Shown one piece after another: positions 1 to 64,000 of a stretch of DNA of 64,000 bases (the first letter of the stretch is position 1; each line of letters starts with the position of its first letter). This DNA is from Methylophaga sp. (lineage in GTDB: Bacteria; Pseudomonadota; Gammaproteobacteria; Nitrosococcales; Methylophagaceae), in contig JAGXHJ010000034.1 in NCBI GenBank assembly GCA_024636315.1, forward strand, positions 27,016 to 91,015, in the 5' to 3' direction. The position numbers were made by a program, and so were the translations under genes. The notes below the pieces were generated by a model. That model did not search any database, was not told the DNA's origin, and saw only the letters and a list, made by a program, of their open reading frames with translations.

Positions 1-476
1 TCACATCCTAAGGTTCGACGTATTTGAGCGGTAAATTCAGCCACCGATTTGGGTTCGGCTAAGCAACCACATAACGCGATGGCAGGATCGCCTGTTCCTG
101 AAATGCGCCCATCCGTTTCTAAATCAAGTAATTGAGCTAATTGCGCATTGTTACCCAAGGTAGGATGAGCATCGAGCGGCAGATGGTAGGCAATTAAATT
201 CACATTATTGACTAATAATTGTTTCAATCGGCGTTGCTTAATACCTATAACCCGCTGGTCTTCACCTCGCCAAAAGTAACCATGATGAACCAAAATAGTA
301 TCCGCGTTCAAATCCAGCGCAGCATCAAGCAGGTCTTGGCTTGCAGTGACACCTGTGACCACATTATTAATGTATTCAGAACCTTCAACTTGCAAACCAT
401 TAGGGCAATAATCTTGGAACCTATTTGGCTCTAATAAAGTCTCAAGGTAGGATAGAATTTCAGATCGGGTTATCAT
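1..476 (-). CDS. Nif3-like dinuclear metal-centre protein (YbgI family), 3' part missing
   Basis: The reverse-strand frame opens with ATG at 476 ([15 protein letters not shown]) and runs off the left edge after about 158 codons, so the C-terminal third or so is missing. Visible family signatures are the [10 protein letters not shown] segment, which supplies metal-binding histidines, and the [14 protein letters not shown] segment. Nif3/YbgI proteins form hexameric rings with a dinuclear metal site; some are annotated GTP cyclohydrolase 1 type 2, but the physiological role is unsettled. It is divergent from the DUF4126 gene, with 58 bases between them. Family assignment is firm, function is not. 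Confidence 0.88.
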
Positions 477-534
477 CTCGCTACATTCCGACAACAATAA
501 ATTTGTCACTATAGCAAACTGGGGACTAAATAAT

Positions 535-1200
535 ATGGAAGCAGTGAATATCATCGCACTCAGCATGGGTGCAGCATGGGCGAGTGGCATTAATCTTTAT
601 GCCACTATCGTTATGCTTGGCTATATGGGAATGACCGGTAATATAGACCTTCCGCCTGGCTTAGAAATCCTTTCTGACCCAATGGTAATGGGTGCTGCAG
701 GCCTTATGTATTGCGTCGAGTTTTTTGCTGACAAAGTACCTGGCGTAGATTCTGGCTGGGATACCATTCACACCTTTATCCGTATTCCTGCTGGCGCTAT
801 GTTGGCCGCTAGTGCAGTAGGTGATGTCACGCCAGTCATAGCGCTCACTGCGGCGCTACTAGGCGGCACGTTAGCGGCCGGTAGCCATGCCACCAAGGCA
901 GGAACGCGCTTATTAATAAATACCTCACCGGAACCCTTCAGCAATTGGACGGCATCAGTAGGTGAAGATTTATTGGTCATTGGTGGCTTGTGGGCAGCGT
1001 TACATCATCCGGCATTATTCATTATCGGTCTTATCGCTTTTATTATGCTGATGATTTGGCTATTACCACGCTTATGGCGTTTGATTAAACAAGTATTTCG
1101 ACGTATTGGTAGCTGGCTGGGCTTATGTGAACCACCACAGCCACTTTCACCACCAACTATCGACAAAACGATTGAGCAATCAAGTAAATCTAAGGTTTAG
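535..1200 (+). CDS. DUF4126 family membrane protein
   Basis: This 221-residue, strongly hydrophobic protein has about five predicted membrane segments, separated by glycine/alanine-rich stretches (for example residues 100-120 and 145-180), and a basic, proline-rich cytoplasmic-looking tail. The N-terminal [20 protein letters not shown] and the internal [13 protein letters not shown] match my memory of DUF4126. A purine-rich GGGGA lies about ten bases before the ATG. Its last 11 bases overlap the end of the convergent cheR. Function unknown; small-molecule transport or membrane organisation would be guesses. Confidence 0.8.
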
Positions 1201-2032
1201 ATTTTAGTCGGTAAAATACGCCGTGAGGGCTACGAATCATTTCGAAAGCATCGGTATAACCATTAATGGTTTCCGATGCACCGAGGAATAAATAACCGTC
1301 AGGATTCAGTGCCAATGCCATACGGTTTAAAATGTCTGCTTTGCGTTCAGCAGAAAAATAGATCAACACATTACGGCAGAAAATAATATCGAACTTACCC
1401 AGTGCACCATACGTTGACAATAAATTCTGTTCATTAAAACTCACTCGCCGAACAATATCATCCGCCACCCGCCAGCGATCACCGATAGGTTTAAAAAATT
1501 GCTGTTTGCGCTCAGCAGTTAAACCTCGACCTAGAACCCCTTCATCATATTCAGCTTGTTTAGCCGTTGCCAACATACTCATTGAAATGTCGGTCGCCAC
1601 TATTTGAGCATTGACTAGACCGCTCGCTGATACCTTGGCCATATATTCGCTGAGGGCGATGCTAATCGTATAAGGCTCTTGACCGGACGAACAAGCAGAG
1701 GACCAAATCCGACATTGTCGTTTACCTATACTGTCCATTTCAGGGAAAACTTCTTTAGCCAGTATTTCAAATGGACTTTGATCACGAAACCACGATGTTT
1801 CATTCGTTGTCATCGCATCAATAACGGCATCACGAAGATGTCGTGGCTGTCTCATTTCAATGGCTTGCAATAACGCCGACACCGAAGGGATATTTTCATC
1901 GCGTAATAACTTGGTCAGCCGGCTAGTAATTAAATATTGCTTGCCTTCACCCAATAAAATGCCACAGGCCTGCTCAAGGAACAGTTTAAACCGGTCATAA
2001 TCTTGGGGAGAAATGTTGCCTACCGTATCCAT
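1190..2032 (-). CDS. cheR: CheR-type protein-glutamate O-methyltransferase
   Basis: This 280-residue protein has the two-part CheR layout: an N-terminal helical domain (about residues 1-75, with GEGKQYLITSRL) and a SAM-dependent methyltransferase domain. Diagnostic segments are TTNETSWFRD, IWSSACSSGQEPYTI, ATDIS and FDIIFCRNVLIYF. CheR methylates glutamates on chemoreceptors using S-adenosylmethionine. No receptor, cheA, cheW or cheB is adjacent, so here it stands alone; the rest of the pathway presumably lies elsewhere. It is divergent from the DUF1631 gene across 187 bases. Confidence 0.93.
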   Translation of the reverse strand: MDTVGNISPQDYDRFKLFLEQACGILLGEGKQYLITSRLTKLLRDENIPSVSALLQAIEMRQPRHLRDAVIDAMTTNETSWFRDQSPFEILAKEVFPEMDSIGKRQCRIWSSACSSGQEPYTISIALSEYMAKVSASGLVNAQIVATDISMSMLATAKQAEYDEGVLGRGLTAERKQQFFKPIGDRWRVADDIVRRVSFNEQNLLSTYGALGKFDIIFCRNVLIYFSAERKADILNRMALALNPDGYLFLGASETINGYTDAFEMIRSPHGVFYRLKSKP

Positions 2033-2219
2033 ATCTTTAAATCGTAGTTCCTGTTTGCATACTTAGTCACATTAATGTGTCAATTTGATAGATACAATAC
2101 TAAGTCATGAGATTTGGCCAAACTAATCTAAATCAAAGCTTGTATTGCTTATTCTCTAAGTCACTTTTATGTGGCTGGGCAAATAAATCATTTAATTATG
2201 CTTTTAAGAGATAATAACT

Positions 2220-4337
2220 ATGTTGGCAAATAATAACATTGTTTCATTCGGGACACATCACGCCAAAGGTGTGGAGGAACTCTCGCCTCAGAACAAAAAA
2301 GTCATTGCATCATGTCGAGTAATTTTGACTAATTCCCTCCCTAAATGTTTTGTCTTTTTAGGTGATTTAGACGATACCCTGTTCAAATTGGCAGAGCAAG
2401 ACAAAAAAAATCTAGAACAGTCGGAGCACTTTAATATCATGCGCCAGTTGCGCAGACAACAAAGTAACCTAGAAGATAAGTTTATCCAGTTAGTGCTTAG
2501 CGATTTTGATGATTTTTTCTCGATCTCAATAAACGCCGGCTCATCAAACACATCATCCAAGCGTGGTTGGAAACTATCTATTTTAAATAATGATGATCTT
2601 GATGAAGAAATAGCGATCACTAGAATAGCGATCAAAAGTAAAGATGTATTTGGTAATGAATTCGCTCAGCTCAGCCGTCGTTTTGCACACTTAATTAATG
2701 CCAAAACAATATCCAACAATCCATTAGAAGCCGCTAGCATTGCCGCCCATTTTAAAGATGTTACCTCGCCAATAACCTCAAATCTTGCCGTAAAACTACA
2801 GGCTTATAAACAGTTCGAACAACACGCCATTAATGAGCTCAAAATTTTATGTCTACAACTTAATGACGAGCTGATTAAACACCAGATACTTCCTAATTTA
2901 GCTCGGCCTAATCGCTCACAACAAAATTCAGCTACACCGTCAACGCAGTCTTTCGTAGAATCAACCGCTAGCACATCAAATCTGATGACTAACAAAAGTG
3001 AATATGGACAGCGTGCTTCAACCATATTTGAGCAACTACCTCGCTCCCTGAACAGTGACGAGAGGGTGCAAACTAAAAATGGTAGCGATGCTCCCCCTGA
3101 ATGGCCTCAATTATTAGAAGAGAATTTGACAGCCGATGCTCAATCCGTCAGTGACGTCGATCAAGAAACAAGCAATGTTATTGCATTGTTATTTGAATTT
3201 ATTTTAGAAGATATAGTCATCCCAGCGCCTATTCGTAAGATAATGGCTCGACTTCAAATTCCAATTCTAAAAGTTGCTGTCAAGGATAGGAAATTTTTCA
3301 CTACAAAAAATCATCCCGCAAAACGTTTATTAAATAATTTGGCTAAAATCTCGACCGGATGGCATCAACAGAGAAGTGGTCAACAAGATCTGATACACAA
3401 CAAAATAGAAATGGTCGTCACCACCATTCTGAGTGAATTCGATACTGACATGAGTGAATTCGATACTGACATGAGTGTTTTCGAAAAGCTAAATATTCAA
3501 CTAAAACAATTTATTGAACAGCAAGCTCAGAGCAGTATTGTCGCCGAACAACGAACGGTAAAAGCAAATGAGGGTCAAGAAAAGCTGATTGCTGCTCAAC
3601 AAGAAGTCAATAGAGTGATTAATGAGCGACTGTCACCGTATTCACATTTGCCAAAAGTAGTTATCTCACTGATTGATGACGGCTGGAAACATATACTTAG
3701 GCTGCGACTACTTCAAAAAGGATTAGATAGTCCCGAATGGAAAAATTCCGTCAAACTATTGGAGCAATTGATTTGGAGTGTGTTGCCTAAACCAGATCCT
3801 AACGACCGCAAAGAATTATTACAAACCATTCCGCATTTAGTTAAAGAACTAAAATCAAGTTTGGCTGGCGCATCATTTAATCAAGCTAAAATCAGGTCTC
3901 ATTTCGAAGATCTGCGGACGTGTCATATTCAATGCGTTAATGGTGACAATCTGCAGCAAGAGCTTTTACAAGCGTTCGAGAGACGACCAGAGATAAATAA
4001 TATTATTAAACAAGAAGTATTGTCCCTAATACCTGCTGAGAAAAAAATAATCTCAGATCAAAATGCCTTAGAAAAAGCGACTACTCTCAAGATAGGCACT
4101 TGGTTAGAGGTATCTGGCGACGGTTTCCCCCGTCAAATGAAGCTTTCGTGGCGCAGTAAGTTAACAGGACACTGTCTATTCGTAAGCTATCATGGCCTAA
4201 AAGAAGCGGAGCTTTCTATTGCGGAGCTAGCGGGTTTATTTCAAAAAGGACAGGCACAAATTATTGACCAGTTTGAATCCTTAATGGACCGCGCGCATGT
4301 TTCAATGATGTCAGCTATAAATAATCAACCAGACTAA
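2220..4337 (+). CDS. DUF1631 family protein
   Basis: This 705-residue, mostly helical and polar protein has no signal peptide or membrane segment. The C-terminal region (about 620-690: TWLEVSGDGFPRQMKLSWRSKL, then LFVSYHGLKEAELS) resembles the PilZ-like beta-barrel end of DUF1631 proteins, which are often misannotated as thymidine phosphorylase. Residues 230-310 are low-complexity and serine/threonine-rich, probably a linker. The central part carries a perfect 7-residue in-frame duplication (SEFDTDM twice). DUF1631 members are common in Pseudomonas-like bacteria, but I know no established function. I see no RxxxR/DxSxxG pair, so c-di-GMP binding is not supported. Confidence 0.75.
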   Translation: MLANNNIVSFGTHHAKGVEELSPQNKKVIASCRVILTNSLPKCFVFLGDLDDTLFKLAEQDKKNLEQSEHFNIMRQLRRQQSNLEDKFIQLVLSDFDDFFSISINAGSSNTSSKRGWKLSILNNDDLDEEIAITRIAIKSKDVFGNEFAQLSRRFAHLINAKTISNNPLEAASIAAHFKDVTSPITSNLAVKLQAYKQFEQHAINELKILCLQLNDELIKHQILPNLARPNRSQQNSATPSTQSFVESTASTSNLMTNKSEYGQRASTIFEQLPRSLNSDERVQTKNGSDAPPEWPQLLEENLTADAQSVSDVDQETSNVIALLFEFILEDIVIPAPIRKIMARLQIPILKVAVKDRKFFTTKNHPAKRLLNNLAKISTGWHQQRSGQQDLIHNKIEMVVTTILSEFDTDMSEFDTDMSVFEKLNIQLKQFIEQQAQSSIVAEQRTVKANEGQEKLIAAQQEVNRVINERLSPYSHLPKVVISLIDDGWKHILRLRLLQKGLDSPEWKNSVKLLEQLIWSVLPKPDPNDRKELLQTIPHLVKELKSSLAGASFNQAKIRSHFEDLRTCHIQCVNGDNLQQELLQAFERRPEINNIIKQEVLSLIPAEKKIISDQNALEKATTLKIGTWLEVSGDGFPRQMKLSWRSKLTGHCLFVSYHGLKEAELSIAELAGLFQKGQAQIIDQFESLMDRAHVSMMSAINNQPD
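3431..3472 (+). repeat. Perfect 21-bp tandem duplication inside the DUF1631 gene
   Basis: Two identical 21-base units (3431-3451 and 3452-3472) lie head to tail, followed by the first five bases of a third. Being a multiple of three, the duplication keeps the frame and adds seven residues (SEFDTDM) to the protein. Zero divergence points to a recent slippage or recombination event. Confidence 0.97.
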
Positions 4338-4362
4338 TCAGAAAACTAGTATATTGCACTCC

Positions 4363-5232
4363 ATGTGTAAATCCCCCATAGCCCCTGGCTATCACCCAAA
4401 CATCCTAATTACTGGTTGCTCTAGTGGAATTGGTTTTAGTGCCGCCAAGCTATTACATCAGCGCGGCTATAATGTGGTTGCTACAGTAAGAAAACCCCAA
4501 GATACGCTCACCTTACAACAGCTCGGCATCACCACCACGGAGCTTGATCTTACTGATAGCAAGTCGATCACCGCCGCAGTTGAATTTACGCTCGAACACT
4601 TTAACGGCCAACTAGATGCATTATTTAATAACGCCTCTTATGGACAACCTGGTGCCGTTGAAGACTTAAGTCGTGATGTTTTACAGCAGCAATTTGAAAC
4701 CAATGTATTTGGCACGCAAGAACTCACTAACTTAGTGATCGCTCAAATGCGAAAACAAGGTCATGGACGCATAATCTACAACAGCTCTGTTCTTGGACTC
4801 GTCTCCATGGCTTATCGTGGCGCTTACAATGCAAGTAAATACGCCATAGAAGGCTTAGCGGATACCTTACGGTTAGAACTTTATGATACCGACATCCATA
4901 TTAGCTTAATTGAACCAGGTCCCATTACCAGCAAGTTCAGAGCCAATGCTTTTATCAAATATCAACAGAATATTGAGAAAGAAAAAAGTGCTCACAAAGC
5001 AACCTATAATGCGATGGAACAGCGCTTAACCAAGCAAGGGCCTGCAGCGCCATTCACCCTGCCACCCGAAGCCGTGGTAACTAAACTGATTCACGCTATT
5101 GAGAGTAAGCGACCAAAGATCCGATATTACGTGACATTTCCTACCTATCTTTTTGCCACGCTGAAACGACTATTACCGCATCGCTGTTTAGATTGGGTAC
5201 TGATTCAAATATCAGCGGCTGAAAATAAGTAA
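4363..5232 (+). CDS. Short-chain dehydrogenase/reductase (SDR family)
   Basis: A classical SDR of about 289 residues: the nucleotide-binding TGCSSGIG motif lies near the N-terminus, followed by DLTDS, the NNASYG motif, an active-site serine in YNSSVLG and the catalytic YNASK. PGPITSKF follows, as in SDRs that resemble E. coli YbbO. I chose ATG 4363; a TTG at 4354 would add three residues, and neither start has a good ribosome-binding site. NAD(P)-dependent oxidation of an unknown hydroxy or carbonyl substrate is inferred. It follows the DUF1631 gene by about 25 bases and converges on focA. Confidence 0.85.
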   Translation: MCKSPIAPGYHPNILITGCSSGIGFSAAKLLHQRGYNVVATVRKPQDTLTLQQLGITTTELDLTDSKSITAAVEFTLEHFNGQLDALFNNASYGQPGAVEDLSRDVLQQQFETNVFGTQELTNLVIAQMRKQGHGRIIYNSSVLGLVSMAYRGAYNASKYAIEGLADTLRLELYDTDIHISLIEPGPITSKFRANAFIKYQQNIEKEKSAHKATYNAMEQRLTKQGPAAPFTLPPEAVVTKLIHAIESKRPKIRYYVTFPTYLFATLKRLLPHRCLDWVLIQISAAENK

Positions 5233-5244
5233 AACCTTAAAGTT

Positions 5245-6096
5245 TTAATCTTCGTCTTCGCGACCATAAAGGTAGATCACATAAAGTGACATACCTACCA
5301 TCACACTACCACCAAAAATATTACCTAAAGTCACCGGAATAATATTGGCGATAAAACCCGACATGGTGAGGTTTTGCATGGCATCAGCACTAATACCACT
5401 TACCGCGACAATTTCAGGGTTAAGTGAAGCTACCATTGCCATTGGAATCATGAACATATTGGCAATGCAATGTTCAAATCCCATTGCCACGAAGGCTGAA
5501 ACAGGAAAAATAACGGCAAATACTTTATCTACGACAGTTCGTGATGCATAGACCATCCAACTTGCTAGACATACCAAGGCATTGCAGAAGATACCGCGAA
5601 CAAAAGCTTCTGTGGTTGTTAAGTCAACTTTAGCCAGACCCGCCTTAAGTGCGGCAACACCTACGCCATGATGTCCACCATCTAAGAAGCCAGATGCAAA
5701 AACTAGATACACGGTTATAAAAGCACCCAGCGCATTGCCAAAGTATACCAAGCTCCAATTTTTCAATAATCGCGCCAAGGTAATGCGTTTTTTTGCCCAT
5801 GCCATGACGATTAAATTATTACCGGTAAAGAGTTCGCCACCAGCAATTGCAACGAGAATGAACCCCAATGAAAATGCAAGTCCACCTAAAAGTTTAGCGG
5901 CACCATAGGCCTCAGCAGGATGCGTCATCGCCACCGTATAATACATCGCACCAAAGGAAATAAATGCGCCTGCCATCATTGATAAAACGAGTAATGGCAA
6001 AAATGGCATATTCGCCTTACTGACACCTAATGTTTTAACCTTGTTAGCTACTTCAGCAGGGGTGAATGCGTCGACAAATTTAGCAAATTCAGACAT
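5245..6096 (-). CDS. focA: Formate/nitrite channel, FNT family (FocA/NirC-like)
   Basis: This 283-residue protein has the six-helix FNT pattern. Signatures include GGELFTGNNL, GIFCNALVCLASWM and GFEHCIANMF, which line the pore and constriction in FocA and NirC. FNT pentamers pass small monovalent anions such as formate or nitrite across the inner membrane. In a methylotroph, formate from C1 oxidation is a natural substrate, but sequence alone does not exclude nitrite. A sigma70-like promoter lies 30 bases upstream, with a palindrome over its -35 element. The end converges on the SDR gene. Confidence 0.9.
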   Translation of the reverse strand: MSEFAKFVDAFTPAEVANKVKTLGVSKANMPFLPLLVLSMMAGAFISFGAMYYTVAMTHPAEAYGAAKLLGGLAFSLGFILVAIAGGELFTGNNLIVMAWAKKRITLARLLKNWSLVYFGNALGAFITVYLVFASGFLDGGHHGVGVAALKAGLAKVDLTTTEAFVRGIFCNALVCLASWMVYASRTVVDKVFAVIFPVSAFVAMGFEHCIANMFMIPMAMVASLNPEIVAVSGISADAMQNLTMSGFIANIIPVTLGNIFGGSVMVGMSLYVIYLYGREDED

Positions 6097-6125
6097 TTTG
6101 AATTATTCTCGAATAAAATACTGGC

Positions 6126-6159
6126 ATTATACTAAGTATATTTACTGGTATCAGTAAAT
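6126..6159 (-). promoter_or_regulatory. Sigma70-like promoter of focA with overlapping 8-bp inverted repeat
   Basis: On the minus strand a perfect TATAAT (6131-6126) sits 17 bases from CTGATA (6154-6149), which matches four of six -35 consensus bases. The start codon follows after about 30 bases. An inverted repeat with 8-bp arms and a GTAT loop (6140-6159) covers the -35 box and could be a repressor or activator site. The mgtE stop lies just upstream, so this promoter probably separates the two genes. Confidence 0.55.
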
Positions 6160-6168
6160 TAAGTTTCA

Positions 6169-7539
6169 TTATAGTAATAAAGGCATAAACAATGTGGCTA
6201 AGCTGAGTACCAAGAAGAATCCGGCCATATCAGTAATAGTCGTCAACAAAGGCCCTGAAGCCACAGCAGGATCAATACCAAAACCTTTCAATAGTAATGG
6301 CACCGTACCACCTATAGCGACCGCCAATACAGTATTAACCGACAACGCTAAACCAATGACTAAACCTAGCACGGCATTATCTTTCCATAGCCAGGCAACA
6401 ATACCGATCATAATGCCAAGAATAACGCCGTTGATAATACCGACACTAAATTCTTTTTTAAGCACGTGAAAAAGATCCGTTGGCTTGGTCAAACCCAATG
6501 CCAACTCCCGCATACTAACGCCTACCGCTTGATTACCAGAACAGCCGCTCATGTCAGATACCATAGGTAAAAATACAGCTATAGCAATAACCGCAGTTAA
6601 GGTATCTTCATAGGCCGAAATGACACTGGCAGCGATAATATTAAGCACAATATTAGAGCTTAACCATGCCAACCGTCGACGCGAACGGTACCATATGGGC
6701 ATAGACCTCAACTCATCACTCACCTGTTGACGAGCCAAACTACGGTGTTCTTGTTGATCGCGCAAAGCATCTGCTACTGCTGATCGCGATAGCACACCTA
6801 ATGGCATGCCCTCTTTATCGACAACAGGCAAACCTAAGAAAGGGTGTTCTTCAAATATGTCTTCTAATTCTTCTAAGGTCTGATAAGGCTTTACCGCTAG
6901 TGGTTTTATCATAATATCTGATAATGCAGCAGTACGTTTACTGGTCAATAAACCTCTCAGCGATACCACGCCTACCAACTTGCCTTGTTCGTCGACAATA
7001 TAAGGGTGTTGGCCTCGATAACGTTCAAAATCTTCGTCACCTGATGCAATGCGTTTTAGCACAGCGCTTACTTTTTCGGTCATTTTAAAAGAGAACACTT
7101 CCCATTCCATTAGACCACCAGCAGTATCATGCTCATATTGAACTAATTTACGAACACCATCGGCTTCCCCTTCATCCATTTCGGCCAAAATAGCCTCAGC
7201 ACCTTGGCTATCTAACTTATGAACAATGTCAGCCTGCATATCACTTTGCAGTTCTTCCATGATCTTTGCTGCGACAGGTGTTTCAACGCCTTCAAGTAGG
7301 CTAGCGGCAAGTTCAGCAGGTGCCTCTTCAATCAGTACAGCGGCCAATTCTGGGGTCAACATGGCAATTAATTGATGTTGTGACGCGACATCTAACCGAA
7401 TAACAAGACGCAACACATCCTGAGGCGCTGTTTGCTCAACAATAGTAATAAAGCGATCAGCGTCAGTATCAGCAATAATTTGTTGAAGTAACTGTTCTGT
7501 AAACTCTTCGGTGTGATTATTTTCGTCAGTAATGGCCAT
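6169..7539 (-). CDS. mgtE: Magnesium transporter MgtE
   Basis: The 456-residue protein has full MgtE architecture: an acidic helical N domain (about 25-130), a CBS pair (about 140-260, with HPYIVDEQGKLVGVV and GLPVVDKEGMPLGVL), a plug helix and a five-helix membrane domain (about 290-456). The last contains VSDMSGCSGNQAVGVS and LALSVNTVLAVAIGG. MgtE is a dimeric Mg2+ channel gated by Mg2+ binding to the cytoplasmic domains. It reads out of clpB's 5'-to-3' direction but is separated from it by a terminator. Confidence 0.94.
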   Translation of the reverse strand: MAITDENNHTEEFTEQLLQQIIADTDADRFITIVEQTAPQDVLRLVIRLDVASQHQLIAMLTPELAAVLIEEAPAELAASLLEGVETPVAAKIMEELQSDMQADIVHKLDSQGAEAILAEMDEGEADGVRKLVQYEHDTAGGLMEWEVFSFKMTEKVSAVLKRIASGDEDFERYRGQHPYIVDEQGKLVGVVSLRGLLTSKRTAALSDIMIKPLAVKPYQTLEELEDIFEEHPFLGLPVVDKEGMPLGVLSRSAVADALRDQQEHRSLARQQVSDELRSMPIWYRSRRRLAWLSSNIVLNIIAASVISAYEDTLTAVIAIAVFLPMVSDMSGCSGNQAVGVSMRELALGLTKPTDLFHVLKKEFSVGIINGVILGIMIGIVAWLWKDNAVLGLVIGLALSVNTVLAVAIGGTVPLLLKGFGIDPAVASGPLLTTITDMAGFFLVLSLATLFMPLLL

Positions 7540-7600
7540 GCTTAAATCCTTATCCCAAGGTATTTCTTTTTTACTGCTAATAATGCCACATCATAGGCAA

Positions 7601-7633
7601 AAAAAAGCCCCACTCATTGAGCAGGGCTTTTTT
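7601..7633 (-). terminator. Rho-independent terminator downstream of clpB
   Basis: AAAAAAGCCC (7601-7610) pairs with GGGCTTTTTT (7624-7633) around a 13-base loop. On the minus strand this gives a GC stem followed by a run of T, 16 bases past the clpB stop. The A/T flanks are symmetrical, but there is no plus-strand gene to terminate here. Confidence 0.88.
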
Positions 7634-7648
7634 GATTTTCTAAATAGC

Positions 7649-10222
7649 TTAATTACTAAAAGATAAGACACCATCAGACACATCAACTTTGATGGTATCT
7701 CCACCTTTGAATCGACCTGATAATAAATCATGCGCTAAGCTATTTTCCAGTTGTTGTTGAATCACTCGTTTGAGTGGTCGCGCACCATAAACTGGGTCAA
7801 AACCGGCTTCTGCAATCAAGTCTAGAGCTTCCTCACTGACCTGTAATGCCATATCCCTATCCGCTAAACGCTGACGTAAATGCCTTAATTGTATATCGGC
7901 AATAGCATGAATTTGATCACGTTGTAATGGATGGAATACCACTACATCATCAACCCGGTTGATGAACTCAGGACGGAAATGCTGACCAACAATGTCCATC
8001 ACTGCGGATTTCATCTTCTCGTAGTTATCTTCACTTGCCATTTCTTGAATCACATTGGAACCCAAGTTAGATGTCATCACGATAACCGTATTACGAAAAT
8101 CGACGGTACGACCCTGACCATCAGTCAAACGACCATCATCCAATACTTGCAACAAAATATTAAATACATCTGGATGTGCTTTTTCTACTTCATCAAGCAA
8201 AATGACCGAATAAGGCTTACGACGAACAGCCTCCGTCAGATAACCACCTTCTTCATAACCCACATAACCTGGCGGTGCTCCGACTAATCGTGCCACCGAA
8301 TGTTTTTCCATAAACTCGGACATATCGATCCGTACCATGGCGTCTTCTGTATCAAATAAGAAAGTGGCTAATGATTTGCACAGCTCGGTTTTACCGACAC
8401 CTGTTGGGCCTAAAAAGAGGAATGAACCATTAGGCCGATCAGGATCTGATAAACCAGCACGGCTACGTCGAATAGCATTAGCCACCGCGGTCACCGCTTC
8501 ATCTTGACCAATAACACGTTCATGTAAAGCATCATCCATTTTCAACAGTTTATCGCGCTCTTCTTCCAGCATTTTTGATACTGGAATACCGGTCCATTTA
8601 GAGACTACTTCAGCAATTTCTTCTTCGCCCACTTCATTTCGTAATAATTGAAACTCTTGCGTCTCTGCTTGTGCAGCCAGAACAAGCTGCTTTTCTAGCT
8701 CAGGAATTTTACCGTATTGCAGTTCTGACATTTTTGCATAATCACTACTACGAGTAGCCATTTCGAGTTCCATTCGTGCCTTTTCAAGGCCTTCTTTGAT
8801 GTGCTGACTACCGTGCAATGAGGCTTTTTCTGATTTCCATATCTCTTCTAAATCAGCGTATTCACGTTCAAGATTGTTCATCTCTGATTGAAGTATTTCT
8901 AAACGTTTTTTAGAGGCATCATCTGATTCTTTTTTCAGTGCTACCCGTTCAATTTTCAATTGAATTAAACGGCGCTCCATGCGATCTAATGATTCAGGTT
9001 TAGAATCAATTTCCATCCGTATACGACTACCAGCCTCATCAATCAAATCAATCGCTTTATCCGGTAACATGCGATCGGTAATGTAGCGGTGCGATAAGGT
9101 AGCGGCCGCAACAATGGCGGGATCAGTAATATTAACCCCATGATGAACTTCATAACGCTCACTTAAACCACGTAAAATCGCAATGGTATCTTCTACCGAA
9201 GGTTCACCGACTTGTACTTTTTGGAAACGACGCTCTAAAGCGGCATCTTTTTCAACATATTTACGATATTCATCTAAAGTCGTAGCGCCAATACAATGCA
9301 GTTCACCGCGCGCTAGTGCTGGCTTGAGCATATTACCTGCATCCATAGCACCTTCTGCTTTGCCGGCACCGACCATGGTATGGATCTCATCTATAAAGAG
9401 AATAATCTGGCCTTCTTGTTTCGATAGATCTTTTAATACTGCTTTCAGGCGTTCTTCAAATTCACCGCGAAATTTAGCGCCAGCAATCAAGGCGCCCATA
9501 TCTAACGACAATACACGTTTATGTCTCATGCCTTCTGGCACTTCACCATTGATAATACGTTGTGCCAAACCTTCAACAATGGCCGTTTTACCAACCCCCG
9601 GCTCACCAATCAACACCGGATTATTTTTGGTACGACGTTGCAAGACTTGAATCGTCCGTCGAATTTCGTCATCTCGACCAATGACGGGATCAAGCTTGCC
9701 ATTTTCGGCTAGCTCCGTCAGATCGATAGTATATTTTTGCAATGCTTGACGTTGTTCTTCGGCATTTTGATCGGTCACTTTTTCGCCTCCACGTATTTTT
9801 TCTATCGCCGCTTCTAGTGATGATTTGTTGCCACCATGTTGACGCAATAGATCACCCGCTTTATTTCTATCTTCCACCATAGCCAAAACAAATAATTCAC
9901 TCGAGACATACTGGTCTTGTCTTTTTTGTGCCAATTTATCGGTCTGGTTTAAAAGGCGGTTTAAATCTTGTGAAATATGAATGTCGCCACTGCCATCTTC
10001 AACTTGAGCCATGCGACTCAACTGATTTTCCAACTCTGCTTGATAGGCCGTAATATTGACACCACTTTGAGCCAATAGTGGTTTTACTGTTCCCGATTGT
10101 TGTTGTAGCAAGGCCAACATAAGGTGCGCGGGCTCAATAAATTGGTGATCCTTGCCCACCGCCATGCTCTGAGCTGCGGCTAAAGCTTCTTGAAATTTGC
10201 TAGTTAATTTATCGATTTGCAT
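7649..10222 (-). CDS. clpB: Protein disaggregase ClpB (Hsp100 AAA+ chaperone)
   Basis: At 857 residues it matches full-length ClpB. It has an N-terminal Clp repeat domain (about 1-145), AAA1 with GEPGVGKTA (about residue 205), the long coiled-coil M domain (about 400-525) that distinguishes ClpB from ClpA, and AAA2 with GPTGVGKTE (about 605) and the [10 protein letters not shown] sensor-2 segment. With DnaK it extracts and refolds aggregated proteins using ATP. An AGGA lies just before the ATG at 10222. A sigma32-type promoter 35-60 bases upstream and a terminator downstream suggest a single-gene heat-shock unit. Confidence 0.98.
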
Positions 10223-10256
10223 AATGCCATCCTAGGTTTGTATTTTGTTGCTAACT

Positions 10257-10285
10257 AGATGGGGGAAGTCGATTAGTAAATCAAG
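10257..10285 (-). promoter_or_regulatory. Sigma32 (heat-shock) type promoter of clpB
   Basis: Read on the minus strand, CTTGATT (10285-10279) is followed after 14 bases by CCCCATCT (10264-10257). The known sigma32 pattern is CTTGAAA, about 13-15 bases, then CCCCATnT, so only the end of the -35 box deviates. The expected start site lies near 10250, about 28 bases before the clpB ATG. clpB is a classical sigma32 target in gammaproteobacteria. Confidence 0.82.
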
Positions 10286-10516
10286 TAGTCCTACAAAAAC
10301 TAAGTTAATTAGAAAATAACGTGCATATCTCAATTCAGTCGTTAGCAAGTGCTTAATTACATAAAATGTGGCTATGCATCTTTATGATTATTGCTTGAAC
10401 GAAGGTCAACGCCATTGAGTGACAAGTCGAAACAGCGATGATTGAGAGGGCTTTTAGTTTAATGATTAAAAATATTTTCCAGAAAACCGACGTTATGTAA
10501 CATCAGCGGAATAATG

Positions 10517-11032
10517 CTACCAATAGCGACGAGCACCCAAATAGCGTTTTTGATAATATGGATTAGCTAAGGTTTCTGTTTCAACATTTTTGCGGCTATT
10601 TGGCGCGTGGATAAATAGTTCGCTTCCTATATAGATACCGACATGAGAAACACTCTGGCCCATCGTTCTGAAAAAAAGTAAATCACCACTATTTAACTCA
10701 GTTCTGTTGATATGCTTGCCCTGTTTAAATTGCTCTCTCGTTCTTCTAGGGATAGAAATACCATTGATGAGGTGGCTATATCTAGCTAATCCTGAGCAAT
10801 CAAACCCTTCACTAGGTGAATTACCGCCAAACTTATAAGGAATACCCATCTGTGATTTGGCAGCTTGCACAATAAGGCCGCCTAATGTTTCGTTAGGGTT
10901 ATTCACTTGCGGGCTAGCAACCATCGTCTCAGGACGATTATTAGGCACTGTCGAGCAGGCAGTTACCATGAATAAGGCGAGACAACTCAGCACTATTCTT
11001 TTTGCTATTTGAACATTGCGATAGTTCAACAT
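10517..11032 (-). CDS. NlpC/P60 family peptidoglycan hydrolase lipoprotein
   Basis: The 171-residue protein starts with a basic, hydrophobic leader ending in a lipobox (VTAC, C26), so it should be lipidated and membrane-anchored in the periplasm. The C-terminal NlpC/P60 domain has the catalytic Cys79 (FDCSG), His130 (SHVGIY) and a third polar residue, His142 (IHAP). Relatives such as E. coli Spr/MepS cut D-Ala-meso-DAP crosslinks or related bonds in peptidoglycan. It is a single-domain enzyme with a short linker. The gene follows yciO by about 50 bases on the same strand. Confidence 0.9.
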   Translation of the reverse strand: MLNYRNVQIAKRIVLSCLALFMVTACSTVPNNRPETMVASPQVNNPNETLGGLIVQAAKSQMGIPYKFGGNSPSEGFDCSGLARYSHLINGISIPRRTREQFKQGKHINRTELNSGDLLFFRTMGQSVSHVGIYIGSELFIHAPNSRKNVETETLANPYYQKRYLGARRYW

Positions 11033-11083
11033 CGGTATGTCATTCCTATCCCTATCTATTTAACTACTTTAAGGTTGCTTTTT

Positions 11084-11707
11084 TTAGTCTTCAAATGGTG
11101 ATGGATCGCCCAAGCCAACTCGCACAATCTCAGGCATATCATCAATAAACTCAATCACCGTTGTAGGTACTGCACCTCCAGCCCCACCATCAATGACCAA
11201 GTCAACCTGTTGACCAATACGATCAACAATATCTTCTGGGTCAGTCATCGGCATATCTTCGCCCGGCAAAATCATTGTTGAGCTCATTAAAGGTTCATCG
11301 AGTTCTTCTAACAGTGCTAAGGCAATGAGGTTATTTGGAATGCGTAGGCCAATTGTTTTACGTTTAGGGTGTTGAAGACGACGCGGTACTTCTTTAGTCG
11401 CGGGTAGAACAAAGGTATAAGCACCAGGCGTATGGGCTTTTATAGCACGGTATACGCTGTTATTCACCTTGGCATATGTCGAAATTTCTGACAAATCACG
11501 GCACACTAAGGTGAAATTATGGTCTGCATCTAACTGACGAATTCGGCGGATTTTATCCATTGCCCCTTTGTCACCAATACGGCAACCTAGTGCATAACCC
11601 GAATCCGTGGGATACACCACTAGGCCACCTTTACGAATAATGTCACATGCTTGGACGATTAAACGTTTTTGTGGATTTTCAGGGTGTATCTGAAAAAACT
11701 GACTCAT
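11084..11707 (-). CDS. yciO: YciO, Sua5/YrdC/YciO family protein
   Basis: About 207 residues with the YrdC-fold signatures VVYPTDSGYALGC, KIRRIRQLDADHNFTL and GLRIPNN. I start it at ATG 11707 (MSQFFQIHPENPQ, the usual YciO N-terminus), preceded by AAAAGG six bases away; the longer frame from 11731 adds eight residues without support. Paralogues TsaC/Sua5 make threonylcarbamoyl-AMP for tRNA t6A, but YciO itself has weaker or uncertain activity in that reaction. Its neighbour rnm is the same as in E. coli, which supports the YciO rather than TsaC assignment. Confidence 0.88.
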   Translation of the reverse strand: MSQFFQIHPENPQKRLIVQACDIIRKGGLVVYPTDSGYALGCRIGDKGAMDKIRRIRQLDADHNFTLVCRDLSEISTYAKVNNSVYRAIKAHTPGAYTFVLPATKEVPRRLQHPKRKTIGLRIPNNLIALALLEELDEPLMSSTMILPGEDMPMTDPEDIVDRIGQQVDLVIDGGAGGAVPTTVIEFIDDMPEIVRVGLGDPSPFED

Positions 11708-11894
11708 GAAAAACCTTTTAAATAATTTCAACGACGTGTTGAGTGATGGTGCGTTTATACAATAAAAATGTTGTTTAAACTATTAATATATTCTTTATAT
11801 TGCCAGCTCAGTTATGTGAGTTAGAGATTTTGTTTGTCAAAAGGTATGACAACTAAAGACCTGTTGCTCAGGCTAATGCTCAAAATATCTTTGA

Positions 11895-12731
11895 TTACCA
11901 CACCGACCAAATAGGCACACAACTTTTGGGCAATGCTGCCAGATGGCCAAGTTCCACCCATGTATTATCCGGCGTGTGAAAATCAGAACCGCAAGAAGCC
12001 AATAATTCAAACTGTTCGGCCAATCGCGCCAAATTCTTAACTTCTTCTGGATGTTGCCGACCTGATACCACCTCAATTCCAACGCCACCAGCGAATTTAA
12101 AGTCAGTGATTAGCCTACGCAGTTTAGTGGCGGTCATTTTATAGCGTGCAGGATGCGCAATAACCGCTTGGCCACCAGCGGCTGTGATCCATGTCAGCGC
12201 ATTAGTCAAACTAGCCCACTCACCCACCACATAACCCGGTTTATTCCTCACCAGAAAACGTTTAAAAACATCGTTAATATTTTTGGCATGCCCCTGTTCG
12301 ACCAGAAATTGAGCAAAGTGCAATCGACCCAACATAACGTCGGAGGCATATTTTCGAGCGCCATCAAGCGCGCCAGTAATGCCCGCTTTTTCTAATCTTT
12401 CAGCCATTTTTGCCGCACGGCCAATACGAAAAGTGCGCATTTCCATCAAGCCTTGCTGCAAGGTGGCATTGTCGACATCCACATTCAAACCAATGATATG
12501 AACGGTGCCACCTCCCCAGGTTACCGAAATTTCCACCCCGGCAATGAGGGTCAAATCAGTATTTTGTGAGGCCAGTTGCGCCTTCGCAATGCCCTCAGTA
12601 CCATCGTGATCGGTTAATGCCAAGACATTAACGCCCTGCGCTATCGCGCGGGCAATAAGATCTTCTGGCGACAAGGCACCATCAGATGCAGTCGAGTGTG
12701 AATGTAAGTCATAACAAGTCATTTTTACCAT
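11895..12731 (-). CDS. rnm: PHP-domain phosphoesterase / RNase AM (YciV, TrpH)
   Basis: The 278-residue protein has the PHP metal-binding motifs in order: YDLHSHSTASDG, ALTDHDG, GVEIS, VIAHPARY, and SGSDFH-type CGSDFHTP near the C-terminus. E. coli YciV/RNase AM removes 5'-terminal nucleotides from RNA, including rRNA ends, and acts on nucleoside 3',5'-bisphosphates. The first ATG (12731) is used; a second ATG at 12722 (MTCYDLH) is equally possible. It is divergent from yciB and upstream of yciO, a conserved gammaproteobacterial arrangement. Confidence 0.9.
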   Translation of the reverse strand: MVKMTCYDLHSHSTASDGALSPEDLIARAIAQGVNVLALTDHDGTEGIAKAQLASQNTDLTLIAGVEISVTWGGGTVHIIGLNVDVDNATLQQGLMEMRTFRIGRAAKMAERLEKAGITGALDGARKYASDVMLGRLHFAQFLVEQGHAKNINDVFKRFLVRNKPGYVVGEWASLTNALTWITAAGGQAVIAHPARYKMTATKLRRLITDFKFAGGVGIEVVSGRQHPEEVKNLARLAEQFELLASCGSDFHTPDNTWVELGHLAALPKSCVPIWSVW

Positions 12732-12777
12732 TTTACGTTAAAATGATGGTCGTTACTTTTTAAAGCAAAAAAACACC

Positions 12778-13380
12778 ATGAAACTATTTTTTGATTTCCT
12801 ACCGATTGCACTATTTTTTGTCGCCTATAAACTTGGTGGTGGCATCTATCATTGGGGTGGGCAGGAATACGATATCAAGGGCATATATGTCGCCACAACA
12901 GTGATGATTATCGCTTCAGTATTACAAGTGGCTATCACTTGGTTACTAACAAGAAAAGTCGAAAAATCACATATAATAACCCTGGCTCTTGTGCTGGTAT
13001 TAGGTGGTGCAACACTTTGGTTACAAAACCCAGACTTCATCAAATGGAAACCCACTGCGGTCAATTGGCTATTTGCACTGGCCTTTATCGGCTCCCAGGT
13101 GTTTACTGACAAATCATTACTTGAACGCATGATGGCAGAGCATATTCAATTACCCACTGCGATATGGTTCAAACTTAATATTGCTTGGGTATTATTTTTT
13201 ATCGGCTCAGGTTTAGCCAATCTCTATGTTGCGTTTAACTTTGATGAAGCGACTTGGGTCAACTTCAAACTATTTGGCTTATTAGGTTTAACGATCGTGT
13301 TTATCATCGGCCAATCAGTATATCTCACTAAACATGCGAGTGAATCTCCCAAATCTGAGTCTTCTGAGGATAGTAAATAA
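12778..13380 (+). CDS. yciB: Inner membrane septation protein A (YciB/IspZ family)
   Basis: 200 residues with five or six membrane helices. The N-terminal [33 protein letters not shown] and [15 protein letters not shown] segments are typical of YciB/IspZ. The protein affects cell-envelope synthesis and septation in E. coli and Shigella; its molecular role is unsettled. The last base is the first base of the yciI start codon (TAATG), so the two are translationally coupled. The charged serine-rich C-terminal tail is cytoplasmic. Confidence 0.93.
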
Positions 13381-13679
13381 TGCTTTATGCCATCATGAGC
13401 GAGGATGTTGCTGACAGTTTAAGTCGTCGACTAGTGGCCAGACCTGCGCACCTTGCTCGACTAAACGAATTGCAACAACAAGGCCGCTTGATATTAGCCG
13501 GTCCTCATCCTGCAATTGATAGTGAAGATCCGGGTCAAGAAGGCTTCAGCGGCAGTCTGGTAGTCGCGGAATTTAGCGATTTGTTACAAGCACAAGCTTG
13601 GGCTGATGCCGATCCTTATATTGAAGCAGGCGTATATGCTAAAGTTGTCGTTAAACCCTTCAAAAAAGTATTACCATGA
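13380..13679 (+). CDS. yciI: YciI family protein
   Basis: A 99-residue ferredoxin-like fold protein. [30 protein letters not shown] and the [12 protein letters not shown] segment, with its conserved His and Asp, match the YciI family. The family's activity in E. coli is undefined, although related proteins cleave chlorinated aromatics. It overlaps yciB by one base and bolA by four (ATGA), so the three genes form a tight operon. Confidence 0.92.
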
Positions 13680-13951
13680 CCGATACCACAAGCAAACTAC
13701 AGACAGCGCTCAACAGCCTTAATCCAAACTATTTAGAACTGCAAGACGATAGCGCATTGCATGCAGGTCATGCTGGCAACACCGGTGGCAGTCATTACAC
13801 AGTGACCATCGTAAGTGAGGCTTTCGATGGTTTATCACTCATTAAACGACACCGCTTGGTCTATGAAGCAGTGGGCGACTTAATGATCAACGACATTCAC
13901 GCACTGAGTATTCAAGCTAAAACGCCTGCTGAATATGGTCTAAGCTTATAA
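13676..13951 (+). CDS. bolA: BolA family protein
   Basis: 91 residues with the BolA fold. [21 protein letters not shown], then [17 protein letters not shown], carries the conserved C-terminal histidine region, and [19 protein letters not shown] is the usual N-terminal stretch. BolA proteins partner with monothiol glutaredoxins in iron-sulfur cluster handling and also act as DNA-binding stress regulators. The start overlaps the yciI stop by four bases. The PilZ gene follows after seven bases and may be co-transcribed. Confidence 0.93.
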
Positions 13952-13958
13952 CCATCTG

Positions 13959-16214
13959 ATGGCTAAAGACAACGAGACTTCCGCCAGAAATGAAGCCTTT
14001 TTACGCCAGTTAGAAATCCAAAGATTAAATAAACCCTGCAACCGTATTATCGACTTACGCGGTAAGGTAGCAGGTGAGTGTCAGGCTTATACCTTTGGTG
14101 ATCGCATTCATTATCTCGATGACCGGGCTTATTTACTTGCAAAGCAATTATTAGATCGCTTTAATGGTCGTTACACCATGGGGGTTTATGACTCCTTGCT
14201 CAAGGCATTGAAGATGCTTGAGCAACAACAGCAAAATGTCACTTTTGACACTAAAAAAGAAATATTGCACCAAGATCCTGTTCAACCCCAACATATCCCT
14301 TTTGATCAAATTTTACAGCGTAAAGAACGGCGTATTGTTTATGCTAGCCCGATTGATATCGCCATTGCCGATGTGCTTTATCATGGCTCGACTATCGACA
14401 TCACCAGTAGCGCGATCAAAATAACCCTGCGTCGCGCTCACACCATAGAGCAGGGCGACTATGTCAACGTCACTTTTTCAGGCTTGAAGGGCTTAGCTCA
14501 CGCAGAAACTACAGATTTACTGACCAAAATAAGCTATAAAGTTGTTCAAATTGAACATGATGAAAAATATACTTACGCGATATTGGTCCGTAATCGAGAT
14601 GACAATAGCTCCGTAACAAACTGGTTTGATGATTGGACGCAAAAACACGATAATCCTGCCCATATTGATCTCGATGATTCGATTTTTAATCTAGCCAGTC
14701 TTTATTATCTAAGGTTATTCACTCGATCGTTAAATATACCGCTACTTTGGTTAAGTGATTCAAATGATCCAGAACCGATAAAAGCTTTTCACTTAATGCG
14801 CGGTGGAGAGAAGATACTTGAATGCTTAAATAATACTAATAAAACAGATTTATCGCTACTTCCTATAAAGCAAGTCATGCTGAGTGGTGAAGATTATCTG
14901 CTGGTTATTTTCAAGATTAATAACACCCTAAAAAGTATTGCCGTTCCTCGCAGTGACCCTACTTTAACAGTCAAAGCATTGAACTTACATCATCAGCAAC
15001 AACAAAGTCATCTATTACTATTACAGCCCGCCAAGCAACAGTTTAACCCTGCTATTTTTGATGATGAACTCGCCTTTATAAGCAATCTAGACCCAAACTA
15101 TGGCAAGGTATTATCAAGCCGCCTAAGCTCGATTACTCAAACTATTTTCATTATCGATCTGTCGAGTGTTTGTTTAAATATCAATCCAGAAGTTGTATTT
15201 AGTGAAAATGAATTGCGCCAGTTTAGTATCGTCAATACCGTTCAAGAGCAATTACCCATTGCTACTTCGTTTAAACATTACATCCAACGTTCTCGCCAAA
15301 GGTTCTTTGTGAACACGCCAGTTGTTGCTCATCTGGGTGAGCAATTTTTCAATGTTTCTACTATAGATTTCTCGCGAGACGGCTTGTCACTTCACATTCC
15401 CAATGACATCAAAATCCCCCAAGATGCTCGAATTACCGTCGACTTTACTCGCTGGCAGAATCAAACCAATAAACATGATTTATTCGGTATTTCATTTTTA
15501 GTGAAAAATAAGATGGCATTGGCGGAAGGACGCACAAGATTAGGTTTACAGCGCTTATCACACTTAAGCCCTGTCAGCATAAATCAATTTTTCGAGTCAG
15601 TAATTGAACGTAATAAAGACAAGCTTGTAATCAACAATCGTGATCTTATAGCCGGCAAAGAAACCTCGATCTATCGACAATTACTGCCGGCAACCATCTC
15701 TTCTATCCCACTCTACTTTGGGCTTAATTCGAATCAAAAAAGAATATTACAGGCCATTGCAACAACCCAATTTAACCATGCGGATCAACATGATTCACTT
15801 TGGCGGGCATTAGCAAAAATGGTCGTGCCTTTATCTGAAATAATTAAAAATAAATCTAGTGGAGACAATAGTAGCGTCAATTTTGGTCTATATTGCTACC
15901 AAAACAAAGCCAAAAATAATGACTGGATAATTACTACTGATTTTGACTTTTCATATTCTGCCGGAAAAGAATTATTTATTAGTAGAGCCCTGGCAAATGA
16001 GCACTACGTCTTCTTCCAATGCTCTTTAATGCCCATTCCATTAAATGCATTAGATGATGAAGACGACCTCAAAACACAATTGCGTAGCCTACGGAATCAA
16101 ACACCGCATAAAGTGAAACAAATTCGAGACATCTTATATGGCTTATTTGGCATCGGCAATCTGATTGATGTTACCGATATTATTGAAGCCGCTTATAAAA
16201 AAACTAACGGGTAA
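13959..16214 (+). CDS. Large PilZ-domain protein with one canonical and one degenerate c-di-GMP site
   Basis: 751 residues, soluble, with no signal peptide. Two regions have PilZ character. In the C-terminal one, R444-S-R-Q-R448 and D470-F-S-R-D-G475 fit the RxxxR and DxSxxG motifs that bind cyclic di-GMP. In the N-terminal one, R121-K-E-R-R125 is intact but the second motif reads D147-I-T-S-S-A152, lacking the final glycine. The region between (about 200-430) and the tail (about 520-751) I do not recognise. It may act as a c-di-GMP effector on motility or envelope processes; its partner is unknown. It sits seven bases after bolA and converges on pmbA. Confidence 0.8.
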   Translation: MAKDNETSARNEAFLRQLEIQRLNKPCNRIIDLRGKVAGECQAYTFGDRIHYLDDRAYLLAKQLLDRFNGRYTMGVYDSLLKALKMLEQQQQNVTFDTKKEILHQDPVQPQHIPFDQILQRKERRIVYASPIDIAIADVLYHGSTIDITSSAIKITLRRAHTIEQGDYVNVTFSGLKGLAHAETTDLLTKISYKVVQIEHDEKYTYAILVRNRDDNSSVTNWFDDWTQKHDNPAHIDLDDSIFNLASLYYLRLFTRSLNIPLLWLSDSNDPEPIKAFHLMRGGEKILECLNNTNKTDLSLLPIKQVMLSGEDYLLVIFKINNTLKSIAVPRSDPTLTVKALNLHHQQQQSHLLLLQPAKQQFNPAIFDDELAFISNLDPNYGKVLSSRLSSITQTIFIIDLSSVCLNINPEVVFSENELRQFSIVNTVQEQLPIATSFKHYIQRSRQRFFVNTPVVAHLGEQFFNVSTIDFSRDGLSLHIPNDIKIPQDARITVDFTRWQNQTNKHDLFGISFLVKNKMALAEGRTRLGLQRLSHLSPVSINQFFESVIERNKDKLVINNRDLIAGKETSIYRQLLPATISSIPLYFGLNSNQKRILQAIATTQFNHADQHDSLWRALAKMVVPLSEIIKNKSSGDNSSVNFGLYCYQNKAKNNDWIITTDFDFSYSAGKELFISRALANEHYVFFQCSLMPIPLNALDDEDDLKTQLRSLRNQTPHKVKQIRDILYGLFGIGNLIDVTDIIEAAYKKTNG

Positions 16215-16223
16215 AACCAAAAA

Positions 16224-17552
16224 CTAGCCGGCAATTTTCATCTTATCGATCCAAACTGAACCGGTACGAGTATTACCCCGCATATTGACATCATTACCCA
16301 CTGCCTGAATACCCATAAACATATCGCGTAAATTGCTGGCAATAGTAAACTCATCTATCGGATATTGAATCACGCCATTTTCTACCCAAAAACCTGCCGC
16401 ACCCTGCGAATAATCGCCAGTAACAATATTCACCCCCATGCCCATCGTTTCCGTTACCACAATGCCAGTGCCCATTTCTTTGAGTAAGCCCGCAAAATTC
16501 AGATTGCCACTATCAATTGTCAAATTATGTACACCACCCGCATTTGCTGTGGTTGTCATTTTTAATTTACGTGCAGAATAACTATCTAAAACATAACCTT
16601 GCAATACGCCATCGGTAATAATGTCACGTGCTTGTGTTGCTACGCCATCGCCATCAAAGCTTGCACTACCCAATGCTTTTACTAAGCGTGGTTGTTCATG
16701 AATATGCATAAACTCAGGAAAAACCTGTTTATCTAGATGATCCAATAAAAACGTTGATTTGCGATATAAAGCACCGCCACGAATTGCTGAAATAAATTGA
16801 CCAAACAAAGATGGCGCAACTTCTGCGGCAAAAATAACCGGATAAGAACCCGTGGTCATTGTCCTGGCATTTAAGCGTTGTAAGGTGTTTTTGGCCGCAC
16901 GTTGACCAATATTTCTGGCCGAGTCTAAATCTGCGGCATCACGGGCAATGTCGTACCAATAATCACGTTGCATGCCACGATCGTCATTGGCGATTAAAGT
17001 ACATGCCAGGCTATGGCGACTACTAATCGTACTACCCATAAAACCATGACTATTGGCATATACTCGACCGCCTTCATGGCTTGATACACTGGCACCTTCT
17101 GAATTGTTAATGCGTGGGTCAACGTCATAACCTGCTTGTTCACACTCGGTGGCAATTATGATCGCGCGTTCCGCATCGATATCCCAAGGATGATACAAAG
17201 ACAGATCAGGAAACTCGGTTGCCATCAAATCTGCATCCGCTAAACCCGCACAATCATCTGCTTGGGTATGTTTAGCTATGCGACTGGCAGCTTTTACGGC
17301 ATCAGCAATTGCGGCCGGTTTTAAATCTGAGGTGCTAGCAGAGGCTTTGCTTTGACCAAAATAAACAGTAACGCCTAAACCTGTGTCACTATTATATTCA
17401 AGCGTTTCAACATCGCCTTGTCGTACACTAACGGACAGGCCTTTGCTATGACTGACGCCAACTTCGGCTGCCGTAGCACCTTGTGATTTTGCTTGTTGTA
17501 ATGCAATTTCTGCAGCTTGTTCAAGCGCTACGTTATTCATACGGTTACTCAT
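16224..17552 (-). CDS. pmbA: Metalloprotease subunit PmbA (TldE)
   Basis: 442 residues with TldD/TldE-family features: EYNSDTGLGVTVYFG near the N-terminus, RINNSEGASVSS, and the C-terminal TMGMGVNIVTGDYSQGAAGFWVENG block. TldD and TldE form a heterodimer that degrades unfolded or modified peptides, and pmbA is needed for microcin maturation in E. coli. TldE lacks the HExxxH zinc site, which resides on TldD, and I see no such site here. tldD is not in the window. It converges on the PilZ gene, nine bases apart. Confidence 0.95.
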   Translation of the reverse strand: MSNRMNNVALEQAAEIALQQAKSQGATAAEVGVSHSKGLSVSVRQGDVETLEYNSDTGLGVTVYFGQSKASASTSDLKPAAIADAVKAASRIAKHTQADDCAGLADADLMATEFPDLSLYHPWDIDAERAIIIATECEQAGYDVDPRINNSEGASVSSHEGGRVYANSHGFMGSTISSRHSLACTLIANDDRGMQRDYWYDIARDAADLDSARNIGQRAAKNTLQRLNARTMTTGSYPVIFAAEVAPSLFGQFISAIRGGALYRKSTFLLDHLDKQVFPEFMHIHEQPRLVKALGSASFDGDGVATQARDIITDGVLQGYVLDSYSARKLKMTTTANAGGVHNLTIDSGNLNFAGLLKEMGTGIVVTETMGMGVNIVTGDYSQGAAGFWVENGVIQYPIDEFTIASNLRDMFMGIQAVGNDVNMRGNTRTGSVWIDKMKIAG

Positions 17553-17700
17553 CTTGATAGTTCAACCTCATCAATTTTTGTCACGAAGATAAAACCCTCG
17601 CAGATCTAATGCACCACACGTATTTAATGAAATAATCAAATACAAGGCATCAGGGGTAATCAGCATTCTTCAGATCGTGTACTGAAGGCAGTGCAACTGA

Positions 17701-18450
17701 TTAAGACACTTTTTTACATATTGGACAATCGGGATCTTGTCGTAATTTAAGTTCACGCCAAGTCATGGCTAGGGCATCGAGGATCATTAATCGGCCTGCT
17801 AATGATTCACCAATATCAGTTAATAACTTCACGGTTTCCACTGCCTGCATACTACCGATGATTCCTAATAAAGGCGATAATACGCCGCTTTCCGAACAGG
17901 TTTGTTGTAACTCGCCATTATCTTCATAGATACAACGATAACACGCACTACCGATTTGTCGTGGGTCGTAGACCGTTACCTGTGCCTCCATACGAATTGC
18001 TGCACCTGAGACTAACGGCGTATTGAGTTGCTGAGTGACTTTATTTAATAAAAATCGCGTAGCAAAGTTATCGCTACAATCTACCACCACATCGGCCGCG
18101 GTGACTGCCTTATTTAAGTTTTGTTCACTGAGCCTAGTTGAGTGAGTGTCAATCTGCACGCTACTATTTAGGGCTCGTAAGCTGTCTGCAGCAGACTCCA
18201 CTTTAAGGCGACCAATATCCTGTTCGCCATGAATGATCTGCCGTTGCAGATTTGATAATTCGACAACATCATCATCGACCAAGGTCAAATGACCAACACC
18301 TGCGGCAGCCAAATACAGGGCAACAGGTGAACCAAGCCCACCCAGACCCACAACCAGCACGTGGCTATTAAGTAGTTTTTGCTGACCCGTTATATCTATC
18401 TGCGGTAATAGAATTTGGCGACTATAACGTAAAAGTTGATCATCATTCAT
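17701..18450 (-). CDS. moeB: Molybdopterin-synthase adenylyltransferase MoeB (ThiF/HesA family)
   Basis: 249 residues with the E1-like adenylation fold: LLRYSRQILLPQ at the N-terminus, VVGLGGLGSPVALYLAAAGVG nucleotide loop, DDDVVELSNLQRQ, and DCSDNFATR. A zinc site is suggested by the CYRC and CPIC pairs. MoeB adenylates the MoaD C-terminus for molybdopterin synthesis; a ThiF-like role is possible as no moa genes are adjacent. I use ATG 18450, nine bases after AGGTG; a GTG at 18462 would add four residues. It follows prmC. Confidence 0.9.
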   Translation of the reverse strand: MNDDQLLRYSRQILLPQIDITGQQKLLNSHVLVVGLGGLGSPVALYLAAAGVGHLTLVDDDVVELSNLQRQIIHGEQDIGRLKVESAADSLRALNSSVQIDTHSTRLSEQNLNKAVTAADVVVDCSDNFATRFLLNKVTQQLNTPLVSGAAIRMEAQVTVYDPRQIGSACYRCIYEDNGELQQTCSESGVLSPLLGIIGSMQAVETVKLLTDIGESLAGRLMILDALAMTWRELKLRQDPDCPICKKVS

Positions 18451-18485
18451 TGATTGTTGCACCTATAAAGCAGTTAGGTTCAGAA

Positions 18486-19316
18486 TTATACAGCGACTAT
18501 TCCTATTGTAACGCGGTCATTGCCGCCATAATCTTGCCGTGATGAGACCTCGCTAAAGCCCGCATCGCTGAATAACTGCTGTACTTTAAGCGCCTGATCA
18601 TAACTATGTTCCACCATTAACCAGCCACCAGTCTTTAAACATCGTTGCGCTTGTTTCACTATCAGGCGGATATCGTCTAAACCATCGATTCCTGAAGCTA
18701 ATGCTGACAGAGGTTCAAAGCGCACATCACCTTGCGACAAATGAACGTCACTGGCCTCAATATAAGGAGGATTACTAACCACCATATGAAATGACTTATC
18801 AGCGATAGCGGCTAACCAACTACCCTGCCAAAATGACACATTGCTTAACTGATGATTGAGTGCATTTTCTTTTGCTACCAGTAATGCCGCCATCGAAAAA
18901 TCCATAGCAATTATATGGGCCGCTGGCTGCTCACTAGCTAATGATAATGCGATAGCCCCCGAGCCTGTACCCAAATCCGCCACACACATTGCAGGTTTGA
19001 GCTTTTCCAATGCTAGAGACACTAACAATTCGGTATCAGGTCGCGGTATCAAAGTATCGGCCGTCACCTTCAAATCCAAGGTCCAAAAACCTCGTTTGGC
19101 CATCAAATATGCGACGGGATATCCTTGTTGCCGCTGTTGAATAAGTGCAAGCCACCGCGCTTGTTGCTCGTCAGTTAATAATTTATCTGACCAAGCATGT
19201 AAATAAGATGTTGGGCAATCGAGCAGATAACATAGCAGTACTCGGCTATCTATATCAGGACTATCACCATCACTAAGTTCCACATGCCCATAACGCAGGG
19301 CTTCAGCTATATTCAT
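18486..19316 (-). CDS. prmC: Peptide chain release factor N5-glutamine methyltransferase PrmC
   Basis: 276 residues with a helical N-terminal substrate domain (about 1-85) and a class I SAM methyltransferase domain. DLGTGSGAI at 114-122 binds SAM and the catalytic NPPY lies at 182-185, with IPRPDTE at 90-96. PrmC methylates the glutamine of the GGQ motif in release factors RF1 and RF2. prfA often adjoins prmC, but here the upstream neighbour is the repeat-containing response regulator, whose stop codon directly abuts this ATG. Coupled translation is likely. Confidence 0.96.
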   Translation of the reverse strand: MNIAEALRYGHVELSDGDSPDIDSRVLLCYLLDCPTSYLHAWSDKLLTDEQQARWLALIQQRQQGYPVAYLMAKRGFWTLDLKVTADTLIPRPDTELLVSLALEKLKPAMCVADLGTGSGAIALSLASEQPAAHIIAMDFSMAALLVAKENALNHQLSNVSFWQGSWLAAIADKSFHMVVSNPPYIEASDVHLSQGDVRFEPLSALASGIDGLDDIRLIVKQAQRCLKTGGWLMVEHSYDQALKVQQLFSDAGFSEVSSRQDYGGNDRVTIGIVAV

Positions 19317-20567
19317 TTATAAGATCATGACCACCACTAAGGCCAACACCATGCCACCCAATCCTATTACCACCATTTTCAACATCGATACTTGTTGGCT
19401 CAACTCTTCCAGCCCCAAATTGTCGTTGCTTATATTGGTCACGGCATCGGTGTCAGATTTCGTTCCAGCTAGAGATTCTTCTACAACGGTACGTGCTATC
19501 GGCGCAATCATTTGTGTTAAATGATCATTCAAATACGTCATGACCATGGGTGCAAATTTAGCTTCAACTTGTTGCATTAACGGCTCAAACATTTGCTGCT
19601 CATGTCGTTGCAACCAGGCTTTTCCTTCGGTATTTAACATGACCATTATTTGTCTAGGCAAATCAGATTCTTGAGTTGCATTTTGCACCGCTTTTTCTGC
19701 CGAATTGGCAACGGCATCATGCGCGGCATGTTTGGCAACGGAGTTAGCTAGATCTTCTGTCACTCGTTGTGCTTGTGCTAACAATTGCTCTTTTAATGCT
19801 GGCAACATGGCGTCAACGGATAATTTAACCTGCTCAGCCACCATTTGCTCTGCGGTATCAGCCGCGATTTGGCGACTAATATCCTCAGCCATTTCACGTA
19901 CGTCTTTATGCATTTTAGGTAATAGATCTTGCTCAATCGTCTTTATGACATTTGCAAGTAAGCTCTTTTCATCCAGCTGAGGTTGTTGTTGATTACTTAA
20001 TAAACCTAGCTGTTCAGATATCCGGTGTTCCGCAGTATCGTTAGCTACTTGGCGACTTACCGTTTCCGCAAGTCCACGAAGTTCTTGTTGCATCCTAGGT
20101 TGTAAATCTTGCTTAACCAAAGCCTTCAGTTCAGTCAATAATTCAGTGGAATCTATAGGCGATGAAGTAGTGCCTGCTTGAGGAGCTATTGCGATATGCT
20201 GAGCTAATTCGACAATAATGGCATCCAATGCCTCGGCCTTAGGTGGTTTCGTTAAGGTTGCCACCGCGCCCGCTTCCTGAGATTTTGCACGATCGGCATC
20301 AGTATCATGACCAGTACACACCACAACGGGTATATGTTTTAAATTGTCGTCAGCCTTAATTTGTTGCGTTGCCGTCAGACCATCCATCCCACCCATCATC
20401 ACATCCATGAAGATAATGTCTGGCTTAACATTGTCGCCTTTCAGATACACCAAGGCATCTTCACCACTCCCCAACTCAACAACCTGCAAGTCGTGCGCAA
20501 CTAGTAACTTGCTCAATGTCATCCGCGCCACACGAGAATCATCTACTACCAAAGCTATCTGCTGCAT
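19317..20567 (-). CDS. Response regulator with internal helical repeats and a C-terminal membrane anchor
   Basis: 416 residues. The N-terminal receiver domain (1-125) is intact: D9-D10, phosphoacceptor D55, T85 and K107. The rest has no known output domain. Residues 153-186 and 213-246 repeat each other at an exact 60-residue offset (QDLQPRM versus QDLLPKM, then AE...SRQ...DTAE...EQ), with a weaker third copy from about 252. The segment is helix-rich and probably coiled-coil. The last 20 residues (about 396-416) form a single hydrophobic helix, so it may be tail-anchored in the inner membrane facing the cytoplasm. It directly abuts prmC. Confidence 0.85.
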   Translation of the reverse strand: MQQIALVVDDSRVARMTLSKLLVAHDLQVVELGSGEDALVYLKGDNVKPDIIFMDVMMGGMDGLTATQQIKADDNLKHIPVVVCTGHDTDADRAKSQEAGAVATLTKPPKAEALDAIIVELAQHIAIAPQAGTTSSPIDSTELLTELKALVKQDLQPRMQQELRGLAETVSRQVANDTAEHRISEQLGLLSNQQQPQLDEKSLLANVIKTIEQDLLPKMHKDVREMAEDISRQIAADTAEQMVAEQVKLSVDAMLPALKEQLLAQAQRVTEDLANSVAKHAAHDAVANSAEKAVQNATQESDLPRQIMVMLNTEGKAWLQRHEQQMFEPLMQQVEAKFAPMVMTYLNDHLTQMIAPIARTVVEESLAGTKSDTDAVTNISNDNLGLEELSQQVSMLKMVVIGLGGMVLALVVVMIL

Positions 20568-20591
20568 TATTTTTCCTAGATTTCCGCCATA

Positions 20592-20903
20592 TCACCCAAT
20601 GCGATAGACATCTAAATTCACTTTATTGACCTGATGACCCAACATAATAACTTCACCGCTATATTGCTGTTGCATATCACTGGCAAACTCAAAAAAATAG
20701 AAACGCTGAATTTGAACACGGCCATGGCGATTACGCTTTAATCGTATTTTTTTCCAACCCACCGTATCATTCAAAAAGGTTACACCATGTTGATTACAAC
20801 TCCGCTGTGCCGCCTCAATCGCCAGCTCAGCTACACCACGGCTATCCCACCAAAACCACAGCAAGCCCAACAATAACAAAATAGTTAAACCATTATCAAT
20901 CAC
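20592..20903 (-). CDS. DUF3301 family small membrane protein
   Basis: About 103 residues: a short N-terminal stretch, one membrane helix (LTILLLLGLLWFWWD), then a soluble part with SRGVAELAIEAAQRSC and VYRIG at the end. This is the DUF3301 pattern. I place the start at GTG 20903, which overlaps the rsmE stop by four bases (GTGA) and follows GGGGAG by eight bases. Upstream in-frame methionines lie inside rsmE and are not needed. Function unknown. It is coupled to rsmE upstream and close to the response regulator downstream. Confidence 0.82.
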   Translation of the reverse strand: MIDNGLTILLLLGLLWFWWDSRGVAELAIEAAQRSCNQHGVTFLNDTVGWKKIRLKRNRHGRVQIQRFYFFEFASDMQQQYSGEVIMLGHQVNKVNLDVYRIG

Positions 20904-21628
20904 CCTAAGTCTCCCCACAGGGTTTGCACAACAGCCAGAGCGGCCACCGTCGCCGTTTCTGTTCGTAAAATGCGAGGCCCAAAACAAACGGATTGAAAGC
21001 CAGCGGCGTTTGCTTGCCCTATTTCAGTCTCACTCAAACCGCCTTCAGGACCAATCAACAAGGTGATGTCTGCTTGCTGTTCTAATGCTGTAAAGCCCTT
21101 TTCTGCCAGTGGGTCTAACACCAAGCGGCATCCTAGCTTATTTACTATCAGCGAGTCTTCCAACTGCATCACAGTTGATAAATCAGGTAATACGCTACGG
21201 CCACTTTGCTCACAGGCGCTGACGACTATCCCCTGCCAATGTGCCCAGCGTTTTTCATCTCGCCCGCCTGAAAGTTGGACATTACAGCGTTCAGTAGCTA
21301 CAGGAATAATTCGTGTGACACCTAACTCCACGGCCTTTTGCAAAGCGTAATCCATACGCTCGCCGCGTGAAATACCTTGTAATAAGGTAATCGTTAAGGG
21401 GGATTCATTTTCCACCGTCACTTTAGACAGCAATCGCACTGATGATTCACGTTTAGATACGACTTCTAACGCCGCATCAACCTCCAAGCCTCGACCATCA
21501 AATAAACGCAAAGCATCACCTTGTTTTAAGCGCAGCACCTGTACGGCATGACGATGTGCAGCATCAGGCAAGATGAACAGGTCAGTATTTTGGTTAAGTT
21601 CAGGGCAATAAAATCGTGTAATTCGCAT
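20900..21628 (-). CDS. rsmE: 16S rRNA (uracil-1498-N3) methyltransferase RsmE
   Basis: About 242 residues. The N-terminal PUA-like domain (MRITRFYCPEL, HRHAVQVLRLKQGD) precedes a SPOUT methyltransferase domain with the knot signatures LLIGPEGGLSETE and RILRTETATVAALAVVQ. It methylates U1498 of 16S rRNA in the 30S subunit. I start it at ATG 21628, the usual RsmE N-terminus; TTG 21652 would add eight residues. The divergent IMPase-family gene begins about 100 bases away. Confidence 0.95.
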   Translation of the reverse strand: MRITRFYCPELNQNTDLFILPDAAHRHAVQVLRLKQGDALRLFDGRGLEVDAALEVVSKRESSVRLLSKVTVENESPLTITLLQGISRGERMDYALQKAVELGVTRIIPVATERCNVQLSGGRDEKRWAHWQGIVVSACEQSGRSVLPDLSTVMQLEDSLIVNKLGCRLVLDPLAEKGFTALEQQADITLLIGPEGGLSETEIGQANAAGFQSVCFGPRILRTETATVAALAVVQTLWGDLG

Positions 21629-21726
21629 TAATTTTTCATCATCGCTAATCAAAAGGGTTGGGCTTAGTTTACATGGAGTTGTCTAGTGTTTGAATGTTAG
21701 CTAAAAGGTATTGCTATACTCTAACA

Positions 21727-22518
21727 ATGAATATTGACTTAGAACAGCTGAAAAACATCGTCATTACCGCCAGTAAGGAGGAGCTACTGCCTCGTTTTAA
21801 TTCGGTAAAACGCAACTATAAACATGATGGCAGTGTAGTGACAGAAGCCGATTTAGTCATGCAGGCTAGGTTGACTTCTCGTTTAAATGAGGCTTATCCC
21901 GATATCGCCTTATTAGGCGAAGAAATGTCAGCCGAGCAACAACACGCATTATTAGCATCAGATATCCCATTGTGGTGCCTCGATCCTGTAGATGGCACCA
22001 GTAATTTTGCGGCAGGTGTGCCTTATTTTTGTGTGTCGCTGGCATTAATTGAAAACGGTATCGTTACCTTGGGCTTGGTTTATGACCCCATTCGTGAGGA
22101 ATGTTTTGCAGCGCAACGTGGCAAAGGTGCCTATTTAAATAATGAGCAACTTAGTAGCCAATACATTGGTTTGCAGTTAATAGACGCCATTGCAATGATT
22201 GACTTCAAGCGCTTAACGCCGGAGTTGGCTACCGAATTGGTCACACATCGTCCTTATGGTTCTCAACGTAGTTTGGGTTCCATTGCCTTAGAATTATGCT
22301 GGATCGCCGCAGGGCGAGGTCATATTTATCTGCATGGCAAACAACAGTTATGGGACTATGCCGCAGCACAATTAATTTTATCAGAAGCTGGCGCGCTGGC
22401 CATGACGCTTGAAGGCGAAGCACTGCGTAGTGATAGCCTAAAACCAGTTTCCACTATCGCCGCCTCAGATGAATCATTATTTAATCAGTGGGCTACTTAC
22501 TTAAATATTCCACGATGA
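21727..22518 (+). CDS. Inositol monophosphatase family protein
   Basis: About 263 residues from ATG 21727 (MNIDLEQLKNIV). IMPase-superfamily metal motifs are present: TEADLVMQ, LLGEEM, the WCLDPVDGTSNFAAGVPYF block, and WDYAAAQLIL. Candidate activities are dephosphorylation of inositol phosphates, 3'-phosphoadenosine 5'-phosphate (CysQ-like) or other sugar phosphates; the sequence alone does not decide. The ATG overlaps nothing upstream; the stop overlaps pgeF by four bases, so the pair is coupled. Confidence 0.9.
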   Translation: MNIDLEQLKNIVITASKEELLPRFNSVKRNYKHDGSVVTEADLVMQARLTSRLNEAYPDIALLGEEMSAEQQHALLASDIPLWCLDPVDGTSNFAAGVPYFCVSLALIENGIVTLGLVYDPIREECFAAQRGKGAYLNNEQLSSQYIGLQLIDAIAMIDFKRLTPELATELVTHRPYGSQRSLGSIALELCWIAAGRGHIYLHGKQQLWDYAAAQLILSEAGALAMTLEGEALRSDSLKPVSTIAASDESLFNQWATYLNIPR

Positions 22519-23258
22519 CTACTGACAGCCTTATTTTCCCTGACTGGCCGGCACCGGACACCATTAAAGCGCTTAGTACTACACGCCAAGGCGGCTTTAG
22601 TTTACCGCCTTATGATGGCTGTAACCTTGGCACTCATGTTGGTGATGAGCCTAATACCGTCATTAAAAATCGTGAGTATTTAGTCGATGTCGCCCAACTA
22701 CCAGAATCACCACGTTGGTTAAATCAAATACATGGCATCCGCGTTATCAATAGTACTGACTGGCAACTAAACATCGATGCCGATGCCATTGTAAGCCAGC
22801 AAAATAATCACATATGTACCATTATGACTGCCGATTGCTTGCCGCTGTTATTGTGTAACAAACAAGGCGATACCGTTGCTGCAATTCATGCTGGTTGGCG
22901 TGGTTTAGCCGCCGGCATTATCGAAAAAACGATTACTGAGTTTCGCTGTGCTCCCCAAGATATTCTGGTGTGGCTTGGTCCCGCAATTGGCCCAAATCAA
23001 TTTGAAGTGAGCACCGATGTTTATCAAACATTTACCCAACATTCAGCAAAAGCTATTCAGGCATTTCAACAAACTGACGCCACACACTATTTAGCTGATA
23101 TTTATTTACTTGCTAGACAACGCTTAACTGCTCTCGGGGTCAACGCCATCTTCGGTGGCGATTTATGTACCGCCAGCAATAAGCAACGTTTTTTTTCCTA
23201 TCGCCGTGATGACATCACCGGCAGAATGGCATCGATGATCTGGATCAGCCATAAATAA
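22515..23258 (+). CDS. pgeF: Peptidoglycan editing factor PgeF (YfiH, laccase-domain family)
   Basis: About 247 residues. Signatures are STTRQGGFSLPPYDGCNLG, NQIHG, the TADCLPLLL segment, AAIHAGWRGLAAG and GPAIGPNQFEV, with metal-binding histidines and cysteine of the YfiH/DUF152 fold. E. coli PgeF prevents incorporation of L-Ser in place of L-Ala in muropeptides; homologues also act on purine nucleosides. ATG 22515 overlaps the upstream stop (ATGA). The longer frame from 22488 is not needed. Confidence 0.93.
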   Translation: MTTDSLIFPDWPAPDTIKALSTTRQGGFSLPPYDGCNLGTHVGDEPNTVIKNREYLVDVAQLPESPRWLNQIHGIRVINSTDWQLNIDADAIVSQQNNHICTIMTADCLPLLLCNKQGDTVAAIHAGWRGLAAGIIEKTITEFRCAPQDILVWLGPAIGPNQFEVSTDVYQTFTQHSAKAIQAFQQTDATHYLADIYLLARQRLTALGVNAIFGGDLCTASNKQRFFSYRRDDITGRMASMIWISHK

Positions 23259-23298
23259 GGTATGATCTCTCAAATTAGATTTATCCCCTTGGATTGTT

Positions 23299-24123
23299 AT
23301 GGAATTATTGCTCTGGATCATTGGCTTCAGTTTGATTGGCGGTTTATTAAGTGTCATGGTCGCATCATCATTTTTACTTTTATCAAATGATGCGCGTAAC
23401 GTGGCGGTGCCGCACCTAGTCAGTTTTGCCATCGGTGCCTTATTAGGCGCCTCTTTTCTAGGTCTGATTCCTCATGCGATGGAGCATGAATATGCCATTG
23501 ATCCTCATAATATTGGACTCACCTTACTATTAGGTTTGCTCACTTTTTTCTTGCTAGAAAAAATGGTGTTATGGCGTCATTGTCATAGTGATCATTGCGA
23601 AGGACATCTGCCAGAGCTAGATCAAGATGAATCCAGTCATAACCATGCTCAACATAATCATCAAGACAATAAAAACAAAGCCGCTGGCACCTTAATTTTA
23701 ATCGGCGATACTATTCATAACTTTGTCGATGGTATTTTAATTGGCGCCGCCTTTATGACCGATACACACCTTGGTATCGTCACGGCATTGGCTATTGCCG
23801 CCCATGAAATCCCACAAGAACTCGGTGATTTTGTCATTTTATTACACAGCGGTTTTTCACGAAGAAAAGCACTGTACTACAATATGTTATCTAGCCTTGG
23901 TACGGTTGTTGGTGCACTACTTGCCTATTTCACCTTATCAGATATGCAACAATTATTGCCTTATATTTTAATAGTGGCCGCCTCTAGCTTCATCTACGTC
24001 GCGGTGGCGGATCTTATTCCGGGCTTACATCACAAAGTAAAATTATCTGAAACATTGCAACAAATATCGCTGATAGCCGCAGGCACGCTATTTATTTATG
24101 TTGCTCATAGCACCTTGCACTAA
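23299..24123 (+). CDS. ZIP family metal transporter
   Basis: 274 residues with eight predicted membrane helices. The metal path is marked by HNFVDGILIG and AIAAHEIPQELGDF on helices IV and V. Between helices III and IV is a histidine-rich cytoplasmic-type loop (HCHSDHCEGH, then HNHAQHNHQ). ZIP proteins import divalent metals such as zinc, iron or manganese; the substrate cannot be told from sequence. It lies 40 bases after pgeF and six before the ELM1-like gene. Confidence 0.92.
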   Translation: MELLLWIIGFSLIGGLLSVMVASSFLLLSNDARNVAVPHLVSFAIGALLGASFLGLIPHAMEHEYAIDPHNIGLTLLLGLLTFFLLEKMVLWRHCHSDHCEGHLPELDQDESSHNHAQHNHQDNKNKAAGTLILIGDTIHNFVDGILIGAAFMTDTHLGIVTALAIAAHEIPQELGDFVILLHSGFSRRKALYYNMLSSLGTVVGALLAYFTLSDMQQLLPYILIVAASSFIYVAVADLIPGLHHKVKLSETLQQISLIAAGTLFIYVAHSTLH

Positions 24124-24128
24124 ATCTT

Positions 24129-25037
24129 ATGCCTGTTCAGGTTGTAAGTTGGCAATTTACTGATGGCAAACCAGGTCATGAAAACCAAACGCGTGGCTTA
24201 ATTCACGCGCTAGCGACACGTACACCCGTCGAGAATCACATCATCGAGATTCCCTCAAATACCCTGCATTTTTTATATACTTTACTCATTGGTCGACTCT
24301 ACCGAAAGCTGGCGCGATTACCCAAGCCTAATTACCTTATTGCAGCAGGACGCCGTACACAGTTACCCATGTTACTAGCCCACTTATGGTTTGGCGGTAA
24401 ACGAATCCTTTTAATGCGTCCTTACTGGCCGATGTCATGGTTTGATCTAATGATCATCCCGCAACATGATTCCCCGCCCACTTCACCTAAGAACCTTATC
24501 ACCCAAGGTGTCATCAACACGGTCATCCCTTCTACCAATCATGATAAAAATAAAGGCATGATACTGATCGGCGGGCCAAGTAAACATTACGCGTGGGATA
24601 CGTCGAGCATTGTTCAGCAAATAACAACGTTGCTTAACGATATGCCAGATATATCATGGTCGATAGCTAACTCACGTCGCACACCAGAAGGTTTTTCAGT
24701 TCAAATCAACGAAATTCCAGGTCCATTTAATTTTATCGATCATCGTCAAACAAGCAACGACTGGCTATCACAGCAAGTCGCCACCGCAGGACAAATATGG
24801 GTTTCCCCTGATAGTGTGTCCATGCTGTACGAAGCCGTAACCTCTGGTGCGGCAGTAGGTTGCTTAAAACTGCAAGCAAAACAAACAAATAACCGTATCG
24901 TCTCAGGCATTAATGAACTTATTAATAAAGGCATGATTACGACTTTTAGCCAATGGCAAAAAACACGGCATTTATCGCGACCATCACAGCAACTTAACGA
25001 AGCCCAACGAGCGGCAGATTGGATATTGAATCAATGA
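24129..25037 (+). CDS. ELM1/GtrOC1 family putative glycosyltransferase (DUF1022)
   Basis: 302 residues. WQFTDGKPGHENQTRGL is the diagnostic N-terminal signature of the ELM1 family (named after a plant mitochondrial fission factor). GGPSKHYAWD and the WVSPDSVSMLYEA segment, like a nucleotide-sugar-binding region, are also typical. Bacterial members sit beside LPS or polysaccharide genes, as here, and are thought to be glycosyltransferases, though activity is largely unproven. Its stop overlaps the next start by four bases. Confidence 0.8.
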   Translation: MPVQVVSWQFTDGKPGHENQTRGLIHALATRTPVENHIIEIPSNTLHFLYTLLIGRLYRKLARLPKPNYLIAAGRRTQLPMLLAHLWFGGKRILLMRPYWPMSWFDLMIIPQHDSPPTSPKNLITQGVINTVIPSTNHDKNKGMILIGGPSKHYAWDTSSIVQQITTLLNDMPDISWSIANSRRTPEGFSVQINEIPGPFNFIDHRQTSNDWLSQQVATAGQIWVSPDSVSMLYEAVTSGAAVGCLKLQAKQTNNRIVSGINELINKGMITTFSQWQKTRHLSRPSQQLNEAQRAADWILNQ

Positions 25038-26155
25038 CCAAACCTCTTACTGTAATTCAAATACTGCCTGCGCTTAACAGCGGTGGCGTAGAACGCGGCA
25101 CAACAGAAATTGCTAATGCGCTAGTAAAAGCAGGTCATCGTTCATTAGTGATTTCTGCAGGAGGACGATTAGTTAATCAATTAGAGCAGGAAGGCACTAC
25201 ACATATTACTTTGCCCATCGGTGAAAAACGCTTAAGTACCTTGCGTTATATCTGGCAGCTTAGAGAAATATTGCGTGAGATAGCGCCCGATGTAATCCAT
25301 TTACGTTCACGACTACCGGCATGGATTACTTATCTCGCGTGGCGAAAACTACCTGTCGAACAGCAACCTCATATTGTGACAACAGTACATGGTCCCTACT
25401 CAGTCAATAAATATAGTGCCATCATGACCATTGGCGAAAGAGTGATTGCTGTCTCTAATATGATCAAGGCCTACATCACGGAAAACTACCCAAACGTAGT
25501 AGAAGATAACATTACAGTGATTCATCGAGGCATTGATCCCAAGCGCTATGCCCCGACTTACCAACCCACCACCGAATGGTTATCTCAGTGGCATAAAGAC
25601 TATCCTCAACTTAAAAATAAACTGGTTATAACGCTACCCGCTCGTATCACGGCCTGGAAGGGTCAAGAAGACCTCATTACCTGCATTCACATACTGAAAT
25701 CGAAAGGCATTAACGTTCACGGTCTTATCGTCGGCGAGACTCATCCTCGTAAACAGGCTTTTTTAACATTACTTAAAACAAAAATTGCAGAACTTCATCT
25801 GGAAAAAGATATTACATTCACTGGTCACCGCAGTGATTTACAAGACATTCTAGCCAGTTCTAATATCGTGTTGTCACTAGCCAAAGAACCTGAAGCATTT
25901 GGTCGCACGACGATTGAAGCCTTAAGCATGGGTGTGCCCGTTATTGGTTATAATCATGGTGGCATAGCTGAACAGCTGGCCATTTGTTTTCCAGAGGGTC
26001 AAGTGGCTGTTGGTGATATCCAAGCTGTGGCTAATAAAATTAGTTCGTGGCAACATGTTATGCCACAAGTCAACACTCAACATCCCTTTACACTACAAAA
26101 TATGTGTCAGCAAACATTAAACATTTATCAAAAACTATGTAAGGAACAAGTATGA
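25034..26155 (+). CDS. Glycosyltransferase family 4 protein
   Basis: About 373 residues with the GT-B fold of GT4 enzymes: the N-terminal loop [34 protein letters not shown], and the C-terminal nucleotide-sugar-binding [28 protein letters not shown]. It probably adds a sugar to an LPS core or other surface glycan. The ATG at 25034 overlaps the previous stop (ATGA); the alternative TTG at 25019 is less likely. It overlaps ugd by four bases, so three genes are translationally linked. Confidence 0.9.
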
Positions 26156-27315
26156 AAATAGCTGTCGTTGGAACAGGATACGTTGGACTTTCTATCGCCA
26201 TGCTTATCTCGCAAAATCATGAAGTCATTGCTATTGATATCGTTCCAGAAAAAGTCGCACTTTTAAATGATAAAAAAGCGCCTATCGAAGATATTGAAAT
26301 TGAAGATTTCTTACTCAATAAATCGCTCAACTTCAAAGCAACATTAGATAAACAAGAGGCATATCAACATGCTGACTTTGTCGTCATTGCCACCCCCACC
26401 GATTATGATGCTGAAACAAATTACTTTAATACTCAATCTATTGAGTCGGTCATTAAAGACGTGATGGCAATAAACCCAAATGCCGTTATGGTCATAAAGT
26501 CAACGATTCCCGTAGGTTATACCGATCGTATTAAAGCAGAATTAGGCTGTGAAAAACTTATTTTCTCACCCGAGTTTTTAAGAGAAGGTAAAGCACTACA
26601 CGACAACCTTTTTCCATCACGTATTATCGTCGGCGAAGACTCCGAGCGCGCACGCGCCTTTGCCAATTTATTGATTGAAGGTGCGTATAAACAAGATATT
26701 CCAGTGTTATTTACCAACGCCACGGAAGCTGAAGCGGTTAAGTTATTTTCCAATACCTATCTCGCAATGCGTGTGGCCTATTTCAATGAATTAGATAGCT
26801 ACTGCGAAGCCCATGACCTTAATTCACGCCATGTCATCGACGGTGTGGGACTAGATCCAAGAATAGGTAATCACTACAACAACCCATCGTTCGGCTATGG
26901 CGGTTATTGCCTACCAAAAGACACTAAACAACTGCTGGCAAACTATCAAAACGTCCCCAACAACTTGATTCGTGCCATTGTTGATGCCAACACTACCCGT
27001 AAAGACTTTATTGCCAATGCCATTGTCAAACGCAATCCGAAAACAGTGGGTATATATCGACTAGTAATGAAACAAGGCTCTGATAACTTCCGCGCCTCCG
27101 CTATTCAAGGCATTATGAAGCGTATCAAAGCCAAAGGTATTGAGGTTATTATTTATGAACCGGTATTAGAAGATACCTTTTTTAACTCTAAAGTGATTAC
27201 TGACTTAAATGAATTTAAAGCATTAAGCGACGTTATTGTTGCGAACCGTATGACTGATGATATCAGTGACGTTCAAGACAAAGTCTATACTCGTGACTTG
27301 TTTGGTAAAGACTAA
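26152..27315 (+). CDS. ugd: UDP-glucose 6-dehydrogenase
   Basis: 387 residues: the NAD-binding [12 protein letters not shown] at the N-terminus, SPEFLREG, and the active-site loop [12 protein letters not shown] with catalytic Cys253. The enzyme oxidises UDP-glucose to UDP-glucuronate in two NAD-dependent steps, supplying acidic sugars for polysaccharide or LPS. The length and motifs resemble the short Ugd form. It is coupled to the GT4 gene upstream (ATGA) and followed after about 30 bases by a second GT4. Confidence 0.96.
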
Positions 27316-27346
27316 TAAAGCCTTGTTGAAATTAAGCTACTAAATC

Positions 27347-28366
27347 ATGAAAATATGTGAACTGATTGCTAGTGATGGAAACGGAGGCCTAGAGAGTCAT
27401 TTCGTTGATTTATGTAATGGCCTCGCGGCTAAAGGTCATCAAGTAAATGTGATTGTTCCACAGAATTTTTCAGGGCTTTTTTCAAACGAAATCATCATTC
27501 ACCATCTACATTTGAACAAGAGCAGACGAAATCCTCTTCTACTTTGGTCCTTATATAAAACTATTCGCAACATAGCTCCAGATATTGTGCATGGACATGC
27601 AAGTAAAGGCGCTAACTTATTAGCCATAATAAAGCGTTTTATACCCTATCTATGTGTCGCTACAATTCACAATCTAAAATCAAACTTGAATGGCTACAAA
27701 AAAATGGATGCGGTTATTGGCGTCAGTAAAGGGGTTCTAGCACAATTCACTCATCCAAGAAAACAGCTCATCTATAACGGTCTCGACGTAAAACCTATAC
27801 AACATTCTCAATCAACACTTGTAGATTTATGCAAGCAAAGCATCCCTCGTCCTATTATCTTATCGATAGGAAGACTCGTTGAAGCAAAAGATTTCGCGAT
27901 GCTTATTAATGCTTGGCAAGGCATTGATGCTGATCTTGCAATTGTAGGTGATGGTCCACTTAAAAAATTACTGGAAAACCAAATTGAATCTTTAGACCTT
28001 TCATCATCAGTACACCTACTCGGATATGTCAATAATGCCAGTAGTTTGATTAAGTCTGCTGATTTAATCGTAATTTCATCTAAGCGTGAAGGCTTTAACT
28101 ATGTAATGGCTGAAGCATTACTACAGCAAAAACCAGTTTTATCTACTGATGTACCTGCCCCCAATGAAATATTACCGAAGCAGTTTCTCACTCCTCCATC
28201 AGATAGTAATGCGATGCATGACAAGATTGAAGCGTGCTTGGCAGATCTTGATAGTGTCAATGCCGAGTTTGAAACATTGTATAATTGGTCCCAGAAAACA
28301 TTCTCATTAGAGAGCATGGTTAACTCAACGGAAATTTTCTTTCTAAATATTTCCAAAGCTAAGTAG
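27347..28366 (+). CDS. Glycosyltransferase family 4 protein
   Basis: 339 residues, GT4-like: ASDGNGGLESHFVDLC at the N-terminus, GVSKGVLAQF, YNGLD, SIGRLVEAKDF and SSKREGFNYVMAEALLQQKPVLSTD near the C-terminus. Probably an LPS core or O-polysaccharide glycosyltransferase. From here to 30400 the DNA looks more AT-rich and the codon usage less constrained than in flanking genes, as is common in surface-polysaccharide loci. It sits between ugd and the O-antigen-ligase-like gene. Confidence 0.88.
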   Translation: MKICELIASDGNGGLESHFVDLCNGLAAKGHQVNVIVPQNFSGLFSNEIIIHHLHLNKSRRNPLLLWSLYKTIRNIAPDIVHGHASKGANLLAIIKRFIPYLCVATIHNLKSNLNGYKKMDAVIGVSKGVLAQFTHPRKQLIYNGLDVKPIQHSQSTLVDLCKQSIPRPIILSIGRLVEAKDFAMLINAWQGIDADLAIVGDGPLKKLLENQIESLDLSSSVHLLGYVNNASSLIKSADLIVISSKREGFNYVMAEALLQQKPVLSTDVPAPNEILPKQFLTPPSDSNAMHDKIEACLADLDSVNAEFETLYNWSQKTFSLESMVNSTEIFFLNISKAK

Positions 28367-28381
28367 CACTAGGACTAATTT

Positions 28382-29668
28382 ATGTTCAACATTATAAGAA
28401 GAATAAAACCCGAAAATCCATTTGTTTGGTTACCTCTTCTAGCGGTGATTGCTTTACCATTCGGTCGTTCTGTAGAAGTATTTGTTCTAATCATGGCAAT
28501 AATTGGTGGCTATGATTTATTAAAAAATACTAACGAACTACGTCAGTCTCATGGATTTAAACTTTTCAGTTATTTCTTCCTATGCTTCTGGATACCGGCA
28601 TTAATATCACTCGTTGATGCTGTTAATTTTTCACATTCATTAGAGAATGTTCTGGGAATGCTCAGATTTTACTTCGCAGCTATATTCATCATCAACCGAT
28701 TAACAGATTATAAATCTCACCTGTGGCTAGCCACTGGAATCGGAAGTGTCATACTATTCTGGTGTGTTGATGCTTGGCTCCAATTAGCTACGGGCTTTAA
28801 CGTGTTCGGTTTTCCTCCATTTTCACCAAGCCGTATAAGTGGAGTTTTTGGAGACTCAGCCCGACTTGGGTTGACGATCATTCCATTCATTGCGATTGCT
28901 ATTACAGCCTACTATGAAAGGATAAATGCTACCGCCGCTATTTTTATTACATGCTTGGCCACAACCACTATCCTTATTAGTGGTGATCGGTCAGCATGGA
29001 TTTCATTATTAGCCTTAAGCTTGTTACTCATAACCTTATTCCGCCCGCAAGCATTTTCTTTTTCTAGGAAATCCATTCTTACTGGGTTAACTAGTATTAT
29101 TTTTGGAACCGTATTGGTGTTTAATACACCGCAATTTCAAACTCGACTCAACGATTCGTTAACGGGCTTAACCGCTGATTATGAGAGCATTAATACTGCG
29201 TCATCATCTCGCCTTCCTATATGGGAAACCGCTCTTAAGATGTTTGCAGACAACCCTATCAATGGTGTTGGTGTCCGAAGCTTCCGCTATGCATATCCGA
29301 GCTATGCTACTCCTGATGACCCATTCATAGATTTCAGCCTGCCTAAAGAAAAGCAACAAGGGCAAACTCACGCTCATCAACTGCTTTTAGAGTTTTTATC
29401 TGACACGGGTTTGATAGGACTCATAGGCTATTTTGTAGCGGTATGGCTTATTATTGCTATATGGCGACCTTTGTCTTATAGAATTCCCAATCAAAACCTC
29501 AGTAAAGGTTATATTCTTTCACTATTAGCTATTTTATTTCCAATCAACTCACACTTATCCTTTTTTTCTTCAAGTTGGGGGCAAGTCATATGGTTTATTG
29601 CGGCCTTATCAATTTCATCGATGACATTAAAAGATAAGAATCAGCTCAAGGATAAGGAGTTACTTTGA
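28382..29668 (+). CDS. O-antigen ligase-like membrane protein (Wzy_C/WaaL family)
   Basis: 428 residues and about 11 predicted membrane helices. A large periplasmic loop (about residues 255-330) holds the family signature: RLPIWETALKMFADNPINGVGVRSF followed by HAHQLLLEFLSDTGLIGLIGY, which contains the conserved histidine. This family joins undecaprenyl-linked glycans to lipid A core or polymerises O-units. The sequence cannot separate the ligase from a polymerase. It follows the GT4 gene by 15 bases and ends the block. Confidence 0.85.
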   Translation: MFNIIRRIKPENPFVWLPLLAVIALPFGRSVEVFVLIMAIIGGYDLLKNTNELRQSHGFKLFSYFFLCFWIPALISLVDAVNFSHSLENVLGMLRFYFAAIFIINRLTDYKSHLWLATGIGSVILFWCVDAWLQLATGFNVFGFPPFSPSRISGVFGDSARLGLTIIPFIAIAITAYYERINATAAIFITCLATTTILISGDRSAWISLLALSLLLITLFRPQAFSFSRKSILTGLTSIIFGTVLVFNTPQFQTRLNDSLTGLTADYESINTASSSRLPIWETALKMFADNPINGVGVRSFRYAYPSYATPDDPFIDFSLPKEKQQGQTHAHQLLLEFLSDTGLIGLIGYFVAVWLIIAIWRPLSYRIPNQNLSKGYILSLLAILFPINSHLSFFSSSWGQVIWFIAALSISSMTLKDKNQLKDKELL

Positions 29669-29712
29669 AGAAATAGTTTCAACGAATCAAGAGGAGGACT
29701 GTAAGTTATTCA

Positions 29713-30390
29713 TCATAAATCGACACCAAACTTCAGCAATGTCCTACCTGCGGCTTTATCGTCTAATAATTTTTGAATTACAGATGGAAGTCGAGCTACT
29801 TTACGCTTAGCTTTCTTTCTCGCGATATATTTACAGAAATAACCCAACGGTATGAGGTCTGGCCAACCAAGTCCATCAATAACGATTAGTCGAGAAACTC
29901 TCAACTCCGTTCGTTGTACAACTATATTATGTAATAAAATGTTCCTTGAAGGCATTCCCAGTCGCGCCCATTCGAACATAAAGTGGTCCAAAGCCACTTG
30001 CAAATCATCGGTTGCACCATACTGCCAAACGTAGTGCAATAAGGTCATTGATATATCTCCATCACTGTCTCTTATCATTTCATATGATAAGCCTCGGCCT
30101 AAGTTAGTTTCCACAAATCCATTGCATCGAGCGATTAATGTATATGCTTCATCACCTATTGTTGAGGATATACGTTGATATACCTTTTCATCTGAAATAT
30201 TTTCATCAAAATAAGCTAGTGATCGCAAGTTGTTTGGAAATGACTTTTCTGCCCGTTTAATTTCAGCTGAGCGATGCTCAAGGGCAAGTTTAATGCATCT
30301 AGCCTGATTAGAGGAATCAACAAAGCATAGACGATTACCACCAGATGAAAAAGCATCATCTATTGTTCCAATATCGATTATTTTATTCAT
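29713..30390 (-). CDS. YrbL-like protein of the PhoP regulatory network family
   Basis: 225 residues. FSSGGNRLCFVDSSNQARCIK matches the start of YrbL, and the YrbL/kinase-fold pattern continues with NILLHNIVVQR and RLIVIDGLGWPD, resembling a catalytic and metal-binding loop of the aminoglycoside-phosphotransferase fold. E. coli YrbL is PhoP-regulated and of uncertain function; sugar or lipid A phosphorylation has been suggested for relatives. It is convergent with the O-antigen-ligase-like gene, 44 bases apart, so it closes the surface-polysaccharide block. Confidence 0.82.
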   Translation of the reverse strand: MNKIIDIGTIDDAFSSGGNRLCFVDSSNQARCIKLALEHRSAEIKRAEKSFPNNLRSLAYFDENISDEKVYQRISSTIGDEAYTLIARCNGFVETNLGRGLSYEMIRDSDGDISMTLLHYVWQYGATDDLQVALDHFMFEWARLGMPSRNILLHNIVVQRTELRVSRLIVIDGLGWPDLIPLGYFCKYIARKKAKRKVARLPSVIQKLLDDKAAGRTLLKFGVDL

Positions 30391-30616
30391 TTAATTTGCT
30401 ATCTATCATTTAAACCTTTTGTAATTATTTAACATACATACGATGTATCGATTAAACACTAATCGACCATACTATGAAAACTACACGTCCAAGCTACATC
30501 TCAAAGGAAGAAATACTGCATAAATTATGCGCCTATTCTCTCTAATTTAACGTCATAACTGTTACTCAATGAGTTGTTATGAGATATATCTCGTAGGGAT
30601 TGTTAAATAATATCGT

Positions 30617-31561
30617 TTATAACGTTGTGTAATGGAGTGGTTGACGATACTGTTGGAGAATGTTGAGAAATGCATCCGGATCTTTAATCTGCGTCAATTC
30701 ACCCTCGCGAGGAAATAATTTATCTTGTAATCGAGACAGCCAAAAACGCAATGCGGCGGCTCGTAAAACTAGATTAAAATTTTCGAGTTCATTTTCAGAT
30801 AATTCTCGTTGTTGCGAATAAGCGTTAATCAAAGCCTCATAGCGTTGCGTGTCCATCAAACCACGTTCATCAACACACCAATCATTAACCGCAACCGCCA
30901 GGTCATAAAGTAAATATTCATCACAGGCGTAATAGAAATCGATGATGCCTTTCAATTCATCGCCGTCAAACAATGCATTGTCACGAAATAGATCTGAATG
31001 GGTTACCCCTGAAGGCAAATCGAGTTCTATATATCTAGCTTGAAAGGCAAGTTCGTTGCGTAATAACTCAGCGGATTCATCATCAAGGTGTGGCAACAAC
31101 ATCTCTGCCATTTGCTGGCGCCAATCAGGGCCGCGTTCAGTAACTCGGTGTGATTTGAACTGCTGTCCAACTGAGTGCATTTTTCCTAACACATCACCAA
31201 TCGCCCGACACTGTGCAATATTAGCAACAGAATTAACACCTCGACCAGATAATCGCATCACTAAAGCCGCAGGTTTGCCACATAGTTTTTTTAGATAATA
31301 CCCCTGTTTATCGGCGGCAGGATGAGCTGAAGGAATGCCTTGCTGATAGAAAAATGTCATCACATCAAGAAAGTAGGTTAATTCACCAAAATCATGTTGT
31401 TCAAACAGTGTTAAAACAAACTGACCTTGTTCGGTAGTGACAAAATAATTGGTATTTTCGATGCCGTCGCTAATGCCTTCATACGACACTAAGGCTCCGA
31501 CAGAATAATCATTTAAAAACGCAACAAGCTGGTCACGCGAAACTTCAGTATAAACAGACAT
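30617..31561 (-). CDS. thrB: Homoserine kinase, APH-fold type (ThrB, type II)
   Basis: 314 residues, of the aminoglycoside-phosphotransferase-fold class of homoserine kinase used by Pseudomonas-like bacteria rather than the GHMP class of E. coli. Motifs are EGISDGIENTNYFV, GVTHSDLFRDNALFDG (catalytic loop) and GIIDFYYAC (metal-binding loop). It phosphorylates homoserine for threonine synthesis. The order polA-(divergent)-DUF2782-thrB matches other gammaproteobacteria. It follows DUF2782 by 26 bases. Confidence 0.94.
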   Translation of the reverse strand: MSVYTEVSRDQLVAFLNDYSVGALVSYEGISDGIENTNYFVTTEQGQFVLTLFEQHDFGELTYFLDVMTFFYQQGIPSAHPAADKQGYYLKKLCGKPAALVMRLSGRGVNSVANIAQCRAIGDVLGKMHSVGQQFKSHRVTERGPDWRQQMAEMLLPHLDDESAELLRNELAFQARYIELDLPSGVTHSDLFRDNALFDGDELKGIIDFYYACDEYLLYDLAVAVNDWCVDERGLMDTQRYEALINAYSQQRELSENELENFNLVLRAAALRFWLSRLQDKLFPREGELTQIKDPDAFLNILQQYRQPLHYTTL

Positions 31562-31587
31562 TAATAAAACTCAGTAGGTAAAATGGC

Positions 31588-31926
31588 TTACCATTTAAAC
31601 AAGACCCAGTTTGGCACCAGGTCAGACTGCAACTCAAATTGTTTGGAATCTAATGAGCCATCACCATCAGTATCAATGAAGTAATAAGGTTTACCCACAG
31701 TAGGCGTCACTTTAATCATATATAACTGACCATTCGCCCGATATTCTTCAATCGTGCGATCTTCTTTTTGAATAATATTTATTTCAGGTTCAATGCTTTG
31801 ACCATCAGCCAGTGGCTGAGGAATAACGGGAGGCTGAGGCACTTCTGAATCAGCCGACCAAACATTGCCTGACATGAACAAGCTAACAACGCATACAATA
31901 GGCATAACAGCAGATTTGTTAAACAT
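31588..31926 (-). CDS. DUF2782 family exported protein
   Basis: About 112 residues from ATG 31926, which follows GGAG by seven bases; the longer frame from 31977 is less well supported. A signal peptide (MFNKSAVMPIVCVVSLFMSG, cleaved near VWSA) is followed by a proline-rich linker and the DUF2782 region IIQKEDRTIEEYRANGQLYMIKV with TDGDGSLD. The family is often paired with thrB and polA, as here, but has no known function. It is divergent from polA. Confidence 0.85.
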   Translation of the reverse strand: MFNKSAVMPIVCVVSLFMSGNVWSADSEVPQPPVIPQPLADGQSIEPEINIIQKEDRTIEEYRANGQLYMIKVTPTVGKPYYFIDTDGDGSLDSKQFELQSDLVPNWVLFKW

Positions 31927-32022
31927 GATTTGTGCTCCGTATAATTTCGAATTAAAGATAGCATTTCCAATATACAATTATAGCAATCTATCACTCAATA
32001 CCTAAATATAAAGTAAATAGCC

Positions 32023-34767
32023 ATGGAACAAACGCCCCCTTTCATCCTTGTTGACGGTTCGTCTTATCTCTATCGCGCCTATCATGCCATGCCGCCACTC
32101 ACCAATGCTGATGGTCAGGCTACGGGAGCCGTCTATGGTGTCGTGAACATGTTGCGTAAGTTATTACGTGATTACAATCCCGAACATATTGCCGTGGTAT
32201 TTGATGCCAAAGGCAAAACCTTTCGTAATGACATGTACCCAGAATATAAAGTGCATCGCCCGCCGATGCCGGATGATCTGCGCGAGCAAATCGAACCTAT
32301 ACATGCCATTGTTAGGGCGATGGGACTACCATTATTAATGGTTGATGGCGTAGAAGCTGACGATGTAATTGGCACCCTAGCGCAACAAGCTACTGAGCAA
32401 GGCATCAATACCATCATATCTACGGGTGATAAGGATATGGCACAACTGGTCAATGAACATATTACCCTGATCAACACCATGAACAACTCCACCACCGACA
32501 TTCAAGCCATTATGGATAAGTACGGCATTGCTCCGAACCGGATCATTGATTATCTAGCGTTAATGGGTGACAAAGTGGATAACATTCCCGGCGTACCGAG
32601 TGTTGGCCCCAAAACCGCCACTAAATTATTGCAACAATATGATTCATTAGAAGGTGTCATTGCTCATGCTGACGAAGTTAAAGGCAAGTTAGGCGAAAAA
32701 TTACGTGAGACAGCGCCTATTTTACCCTTGTCATACCAACTCGCTACAATCAAACTTGATGTGCCATTGGACTTCTCACCGACAACATTGAATATTCAAC
32801 CGCAAGACCAAGACGCCCTACTTTCATTATTCAAAAAGCTCGAATTTAAAACGTGGACCACAGAATTAGTGCGTGCCGGCAATGCAACACCACCAGCAAC
32901 TCGCACAACTGCTACCCAAAAAAATACCTCCGCCACCCCACCAGCGGCACCACGCGAAAACCATTACGAAACCATTTTGACCGAAGAGCGTTTGCAACAT
33001 TGGCTGACTAAATTAAAGAATGCTGAGTTATTCGCCTTTGATACCGAAACCACCAGCTTAAATTATCTCGATGCGCGTATTGTCGGTTTATCTTTTGCCG
33101 TAACAGCGGGCGAAGCGGCTTATCTTCCACTCACTCATGACTATCTGGGCGCACCTAAGCAATTGAATATTGATCATGTTTTAGCCTTATTCAAACCCTT
33201 ACTAGAAGACCCAATACATAACAAAGTCGGCCAAAATCTAAAATATGACCGCCACATATTGCTCAATCACAACATCGATCTACAAGGTATTCAACATGAC
33301 ACTATGTTGCAGTCTTACGTCTTAGATAGCACCGCAACCCGTCATGATATGGATTCACTGGCTGACAAATATCTTGGTCGCCAGACCATCCACTTTGAGG
33401 ATGTTGCAGGCAAAGGCAAAAAACAACTGACGTTCAATCAAATCGATCTTGAACAAGCCGCACCTTATGCCGCGGAAGATGCTGATATAACCTTACAATT
33501 GCACCAAACCTTATGGCCACAAGTTCAGGCAATTCCTTCACTAGCCGAAGTTTATACCACGCTTGAAATGCCTTTATTACCGGTACTCAATACCCTAGAA
33601 CGCAATGGCGTCAATATTGATATTTGGATGTTGCAACAACAAAGTGATGAATTGGGTCATAAACTCGATAAGCTTGAGCAACAAGCTTGGGACTTGGCGG
33701 GTGAAGAATTTAATCTCGGCTCTCCCAAACAGCTTGGCGTCATTTTATATGAAAAACTTGAAATTCCTATTTTGAAAAAGACGCCGAAAGGTCAGCCTTC
33801 AACTGCAGAAGGCGTACTACAAGAGTTAGCAGACGAAGGCTATGAATTACCGCAAGTGCTTATGCAATATCGTAGCTTAAGTAAACTAAAATCAACCTAT
33901 ACCGATCGCTTACCTGAGCAGGTCAATAAAACTACAGGGCGAGTGCATACTTCTTATCATCAAGCAGTGACCGCGACTGGCCGCTTATCTTCTTCAGATC
34001 CAAACTTACAGAACATTCCTATTCGTAGTGAAGAAGGTCGTCGCATCCGCGAAGCCTTTGTCGCTCCTAATGGCTACACCCTACTCGCGGCCGATTATTC
34101 ACAAATTGAATTACGGATCATGGCCCATTTATCGCAGGATAAGGGTTTACTCAAAGCCTTCGCTGCGGGAGAAGATATTCATCGCCACACCGCCGCTGAG
34201 ATTTTTGGTGTGAGTTTAGATAAAGTCAGTAATGATCAACGGCGTAGTGCTAAAGCCATCAACTTTGGTTTAATCTACGGCATGTCGGCTCATGGTCTAT
34301 CCAAACAACTCGGCATTGAGCGCCATCAAGCAGCGGATTATATGACGACTTATTTTGAGCGCTATCCTGGCGTCAAACGTTATATGGAAAGCACTCGCGA
34401 GCAAGCAAAATTAGATGGTTATGTCGAAACATTATTTGGTCGCCGCTTGTTTTTACCTGAGATCAACTCGAGTAATGGTATGCGTCGACAATATGCTGAG
34501 CGAACGGCGATTAATGCGCCTATGCAAGGCACCGCCGCCGACATCATCAAACGCGCGATGATTGATATTCATCAGTGGCTTATCACAGAAAAATCTTCGA
34601 TTCGCATGATTATGCAGGTACATGATGAATTAGTGTTTGAAGTGCCTGTTGAGCAAATTGATATGGCGAAGGCTAAGATCGAACAATTTATGAGTAATGC
34701 AGCCAAACTGGATGTGCCATTAGAAGTCGGCATCGGCACTGGCGATAATTGGGAGCAAGCCCACTAA
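32023..34767 (+). CDS. polA: DNA polymerase I
   Basis: 914 residues, full length. It has a 5'-3' exonuclease (FEN) domain (about 1-290, with [10 protein letters not shown] and GDKDMAQLV), a 3'-5' proofreading domain with FDTETTSL (D340, E342, so the exonuclease looks active), and the A-family polymerase domain (about 520-914) with [22 protein letters not shown] and VHDELVFEV. It removes RNA primers and repairs gaps in the chromosome. A proline/alanine/threonine-rich linker lies near residues 290-310. Stand-alone gene, with no terminator seen downstream. Confidence 0.98.
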
Positions 34768-34900
34768 CTCTTAATATTTCATCGTGACTAGAATAGTATC
34801 CGTCATTAATATCCATATAAAAATCAATGGCTAATAGATAATGCGATCAATTATTAATTCAGTATAATTATTGATTTTATCCAAGCAGGTCATCTCTGCC

Positions 34901-36202
34901 ATGCCATTTTTTCGCCAATTATCATTAATAGGCTTGCTTGCCCTATTCATTTCGCCTGCTTTCGCCACTAATGGCTACTTAGCTCATGGTTATGGCATCA
35001 AGTCTCGCGGTATGGCTGGCGCGGGCGTGGCGTTACCTCAAGAAGCCCTGATTGCGGCAATCAATCCTGCTGGCATCGTATTTGTCGGTGACCGCCTAGA
35101 AATAAATGCCGCACTATTTAGTCCGCGTCGTAGTTATGAAGTAACAGGTAATCCTTCTGCTTCGCCACAATCGGCTTTAGCACCAGGAAAAGTCGATAGC
35201 GGTCGTGAATATTTTGTGCTTCCTGAAGCGGGCGCGACATGGCAGCTAAACGACCATTCTGCTTTTGGTTTAACGCTTTATGGTAATGGCGGTATGAATA
35301 CCAGCTATTCTGCAAAAGATACTGCTGGAGGTGCAGGTACATTTGGCTCAGGAACGGCTGGCGTCGATCTAGCGCAGTTATTTTTATCACCCACTTTTGC
35401 TTACAAGTTTAATAATGGTGTAGCAGTTGGCGTATCAGCCGTTCTCGCCTATCAGTATTTTGAAGCTAAAGGATTAACTAATTTTGGCGGACTCTCAAAT
35501 TCAGCTCAAAATTTAACTAATAATGGTCATGACAACTCTTTCGGCGCTGGCATTAACTTAGGTTTTATTTTACCAGTGAGCGATGTAGTTACGTTTGGTG
35601 GTGGTTATCGTTCTCGTGTTTATATGTCTGAGCTTGATGATTACCAAGGTCTCTTTGCGCAGCAGGGTGATATGGATATTCCTGCTTCAGCGACACTTGG
35701 TCTAGCATGGAAAACAACAGCGAATTTAACCCTTGCTTTAGATGTGCAAAAAACCTGGTATAGCTCAATCGACGCCGTTGGCAATAGCATGCAACCAGCG
35801 ATGAATTTATGTGGCGGCGCTAAATTTGGTGGTGCTCAAACCGGTCCCTCATGCCTTGGCGGCAATAATGGCATTGGTTTTGGCTGGAAAGATATGACTA
35901 CCGTGAAACTGGGTATGCAATATGAAGCTGGTAATGACTGGACATGGCGAGCGGGTTATAGCCACGGCAACCAACCTATTCCAGAATCAGAAGTCTTTTT
36001 CAATATTTTGGCTCCCGGTGTAATGGAACAGCATTTCACTGCGGGTTTCACTAAGAAATTTGATCATGGCAGTCAAGAAATCAACTTTGTAGCGATGTAT
36101 GCACCGGCAAAGAGTATATCTGGCCCCATCAGCAACACTCAAACCGTTGAACTAGAAATGAAGCAATATCAACTAGAACTCGGTTGGTCGTTGCTATTTT
36201 AG
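34901..36202 (+). CDS. FadL/OmpP1-type outer membrane transporter
   Basis: About 433 residues from ATG 34901. A signal peptide (MPFFRQLSLIGLLALFISPAFA) ends before TNGYLAHGYG, followed by SRGMAGAGVALPQEALIAAINPAG, the FadL-family N-terminal hatch. The rest is aromatic-terminated beta-strands and ends in QLELGWSLLF, with a terminal phenylalanine as expected for a beta-barrel. FadL proteins take up hydrophobic compounds such as long-chain fatty acids. The substrate here is unknown; it stands alone and converges on xerC. A TTG at 34871 would only add an unlikely extension. Confidence 0.9.
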   Translation: MPFFRQLSLIGLLALFISPAFATNGYLAHGYGIKSRGMAGAGVALPQEALIAAINPAGIVFVGDRLEINAALFSPRRSYEVTGNPSASPQSALAPGKVDSGREYFVLPEAGATWQLNDHSAFGLTLYGNGGMNTSYSAKDTAGGAGTFGSGTAGVDLAQLFLSPTFAYKFNNGVAVGVSAVLAYQYFEAKGLTNFGGLSNSAQNLTNNGHDNSFGAGINLGFILPVSDVVTFGGGYRSRVYMSELDDYQGLFAQQGDMDIPASATLGLAWKTTANLTLALDVQKTWYSSIDAVGNSMQPAMNLCGGAKFGGAQTGPSCLGGNNGIGFGWKDMTTVKLGMQYEAGNDWTWRAGYSHGNQPIPESEVFFNILAPGVMEQHFTAGFTKKFDHGSQEINFVAMYAPAKSISGPISNTQTVELEMKQYQLELGWSLLF

Positions 36203-36314
36203 ACGGATAACGTCGCAATAAGCACCAATCACTATTGAGTTAGAGCAAGAACCTTGAGCCGGTAATACTTTCATTAATAACGTCCTAATATATAAATTAT
36301 ATTGGCGTAATGAC

Positions 36315-37214
36315 TTATTTTTTCTTCGCTCGTGGATGAGCATCATCATAAACTTTTGCTAAATGTTGGAAATCCACATGGGTATAAATTTGGGTAGTAG
36401 AAATATCTGCATGGCCTAATAATTCTTGGACAGCCCTCAGATCCCCACTGGCTTCTAGCATATGTGAAGCAAAGGCATGACGTAGCCGATGCGGATGTAC
36501 CTTATCGGAAATGCCTTGTTTTTTCCCCCAATAACTAAGGCGCTTTTGAATGGATCGTACGCCTAATCGGTTTCCTTGCTTAGTTATAAATAAAGCAGAT
36601 TGTTCAAAAAACCCCAGTTCATTACGCGTACTTAACCAATGTTGCAAAGCCTTTATCGCTTGTGTGCCAATGGGCACGATCCGCTGTTTATTTCCCTTGC
36701 CCAATACATGAACAAGCTCGGCGCCAAAATCGACATCCCGTAAATCAAGGCCCTGTAACTCTGCCAAACGTAAACCAGAGGAATAAAACAGTTCCATCAT
36801 TGCGCGATCACGACTGCCAATCATCGTATCTTGCTGTGTACCATCTAATAACCCCGTCATTTGATCGACATCTAATGTCGATGGCAGACGTTTTTCACCT
36901 TTAGGTGCTTGTACTGCTTGCGCGGGATTATTGTCAGCTAAACCTTCACGGATCAAATAGCGATAGAAACTACGCGTCGCCGATAAAGATCGTTGTATCG
37001 AACGACTTGCTAAACCTTGGCGATGAAGTTGACTAATAAATTGTCGAATATGACTGCTTTTAATCGATTGCCAAACGACGAGTTCTAATGACTCACAAAA
37101 AGTAGTTAGCTGTTTGAGGTCACGTTGATAATTACTCACCGTATGTGGTGACATCCGTTTTTCTTGCGCTAAATACTGCAAAAAAGCATCAATAGTTTGT
37201 TGTTGCTTATTCAC
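36315..37214 (-). CDS. xerC: Site-specific tyrosine recombinase XerC
   Basis: 299 residues. An N-terminal SAM-like DNA-binding domain (about 1-90) precedes the catalytic domain with R in SGLRLAEL, K in GKGNKQR, HRLRHAFASHM, GHADISTTQIYTHV and the tyrosine nucleophile in IYTHV. XerC acts with XerD at dif to resolve chromosome dimers. Position downstream of DUF484 and dapF is the conserved gammaproteobacterial context for xerC rather than xerD. It overlaps DUF484 by eight bases. Confidence 0.96.
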   Translation of the reverse strand: MNKQQQTIDAFLQYLAQEKRMSPHTVSNYQRDLKQLTTFCESLELVVWQSIKSSHIRQFISQLHRQGLASRSIQRSLSATRSFYRYLIREGLADNNPAQAVQAPKGEKRLPSTLDVDQMTGLLDGTQQDTMIGSRDRAMMELFYSSGLRLAELQGLDLRDVDFGAELVHVLGKGNKQRIVPIGTQAIKALQHWLSTRNELGFFEQSALFITKQGNRLGVRSIQKRLSYWGKKQGISDKVHPHRLRHAFASHMLEASGDLRAVQELLGHADISTTQIYTHVDFQHLAKVYDDAHPRAKKK

Positions 37215-37917
37215 CGTGTTCAGCGTGATGATAGGGACGTAATAAGCGCATAGTAATGTCGCCCAAGAAACTCAAATAGTCAGTCCCCATATCGGCATGA
37301 AAGCGATTGACATTAAAACTGGCTATCGCTAATAAACCAGCACATGGCTGATGACCCAGAGGCAAACAGGCGACTGATTGGACTTGCTCGGCTTGTTCGC
37401 CAAATAATACTGTTTTTTGAGCCAGTGTTAATCGACCACATACGGGTTGTTGTTTGGCCAATAAACTATCAAAAATTTTAAAACCTTCATCATCAATATG
37501 ATGCTGAACGATATTATCAGTAAGCACTGGTAAATCGATTTTAGCATCGCCGGTATAAAACAAACGCAACGTCACTTCATCTGCTTCAAATTCTTGTTTA
37601 AGCTCATGCATCAGTAGTGGTAACAATTCATCTAAACCTTTTGCATCCATCAGTCGCAAACAAAGTTGATGCACGCGCGATTGCAATTCAGTATTTTTTC
37701 GGGCATTGAATAATAATGAATTGAGCTGGGCATGTAATTTTTCATTTTTTTGCAGACAGCGTTCTAACTGGCGTTGCGCAAGTGAAATAGTGCCTTCAGG
37801 AGAGGTTGATAGCTGTAGTGAATCTAACACCGCTGGCTGATAAGCAAAAAAATCAGGATGCTTTTTCAGATATGCAGCTACCTGTGCTGCGGTTAATTCG
37901 AGTTTATCGTCGCCCAT
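37207..37917 (-). CDS. DUF484 family protein
   Basis: 236 residues. TAAQVAAYLKKHPDFFAYQPAVL is the DUF484 N-terminal signature. A coiled helical stretch (about 45-80) and a GAF-like domain follow (about 85-225, with SVACLPLGHQ and GLLAIASFN). No function is established. It overlaps dapF by 25 bases and xerC by eight, so it lies inside a coupled operon: lptM-lysA-dapF-DUF484-xerC. Confidence 0.92.
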   Translation of the reverse strand: MGDDKLELTAAQVAAYLKKHPDFFAYQPAVLDSLQLSTSPEGTISLAQRQLERCLQKNEKLHAQLNSLLFNARKNTELQSRVHQLCLRLMDAKGLDELLPLLMHELKQEFEADEVTLRLFYTGDAKIDLPVLTDNIVQHHIDDEGFKIFDSLLAKQQPVCGRLTLAQKTVLFGEQAEQVQSVACLPLGHQPCAGLLAIASFNVNRFHADMGTDYLSFLGDITMRLLRPYHHAEHGE

Positions 37918-38741
37918 GCTATTTCCCCATCAAATACGTGTGTAGTTGGCCCTGTCATCCAGACAGATGCGTTGTCATTAGACCATTCAATTACTAATTC
38001 ACCACCAGGCAATTTAACCTTTACTTCTCGCGCTAATAAGCCACGCTGAATGCCACTTACTACCGCAGCACATGCTCCGGTACCGCAGGCCAGTGTTTCG
38101 CCGGCACCGCGCTCAAATACTCGCAAATTAATTTGACTGGGATTCACCACCTCCATAAAACCAACATTCACTCGCTCAGGGAATTGACCATGTCGTTCAA
38201 TAATCGCCCCTAAGGTATTCACTTCGGCGGTGTTAACATCATCCACCAACAATACCGCATGTGGATTACCCATCGAAACCGCGCCTATTTCTACGTCCTG
38301 TCTATTCGCTATCGGCAAGCGATAAGTAATAGATTGTTGCTCTGTCACAAAAGGAATATTCGATGGTGTAAATTGTGGCAAGCCCATATCTACAGTCACT
38401 TCGCCACCACTTTTCATACTGGGATAAATAACCCCAGAAGCGGTTTCTACTGCAATAGTGGTTTTAGCAGTCAAGCCTTTATCGTAGACATATCGAGCAA
38501 AACAGCGTGCGCCATTACCACATTGAGCCACTTCGCCACCATCGGCATTAAAAATCCGATATTTAAAATCGACCGCGGGGTTTGAAGATTTTTCGACCAG
38601 CAATAACTGATCACAGCCCACACCATAACGCCTGTCGGCTAACAATCTAATTTGACTGGTAGTTAACTCGACCTGCTGATTAATAGCATCAATGACAACA
38701 AAGTCATTGCCGATGCCATGCATTTTGCTAAATTTCAACAT
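37893..38741 (-). CDS. dapF: Diaminopimelate epimerase
   Basis: 282 residues. Two catalytic cysteines lie in AQCGNGARCFARY and GETLACGTGACAAV, and MHGIGNDFVVID and SMGNPHAVL are standard. DapF converts LL- to meso-diaminopimelate for lysine and peptidoglycan synthesis. It starts six bases after lysA, whose product decarboxylates meso-DAP. Confidence 0.97.
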   Translation of the reverse strand: MLKFSKMHGIGNDFVVIDAINQQVELTTSQIRLLADRRYGVGCDQLLLVEKSSNPAVDFKYRIFNADGGEVAQCGNGARCFARYVYDKGLTAKTTIAVETASGVIYPSMKSGGEVTVDMGLPQFTPSNIPFVTEQQSITYRLPIANRQDVEIGAVSMGNPHAVLLVDDVNTAEVNTLGAIIERHGQFPERVNVGFMEVVNPSQINLRVFERGAGETLACGTGACAAVVSGIQRGLLAREVKVKLPGGELVIEWSNDNASVWMTGPTTHVFDGEIAWATINSN

Positions 38742-38747
38742 CTTACA

Positions 38748-39998
38748 TTACGCCGGTAACAGCTGTTCGCCAGCATATAAGGATTCGATCGTTTCGCGGT
38801 CACGTACAACATACACTTTATCACCATCAACCATCACTTCGGCCGCTCGGGGACGTGAATTGTAATTCGAACTCATCGTAAAGCCGTAAGCCCCTGCCGA
38901 ACGAATTGCTAACAAATCATTGGGTTTAATCGCTAACAGACGATCTTTACCTAGAAAATCACCTGTTTCACAGATAGGTCCGACGATATCAAAATTTTGT
39001 GGCACTAGAGATTCATCAGGTATCACTGCTTGAATAGCCATCCATGATTGGTACAAAGCTGGGCGCAACAAATCATTCATCGCCGCATCGACAATCGCAA
39101 ATTGTTTGTCTTCTGTCGGTTTTATATATTCCACCTTGGTCACCAAAATACCAGCATTGCCGGCAATAGCACGACCCGGCTCTAACAATATTTCTAAGTC
39201 ACGACCCACTAATAAAGTGCGCAAAGCAACAGCATATTCAGCGGGACTAGGTGGCGTTTCACTTTGATAGGTAATACCTAGTCCACCGCCGATATCTAAA
39301 TGAGTAAGCTTGATACCCAATTCAGCAAGTTTATCGATTAAGGTTAAAACACGCTTTAAAGCATCGACAAATGGCGCGACCGAGGTAAGTTGTGAACCGA
39401 TATGGCAGTCAATACCCACGACATCTAAATGAGATAAGGCTTGCGCTTGTTGATAGACGGTTTCCGCCTGCTCAATGGCAATACCAAATTTATTTTCTTT
39501 TAAGCCTGTGGATATATAAGGATGCGTTTGCGCATCGACATCTGGATTAACCCGAATCGAAATCGCGGCACGGCAATCTGATTCGCTCGCCACATCATTA
39601 ATCCGAATTAATTCTGGTATTGATTCCACATTAAAACAGCGGATGCCTACTTGCAAAGCATATCTAATTTCCGCAACAGTCTTACCTACACCGGAAAAAA
39701 CGATCCGATTAGCCTGTCCGCCCGCGGCTAATACTCGAGCTAACTCACCAGCAGAAACAATATCAAAACCGGAGCCTAATCTAGCTAGTATATTTAATAC
39801 AGCTAAATTAGAATTTGCTTTTACCGCATAACAAACACAATGTGCTTGACCTGAAAATGCATTATCAAATGCCTGCCAGTGCCGTTCTAATGTCGCCCGA
39901 GAATATACGTAGGTAGGAGTGCCAAATTGCTCAGCGATGTTCGCTACGGCGACGTCTTCAGCAAATAACTCACCTGATTTGTAATCAAAATAATCCAT
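38748..39998 (-). CDS. lysA: Diaminopimelate decarboxylase
   Basis: 416 residues, a PLP-dependent fold III decarboxylase. VCYAVKANSNLAVL holds the PLP lysine, HIGSQLTSV, GGGLGITY and EPGRAIAGNAGILV bind the cofactor, and CETGDFLG carries the active-site cysteine. It makes L-lysine from meso-diaminopimelate. Its ATG follows the lptM stop by six bases, and dapF comes next, so it is the second gene of the operon. Confidence 0.97.
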   Translation of the reverse strand: MDYFDYKSGELFAEDVAVANIAEQFGTPTYVYSRATLERHWQAFDNAFSGQAHCVCYAVKANSNLAVLNILARLGSGFDIVSAGELARVLAAGGQANRIVFSGVGKTVAEIRYALQVGIRCFNVESIPELIRINDVASESDCRAAISIRVNPDVDAQTHPYISTGLKENKFGIAIEQAETVYQQAQALSHLDVVGIDCHIGSQLTSVAPFVDALKRVLTLIDKLAELGIKLTHLDIGGGLGITYQSETPPSPAEYAVALRTLLVGRDLEILLEPGRAIAGNAGILVTKVEYIKPTEDKQFAIVDAAMNDLLRPALYQSWMAIQAVIPDESLVPQNFDIVGPICETGDFLGKDRLLAIKPNDLLAIRSAGAYGFTMSSNYNSRPRAAEVMVDGDKVYVVRDRETIESLYAGEQLLPA

Positions 39999-40004
39999 TT
40001 TTTG

Positions 40005-40133
40005 TTATTTCTCCGAGCTCATCAAGGCATTATCTTCCGGCAAATATAAATCTCCTTTTTGTCCACAAGCAGTTAATACGGTCAAAATACTTATGACTAA
40101 TATTAGCCGTTTCCAACTCATCATCTTTTGCAT
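40005..40133 (-). CDS. lptM: LPS-assembly lipoprotein LptM (YifL)
   Basis: A 42-residue reading frame, short enough to be missed by ORF finders. It starts with basic residues (KRL) and a hydrophobic run, then the lipobox LTAC with Cys23 and the conserved GQKGDLYLP, the hallmark of YifL/LptM. In E. coli LptM helps the LptDE outer-membrane LPS translocon fold and form disulfides. It is directly upstream of lysA, as in other gammaproteobacteria; the gene lies between lysA and the divergent pilB promoter region. Confidence 0.93.
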   Translation of the reverse strand: MQKMMSWKRLILVISILTVLTACGQKGDLYLPEDNALMSSEK

Positions 40134-40279
40134 TATTATTTCCAATATCGATCAATTGTGAGCAGTATATACGGGAAGCAAGTGGCTCGTCTCGACTTGC
40201 AAACTAGAAATTATCGAATAACTTACATAATATAAGTGCTAATTAACACAATCTTTAGCTTTTAGGTCATCGCGCATAT

Positions 40280-41992
40280 ATGGAAAATCCGGAATCAATC
40301 AGACTTAGCGGTTTAGCAAGGCGCCTCATTACCGATGGCTTGTTAAGTGAGGAAGAAGCCCTATCCGCCCAAAAACATGCCAAGAAGGCTAACCAGCCTT
40401 TTGTTAGCTATTTAGTGCGCAATAAAATTCTCAATAGCCATGACATCGCCTTAGTCGCATCGCAAGAATTCGGCGTACCCCTATTTGATATTGATGCTAT
40501 GAGCATGGATGTCGCCGCGACGTTGCTAATTAAAGAAAGTCTTATTCGTAAACATCATGCCTTACCGCTATATCAACGCGGTAACCGGCTCCATGTCGCC
40601 ATGTCAGATCCAACTAATCTCCAAGCATTAGATGAGTATCAATTTAGCACCGGCATGAATACTTTTGCTGTTTTGGTTGAAGAGCAAAAATTAACGGCCG
40701 CAATTGAACACGCCTTAGATAAAAGTAACGAAAAATTTGATGACTTTGGCGGCGCTGATTTAGATGATATTGATCTCGGCCCAGATAACACAACAGAGCG
40801 AAAAGAACCTAGTACTGCAGATGTTGATGAAACCCCTATTGTTAGGTTTATCAATGGTATTTTAACCCATGCCATTAAGTCAGGTGCATCTGATATTCAC
40901 TTTGAGCCTTATGAAAAAAAATACCGTGTACGGATTCGAATCGATGGCATTTTACAAGAAGCCCAATCAGCTCCCGTTAATCTCGGCGGTCGAATTGCAG
41001 CACGTCTCAAAGTACTATCTCGGTTAAATATCGCCGAACGTCGTGTGCCTCAAGATGGTCGGATGCGACTCAAATTATCAGCCACTAAAACGATTGATTT
41101 TCGTGTTAATACTTGCCCAACGTTATTTGGTGAAAAAATCGTATTGCGTATTCTTGATCCGACTAGCGCACAATTAGGGATCGATGTTCTAGGTTATGAG
41201 CCGGATCAAAAGAAAATATTCATGGACGCCATGCATCAACCTTATGGCATGGTGCTAGTAACGGGTCCTACTGGTAGCGGTAAAACCGTATCACTTTATA
41301 CGGCGCTTAGTATTCTTAATACTGACGATAGAAATATCTCTACCGCAGAAGATCCAGCGGAAATTAGTTTGGCTGGCATCAATCAAGTCAATATAAATCC
41401 TGCGGTAGGCCTGACCTTCTCTTCAGCGTTAAAAGCATTTCTTCGTCAAGATCCAGATGTCATCATGGTCGGTGAGATACGGGATTTGGAAACCGCTGAA
41501 ATATCGATTAAAGCCGCACAAACAGGTCATATGGTATTTTCAACTTTACATACCAATGATGCGCCACAAACCCTTACTCGTTTAGCAAATATGGGCGTTC
41601 CCGCGTTTAATATCGCCTCAGCAGTATCACTGATTATTGCCCAGCGTCTAGGTCGTCGCTTATGCAGTAAATGTAAGCAGAGCGAAAATATCCCTGTCGA
41701 AGTTCTATTAGAAGAAGGTTTCACGCAAACGCAAGTAGATAAGGGTATGACAATTTTCAAAGCAGTGGGTTGTGAAAGTTGTACTTTAGGTTATAAAGGC
41801 CGTGTTGGTATTTATCAGGTGATGCCTATTTCTGAGGAAATGGGTCGTATAATTATGGAAGGTGGAAACGCGATGACCTTGGCCGATCAAGCCGAAAAAG
41901 AAGGTATCGACGACTTAAGAAAATCCGGTCTTAAAAAAGTCGCAGCAGGCATGACGAGCCTTGAAGAATTAAACCGAGTAATTAAGGAGTAA
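40280..41992 (+). CDS. pilB: Type IV pilus assembly ATPase PilB
   Basis: 570 residues. An N-terminal GSPII_E-type domain (LARRLITDGLLSEEEALS) precedes the secretion ATPase core: Walker A GPTGSGKT at 329-336, Asp box and Walker B (DPDVIMVGEIRD), the His box, and a CxxC pair (RLCSKCKQ and CESCTLGYKG) that binds zinc. PilB powers pilus extension from the inner membrane. pilC follows after three bases. No pilin gene lies beside it in this window. Confidence 0.96.
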   Translation: MENPESIRLSGLARRLITDGLLSEEEALSAQKHAKKANQPFVSYLVRNKILNSHDIALVASQEFGVPLFDIDAMSMDVAATLLIKESLIRKHHALPLYQRGNRLHVAMSDPTNLQALDEYQFSTGMNTFAVLVEEQKLTAAIEHALDKSNEKFDDFGGADLDDIDLGPDNTTERKEPSTADVDETPIVRFINGILTHAIKSGASDIHFEPYEKKYRVRIRIDGILQEAQSAPVNLGGRIAARLKVLSRLNIAERRVPQDGRMRLKLSATKTIDFRVNTCPTLFGEKIVLRILDPTSAQLGIDVLGYEPDQKKIFMDAMHQPYGMVLVTGPTGSGKTVSLYTALSILNTDDRNISTAEDPAEISLAGINQVNINPAVGLTFSSALKAFLRQDPDVIMVGEIRDLETAEISIKAAQTGHMVFSTLHTNDAPQTLTRLANMGVPAFNIASAVSLIIAQRLGRRLCSKCKQSENIPVEVLLEEGFTQTQVDKGMTIFKAVGCESCTLGYKGRVGIYQVMPISEEMGRIIMEGGNAMTLADQAEKEGIDDLRKSGLKKVAAGMTSLEELNRVIKE

Positions 41993-41995
41993 TCC

Positions 41996-43237
41996 GTGGC
42001 GCAAGCAACTAAAGCAGTCAAGAAAAAGGTTAAGGTTAATCCTGTCTTTATTTGGCAGGGTACCAATAAAGAAGGCCGGCGTCTCAAGGGCGAAGAATCG
42101 GCAGCGAGTATTAATGAAGTCAAAGCCATACTCCGTCGCCGAAGTATCAACCCTATCAAGGTCAAAAAGAAACCTAAAGATCTGTTTGCAGCTAGAAAGC
42201 CGGCCATTAAACCTTCTGACATCGCGGTATTCAGCCGCATGCTAGCCACAATGATGTCTGCCGGTGTTCCATTGATGCAATCAATGCAGATTATTGGTGA
42301 AGGCCATGAAAATGCCAGTATGCAGGACATGATTTTAGCTATTAAAGGCGATGTAGAATCAGGCACAAGTTTGGCCGAGTCGCTGGGTAAATTCCCTTTA
42401 TATTTTGATGATCTTTTTATCAGTTTAGTTCATGCCGGTGAGCAATCAGGTACATTAGAAACCCTATTACATGAAATCGCGGCCTATAAAGAAAAAACCG
42501 AAGCTTTAAAAGCCAAAATTAAAAAAGCATTAGTCTACCCTACCGCTATTATAGTCGTTGCCTTTGTCGTGACTGCAATCTTAATGATCTTCGTAATTCC
42601 TCAGTTCGAAGCATTATTTACTGGCTTTGGTGCCGATTTACCTGGACTGACCAAAGCAGTTATCAGCCTATCTCAAGTATTTCAAGAGTATTGGTGGATT
42701 ATTTTCGGCTCAATCATTGGTGCCGTATACGCCATCATGGAAGGTAAGCGCCGTTCACGAAAAGTACAGCATTTCTTTGACCGTATGTTACTTAAAATTC
42801 CCGTCATCGGCATCATTCAAAAAAAAGGCGCTATCGCACGTTTTGCACGCACTTTTTCTACAATGTTTAAGGCTGGTGTACCAATGGTTGAAGCGATGGT
42901 ATCGGTTGCAGGAGCAACCGGCAATATCGTATTCAGTGATGCTACAATGGTTATGCGTGATGATGTATCTACGGGTACCCAATTAAATGTCGCCATGAAA
43001 GAAACTCACATATTCCCTAATATGGTCGTGCAAATGGTCGCTATTGGAGAAGAATCAGGCTCACTTGATGCCATGTTAGCCAAAGTCGCTGATTTTTTTG
43101 AACAAGAAGTTGATGATGCCGTTGATAATATGACGGCGCTAATGGAACCCATGATCATGGTCGTTTTAGGTGGTTTAATTGGTACTTTGGTTATCGCTAT
43201 GTACTTACCGATATTCAAACTGGGTGCTGTCGTCTGA
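41996..43237 (+). CDS. pilC: Type IV pilus inner membrane platform protein PilC
   Basis: 413 residues starting at GTG 41996, preceded by AAGGAG at good spacing. Two T2SF (GspF) repeats are visible (about 65-190 and 270-395, each with FSRML/FARTFSTMFKAGVP-like starts), and three membrane segments (about 170-195, 220-240, 380-405). PilC is the inner membrane platform against which PilB and PilT work. In Pseudomonas the order pilBCD is the same. Confidence 0.95.
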   Translation: MAQATKAVKKKVKVNPVFIWQGTNKEGRRLKGEESAASINEVKAILRRRSINPIKVKKKPKDLFAARKPAIKPSDIAVFSRMLATMMSAGVPLMQSMQIIGEGHENASMQDMILAIKGDVESGTSLAESLGKFPLYFDDLFISLVHAGEQSGTLETLLHEIAAYKEKTEALKAKIKKALVYPTAIIVVAFVVTAILMIFVIPQFEALFTGFGADLPGLTKAVISLSQVFQEYWWIIFGSIIGAVYAIMEGKRRSRKVQHFFDRMLLKIPVIGIIQKKGAIARFARTFSTMFKAGVPMVEAMVSVAGATGNIVFSDATMVMRDDVSTGTQLNVAMKETHIFPNMVVQMVAIGEESGSLDAMLAKVADFFEQEVDDAVDNMTALMEPMIMVVLGGLIGTLVIAMYLPIFKLGAVV

Positions 43238-43299
43238 TGTTAATTAAATGTAGACACTGAGGTAATGTTATTAATCGTGTTTGTTAGCGAAATCGTGTA

Positions 43300-44169
43300 A
43301 TGGATTTAATTGCACTATTACAAGCATCACCCTTTTGGTTGGTCTTAGTAGTTAGCGTACTTGGCCTATTAGTTGGCAGTTTCCTCAACGTCGTCATTTA
43401 TCGGCTACCGATCATGATGGAACAGGAGTGGAAGGCACAATGTGATGAGCTTAACAATCAAACGTCCGAAGTAGTAGCACCTTTTACATTAAGCACACCG
43501 CGTTCGCGTTGCCCTCATTGTAATCACGCTATTACCGCGTTCGAAAATATTCCCGTTATTAGCTATCTGTTTTTAATGGGAAAATGCAGACAGTGTAAAG
43601 CGCCCATTTCAAAACGATATCCATTGATCGAAGCTTTAACGGGACTGCTTTCAGGCATTGTCGCTTGGCATTTTGGTTTTGATTGGACTTGTCTAGGCGC
43701 CCTTTTATTAACCTGGTCGCTCATCACTCTGACTTTTATTGACATTGACCACCAACTTTTACCAGACAGCATTACATTACCGTTGTTATGGTTAGGCATC
43801 GTCTTTAACCTATTTACTGTTTACACCGACTTATCTTCCAGTGTGATTGGTGCTATGGCCGGTTACCTATCACTATGGCTAGTGTTTCATGGCTTTAAAC
43901 TAGTCACAGGCAAGGAAGGTATGGGCTATGGTGATTTCAAGCTATTAGCGGCCTTAGGCGCATGGTTTGGCTGGTTGATTTTGCCATCGATCATCTTATT
44001 ATCATCATTAGTGGGTGCCATTGTCGGTATCTCACTGATTGTTTTTGGCCAGCATCAACGTAATGTCCCTATTCCCTTTGGCCCTTACCTCGCAGCAGCG
44101 GGTTGGATCGCATTAGTTTGGGGTGATGCCATTACCTATGCCTATCTTAGCTGGACGGGTGCAGGCTAA
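43300..44169 (+). CDS. pilD: Prepilin leader peptidase / N-methyltransferase PilD
   Basis: 289 residues, an integral membrane aspartyl protease. The N-terminal cytoplasmic loop has a zinc-type CPHC...CRQC tetrad (about 67-95), and catalytic aspartates appear in FIDIDHQLLPD and GYGDFKLLAALG. It cleaves and N-methylates type IV prepilins. It lies downstream of pilBC by 60 bases and six bases before coaE, the classic pilD-coaE arrangement. Confidence 0.96.
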   Translation: MDLIALLQASPFWLVLVVSVLGLLVGSFLNVVIYRLPIMMEQEWKAQCDELNNQTSEVVAPFTLSTPRSRCPHCNHAITAFENIPVISYLFLMGKCRQCKAPISKRYPLIEALTGLLSGIVAWHFGFDWTCLGALLLTWSLITLTFIDIDHQLLPDSITLPLLWLGIVFNLFTVYTDLSSSVIGAMAGYLSLWLVFHGFKLVTGKEGMGYGDFKLLAALGAWFGWLILPSIILLSSLVGAIVGISLIVFGQHQRNVPIPFGPYLAAAGWIALVWGDAITYAYLSWTGAG

Positions 44170-44175
44170 CATCCT

Positions 44176-44811
44176 ATGTTAAAAATAGGGCTCACAGGAG
44201 GTATTGCCAGTGGAAAATCGACGGTTTGTCGTTTATTTGCTCAATATGGAGTCCCCATTATTGATGCAGATATCATTGCTAGACAATTAGTTGAGCCCAA
44301 GCAAGAAGCCTATAATGAAATTGTCCGTACCTTTGGTGACACTACATGCCTGCCAAATGGCGAACTCAATCGTCAGTATCTTCGACAACTCATTTTCTCT
44401 GATGATAAAGCAAAACAACGCTTAGAAATGATTCTTCACCCGCGCATTCGCATGCAGTTAATTCAGCAAAGTACTGCCTTGAATGCGCCATATTGTATAT
44501 TAGCAATTCCCTTGCTAGTGGAAGCCAACATGGCTGGACTTGTTGATCGTGTTTTAGTTATTGATATTGATTTATCGCTACAGCTTAGTCGCTTATGTGA
44601 GCGCGATAACATGCCTGTTCATGATGCTCAGTTGATAATCAGTAGCCAAGTAAATCGTCAGCAACGCTTAGCCTGTGCAGATGATGTTATCGCTAATAAT
44701 AATGGCCCTGAAAACCTCAAGAAACAAGTCGATAAATTACATAAAAAGTACCTTGCTCTGGTAAATAAATCACCATCAAGTTGCCAGCATAACGATAGTC
44801 ATGGACAATAA
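44176..44811 (+). CDS. coaE: Dephospho-CoA kinase
   Basis: 211 residues with the P-loop GGIASGKST (residues 8-16), DADIIARQL, HPRIR and PLLVEANM. It performs the last step in coenzyme A synthesis. The C-terminal tail is slightly shorter than in some homologues but the core is complete. It lies six bases after pilD. Confidence 0.95.
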   Translation: MLKIGLTGGIASGKSTVCRLFAQYGVPIIDADIIARQLVEPKQEAYNEIVRTFGDTTCLPNGELNRQYLRQLIFSDDKAKQRLEMILHPRIRMQLIQQSTALNAPYCILAIPLLVEANMAGLVDRVLVIDIDLSLQLSRLCERDNMPVHDAQLIISSQVNRQQRLACADDVIANNNGPENLKKQVDKLHKKYLALVNKSPSSCQHNDSHGQ

Positions 44812-44847
44812 GCATTTTTACGATCCTTAAATTAATTTGAATCGCCT

Positions 44848-45618
44848 GTGCCTGAAAAAATTATCTATGAACAACCGCTCAATGAGCGCATACGCACATT
44901 TCTTCGGCTTGAATTTTTATTCGCGAGAGTTGATCACGCCTTGAAACATAATGACGAATTAAATAATCGTAACGCAATTGATGGATTACTCAGTCTCTTG
45001 TCTGTTTTTGAACGTAGCGATCTAAAACAAGAAATCGTTAAAGAATTAGAACGTCTGGTCAGTACCTTGTCCGCACTCGAAAATACACCAGGTGTCGATA
45101 AACGCGCCCTCGATGATTTACTTGATGAATTAGACCAAATTTTAGATTCATTACATCTTAGTAAATCAGCCATCGGTCAAACTTTGCGTGAAAATGATTT
45201 TCTATATAGCATTCGACAGCGTGCAAGTATCCCAGGCGGAAGTTGTGACTTTGATTTACCCGCCTATCATTTCTGGTTACGACATACACCTTATGAGACC
45301 CGCAAACATCAGTTACTCAATTGGCTAAACCAATTTGCTAGTATGCGTGCCGCCATTGAAATATCACTGAGATTAATCCGTGGCAGTACCGGATTCAAAC
45401 CTGCTACAGCTTCAGCCGGATTTTTCCAACAAAATTTAGATAGTAGCCAATCAAATCAACTTATTCGTGTACAAGTGATGAATGACACGTCGTATTATCC
45501 AGAAATAAGTGGTGGTAAACATCGTTTTACAGTACGTCTAATGCACTTTGATATTAATCAGCGTGCTAAGCAAGCTACTGAAGATATTGAGTTTTCACTT
45601 AGCATTTGTGCAATGTAA
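44848..45618 (+). CDS. zapD: Cell division protein ZapD
   Basis: 256 residues from GTG 44848. EQPLNERIRTFLRLEFLF is the typical ZapD start, and the predominantly helical domain followed by a C-terminal beta domain fits ZapD (DUF1342, YacF). ZapD crosslinks and stabilises FtsZ filaments at the division ring. It stands between coaE and yacG, a conserved order in gammaproteobacteria. Confidence 0.94.
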   Translation: MPEKIIYEQPLNERIRTFLRLEFLFARVDHALKHNDELNNRNAIDGLLSLLSVFERSDLKQEIVKELERLVSTLSALENTPGVDKRALDDLLDELDQILDSLHLSKSAIGQTLRENDFLYSIRQRASIPGGSCDFDLPAYHFWLRHTPYETRKHQLLNWLNQFASMRAAIEISLRLIRGSTGFKPATASAGFFQQNLDSSQSNQLIRVQVMNDTSYYPEISGGKHRFTVRLMHFDINQRAKQATEDIEFSLSICAM

Positions 45619-45630
45619 GGTGATTATCTG

Positions 45631-45834
45631 ATGTCAAAAACTATCGTGCAGTGTCCGCAGTGTGGCCAGTCCGTCCCTTGGCAAGAAGATCAAGTCTGGA
45701 AACCATTTTGTAGCGAGCGCTGTAAATTAATCGACTTGGGGGACTGGGCATCCGAAAATCATCGTATTCCTGATAAGTCATCCCAAATTGAACAGTTCGA
45801 CATAGACGAATACAACCCTTCTGACTATCACTAG
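45631..45834 (+). CDS. yacG: DNA gyrase inhibitor YacG
   Basis: 67 residues. A four-cysteine zinc finger (CPQCG and FCSERCK) is followed by [10 protein letters not shown], the complete YacG signature. YacG binds zinc and inhibits GyrB. It follows zapD by 12 bases and converges on nadA. Confidence 0.95.
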
Positions 45835-45874
45835 TTTATTTGGCCGAGATACTACAGCCAGATAACAATGGTGA

Positions 45875-46951
45875 TTAGGCATCACCAGCAGTCAAAATAC
45901 CTTGTTGGTATGAAAACTCTAACATTCGATTTAGTGGTATCAATGCTTTTAGACGTGTTTGTTCGTCAACCTCGACCATATTGGTGGTATCACGCAATGT
46001 TTCGTACAAGTTAACCAGCGTGTTCATTCCCATCCACGGGCAATGGGCGCAACTCTTACATGTCGCACTTTTGCCGCCAGTAGGTGCCGGAATGAGTCGT
46101 TTATTGGGTACCACTTGGCTCATTTTATAAAATAAACCATAATCAGTAGCGATAATTAAGGTATCTGCTTTTGACGCTTTACCCGCCGCTATAATTTGCT
46201 TAGTTGAACCGACAAAATCTGCTTTAGCAATAATAGATTCAGGCGCTTCTGGATGGACTAATACTTCGGCATCTGGGTATTTTTGCATCAAGGCTTCAAG
46301 TTCATATAGTTTGAACTCATCATGCACAACACAATGTCCTTGCCAAAGGATCATATCAGCGCCGGTTTTATTATTAATATATTGGCCTAAATGGCGATCT
46401 GGTCCCCAAATTATTTTCTTACCTTGGGCCATCAAATGTTGGATGATCTGAATCGCATTACTTGAGGTTACAATCCAGTCTGCTCGTGCTTTGACTTCAA
46501 CACTGGTATTGGCATAAACCACGACTACATGCTCGGGATATTGGTCACAAAATTGACTAAATTCTTCTATCGGGCAACCTAGATCTAAAGAACACTCCGC
46601 TTCCAATGTTGGCATGATGACGGTTTTTTCTGGGCTCAAAATTTTTGCTGTTTCACCCATGAAACGTACGCCGCATACAACTAAAGTACTCGCTTGGTGT
46701 TGAGCACCAAAATTAGCCATATCTAATGAGTCAGAGACATAACCTCCTGTTTGCTCAGCCAACGCCTGCAATTCATCATCTACATAATAATGAGCAATTA
46801 ATACGGCATTTTTTTGTTCAAGCAGTACTTTAATCTTTGATACATAATCTTGTTTTTGAACTTCTGTCAGCCACGGATTGGGTGGGACATTATCAATAAT
46901 GTGATCAATTCTTGATTGCAATTTTTTAGGAATTGTTTCTGCAAGACTCAT
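45875..46951 (-). CDS. nadA: Quinolinate synthase A
   Basis: 358 residues. Conserved iron-sulfur cysteines appear in [25 protein letters not shown] and the [13 protein letters not shown] segment; [14 protein letters not shown] and VYANTS are also standard. NadA condenses iminoaspartate with dihydroxyacetone phosphate to quinolinate in NAD synthesis and needs a [4Fe-4S] cluster. It is the last gene of the minus-strand run from fmdB. Confidence 0.97.
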
Positions 46952-46988
46952 TTTATATTACCCTTAATACTCAAATACTTAGCTTAAA

Positions 46989-47384
46989 TTATAACAATGC
47001 TTGGAGAGCTGAAATAATAGGTAGGTTAGCTGATGGGAACTCAATATCAACTAAATTAGATATAGCACACCACTGTAACCTTTGACCTTCTTGACCGTGC
47101 GGTGTTCCATCAAATTTATCGACATGCCAAACATCCAACAAAACCGACCTATCGTCATAGTCATGAGCAACAGTCAGTAATGGCTTGGCAGCAATGACCG
47201 TAATCGCCAATTCTTCCAAAATTTCACGCTTCAAGGCATCATAAGCCGTTTCATCAACTTCTACTTTACCGCCAGGAAATTCCCATAAATTGCCCAGATG
47301 TTGATGTGCTTGCCGAAGTGCTAATAACACCTCGTTGTCAGCATTAACTATGGTAGCAACAGCGACGTGTATAACATTTTTCAC
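46989..47384 (-). CDS. mutT: 8-oxo-dGTP diphosphatase MutT-like Nudix protein
   Basis: 131 residues with an intact Nudix box (GGKVEVDETAYDALKREILEEL), start MKNVIHVAVATI and WEFPGGK upstream. MutT hydrolyses oxidised guanine nucleotides to avoid mutations. In other gammaproteobacteria mutT often follows zapD-yacG, so its position on the opposite strand near yacG is meaningful. It overlaps the zf-CHCC gene by four bases. Confidence 0.93.
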   Translation of the reverse strand: MKNVIHVAVATIVNADNEVLLALRQAHQHLGNLWEFPGGKVEVDETAYDALKREILEELAITVIAAKPLLTVAHDYDDRSVLLDVWHVDKFDGTPHGQEGQRLQWCAISNLVDIEFPSANLPIISALQALL

Positions 47385-47572
47385 TCAACCAATACGTATA
47401 GTGCACCACAATAGGGACACGATACTTCACCGTTACTTTGTATATCTAAATAGACTTTGGGGTGGCCATCCCAAAGCGTCATTTTTGGCATAGGACAACT
47501 CAAGGGCAGATCAGTTGAACGAACCTCATATCGCTGTTGGCTACAAGAGGTTACTGGCGTAATGTCATTCAT
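47381..47572 (-). CDS. Zinc-finger CHCC family protein
   Basis: 63 residues: LPLSCPMPKMTLWDGHPKVYLDI followed by EVSCPYCGALYVL, with the Cys/His pattern of the zf-CHCC family, also seen in a mitochondrial complex I accessory subunit. The bacterial role is unknown. It overlaps mutT by four bases and follows aspS by 28 bases. Confidence 0.88.
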   Translation of the reverse strand: MNDITPVTSCSQQRYEVRSTDLPLSCPMPKMTLWDGHPKVYLDIQSNGEVSCPYCGALYVLVE

Positions 47573-47600
47573 CTGAACTGCCCTCGTGGTTATATTAGAC

Positions 47601-49400
47601 TTAAGACTTCTCTGCGGTCTCTACCAAAGTTGCTGGCTTACGCACACGAATGTTCAACTCTTTTAGTTGTGCTTCGCTCACCGCGCTTGGTGCGCTGGTC
47701 AATAAACAACTTGCTGATTGTGTTTTAGGGAATGCCATCACATCACGAATAGATGACGATCCCGTCATCAACATGGCAAGTCGATCTAAACCAAATGCTA
47801 AACCACCATGTGGTGGGCAACCAAATTTCAAAGCATCTAATAAGAAGCCAAATTTATCATCGGCTTCTTCTTTCGAAATACCCAGTAATTCAAATACTTG
47901 GCTTTGCACGTCAGATTTATGAATACGCATCGAACCGCCGCCTAATTCGGTACCATTCAACACCATATCATAGGCACGTGATAAGCATTTACCTGGATCT
48001 GTTTCCAATAAGCCAAGATCAGATTCACGTGGTGCTGTAAACGGGTGATGTAATGCTGTCCAACGATTAGATTTTGCATCCCATTCAAACATCGGGAATG
48101 CCACTACCCACAACGGTTGCCAACCATGTTTTACTAAACCTAAATCATGGCCAATTTTAACGCGTAGAGCGCCTAATGCTTCGTTAACAATATTAATGCT
48201 ATCTGCACCAAAGAATACCAAGTCACCCGTTTGTGCTTCAGTGCGCTGCATAATTGAGGCAACGACTTCGTCTGGCAAAAACTTCAAGATAGGTGATTGC
48301 AAACCTTCGCGGCCCTCATCAAGATCGTTGACTTTAATGTAAGCAAGACCTTTCGCGCCATAGATGCCGACAAATTTAGTGTAATCATCAATCGATTTAC
48401 GACTCAACTCAGCACCCGCTGGCACACGCAAAGCAGCAACACGGCCTTGTTCATCGTTCGCTGGACCAGAGAATACTTTGAAATCAACGTCTTTCATTAA
48501 GTCGCTAATTTCAACTAGCTCTAAATCAATGCGTAAGTCAGGTTTATCACTGCCGTAACGAGTCATGGCATCAGCATAGGTCATACGTGGGAAAGGATTA
48601 GGTAAAGCTTGTTCTAAAACATTGGCAAACAGGCTGCGAATCATTTCCTCCATCATCGTCATCAAATCTTCTTCTTCAACAAATGAAGTTTCGATATCGA
48701 CTTGGGTAAATTCAGGCTGGCGATCAGCACGTAGATCTTCATCGCGGAAACAACGCACGATCTGATAATAACGATCCATTCCTGCCACCATCAACAATTG
48801 TTTAAATAATTGTGGTGATTGTGGCAAGGCAAAGAAGTCCCCTGGATGAGTACGGCTTGGCACTAAATAGTCACGCGCACCTTCTGGCGTTGCCTTGGTT
48901 AGAATCGGTGTTTCGATATCTAAGAAGCCATTATCATCAAGGAAACGACGCAATAGACTGGTTATTTTTGAACGGAAACGTAGCTTTTGCAACATTTCAG
49001 GACGACGTAAATCAATATAACGATGACGTAAACGTACATCTTCACTGACTTCTGCTTGTTCTGTTAGTGGGAATGGTGGTGTTTCAGAACTATTCAAAAT
49101 ATCCATGCGCTTAGCAACAATTTCAATTTTCCCACTACTCATGTTTGGGTTATCGCTACCTTCAGGACGTAATCGAACAGTTCCTTCAATTTGTAATACA
49201 TATTCACTACGCACACCTTCGGCTATAGCAAAACTGGCTGCATCTTCAGGATTACAGACCACTTGAACCAAACCTTCACGATCACGCAAGTCAATAAAAA
49301 TAACGCCACCGTGATCACGACGACGGTGCATCCATCCCGCAATTGTTACAGTTTGACCTTCCAATGTTTCGTTCACATCGCCGCAATAATGGCTACGCAT
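47601..49400 (-). CDS. aspS: Aspartyl-tRNA synthetase
   Basis: 599 residues, the bacterial type with an OB-fold anticodon domain (about 1-110), a class II catalytic core, a GAD insertion (about 290-420), and the motif-3 segment [27 protein letters not shown] and [14 protein letters not shown] are typical. It charges tRNA-Asp, and possibly tRNA-Asn if it is the non-discriminating type. Part of the fmdB-DUF502-aspS gene order found in many gammaproteobacteria. Confidence 0.98.
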
Positions 49401-49478
49401 AGTTCAATTCCAATAGTTCAATTTATTAGGGTCACACCACAATCAATGTGTGGCACTTCGTTTTTACAATTTATGTTT

Positions 49479-50111
49479 TTACGGCTTATCAATCTTCACG
49501 CCATTGATAAGCTTATCTTTATTAAATTTTGGCACAGCAACGCCCATTGAGATAATCATCTTAAGACCCTCTTCAACGGTCATGTCCATTTCAATCACTT
49601 CAGATTTCTGCACCATCAACACAAAACCAGATGTCGGATTAGGTGTCGTCGGAATAAATACACTGACAACATCTCCGGCTGTTTTTTCCTGAACTTCCCC
49701 CAAATCAGATGAGGTCATAAATGCTAGACTCCAAACGCCTTTACGAGGGTATTCAACTAATAATACTTTACGAAATGACTTGCCATCAGCAGCCAGCACC
49801 GCTTCTAAAACTTGTTTAATGCCTGCATATAAGTTGCGCACAACAGGAATTCTTGCCAATAATGATTCCCAGGCAACAACAATACGCCGCCCCAAGAAGT
49901 TAGCGACAATCATGCCCGTCGCCAACACCATTGTTACGGCTAAAACAACACCAAAACCTGGAATATGGAAACCTAGTAAATTATCTGGTTGATATGCGTA
50001 GGGTAACAATAGTAGCGTACGGTCTAAAAAATCCACTATCGCACGTACCACTAGAAAAGTAATTCCTAACGGCATCCACACCAACAACCCAGCGATCAGA
50101 TATTTTTTCAT
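49479..50111 (-). CDS. DUF502 family membrane protein
   Basis: 210 residues: two membrane helices near the N-terminus (about 4-26 and 53-75) flank a short loop, followed by a soluble domain with IPVVRNLYAGIKQVLEA, KVLLVEYPRKGVWSLAFMT and VFIPTTPNPTSGFV. This is the DUF502 pattern. Function unknown. It lies between fmdB and aspS in conserved order. Confidence 0.92.
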   Translation of the reverse strand: MKKYLIAGLLVWMPLGITFLVVRAIVDFLDRTLLLLPYAYQPDNLLGFHIPGFGVVLAVTMVLATGMIVANFLGRRIVVAWESLLARIPVVRNLYAGIKQVLEAVLAADGKSFRKVLLVEYPRKGVWSLAFMTSSDLGEVQEKTAGDVVSVFIPTTPNPTSGFVLMVQKSEVIEMDMTVEEGLKMIISMGVAVPKFNKDKLINGVKIDKP

Positions 50112-50144
50112 TTCAGGTTAATTCTTTAAATGAGAGATAGGGTT

Positions 50145-50393
50145 TTATTGTGTTTTTTCAGGCTTTTTTGTTGACGAATCAGATCCACTGTCCGCTAGAT
50201 TACGTTTTTTACCACTTTTAAAGTCCGTTTCGTACCAACCATCGCCCTTCAAACGAAAGCCTGCAGCTGAAACCAACTTGCGTAATGACGCTTCATCACA
50301 AGCAGGACAATGAACTAACGGCTCATCACTCATTTTTTGTAATGCTTCAAATTCATGCTCACAAGCATCACAATGATATTCATACAATGGCAT
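50145..50393 (-). CDS. FmdB-type zinc ribbon protein
   Basis: 82 residues. MPLYEYHCDACEHEFEALQKM and HCPACDEASLRKLVSAAGF give the CxxC...CxxC zinc ribbon of the FmdB family, followed by a basic, serine-rich, disordered tail. A putative regulatory protein of unknown target. It is the first gene of the minus-strand unit leading through DUF502 and aspS. Confidence 0.9.
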   Translation of the reverse strand: MPLYEYHCDACEHEFEALQKMSDEPLVHCPACDEASLRKLVSAAGFRLKGDGWYETDFKSGKKRNLADSGSDSSTKKPEKTQ

Positions 50394-50563
50394 TAACTTT
50401 CACCCTCAAAACCTACACAATAAATTAGGACAAACTTTTTAATTTCAATTCAGAAAACAGCTAATTATACCCAAAAACTAAGACTAGGGCTTTTATGCTT
50501 CAATTTCAGGCTAACGAAATGTCATCACTATCAATTAATTAATAATCCGCTACACTTCTTTTT

Positions 50564-52321
50564 ATGAAAGAAAATCAAGATTGGAAAGCTATCCGTAGCC
50601 TTTTGCCCTACATCTGGGAATTTAAAGGCCGCGTGGCTATTGCTTTAACGCTATTAACCTTTGCTAAACTGGCAAATGTTGGTATTCCTCTCGCGCTAAA
50701 AGGCGCGGTAGATGCACTTGATCCACAACAACAAGACATAATCTATTTACCAATTGTCATGCTAGTTACTTATGGTTGTTTGCGCTTAGCAAGTAGCCTA
50801 TTCAGTGAATTACGTGACGCACTATTTGCCAAAGTCATTTATCGTTCAGTTCGCCGTATTGCCGGCAATATTTTTGAACATCTACATAAACTATCACTAC
50901 GTTTTCATTTACAGCGTCAAACCGGCGGTATTTCACGGGATATCGAACGCGGCACCCGTGGCATAAGCTTTTTAATGAATTTCATGATTTTCAATATCTT
51001 GCCAACCTTAGTTGAAATAGCGCTCGTCACCATCATTCTTCTTACAAAGTACGACAGTATTTTCGCGATTATTACTACGACTACTATTCTGTTTTATATC
51101 TTTTACACATTAATTATCACCGAATGGCGCATGCGTTTTCGTCGCGCGATGAATGATATGGATTCCAAAGCAAATAATCAGGCTGTTGATAGCTTACTTA
51201 ATTATGAAACGGTCAAATACTTCAACAATGAACACTATGAATTGCGACGTTACGATGAAAAACTAAGGTCTTGGGAAGGCTCTGCGATTAAAAATCAAAC
51301 ATCATTATCGCTACTCAATGTGGGCCAAGGTGCCATTATTGCGGTAGGCCTAACCATACTCATGTTACTAGCGGGTCAAGGGGTTGTTGATGGTAAATTG
51401 TCCTTAGGTGATCTGGTTTTAATCAATGCCTTTTTATTGCAACTTTATTTACCGCTAGGCTTTCTTGGCTTTGTCTATCGTGAAATCCGTCATTCCTTAG
51501 CCGATATGGAACGAATGTTTACTTTGCTCGATGAGCAACAAGAAACCGTCGATAACATTGATGCCTCAACGCTCACTGTGCAGCACGGTACCATTCAATT
51601 TAATCATGTTGATTTTTATTACGATTCAAATCGCCCCATCCTGCATGACATTAACTTTACTATTGAAGCTGGTAAAAAGTTGGCCATTGTTGGTGCTAGC
51701 GGATCCGGGAAATCAACACTGATCAGATTGTTATTTCGTTTTTATGATCCCCAAGCTGGCAGTATCACCATTGATGGCCAGGATATTCGAAATGTCGACC
51801 AACACAGTCTCCGCCAAGCCATTGGCGTAGTACCCCAAGACACCGTCTTATTTAACGATACTATTTATCAAAATATTTTATATGGTAATCCACGGGTCGA
51901 TAAGCAAGCAGTTATCGATGCCGCTAAACAGGCTCATATTCATGACTTTATCGAAAAACTGCCCGATGGTTATGAAAGCTTAGTTGGTGAACGCGGTCTA
52001 AAATTATCTGGCGGTGAAAAGCAACGTGTTGCTATAGCGCGCACATTACTTAAAAACCCGAGAATTCTTATTTTTGATGAGGCCACATCAGCTTTAGATA
52101 GCCATTCCGAACAAATGATAAATCAAGAACTTCAATCACTCAGCACCAATAAAACAACCTTAGCCATAGCGCACCGTCTGTCAACGATCACTGATGCAGA
52201 TACCATTTTAGTATTAGATCACGGTAGAATTATTGAACAAGGCAATCATAGAGAACTGCTCGCAGCTCAAGGACGTTATGCGGCAATGTGGTCACTGCAA
52301 CAAACTGAAGGTAACAACTAA
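50564..52321 (+). CDS. Atm1-type ABC exporter (transmembrane and ATPase domains fused)
   Basis: 585 residues: an N-terminal six-helix ABC membrane domain (about 10-310) and a C-terminal ATPase with Walker A GASGSGKST, signature LSGGEKQR, Walker B ILIFDEATSALD and AHRLSTI. RETGGISRDIERG-like QTGGISRDIERGTRG and LNYETVKYFNNE are the Atm1/HMT1 subfamily hallmarks. Members export glutathione-linked sulfur or heavy-metal conjugates. It ends one base into the start codon of the next gene, an unknown secreted protein. Confidence 0.92.
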   Translation: MKENQDWKAIRSLLPYIWEFKGRVAIALTLLTFAKLANVGIPLALKGAVDALDPQQQDIIYLPIVMLVTYGCLRLASSLFSELRDALFAKVIYRSVRRIAGNIFEHLHKLSLRFHLQRQTGGISRDIERGTRGISFLMNFMIFNILPTLVEIALVTIILLTKYDSIFAIITTTTILFYIFYTLIITEWRMRFRRAMNDMDSKANNQAVDSLLNYETVKYFNNEHYELRRYDEKLRSWEGSAIKNQTSLSLLNVGQGAIIAVGLTILMLLAGQGVVDGKLSLGDLVLINAFLLQLYLPLGFLGFVYREIRHSLADMERMFTLLDEQQETVDNIDASTLTVQHGTIQFNHVDFYYDSNRPILHDINFTIEAGKKLAIVGASGSGKSTLIRLLFRFYDPQAGSITIDGQDIRNVDQHSLRQAIGVVPQDTVLFNDTIYQNILYGNPRVDKQAVIDAAKQAHIHDFIEKLPDGYESLVGERGLKLSGGEKQRVAIARTLLKNPRILIFDEATSALDSHSEQMINQELQSLSTNKTTLAIAHRLSTITDADTILVLDHGRIIEQGNHRELLAAQGRYAAMWSLQQTEGNN

Positions 52322-52899
52322 TGAACAATATAATAGCTTTTTTTATGATCGCTTTATTTTCATCTTCTGTATCCGCGCAATGGAAAATTGAAACCTTTTC
52401 ACAAGACGCCAATCAAAACGAAGTAAAATCCGCCACGGTCAGAAATGAAGAAGGTTTTGAACTAGCTATTTTTAAAACGGCGGAAGGTATTGTTTGGTTA
52501 GATTTCAGTCTGTCAGACAATAATTTTGATGAACTATCACAAAATGAACTGCCCATATTTCAAATAGATGACAAGAAGCCTGTAAAAATGATTCGAGGTT
52601 TCACGGCGACTATCGTTCCGGCTGATGAGGGTATTGAAGCAATAGTCGTTAATGACAACCAATCTATCTCAACTCATAAGGACTTCAGCTTCAATCATAT
52701 TATTGCCGAACGCCTACCTGAACGTGTGATATGCCCTATATGGCAAGGTGAGTCTCGTCCTCATTTAGGGACTATCGATGCCCTACTTAATGGTAAAGAG
52801 GTAGAGTTCAAATACACCTTACTTAACGATACAAAAGGACAAACATCTTTCAATCTAGAAGGCGCAAAAGAGGCCATCAGCGACGCCATCTTTAACTGA
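52321..52899 (+). CDS. Unrecognised secreted protein
   Basis: 192 residues. The N-terminus (MNNIIAFFMIALFSSSVSAQ) is a good signal peptide, cleaved after VSA. The mature part is acidic, with a probable beta-rich fold (residues 30-110), and contains one cysteine (VICPIWQG). I do not recognise a family. The ATG shares its first base with the stop of the Atm1-type exporter, so the two are translationally coupled and may belong to one function; this is inference. Confidence 0.75.
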   Translation: MNNIIAFFMIALFSSSVSAQWKIETFSQDANQNEVKSATVRNEEGFELAIFKTAEGIVWLDFSLSDNNFDELSQNELPIFQIDDKKPVKMIRGFTATIVPADEGIEAIVVNDNQSISTHKDFSFNHIIAERLPERVICPIWQGESRPHLGTIDALLNGKEVEFKYTLLNDTKGQTSFNLEGAKEAISDAIFN

Positions 52900-53013
52900 G
52901 TAAATAGTTAATTACGCTTAAGTTTTGGACATGGCTAGTTGATTCAGGTTAATATTTCCGCCTGAAAACGGGCAACCCCTGTGATTCTAAATGCACTAAG
53001 ATGCATATATCTT

Positions 53014-53058
53014 GTTCAGCTTCGGTTCAGCTTCAGTGTGAGATAGTGACCCTGAACC
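53014..53058 (+). repeat. Tandem 11-base repeat and short inverted repeat upstream of the cupredoxin gene
   Basis: GTTCAGCTTCG (53014-53024) is followed directly by GTTCAGCTTCA (53025-53035), one mismatch in 11. GGTTCAG (53024-53030) pairs with CTGAACC (53052-53058). This may be a regulatory site or leader RNA structure of the gene starting at 53099. No known regulator is identified. Confidence 0.5.
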
Positions 53059-53098
53059 AGCAGTAAGGCAAATAACCTAAAAATATCCGAGGAATACT

Positions 53099-53542
53099 AT
53101 GAAATACGGCAAAACACTTATCAGCACATTGTTGGGCGCATCAGTCCTACTTTCTTCAGCTGTTATGGCTGAAAACCATGTAATTACAGCGGCAGTCACA
53201 GCATTTAAACCTATGGTGTTAAAAATTGCTCCTGGTGATACTGTTTCTTGGGAAAACATGAATGGTCACATCACCAATACTACATTTACAGATAATGGTG
53301 GTGAACATCATTACCTGCCTGAAGGCGCAGTAGGCTGGTCTTCTCAAATGGGTGAGAATTTCCAAACACCGCCATTGACAGTGGAAGGCATCTACCTATA
53401 CAAATGCGACCCACATTGGGGAGCGGGTATGGGCGGCGTCATCATCGTAGGTACACCAACAAACCTAGATGATATCGAAGCAACAGATCCAAAGGGCGCT
53501 TTAAAACGCCTTGTCAAAAAAGCGGCAAAAGCGTTAAAATAA
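53099..53542 (+). CDS. Pseudoazurin-like blue copper protein with lysine-rich tail
   Basis: 147 residues. A signal peptide ends after AVMA (residue 24). IAPGDTVSWENMNGHITNT and YLYKCDPHWGAGMGGVIIVG form the cupredoxin core, with type 1 copper ligands H57, C103, H106 and M111. This loop length (CxxH...M) resembles pseudoazurin and amicyanin, small periplasmic electron carriers. A basic tail (residues 133-147, KGALKRLVKKAAKALK) is unusual and could aid docking. It is preceded by GAGGA. A terminator follows directly, and petABC comes next. The partner redox enzyme is not known. Confidence 0.88.
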   Translation: MKYGKTLISTLLGASVLLSSAVMAENHVITAAVTAFKPMVLKIAPGDTVSWENMNGHITNTTFTDNGGEHHYLPEGAVGWSSQMGENFQTPPLTVEGIYLYKCDPHWGAGMGGVIIVGTPTNLDDIEATDPKGALKRLVKKAAKALK

Positions 53543-53567
53543 AATTTAACGATTATTGCACAATGAT

Positions 53568-53595
53568 AAAGCCCGCATTAATTGCGGGCTTTTTT
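53568..53595 (+). terminator. Rho-independent terminator after the cupredoxin gene
   Basis: AAAGCCCGCA (53568-53577) pairs with TGCGGGCTTT (53583-53592) around a five-base loop, followed by more T. It lies 25 bases after the stop codon and separates the copper protein from petABC. Confidence 0.92.
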
Positions 53596-53709
53596 GATCC
53601 AAAGCTCAGCGTATATGATAAAATCTCCTAGTTTTTATTCGGACCAGATGCTTCTGGCCTGCAATTAATTTATTAGAATTTTATAATTTACCGCTGGGAG
53701 AACCCCCTA

Positions 53710-54309
53710 ATGTCTCACACTGTTGATAACAGTAAGCGACGATTTCTGACTACTGCAGCTAGTGTCGTCGTTGGTGGTGCAGGCGCTGCTGCAGTTGCCG
53801 TACCCTTTGTCTTGTCTATGTTACCGAGTGCTAAAGCACGCGCTGCAGGAGCTCCTGTTGAAGTCGACATCAGTAAGCTTGAAATTGGTCAATTGATAAC
53901 AGTTGAATGGCGAGGAAAACCAGTTTGGGTATTAAACCGCTCTTCTGAATCACTACTAACGCTACCCGCGCTTAATGACCAATTAGCAGATCCTGAAAGC
54001 GACGTTAGTTCACAACAACCTACCTATGCTAAAAATGAGCATCGTTCTATTCGCGATAACATTATTGTACTAGTTGGTATTTGTACACATCTTGGTTGTT
54101 CACCAACTTACCGACCTGATTTAGCACCCGCAGATCTAGGCCCAGAGTGGAAAGGTGGTTTTTTCTGCCCATGCCACGGTTCTCGCTACGATCTTTCAGG
54201 ACGTGTATTTAAAAACATGCCTGCCCCAAAAAATCTAGTCGTCCCTCCCTATCATTTCTTAGGTGACAACAATGTTGTTATCGGTGAAGACGCACAAGGA
54301 ACTGCATAA
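53710..54309 (+). CDS. petA: Rieske iron-sulfur subunit of cytochrome bc1
   Basis: 199 residues. A Tat-type leader ([20 protein letters not shown]) doubles as the membrane anchor. The Rieske ligands are C125 and H127 (CTHLGC) and C153 and H156 (CPCHGS), with C130 and C155 forming the disulfide. It transfers electrons from ubiquinol at the Qo site to cytochrome c1. Its last base overlaps the start of petB (TAATG). The terminator upstream implies its own promoter between 53596 and 53709. Confidence 0.97.
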
Positions 54310-55538
54310 TGTTTTCTAGTTTAATGGGCTGGGTAGATGCCCGCTTTCCTGCCACCAAAATGTGGGAAGAACACCTCTCTAAATATTACGCGCCAAAAAA
54401 CTTCAACTTTTGGTATTTCTTCGGTTCATTAGCATTACTTGTTTTGGTGCTACAGATTGTCACAGGTATTTTCCTGACAATGCACTACAAACCTGACGCC
54501 GCACTAGCGTTTGCATCAGTCGAATATATCATGCGTGATGTTGAATGGGGCTGGCTAATACGCTATTTACATTCTACGGGGGCATCGGCCTTCTTCATTG
54601 TTATCTATTTGCACATGTTTCGCGGACTTATCTACGGCTCATACAAACAACCTAGAGAACTCGTTTGGCTATTTGGTATGTTCCTTTATATGGCGCTAAT
54701 GGCCGAGGCATTTATGGGCTACTTATTGCCATGGGGTCAAATGTCATTCTGGGGCGCACAAGTTATTATTTCACTGTTTGGTGCTATTCCATTTATTGGT
54801 GACCAATTAGCATTGTGGATCCGTGGTGATTTTGTGGTTGCTGATGCAACATTAAACCGCTTCTTTGCTTTCCATGTTATAGCTGTACCTTTAGTTATTC
54901 TTGGTTTGGTTGTTGCTCACATCATTGCTTTACATGAAGTGGGATCAAATAACCCTGATGGCGTTGAAATCAAAAAACTTAAAGATAAAAATGGTATTCC
55001 ATTAGACGGCATTCCTTTCCACCCCTATTATTCTGTAAAAGATATTGTCGGTGTAACGGTCTTCCTATTTATCTTCTCTTTGGTCTTATTTTATGCTCCA
55101 GAGATGGATGGTTGGTTCTTAGAACACGCTAACTTCGTCCCTGCAAACCCGCTAAAAACACCGCTACATATTGCACCAGTCTGGTACTTTACTCCTTTCT
55201 ATGCGATTTTAAGAGCAGTACCAAGTATTGCCGGCTCGTCATTTCCTGGTGTGGTAGCAATGGGATTATCTATCGTATTCTTATTCCTATTGCCTTGGTT
55301 AGATCGTAGCCCAGTAAAATCAATTCGCTATCGTGGTAACTACTTCCGCATCGCACTTGTGTTATTTGTAATTAGCTTCGTGGGGCTGGGTTTCCTTGGT
55401 ACGCAACCCGTTACTGACTTATATACGATTCTAGCTAGAGTTTTTTCAATAATCTATTTTGCATTCTTTGTACTAATGCCTATTTACACCAAACTTGATA
55501 AAGACAAGCCAGTACCAGAAAGGGTGACATTCAAATGA
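54309..55538 (+). CDS. petB: Cytochrome b subunit of bc1
   Basis: 409 residues, eight membrane helices. Heme histidines lie in helix B ([16 protein letters not shown]) and helix D ([17 protein letters not shown]). Proteobacterial Qo-site motif PEWY appears here as P290-V-W-Y293. The subunit holds the low- and high-potential hemes of the Q cycle. It overlaps petA by one base and petC by four, so the three genes are co-translated. Confidence 0.98.
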
Positions 55539-56248
55539 GAACTTTAATCTTCGCATTATTCTTCGGCTATTTGTCGGTGATTTCTGGTCAAGCCATAGCA
55601 AGTGCTGAGGGTATTCATCTTGATGATGTTGAGGTGGATTTAGCTGACAAAGCATCATTACAGCGTGGTGCTAAAACATTTGTTAACTATTGTTTAAGTT
55701 GTCACGCAGCTTCTTTCATGCGTTATAACCGTATGGCTAAAGATCTCGATCTAAGCGATGATCAAGTCAAAGAAAACTTAATGTTTGCCTCAGAAAAAAT
55801 AGGCGACACTATGACTATTGCCATGCGTGCTGAAGATGCAAAAAAATGGTTTGGTGTTACTCCCCCTGATCTTTCAGTTATTTCTCGTTCTCGAGGCACT
55901 GCCTGGTTAAACACCTATTTACAGACATTCTTTATCGATGATGCTAAAGCAGTAGGTACAAATAATGCCGTATTCAAAGATGTCGGTATGCCGCATATAT
56001 TATGGGAACAACAAGGTTATTTACACCATGATGAAGAAACGGGGCATCTTACTCAAGTTAAGGAAGGCACCTTATCTACCTACGACTACAATGTCATGGT
56101 GGCAGATTTAGTGAACTTCCTTGCCTATGTCGGAGAGCCATCAAAAATTCAGCGCTTGGAACTCGGTAAATGGGTATTATTGTATCTATTCTTATTTTTC
56201 CTTGTTGCTTATCCAATGAAGAAAGCATTTTGGCGAGATATACACTAA
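55535..56248 (+). CDS. petC: Cytochrome c1 subunit of bc1
   Basis: 237 residues. A signal peptide (about 1-22) is followed by the heme-binding C53-L-S-C56-H57 and [15 protein letters not shown], and the protein ends in a single membrane anchor (about 215-233). It passes electrons from the Rieske protein to soluble periplasmic carriers, for example a c-type cytochrome or the upstream copper protein (inference). It overlaps petB by four bases. A strong terminator follows. Confidence 0.97.
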
Positions 56249-56276
56249 CACCCCCGCTTTATCACTCGTATTGTTT

Positions 56277-56310
56277 AGAGAAAGGGAGCCTGCTCCCTTT
56301 CTCTATTTTT
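56277..56310 (+). terminator. Rho-independent terminator of petABC
   Basis: AGAGAAAGGGAGC (56277-56289) is the reverse complement of GCTCCCTTTCTCT (56292-56304), followed by ATTTTT. It lies 29 bases after petC and closes the petABC transcript. Confidence 0.93.
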
Positions 56311-56374
56311 AGTATGTACAATAACCCATAGATACTTCACTGCTAAAATGAATATCTTTAGGAGCATTACCAAA

Positions 56375-56995
56375 ATGGCTAATAGTAATCGCCGCGCGCT
56401 GATGACCGTGTATTCAGACCCATCATGTCCGTTTAGCCACCGCACACGCATTGTCATGCAAGAAAAGAACATTACAGCTAATCTTGAAGATATCGTCGAT
56501 GGTCACTGGCCTGAAGATGTTGCGGCAGCCAATCCTTACGGAACCAGCCCAACCCTTATTGATCGTGACCTCGTTTTGTATGATGCTAATATCATTATTA
56601 ATTACTTTGATGAACGCTTTTTACATCCGCCATTAATGCCTGTTGATCCTGCATCTCGTGCTAAAGCAAGATTGATGTTGCATCGTATTGATAAAGATTG
56701 GTATTCTTTGTGGCAAGCACTCACAGGCACTGAAAAGAGCAAAATAAGTAAGGCGCGTAAAACTATTCAAGAAGATCTGACCGTATTATCGCCACTATTT
56801 GCAGAATCAGCTTTTTTTATGAGTGATGAATTTTCTTTGTTAGATTGCAGTTTAGCGCCATTGTTGTGGCGATTACCTATGCTAGGAATCAAACTATCTG
56901 CCAAAGCCAAAGCAGTAGAAGATTATGCTGAACGAATTTTTGCCCGGGATAGCTTTCAAGCAAGTTTGAGCGATGTTGAACGAGAAATGAGATAA
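56375..56995 (+). CDS. sspA: Stringent starvation protein A (SspA)
   Basis: About 206 residues from ATG 56375, ten bases after AGGAG; ATG 56348 lacks a ribosome-binding site. A thioredoxin-like N-domain (VYSDPSCPFSHRTRIVMQEK, NPYGTSPTL) and a helical C-domain (DKDWYSLW, LLDCSLAPLLWRL) form the GST fold. SspA binds RNA polymerase and alters promoter use in stationary phase. petABC-sspA-sspB is a conserved order. Confidence 0.94.
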   Translation: MANSNRRALMTVYSDPSCPFSHRTRIVMQEKNITANLEDIVDGHWPEDVAAANPYGTSPTLIDRDLVLYDANIIINYFDERFLHPPLMPVDPASRAKARLMLHRIDKDWYSLWQALTGTEKSKISKARKTIQEDLTVLSPLFAESAFFMSDEFSLLDCSLAPLLWRLPMLGIKLSAKAKAVEDYAERIFARDSFQASLSDVEREMR

Positions 56996-57000
56996 CCCAC

Positions 57001-57378
57001 ATGACGTCACAAAAACCTTACCTTATTAGAGCAATCTATGAGTGGTTACTTGATAATAATATGACACCTCATTTATTGGTTAACACCTCGTATGATGGCG
57101 TCCAAGTCCCTCGAGAATATATCAATGATAATAAAATCGTATTGAATATTTCAGACGGTGCCGTACAAAATTTCCATACTGATAATGATTGGATAAGCTT
57201 TTCTGCACGCTTCTCAGGAAAACCAATGGAATTATTCATTCCTATTATCGCTGTACAATCAATTTACGGTAAAGAAAATAATGAGGGTATGTTCTTCCCT
57301 AGTGACGACACTCCGCCACCTAAGCGACCACTACAATCAGTGAAAAAAGAACGGCCTGGACTGAAGATTGTTAAATAA
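57001..57378 (+). CDS. sspB: ClpXP adaptor SspB
   Basis: 125 residues. The folded domain (PYLIRAIYEWLLDNNMTPHLLVNT to IPIIAVQSIYGKEN) is followed by a flexible, proline-rich linker and a C-terminal LKIVK, matching the ClpX-binding XB motif (LRVVK in E. coli). It tethers ssrA-tagged proteins to ClpXP. It starts five bases after sspA and is cotranscribed. It converges on the response regulator. Confidence 0.95.
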   Translation: MTSQKPYLIRAIYEWLLDNNMTPHLLVNTSYDGVQVPREYINDNKIVLNISDGAVQNFHTDNDWISFSARFSGKPMELFIPIIAVQSIYGKENNEGMFFPSDDTPPPKRPLQSVKKERPGLKIVK

Positions 57379-57404
57379 GAAACAGTGTAATAGTCATCAG
57401 CTAT

Positions 57405-58793
57405 TTACAGTTTATATTTATCCATTCGGTATCGCATTGCCATACGAGTGAGCCCCAACTCCCTAGCAGCTTGTGACACATTATTAGTTGTCCGCTGCAA
57501 GGCGCGTTCGATCAGATGTTTTTCAACCTCATCTAAAGTCATTTTTTCTAATTCATTCAGCATTGGCAAAGCGATTGTATCTGCTCTAGATGATGTGCCC
57601 ATTTTTAAAATTAAATCGTCAGCATGAATTTGTTCATCTCGACATAACATTACAGCACGCTCTAACACATGCTGTAACTCCCTTATATTTCCCGGCCATG
57701 AATAGAGTAGCAAAGACTGTAAAGCATCTTGGAACAACTCTGGTGGTTTTAATCCATAACGTCGAGCAATCTTTTCTATAAAATGCTGAGCCAAAAGTGG
57801 GATATCTTCACTTCGCTCAGATAATCGAGGAAGCTCGAGCTCCAATACATTTAAACGAAAATAGAGATCTGAACGAAATAGGCCTTCAGCAACCATGTCG
57901 TCTAAATTACGATTTGTTGCCGCTACAAAATGTGCTAATACAGGATATTCTTTAGTGGAACCTAAACGCCTAGCGACGCGGCGCTCTATCACATTTAATA
58001 ATTTTGCTTGCAAGGCTAATGTTAACTCTCCAACCTCATCTAAAAATAAGGTACCGCCTTCAGCTACTTCGATAAGCCCTACTTTAGTCTGATGCGCATT
58101 AGTAAAAGCACCTCGCTCATAACCAAAAAGCTCAGCTTCAATTAACTCACTGGGCAGTGAGGCACAATCAACATGGACAAATGGCCGCATATGCCAATCA
58201 CCTAGTTGGTGATATAAGCGAGCGGCAACATCCTTTCCCGTACCCGTTTCACCACGAATCAACACTACAGGATGGCTACCGCTACTATTTGTCACTAATT
58301 GTGCAATTCGGCTAAGATGGTGACGGACATTAAGTGATGCCTTACTGCTTCCAATCATCTCTATAGCATCTAATGCTTGCTGATCACGGACATGCGAATA
58401 TGTTAACTGCTGTTTGATTTGTTGAGTTGCTAAAACTTTCGATATAGTTAATACCAAGTCATCAAGATCAACTGGTTTTTTTAAATAATCTGTCGCTCCT
58501 AATTTCATGGCCGCAATAGCATCATCTAATTCGCCATAGGCGGTCATCACAATCACCGGCAAAGATTTCCAGCTCACATCATCTCGTGAGCGAATCTCAG
58601 CTAATAAATCTAGGCCATTGCCATCAGGCAATCGAATATCTAGTAGCAAAAGATCGGGCAGTGCTGATGTAATAGCGTTACGTGCATCAGCTATCGTTGA
58701 AACGATACTTCCTTCATACCCTTCTTTTTGCAAACGTCTCAATACAGATTTGGCAAATAATGTCTCATCTTCAACTAACAACACATTTATCAT
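57405..58793 (-). CDS. NtrC-family sigma54-dependent response regulator
   Basis: 462 residues: receiver domain (1-120, D52 phosphoacceptor, K106), an AAA+ ATPase domain (about 145-385) with Walker A GETGTGKD (181-188) and Walker B-type GTLFLDEVGEL, and a Fis-type HTH at the C-terminus (VSQAARELGLTRMAMRYRMDKY). The loop that contacts sigma54, normally GAFTGA, reads GAFTNA here. It sits downstream of a histidine kinase and near xoxF, so may control methanol or C1 genes; there is no direct evidence. Confidence 0.93.
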   Translation of the reverse strand: MINVLLVEDETLFAKSVLRRLQKEGYEGSIVSTIADARNAITSALPDLLLLDIRLPDGNGLDLLAEIRSRDDVSWKSLPVIVMTAYGELDDAIAAMKLGATDYLKKPVDLDDLVLTISKVLATQQIKQQLTYSHVRDQQALDAIEMIGSSKASLNVRHHLSRIAQLVTNSSGSHPVVLIRGETGTGKDVAARLYHQLGDWHMRPFVHVDCASLPSELIEAELFGYERGAFTNAHQTKVGLIEVAEGGTLFLDEVGELTLALQAKLLNVIERRVARRLGSTKEYPVLAHFVAATNRNLDDMVAEGLFRSDLYFRLNVLELELPRLSERSEDIPLLAQHFIEKIARRYGLKPPELFQDALQSLLLYSWPGNIRELQHVLERAVMLCRDEQIHADDLILKMGTSSRADTIALPMLNELEKMTLDEVEKHLIERALQRTTNNVSQAARELGLTRMAMRYRMDKYKL

Positions 58794-58820
58794 AAAGTCA
58801 TTTTTACCTTATCTGTTATT

Positions 58821-60269
58821 CTAAGAGCTTAGGGTATTGAGAGTAATCGTGACAGCGGTGCCATCAGTATCTGAGCTGTCGTATGCTAAGCTTCCGCCAT
58901 GTTGCTTAATTATTTTCAATGAAAAAGGAATCCCTAGACCACAACTTAAACGTTTAACGTCACCATCTGTCACTTGTTCCGCCACAGGATCAAATGTCAT
59001 GCCACGGCCATGATCGTGAATCGTCAGTGATACCTTATTGCCATATTGACGATAAACAAGTTGAATGACATTGCCCGCGGATGATGCTTCTAGGGCATTC
59101 TGGACTAAATTGAAAATGGCTTGTTCAAACAAATGAATATCTAGTAATAAAGTGACAGCTGGTTTCTGCCATCCTAAACGTTGTAAAGAAATATTTTTAT
59201 CTGCTAACTGTAGCTCGATCAGTGATAAGGCATTATCCGTTACCGCGATCAAAGTTGTATTACTTAAATGTGGTTTTATTGGATGTAAATAACGTAATAA
59301 CGCTGTCACCCATCGTTCTAGTCGATCAACAGCTACTATAATATCGGTCAAGGTATCGCGAGTAGAGTCAGCAATATCTTCGTCCCGAGCCACTTGAGAA
59401 GCCGCCCGAATCCCTGCTAGAGGATTTCGAATATTATGAGCTACTAATGGCACTAACTCACCTAGTGCAGCTTGTTTCTTAGTTTCAAATAAACGGTCGC
59501 GACTATTGGCCAACTCTAAGGCCATACTATTAATTGCTTGTGACAATTGCACTAAGTTTGAGACACCAATCACAGGAACTTTGTGATTCAAATCACCCTT
59601 GCTTATTAACCTAGCGCCTTCTACAAGCTCGCTCAGTGGATACACTACATTTTTGCGTACAAATCGACGTGCAAGTATCAGTAAGCCAATAGCAAGTAAC
59701 ACTGGAATAGGTGCAAGCCAAGTTAAACGTTGCGTCCATTGTTGTTTCGATAGCGATAATGCCATTTTCTTGTTATGAAGCAACTGATCTAAGTTACTAA
59801 AAGCTTGTTCTAATTGGGCAAATGTATATTTTTCTAATTCTTTATCAAGTAACTTCTGACGGTCAATGATCGCGTTTCCATGATCAAGCAACTGTTCTGT
59901 TTTAGTATGAAAGGCATCATAAGCATTATCAACAAGCTGAACGGCTTCTAGCTCTTGTTGGTCGTTGGCTAATAACGTCATGTCTCGCAAATAGTCTTGA
60001 ATTGAATTAGTGTAAGCCAGATATTCCTTAGAAGCGTCATTGTCATGCAAAAACGTCGCGTCAAATACCTCTTTTAACTGCCGATAAACATCGCCACGAA
60101 TATTCTGCATCGTCGCATTCATTGACCCTATGCGTAAGGACTCTTCGGAGCTACTCTGCCATGAGGCCGACCATATAATCCCCACCATTCCTGTTATTAG
60201 CACAAGTAAAATAAAACTTAACTCATGTAATAATAGAGTAGTTTGAAGTGAGTTAAATCGCTTAACCAT
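58821..60269 (-). CDS. Transmembrane sensor histidine kinase (HAMP, HisKA, HATPase)
   Basis: 482 residues. TM1 (about 11-34) and TM2 (about 183-201) bound a periplasmic helical sensor domain of about 150 residues with no recognised ligand-binding signature. A HAMP domain (about 202-255) follows, then the H-box with H278 (VAHNIRNPLAG), the N-box (NLVQNALEA) and G-boxes. It is the cognate kinase of the NtrC-type regulator. No ribosome-binding site is visible and a terminator ends 15 bases upstream of the ATG, so its expression may require readthrough. Confidence 0.93.
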   Translation of the reverse strand: MVKRFNSLQTTLLLHELSFILLVLITGMVGIIWSASWQSSSEESLRIGSMNATMQNIRGDVYRQLKEVFDATFLHDNDASKEYLAYTNSIQDYLRDMTLLANDQQELEAVQLVDNAYDAFHTKTEQLLDHGNAIIDRQKLLDKELEKYTFAQLEQAFSNLDQLLHNKKMALSLSKQQWTQRLTWLAPIPVLLAIGLLILARRFVRKNVVYPLSELVEGARLISKGDLNHKVPVIGVSNLVQLSQAINSMALELANSRDRLFETKKQAALGELVPLVAHNIRNPLAGIRAASQVARDEDIADSTRDTLTDIIVAVDRLERWVTALLRYLHPIKPHLSNTTLIAVTDNALSLIELQLADKNISLQRLGWQKPAVTLLLDIHLFEQAIFNLVQNALEASSAGNVIQLVYRQYGNKVSLTIHDHGRGMTFDPVAEQVTDGDVKRLSCGLGIPFSLKIIKQHGGSLAYDSSDTDGTAVTITLNTLSS

Positions 60270-60283
60270 AGAAACAAATATTA

Positions 60284-60309
60284 AAAAACGGGCTGTTATG
60301 CCCGTTTTT
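60284..60309 (-). terminator. Rho-independent terminator between the exported-protein gene and the histidine kinase gene
   Basis: AAAAACGGGC (60284-60293) pairs with GCCCGTTTTT (60300-60309) across a six-base loop, 22 bases past the stop of the 60332-61018 gene on the minus strand. The next gene starts only 15 bases further on. Confidence 0.9.
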
Positions 60310-60331
60310 AATTACCATTAATAATAATATT

Positions 60332-61018
60332 TTATAGATTGTCAAAGCCACTAAATGTTAACGTCTCTTCAGTAAGGATGGCATCACCTTCCTGCCAAGT
60401 TTTACCATCAGGTACTATTGTTCTCACCTGATAAATTTCGCCAGGAATAGCTTCAGACATCGTGAAGATATAATATTTACTCGCATATAAGGGATAGCGT
60501 GAGTTCTTAGGATCATTTATAAATGGTTGAATTATATGTTGTACCGCTTTTACTTTTTTACCTTGATAATCAATCTCAACTTCTTTTTTATCGGCGCCTT
60601 TTGATAAAGCCCAGCGAATTTTACGCTGGAAATATCGCCAGTCACCGCCTGTTAAGCGATTGAGTTCATGTACATCAAATTCAAGAAAAAAAACAAAAAT
60701 ACTATTTCCTTGCTGATTGTCTCGGTCTTGATATGGCCGTTTATTCTCACCAGTGAAGAACTCAAAATGAGTATCTCTACGACCTGTATTACGAATATTA
60801 CTGACGACAACATCGATAGTGTCTTCACGTGGACCATCTACAAAACTTGTTCGATTGTATTTGTAGTGCAAAATTGTCGGTTCAGTAATATTTTTTAAAT
60901 GTGCTTTGTCAAAAAGTTCATTATTAACTTCAGAAAATCCTGCAACGGCGAATGCATTCACCGTAAAGCCCATTAATAGACCTATTGAAATTAACGAAAA
61001 CCATATTTTTTGTACCAT
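60332..61018 (-). CDS. Unrecognised exported protein beside the xox cluster
   Basis: 228 residues. A signal peptide (VQKIWFSLISIGLLMGFTVNAFA) is followed by a mature, strongly charged beta-rich region (HYKYNRTSFVDG, DTHFEFFTGE, GDWRYFQRKIRWALSKG, LYASKYYIFTMS). No cysteines or metal-binding motifs are obvious, and I cannot assign a family. ATG 61018 follows GAGGA by six bases. It is divergent from the DUF302 gene by 65 bases, and lies between a histidine kinase and xoxJ. A role in C1 metabolism or envelope sensing is only suggested by position. Confidence 0.8.
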   Translation of the reverse strand: MVQKIWFSLISIGLLMGFTVNAFAVAGFSEVNNELFDKAHLKNITEPTILHYKYNRTSFVDGPREDTIDVVVSNIRNTGRRDTHFEFFTGENKRPYQDRDNQQGNSIFVFFLEFDVHELNRLTGGDWRYFQRKIRWALSKGADKKEVEIDYQGKKVKAVQHIIQPFINDPKNSRYPLYASKYYIFTMSEAIPGEIYQVRTIVPDGKTWQEGDAILTEETLTFSGFDNL

Positions 61019-61083
61019 GACATTCCTCTTTGATTTTAATGTTATTCTTAATGAATATATTTATTTTACAGTAAAGACTAACT

Positions 61084-61548
61084 ATGACTAACAAACGATT
61101 CGTAAAAATTGCCATTGTACTGGCATTGTTTATTACCGCTATAACAGGGTGCTCAAAAAGTGAGCCCATCAAAATATACCAATTGAAGAGTGATTATAGC
61201 TTTGAAGAAACCTTGTTAAACCTTGATCTTGCAATTTCAGAGCATAACTATCGCATTATTCACCGCAGTCAAATTGGTCAAGCCATACGAGATCGTGGTG
61301 ATAAAGACTTTCCACTGTCGACTATCACTAATTTCTGCAATATTACTTACGCTAAAGAAATGATGGAAATCAATCCCGATCTAATTAACGAAATGCCATG
61401 TACTATCGCCATTCGAGAACAAGTGGGACAAGGCATTATTGTAAGCAGTAGACTCATGGATGAACACACTCCAAATGAGAAACAGAATGAATTTGCATTA
61501 AAAATTAATAATAACCTGAAATCAATAATTGCGGCTACTGTTGAATAG
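61084..61548 (+). CDS. DUF302-family lipoprotein
   Basis: 154 residues. The leader ends with the lipobox ITGC (cysteine 23), so the protein should be a lipoprotein. The mature domain YSFEETLLNLDLAISEHNYRII, FCNITYAKEMMEINPDLI, MPCTIAIREQVGQGIIVSSRLM matches the DUF302 fold, whose function is not established. Two cysteines occur in the mature part. It is divergent from 60332-61018 and converges on the xoxJ-cytochrome gene, with which it shares a terminator-like inverted repeat. Confidence 0.8.
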   Translation: MTNKRFVKIAIVLALFITAITGCSKSEPIKIYQLKSDYSFEETLLNLDLAISEHNYRIIHRSQIGQAIRDRGDKDFPLSTITNFCNITYAKEMMEINPDLINEMPCTIAIREQVGQGIIVSSRLMDEHTPNEKQNEFALKINNNLKSIIAATVE

Positions 61549-61560
61549 CCGCAATTATTG
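61523..61560. terminator. 14-bp inverted repeat at the convergent ends of the DUF302 and xoxJ-cytochrome genes
   Basis: CAATAATTGCGGCT (61523-61536) and AGCCGCAATTATTG (61547-61560) are perfect complements around a ten-base loop. The repeat overlaps the DUF302 stop codon and lies eight bases past the fusion gene's stop. It is likely a two-way terminator, although only the plus-strand side is followed by a T-rich stretch. Confidence 0.75.
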
Positions 61561-61567
61561 CAGTGTT

Positions 61568-62821
61568 TTATTTTTCTATTTGTTCTGGTCGACCTTCACC
61601 TAAAGCACCATCTGAACGCGCTTTTAAGTATGCATAAAGGTCACTAATATGCGGACGAATATTTGGATCGTCAGACCACGTTGGCATTTTAAATTTAGTT
61701 ACACCTTGTTCACCAGCAACTTGGCTCAAAAATGCTAGGCGACGATCTGGGTCATCCAAATTTACCTTGGCAAAATAACGATGCAATACTTTCTTCCTAA
61801 ACTTAAACTCACTCATACCTTCAAGACTTGTCAGTAAATTGGGTGCTATATCAGTTCCAGTTGCGTTTTGACCATGACAGACAAAGCAAGTTGAGTTAAA
61901 TAAACGCCAACCTACGAATGTTTTATTATCAACCTTGCCATTTTCAATGGTATATACCGCTCGTTTTGTCTTCTCAGTGTGTTTCACGTTGGCTAGCGAA
62001 GGCATATTGTATTGTGCAATAATTGTTGCGATATCGTCTTTACGTTTTTCTAAAATCTGATTTAGAAGGCTTTGCCACTCCGCATCTTGAGGACGAACCC
62101 CCATACCAAAGCTAAACACGTAATCTGAGCCAATTTCATTAAGTGGCACCACAGTCATCGCAACATCTGATTGAGAGGCATAAAAACCAGCAACAGGTCC
62201 CCATGCAAAGGCAACATCAATGCGGCCAGAGGCTAATTCTTCAGTGATTATTCGACCACTATTAATACGAGCATCACCCGGCATCATTTGAAAATATTGA
62301 ATGTGATCTTCAAGACCATCTTTTATCAACGTTTCTGTTGCTATGGCGCGATCAAACAAGCCAATTTTCAGTTTTTTGCCTTGTGCGTGTAATTTAGCAA
62401 TATCTGATATTTCAGTTAACTCATAGCCCTCGCCTTTACGGTAGACCATCGAATCGATCGAGCTAAAGTAGGGTGTCGTGGGTAAATACATTCCTCGTTC
62501 TGCAGGAATACTCATCGCGACATCACACAAAAATTTTCCGGTTTGAGGATCAACTTTTTTAATCGTATTGCGACTAAAGCCAATTCGCTGTGGGAACCAA
62601 TAATATTCAACTGGTAGCCCTAATTCTTCACCAACAATAGTGGCGATCTTATTATCAAAGCCTTCTAACGCTTTATTGGAATATGGTAAATTAAAGGCAT
62701 CGGCACAAACTTTTACTGAAGTTTGCCCTGGCAAAGGTTTAAAGTCTGCAGCATCAGCCATAGTAGTAATGCAGATCAAACCTACAAAAAGGTATGAGAA
62801 TACCCTAGTTATTGTCATCAT
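61568..62821 (-). CDS. XoxJ-like binding protein fused to a c-type cytochrome (XoxG role)
   Basis: About 417 residues from ATG 62821, five bases after AAGGA (ATG 62818 also possible). A signal peptide ends near MADA. Residues ~30-280 are MxaJ/XoxJ-like: VKVCADAFNLPYSN, CDVAMSIPAERG and LASGRIDVAFAWGP, a periplasmic-binding-protein fold. The C-terminal part (~300-400) is a c-type cytochrome with C312-F-V-C-H316 and a likely axial Met379 (KMPTW). XoxG-type cytochromes accept electrons from XoxF, and XoxJ is thought to help its maturation. The fusion supplies both on one chain. Distance to xoxF, 190 bases upstream, contains a terminator and a long inverted repeat. Confidence 0.88.
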   Translation of the reverse strand: MMTITRVFSYLFVGLICITTMADAADFKPLPGQTSVKVCADAFNLPYSNKALEGFDNKIATIVGEELGLPVEYYWFPQRIGFSRNTIKKVDPQTGKFLCDVAMSIPAERGMYLPTTPYFSSIDSMVYRKGEGYELTEISDIAKLHAQGKKLKIGLFDRAIATETLIKDGLEDHIQYFQMMPGDARINSGRIITEELASGRIDVAFAWGPVAGFYASQSDVAMTVVPLNEIGSDYVFSFGMGVRPQDAEWQSLLNQILEKRKDDIATIIAQYNMPSLANVKHTEKTKRAVYTIENGKVDNKTFVGWRLFNSTCFVCHGQNATGTDIAPNLLTSLEGMSEFKFRKKVLHRYFAKVNLDDPDRRLAFLSQVAGEQGVTKFKMPTWSDDPNIRPHISDLYAYLKARSDGALGEGRPEQIEK

Positions 62822-62867
62822 TAATTCCTTATTCAATTAAAAGTGCAATGTACACTAACATGTACTC

Positions 62868-62926
62868 TGACCATAGCCATCAATTAAATATCCCTAATTG
62901 GATCTTTTAATTGATGGCTATGGTCA
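62868..62926. repeat. Perfect 21-bp inverted repeat between xoxF and the fusion gene
   Basis: Positions 62868-62888 are the exact reverse complement of 62906-62926, with a 17-base spacer (arms begin TGACCATAGCC and end GGCTATGGTCA). In the xoxF transcript direction it comes after the terminator and 47 bases before the fusion gene's start codon. It may form a hairpin in RNA or serve as a dyad-symmetric protein site. Confidence 0.93.
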
Positions 62927-62935
62927 TAAAATCAT

Positions 62936-62966
62936 AAAAAAAAAGCCCGACACAAGTGCCGAGCTT
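62936..62966 (-). terminator. Strand-specific rho-independent terminator of xoxF
   Basis: On the minus strand, AGCTCGGCAC pairs with GTGTCGGGCT through ten base pairs including two G-U wobbles, with a tiny loop, then nine T. On the plus strand these positions are mismatches, so termination acts on xoxF transcripts only. It lies about 45 bases beyond the xoxF stop. Confidence 0.88.
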
Positions 62967-63012
62967 CTTTATTAAGGTTTTATCTATTAAAAAAGATTAA
63001 TAAATAAAGGTC

Positions 63013-64000
63013 TTATAGGCTAAATACGCTTAAGATACCACCCAAGTTAGTCCAGCTAGATAGCGCTTTGTAAGCACCTACCGCACCAAGACCATCTGTG
63101 TCGTTTTCTAAGCTAGGGATAGCCATACCGATACCAGCCCAACCACCAACACCAGACAAGACTGAGACGAACTGTTTGCCATCATGCTTGTAAGTGTTCA
63201 CGTTGCCGATGATACCTGACGCAGTTTTGAATCTATAAAGCTCACGACCTGATTGAGCATCGACTGCTTTAAGATAACCTTCTAATGTACCGTAGAACAC
63301 AAGATCAGATGCAGTAGCTAACGCACCACCCCATGCTGAGAAACGTTCTGGGTTAGACCATACGATCTTACCTACACGTGCATCCCAAGCAATGAAGTTA
63401 CCTAAGTGTGTGCCACCTGGTGCTGGGTACATGTTTAATGTCGCACCAACATACGGTTGACCCGCAGTGTATTCAACTTCAAACGGTTCATAATCCATAC
63501 ATACGTGGTTTGTTGGAACATAGTACAAACCAGTACGTGGAGAGTATGCAGCCGGTTGTTGATCTTTAGAACCTAATGCAGCAGGACAAATACCTGTTGT
63601 ATTTACATCAGCGCCGTTACGAGCCGTTGAGTATTTAGCAACACGATCATGAAGACCTGTTTTAAGATCAACACCGTTAGACCAGTTCACTGCTGGATCG
63701 TATTTTTGAGCGACTAACAATTCACCCGTTACGCGATCCATGGTGTAACCAAAACCGTTACGATCGAAATGCACTAACGTTTTACGCATTTTACCGTTGA
63801 TTTTTTGATCTGCTAAAGGTACTTCATTGATACCGTCATAATCCCATTCATCGTATGGCGTCATTTGGTATACCCATTTCGCCATACCTGTATCTAAATC
63901 ACGACCAAATAAAGACATGGACCATTTGTTGTCACCAGGCCGTTGTGCAGGGTTCCATGTAGATGGGTTACCTGAACCGTAGTAGAACATGTTCAAATCA
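63013..64000 (-). CDS. xoxF: Lanthanide-type methanol dehydrogenase XoxF, C-terminal part
   Basis: About 329 residues are visible; the gene continues beyond the right edge, so the N-terminal part (including the vicinal cysteines) is not seen. The PQQ-dehydrogenase beta-propeller repeats are clear ([41 protein letters not shown]). In PYDEWDYDG (63835-63852) the catalytic Asp is followed two residues later by another Asp; calcium MxaF has alanine there, and XoxF has aspartate for lanthanide binding. It oxidises methanol in the periplasm using PQQ. The fusion gene downstream holds its likely electron acceptor. Confidence 0.92.

Follow-up and report, generated by a model that had tools for sequence, protein, structure and literature searches.

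A XoxJ domain joined to a long-loop, XoxG-like cytochrome c next to xoxF in one genus of Methylophagaceae

Introduction

The methanol dehydrogenase XoxF passes electrons from PQQ to the cytochrome XoxG. The role of XoxJ is debated, with activation, maturation and the mediation of cytochrome contact all proposed. XoxJ has been suggested to bind apo-enzyme XoxF and help activate it (PMC12997753), and both XoxJ and XoxG are required for XoxF-dependent growth of M. extorquens AM1 (PMC7391723). In Methylacidiphilum the operon reads xoxF-J-G:J; the J of its XoxG:J protein is truncated, and the operon holds a full xoxJ as well (PMC6688271). XoxG:J is carried by Methylacidiphilum strains (PMC8498564), and as cytochrome cGJ it is the described electron acceptor in M. 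fumariolicum (PMC12235487).

Here we describe a fusion in which a complete XoxJ-type domain precedes a cytochrome c domain. It lies in a 64,000-nucleotide stretch of DNA (herein the window) from a marine, methanol-eating organism; the fusion is real and conserved.

Results

The window contains an uninterrupted reading frame at 61568-62836 (-); taken from its ATG start the gene occupies 61568-62821 (-) and encodes 417 residues plus a stop codon. Its hydrophobic N terminus (MMTITRVFSYLFVGLICITTMADA; approximately residues 1 through 24, 62750-62821 (-)) reads, from the sequence alone, as a Sec-type signal peptide. A XoxJ-type periplasmic binding domain (residues 36 through 276; 61994-62716 (-)) is followed by a 12-residue linker (residues 277 through 288; 61958-61993 (-)) and an XoxG-like mono-haem cytochrome c domain (residues 289 through 417; 61571-61957 (-)). 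The latter contains the haem-binding motif CFVCH (residues 312 through 316; 61874-61888 (-)) and Met379, in KMPTW (61685-61687 (-)), which is the probable axial ligand based on its alignment to the Met-Pro motif of XoxG (PDB 6onq). The first-pass annotation had described a XoxJ-like domain running without a break into a CFVCH cytochrome, and the reading frame and domain matches bear this out; the gene lies on the minus strand, which that annotation had left unstated.

The two halves differ in how closely they match curated models. Residues 36 through 276 align to positions 2 through 232 of the 232-position MoxJ/XoxJ profile TIGR03871 (E 1e-62), scoring 211.5 bits alone and 213.2 bits in the genome search against a cut-off of 212.15, and match XoxJ (PDB 6onp) with E 1e-34. 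The cytochrome domain matches 6onq (E 5e-13) and, partially, the XoxG-like model TIGR03874 (E 8e-19), where its 67.8 bits fall below the cut-off of 161.75, and we therefore call it XoxG-like. This model is a narrow one, since the two standalone XoxG-type proteins of the same genome also score below that cut-off (66.4 and 63.6 bits). A first structure model from 15 sequences was poor (pLDDT 53); a second AlphaFold model, from 34, gives a confident J half but a G half of only moderate confidence. The J half superposes on 6onp with Z 23.4 (2.0 Å over 208 residues), followed by 5sv6 (Z 23.3) and 9ism (Z 20.4), the last a solved MxaF/MxaJ complex, so that both the full-length profile and the fold identify it as XoxJ/MoxJ. 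J-domain matches filled the fold search, and the fold evidence concerns this half only.

The gene lies directly downstream of xoxF, of which the C-terminal 328 residues are present (63013-63999 (-); TIGR03075, E 1e-119); the contig ends at its position 91015, the last base of the window, and truncates xoxF there. A second Asp in the DYD motif is typical of lanthanide-dependent XoxF, and it is present in this neighbor (WDYDG). In every relative with a long enough flank, xoxF is likewise immediately upstream of the fusion. A terminator-like hairpin with a T run (62936-62970 (-)) separates the two genes, and a similar hairpin occupies the same place in the relatives examined; it may keep the fusion gene, which follows it, at a lower level. 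Upstream of the fusion there is also a perfect 21-bp inverted repeat (62868-62926, no strand assigned), the sole copy in the genome; among relatives, locus L005 has a paired change on both arms and in L006 the repeat is degenerate.

The assembly is incomplete (rpoB was not found in it). Contig C58, whose end is position 64000 of the window, and contig C26 both end in xoxF copies with 141 identical bases in common, and each overlaps the start of contig C68 by 115 bases. The break at xoxF was thus probably caused by near-identical xoxF paralogues. A further xoxF-like gene (contig C6; L059, 4108-5648) is split over two frames, being either a pseudogene or an assembly error.

Because the window comes from a metagenome-assembled genome whose contig breaks off in xoxF, a spurious joining of two genes during sequencing or assembly had to be considered. 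The search for homologues with both domains proposed in the first-pass annotation returned, from a scan of species genomes, 14 further loci with the same open J-G frame, all in metagenome-assembled genomes and all within one Methylophagaceae genus. Their proteins are 65 to 94% identical to the window protein, the junction is uninterrupted in all 15 fused genomes, and C312, C315, H316 and M379 are invariant. Pairwise dN/dS values are mostly 0.04 to 0.15, alike in the J and G halves, which indicates purifying selection on both. The open junction in 15 assemblies together with low dN/dS excludes the missed frameshift that had been named as a possible refutation, and leaves an artefact a negligible probability.

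The fusion is confined to part of one genus among the 57 Methylophagaceae genomes searched. It occurs in 15 of the 29 genomes of the window's genus, its own included; three of the others have an unfused J and 11 have no close J match. The other three genera, with 28 genomes, lack it throughout and carry an unfused J or none, unfused XoxJ being found in Methylophaga and two other genera of the family. Records of named fused relatives are labeled Methylophaga, Piscirickettsiaceae or Gammaproteobacteria. There was no J-G fusion among the matches listed from a plasmid collection, nor among those listed from a sample of the class, where the other long XoxJ reading frames proved to be over-runs of the upstream frame and had no cytochrome.

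A second type of XoxJ fusion was seen in Methylophagaceae and other Gammaproteobacteria, comprising a XoxJ-like domain and then ankyrin-type repeats (541 to 609 residues, read by eye; L250, 4327-6021; L252, 2360-4078; L253, 1972-3801; L254, 1854-3479). These genes adjoin a divergent PQQ alcohol dehydrogenase.

In an alignment of the junction, the XoxJ end of the fused proteins, PSLANV, leads through approximately 12 residues to YT.ENGKVD, where the cytochrome begins. From that XoxJ end onward, most unfused relatives have only a K-rich tail and a run of Asp, so the linker stands where the unfused XoxJ has its K/D-rich tail. In the unfused genome NORP53 the end of the following gene lies 37 bp beyond xoxJ, and the surrounding gene order is as in the fused genomes. 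The alignment and this gene order point to addition of the cytochrome at the 3' end of xoxJ. Loss of a stop codon in an ordinary xoxF-xoxG-xoxJ operon is an unlikely origin, as on plasmids of Azospirillum, Azoarcus and Phyllobacterium such operons have G ahead of J, and in Methylophaga J has no neighboring G.

Separate trees of the two domains, a check that the first-pass annotation had called for, gave a single clade for the fused G domains (support 98/96) but not for the fused J domains. In the J tree the unfused proteins of NORP53, NORP60 and NORP65 are nested within the fused ones, and a single fused-J clade is rejected (AU p 0.0001), which implies losses, replacements or recombination. 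A species tree from polA and aspS was unreliable, polA mixing genera; aspS alone likewise intersperses unfused with fused genomes. Taken together, a G domain of single origin and the nesting of unfused J suggest that one fusion occurred and was then either lost or replaced in some lineages or spread through recombination. The unfused J proteins keep the ancestral tail, which favors replacement or recombination over simple truncation.

The ordinary XoxG of the family is a standalone CARCH protein, conserved across Methylophagaceae. The window's genome holds two standalone XoxG-type genes, one for a soluble protein of 135 residues (contig C91, 351-758 (-)) and one for a protein of 236 residues with an N-terminal membrane segment (contig C44, 6517-7227 (-); L043); at least one is also kept in the other fused genomes examined. 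The 236-residue protein has a long acidic, Ala/Val-rich spacer, and many genomes of the genus encode similar anchored XoxG proteins. Identity between the fused domain and the standalone XoxG of its own family is only approximately 30%. Its haem His and Met are 59 to 63 residues apart in the fused proteins versus 39 to 46 in 42 standalone XoxG proteins of the family; the approximately 24 extra residues form a long-loop region (approximately residues 340 through 376; 61694-61804 (-)), predicted with modest confidence as two helices.

The G tree, built on a short alignment (115 columns) and with some long branches, agrees with this division. The 15 fused domains do not group with the lineage's own XoxG, which forms another clade, but with three stand-alone cytochromes (100/96) that share the long loop and come from other gammaproteobacterial families, none of them adjacent to xoxF. 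By loop length and phylogeny, the fused cytochrome is of a long-loop branch distinct from the XoxG usual in this lineage, and it resembles an extra cytochrome held on a tether. The earlier reading of the gene as XoxF's acceptor fused to XoxJ thus stands in part: there is a real J-G fusion next to xoxF, but its cytochrome is not the XoxG of the lineage.

Discussion

Our preferred reading, to which we give a probability of about 60%, is that the J domain docks on XoxF and that the haem tethered to it receives or relays the electrons of XoxF, in addition to the ordinary XoxG. The product would be a single protein, secreted to the periplasm, in which both domains are functional. Its XoxJ domain, at the N terminus, would bind XoxF in the way that MxaJ binds MxaF and that is proposed for XoxJ when the apo-enzyme is activated, while the C-terminal cytochrome would hold one c-type haem (His316/Met379) on a short linker. 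Docking would place this haem beside XoxF, where PQQ could reduce it while the enzyme is being activated or afterward; the electrons could then go on to the soluble or membrane-anchored XoxG, or to an oxidase. The fused haem would then be an added or alternative electron outlet that does not replace ordinary XoxG. In origin, a long-loop XoxG-like cytochrome would have been joined to the 3' end of xoxJ in a Methylophagaceae lineage and later lost or replaced in some descendants. Electron transfer through the fused haem is what we infer from sequence; the retention of standalone XoxG makes an added outlet or relay more likely than a sole acceptor. It is conceivable, though doubtful, that the long-loop cytochrome, tethered by XoxJ, provides the lanthanide methanol dehydrogenase with a second way out for electrons that is coupled to activation and runs besides XoxG.

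The fused cytochrome might instead be the main acceptor of the adjacent XoxF, in the manner of Methylacidiphilum cGJ (PMC12235487), with the standalone XoxG proteins serving other dehydrogenases or downstream steps. No other XoxG-like domain lies beside this xoxF, and in one relative (G013, 99% complete) the fusion adjoins the sole PQQ alcohol dehydrogenase found at full length; even so, G013, with that single full-length XoxF, still has two standalone XoxG genes. Members of the genus with an unfused J, and Methylophaga, have XoxF with standalone XoxG only, and the family-wide conservation of standalone XoxG likewise speaks against a main acceptor in the fusion, which we consider rather unlikely. 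The first-pass annotation had held that a separate standard xoxG, as the true acceptor, would count against a fused acceptor. Two standalone XoxG-type genes are indeed present in the genome, and the true acceptor may be one of these or the fused domain.

Quite improbable, in our judgment, is a role of the cytochrome half in redox sensing or quality control for XoxJ during XoxF activation, in place of bulk electron transport. The haem is attached to a maturation or binding domain and not to XoxF, the hairpin between the genes is expected to lower the level of the fusion, and XoxJ has been proposed to act on the apo-enzyme (PMC12997753); however, the haem ligands and the family are those of an electron-transfer cytochrome. 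Against the tethered outlet itself, standalone XoxG may be the sole real acceptor and the fused haem may have another role. The fused domain is far from any XoxG tested experimentally, and its nearest stand-alone relatives are not beside xoxF. Moreover, three genomes of the genus manage with an unfused J and 11 have no close J match.

A natural XoxJ chain that carries a haem favors J acting where electrons leave XoxF. The occurrence, within one genus, of genomes with and without the fusion, and of standalone XoxG alongside, makes a direct comparison possible.

No J-G fusion was reported in the open-access literature covered by our text searches, and subscription journals may hold an earlier description. 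Compared with described proteins, residues 36 through 276 resemble XoxJ and MxaJ (6onp, 5sv6, 9ism) in fold and sequence, but those proteins have no cytochrome. The C-terminal half shares its mono-haem CxxCH, Met-Pro axial motif and a conserved C-terminal Y.YLKAR(S/A)DGA.G region with XoxG of M. extorquens AM1 (6onq) and the standalone XoxG of Methylophagaceae, but differs from standalone XoxG in its longer His-Met spacing and its own branch. Its group includes the long-loop cytochromes of other Gammaproteobacteria (L119 through L121; loop of 67 to 71 residues, 39 to 45% identity), with no characterized member found among them; unlike the fused domain, these are stand-alone genes away from xoxF. 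Cytochrome cGJ of Methylacidiphilum (SolV, Kam1, V4) is alike in joining XoxG-type and XoxJ-type domains in one chain beside xoxF. A TIGR03871 profile search gave no second XoxJ in the window's genome, whereas Methylacidiphilum has a second xoxJ in its operon. The first-pass annotation had taken J-then-G, if distinct, to mean a separate fusion event. The arrangement does appear distinct, its order being opposite to XoxG:J as written (PMC6688271), and a separate fusion event is most likely: in the window's protein a complete J leads, and the genome has standalone XoxG genes besides the fusion, whereas the Methylacidiphilum protein, by that paper's notation, is G followed by a truncated J.
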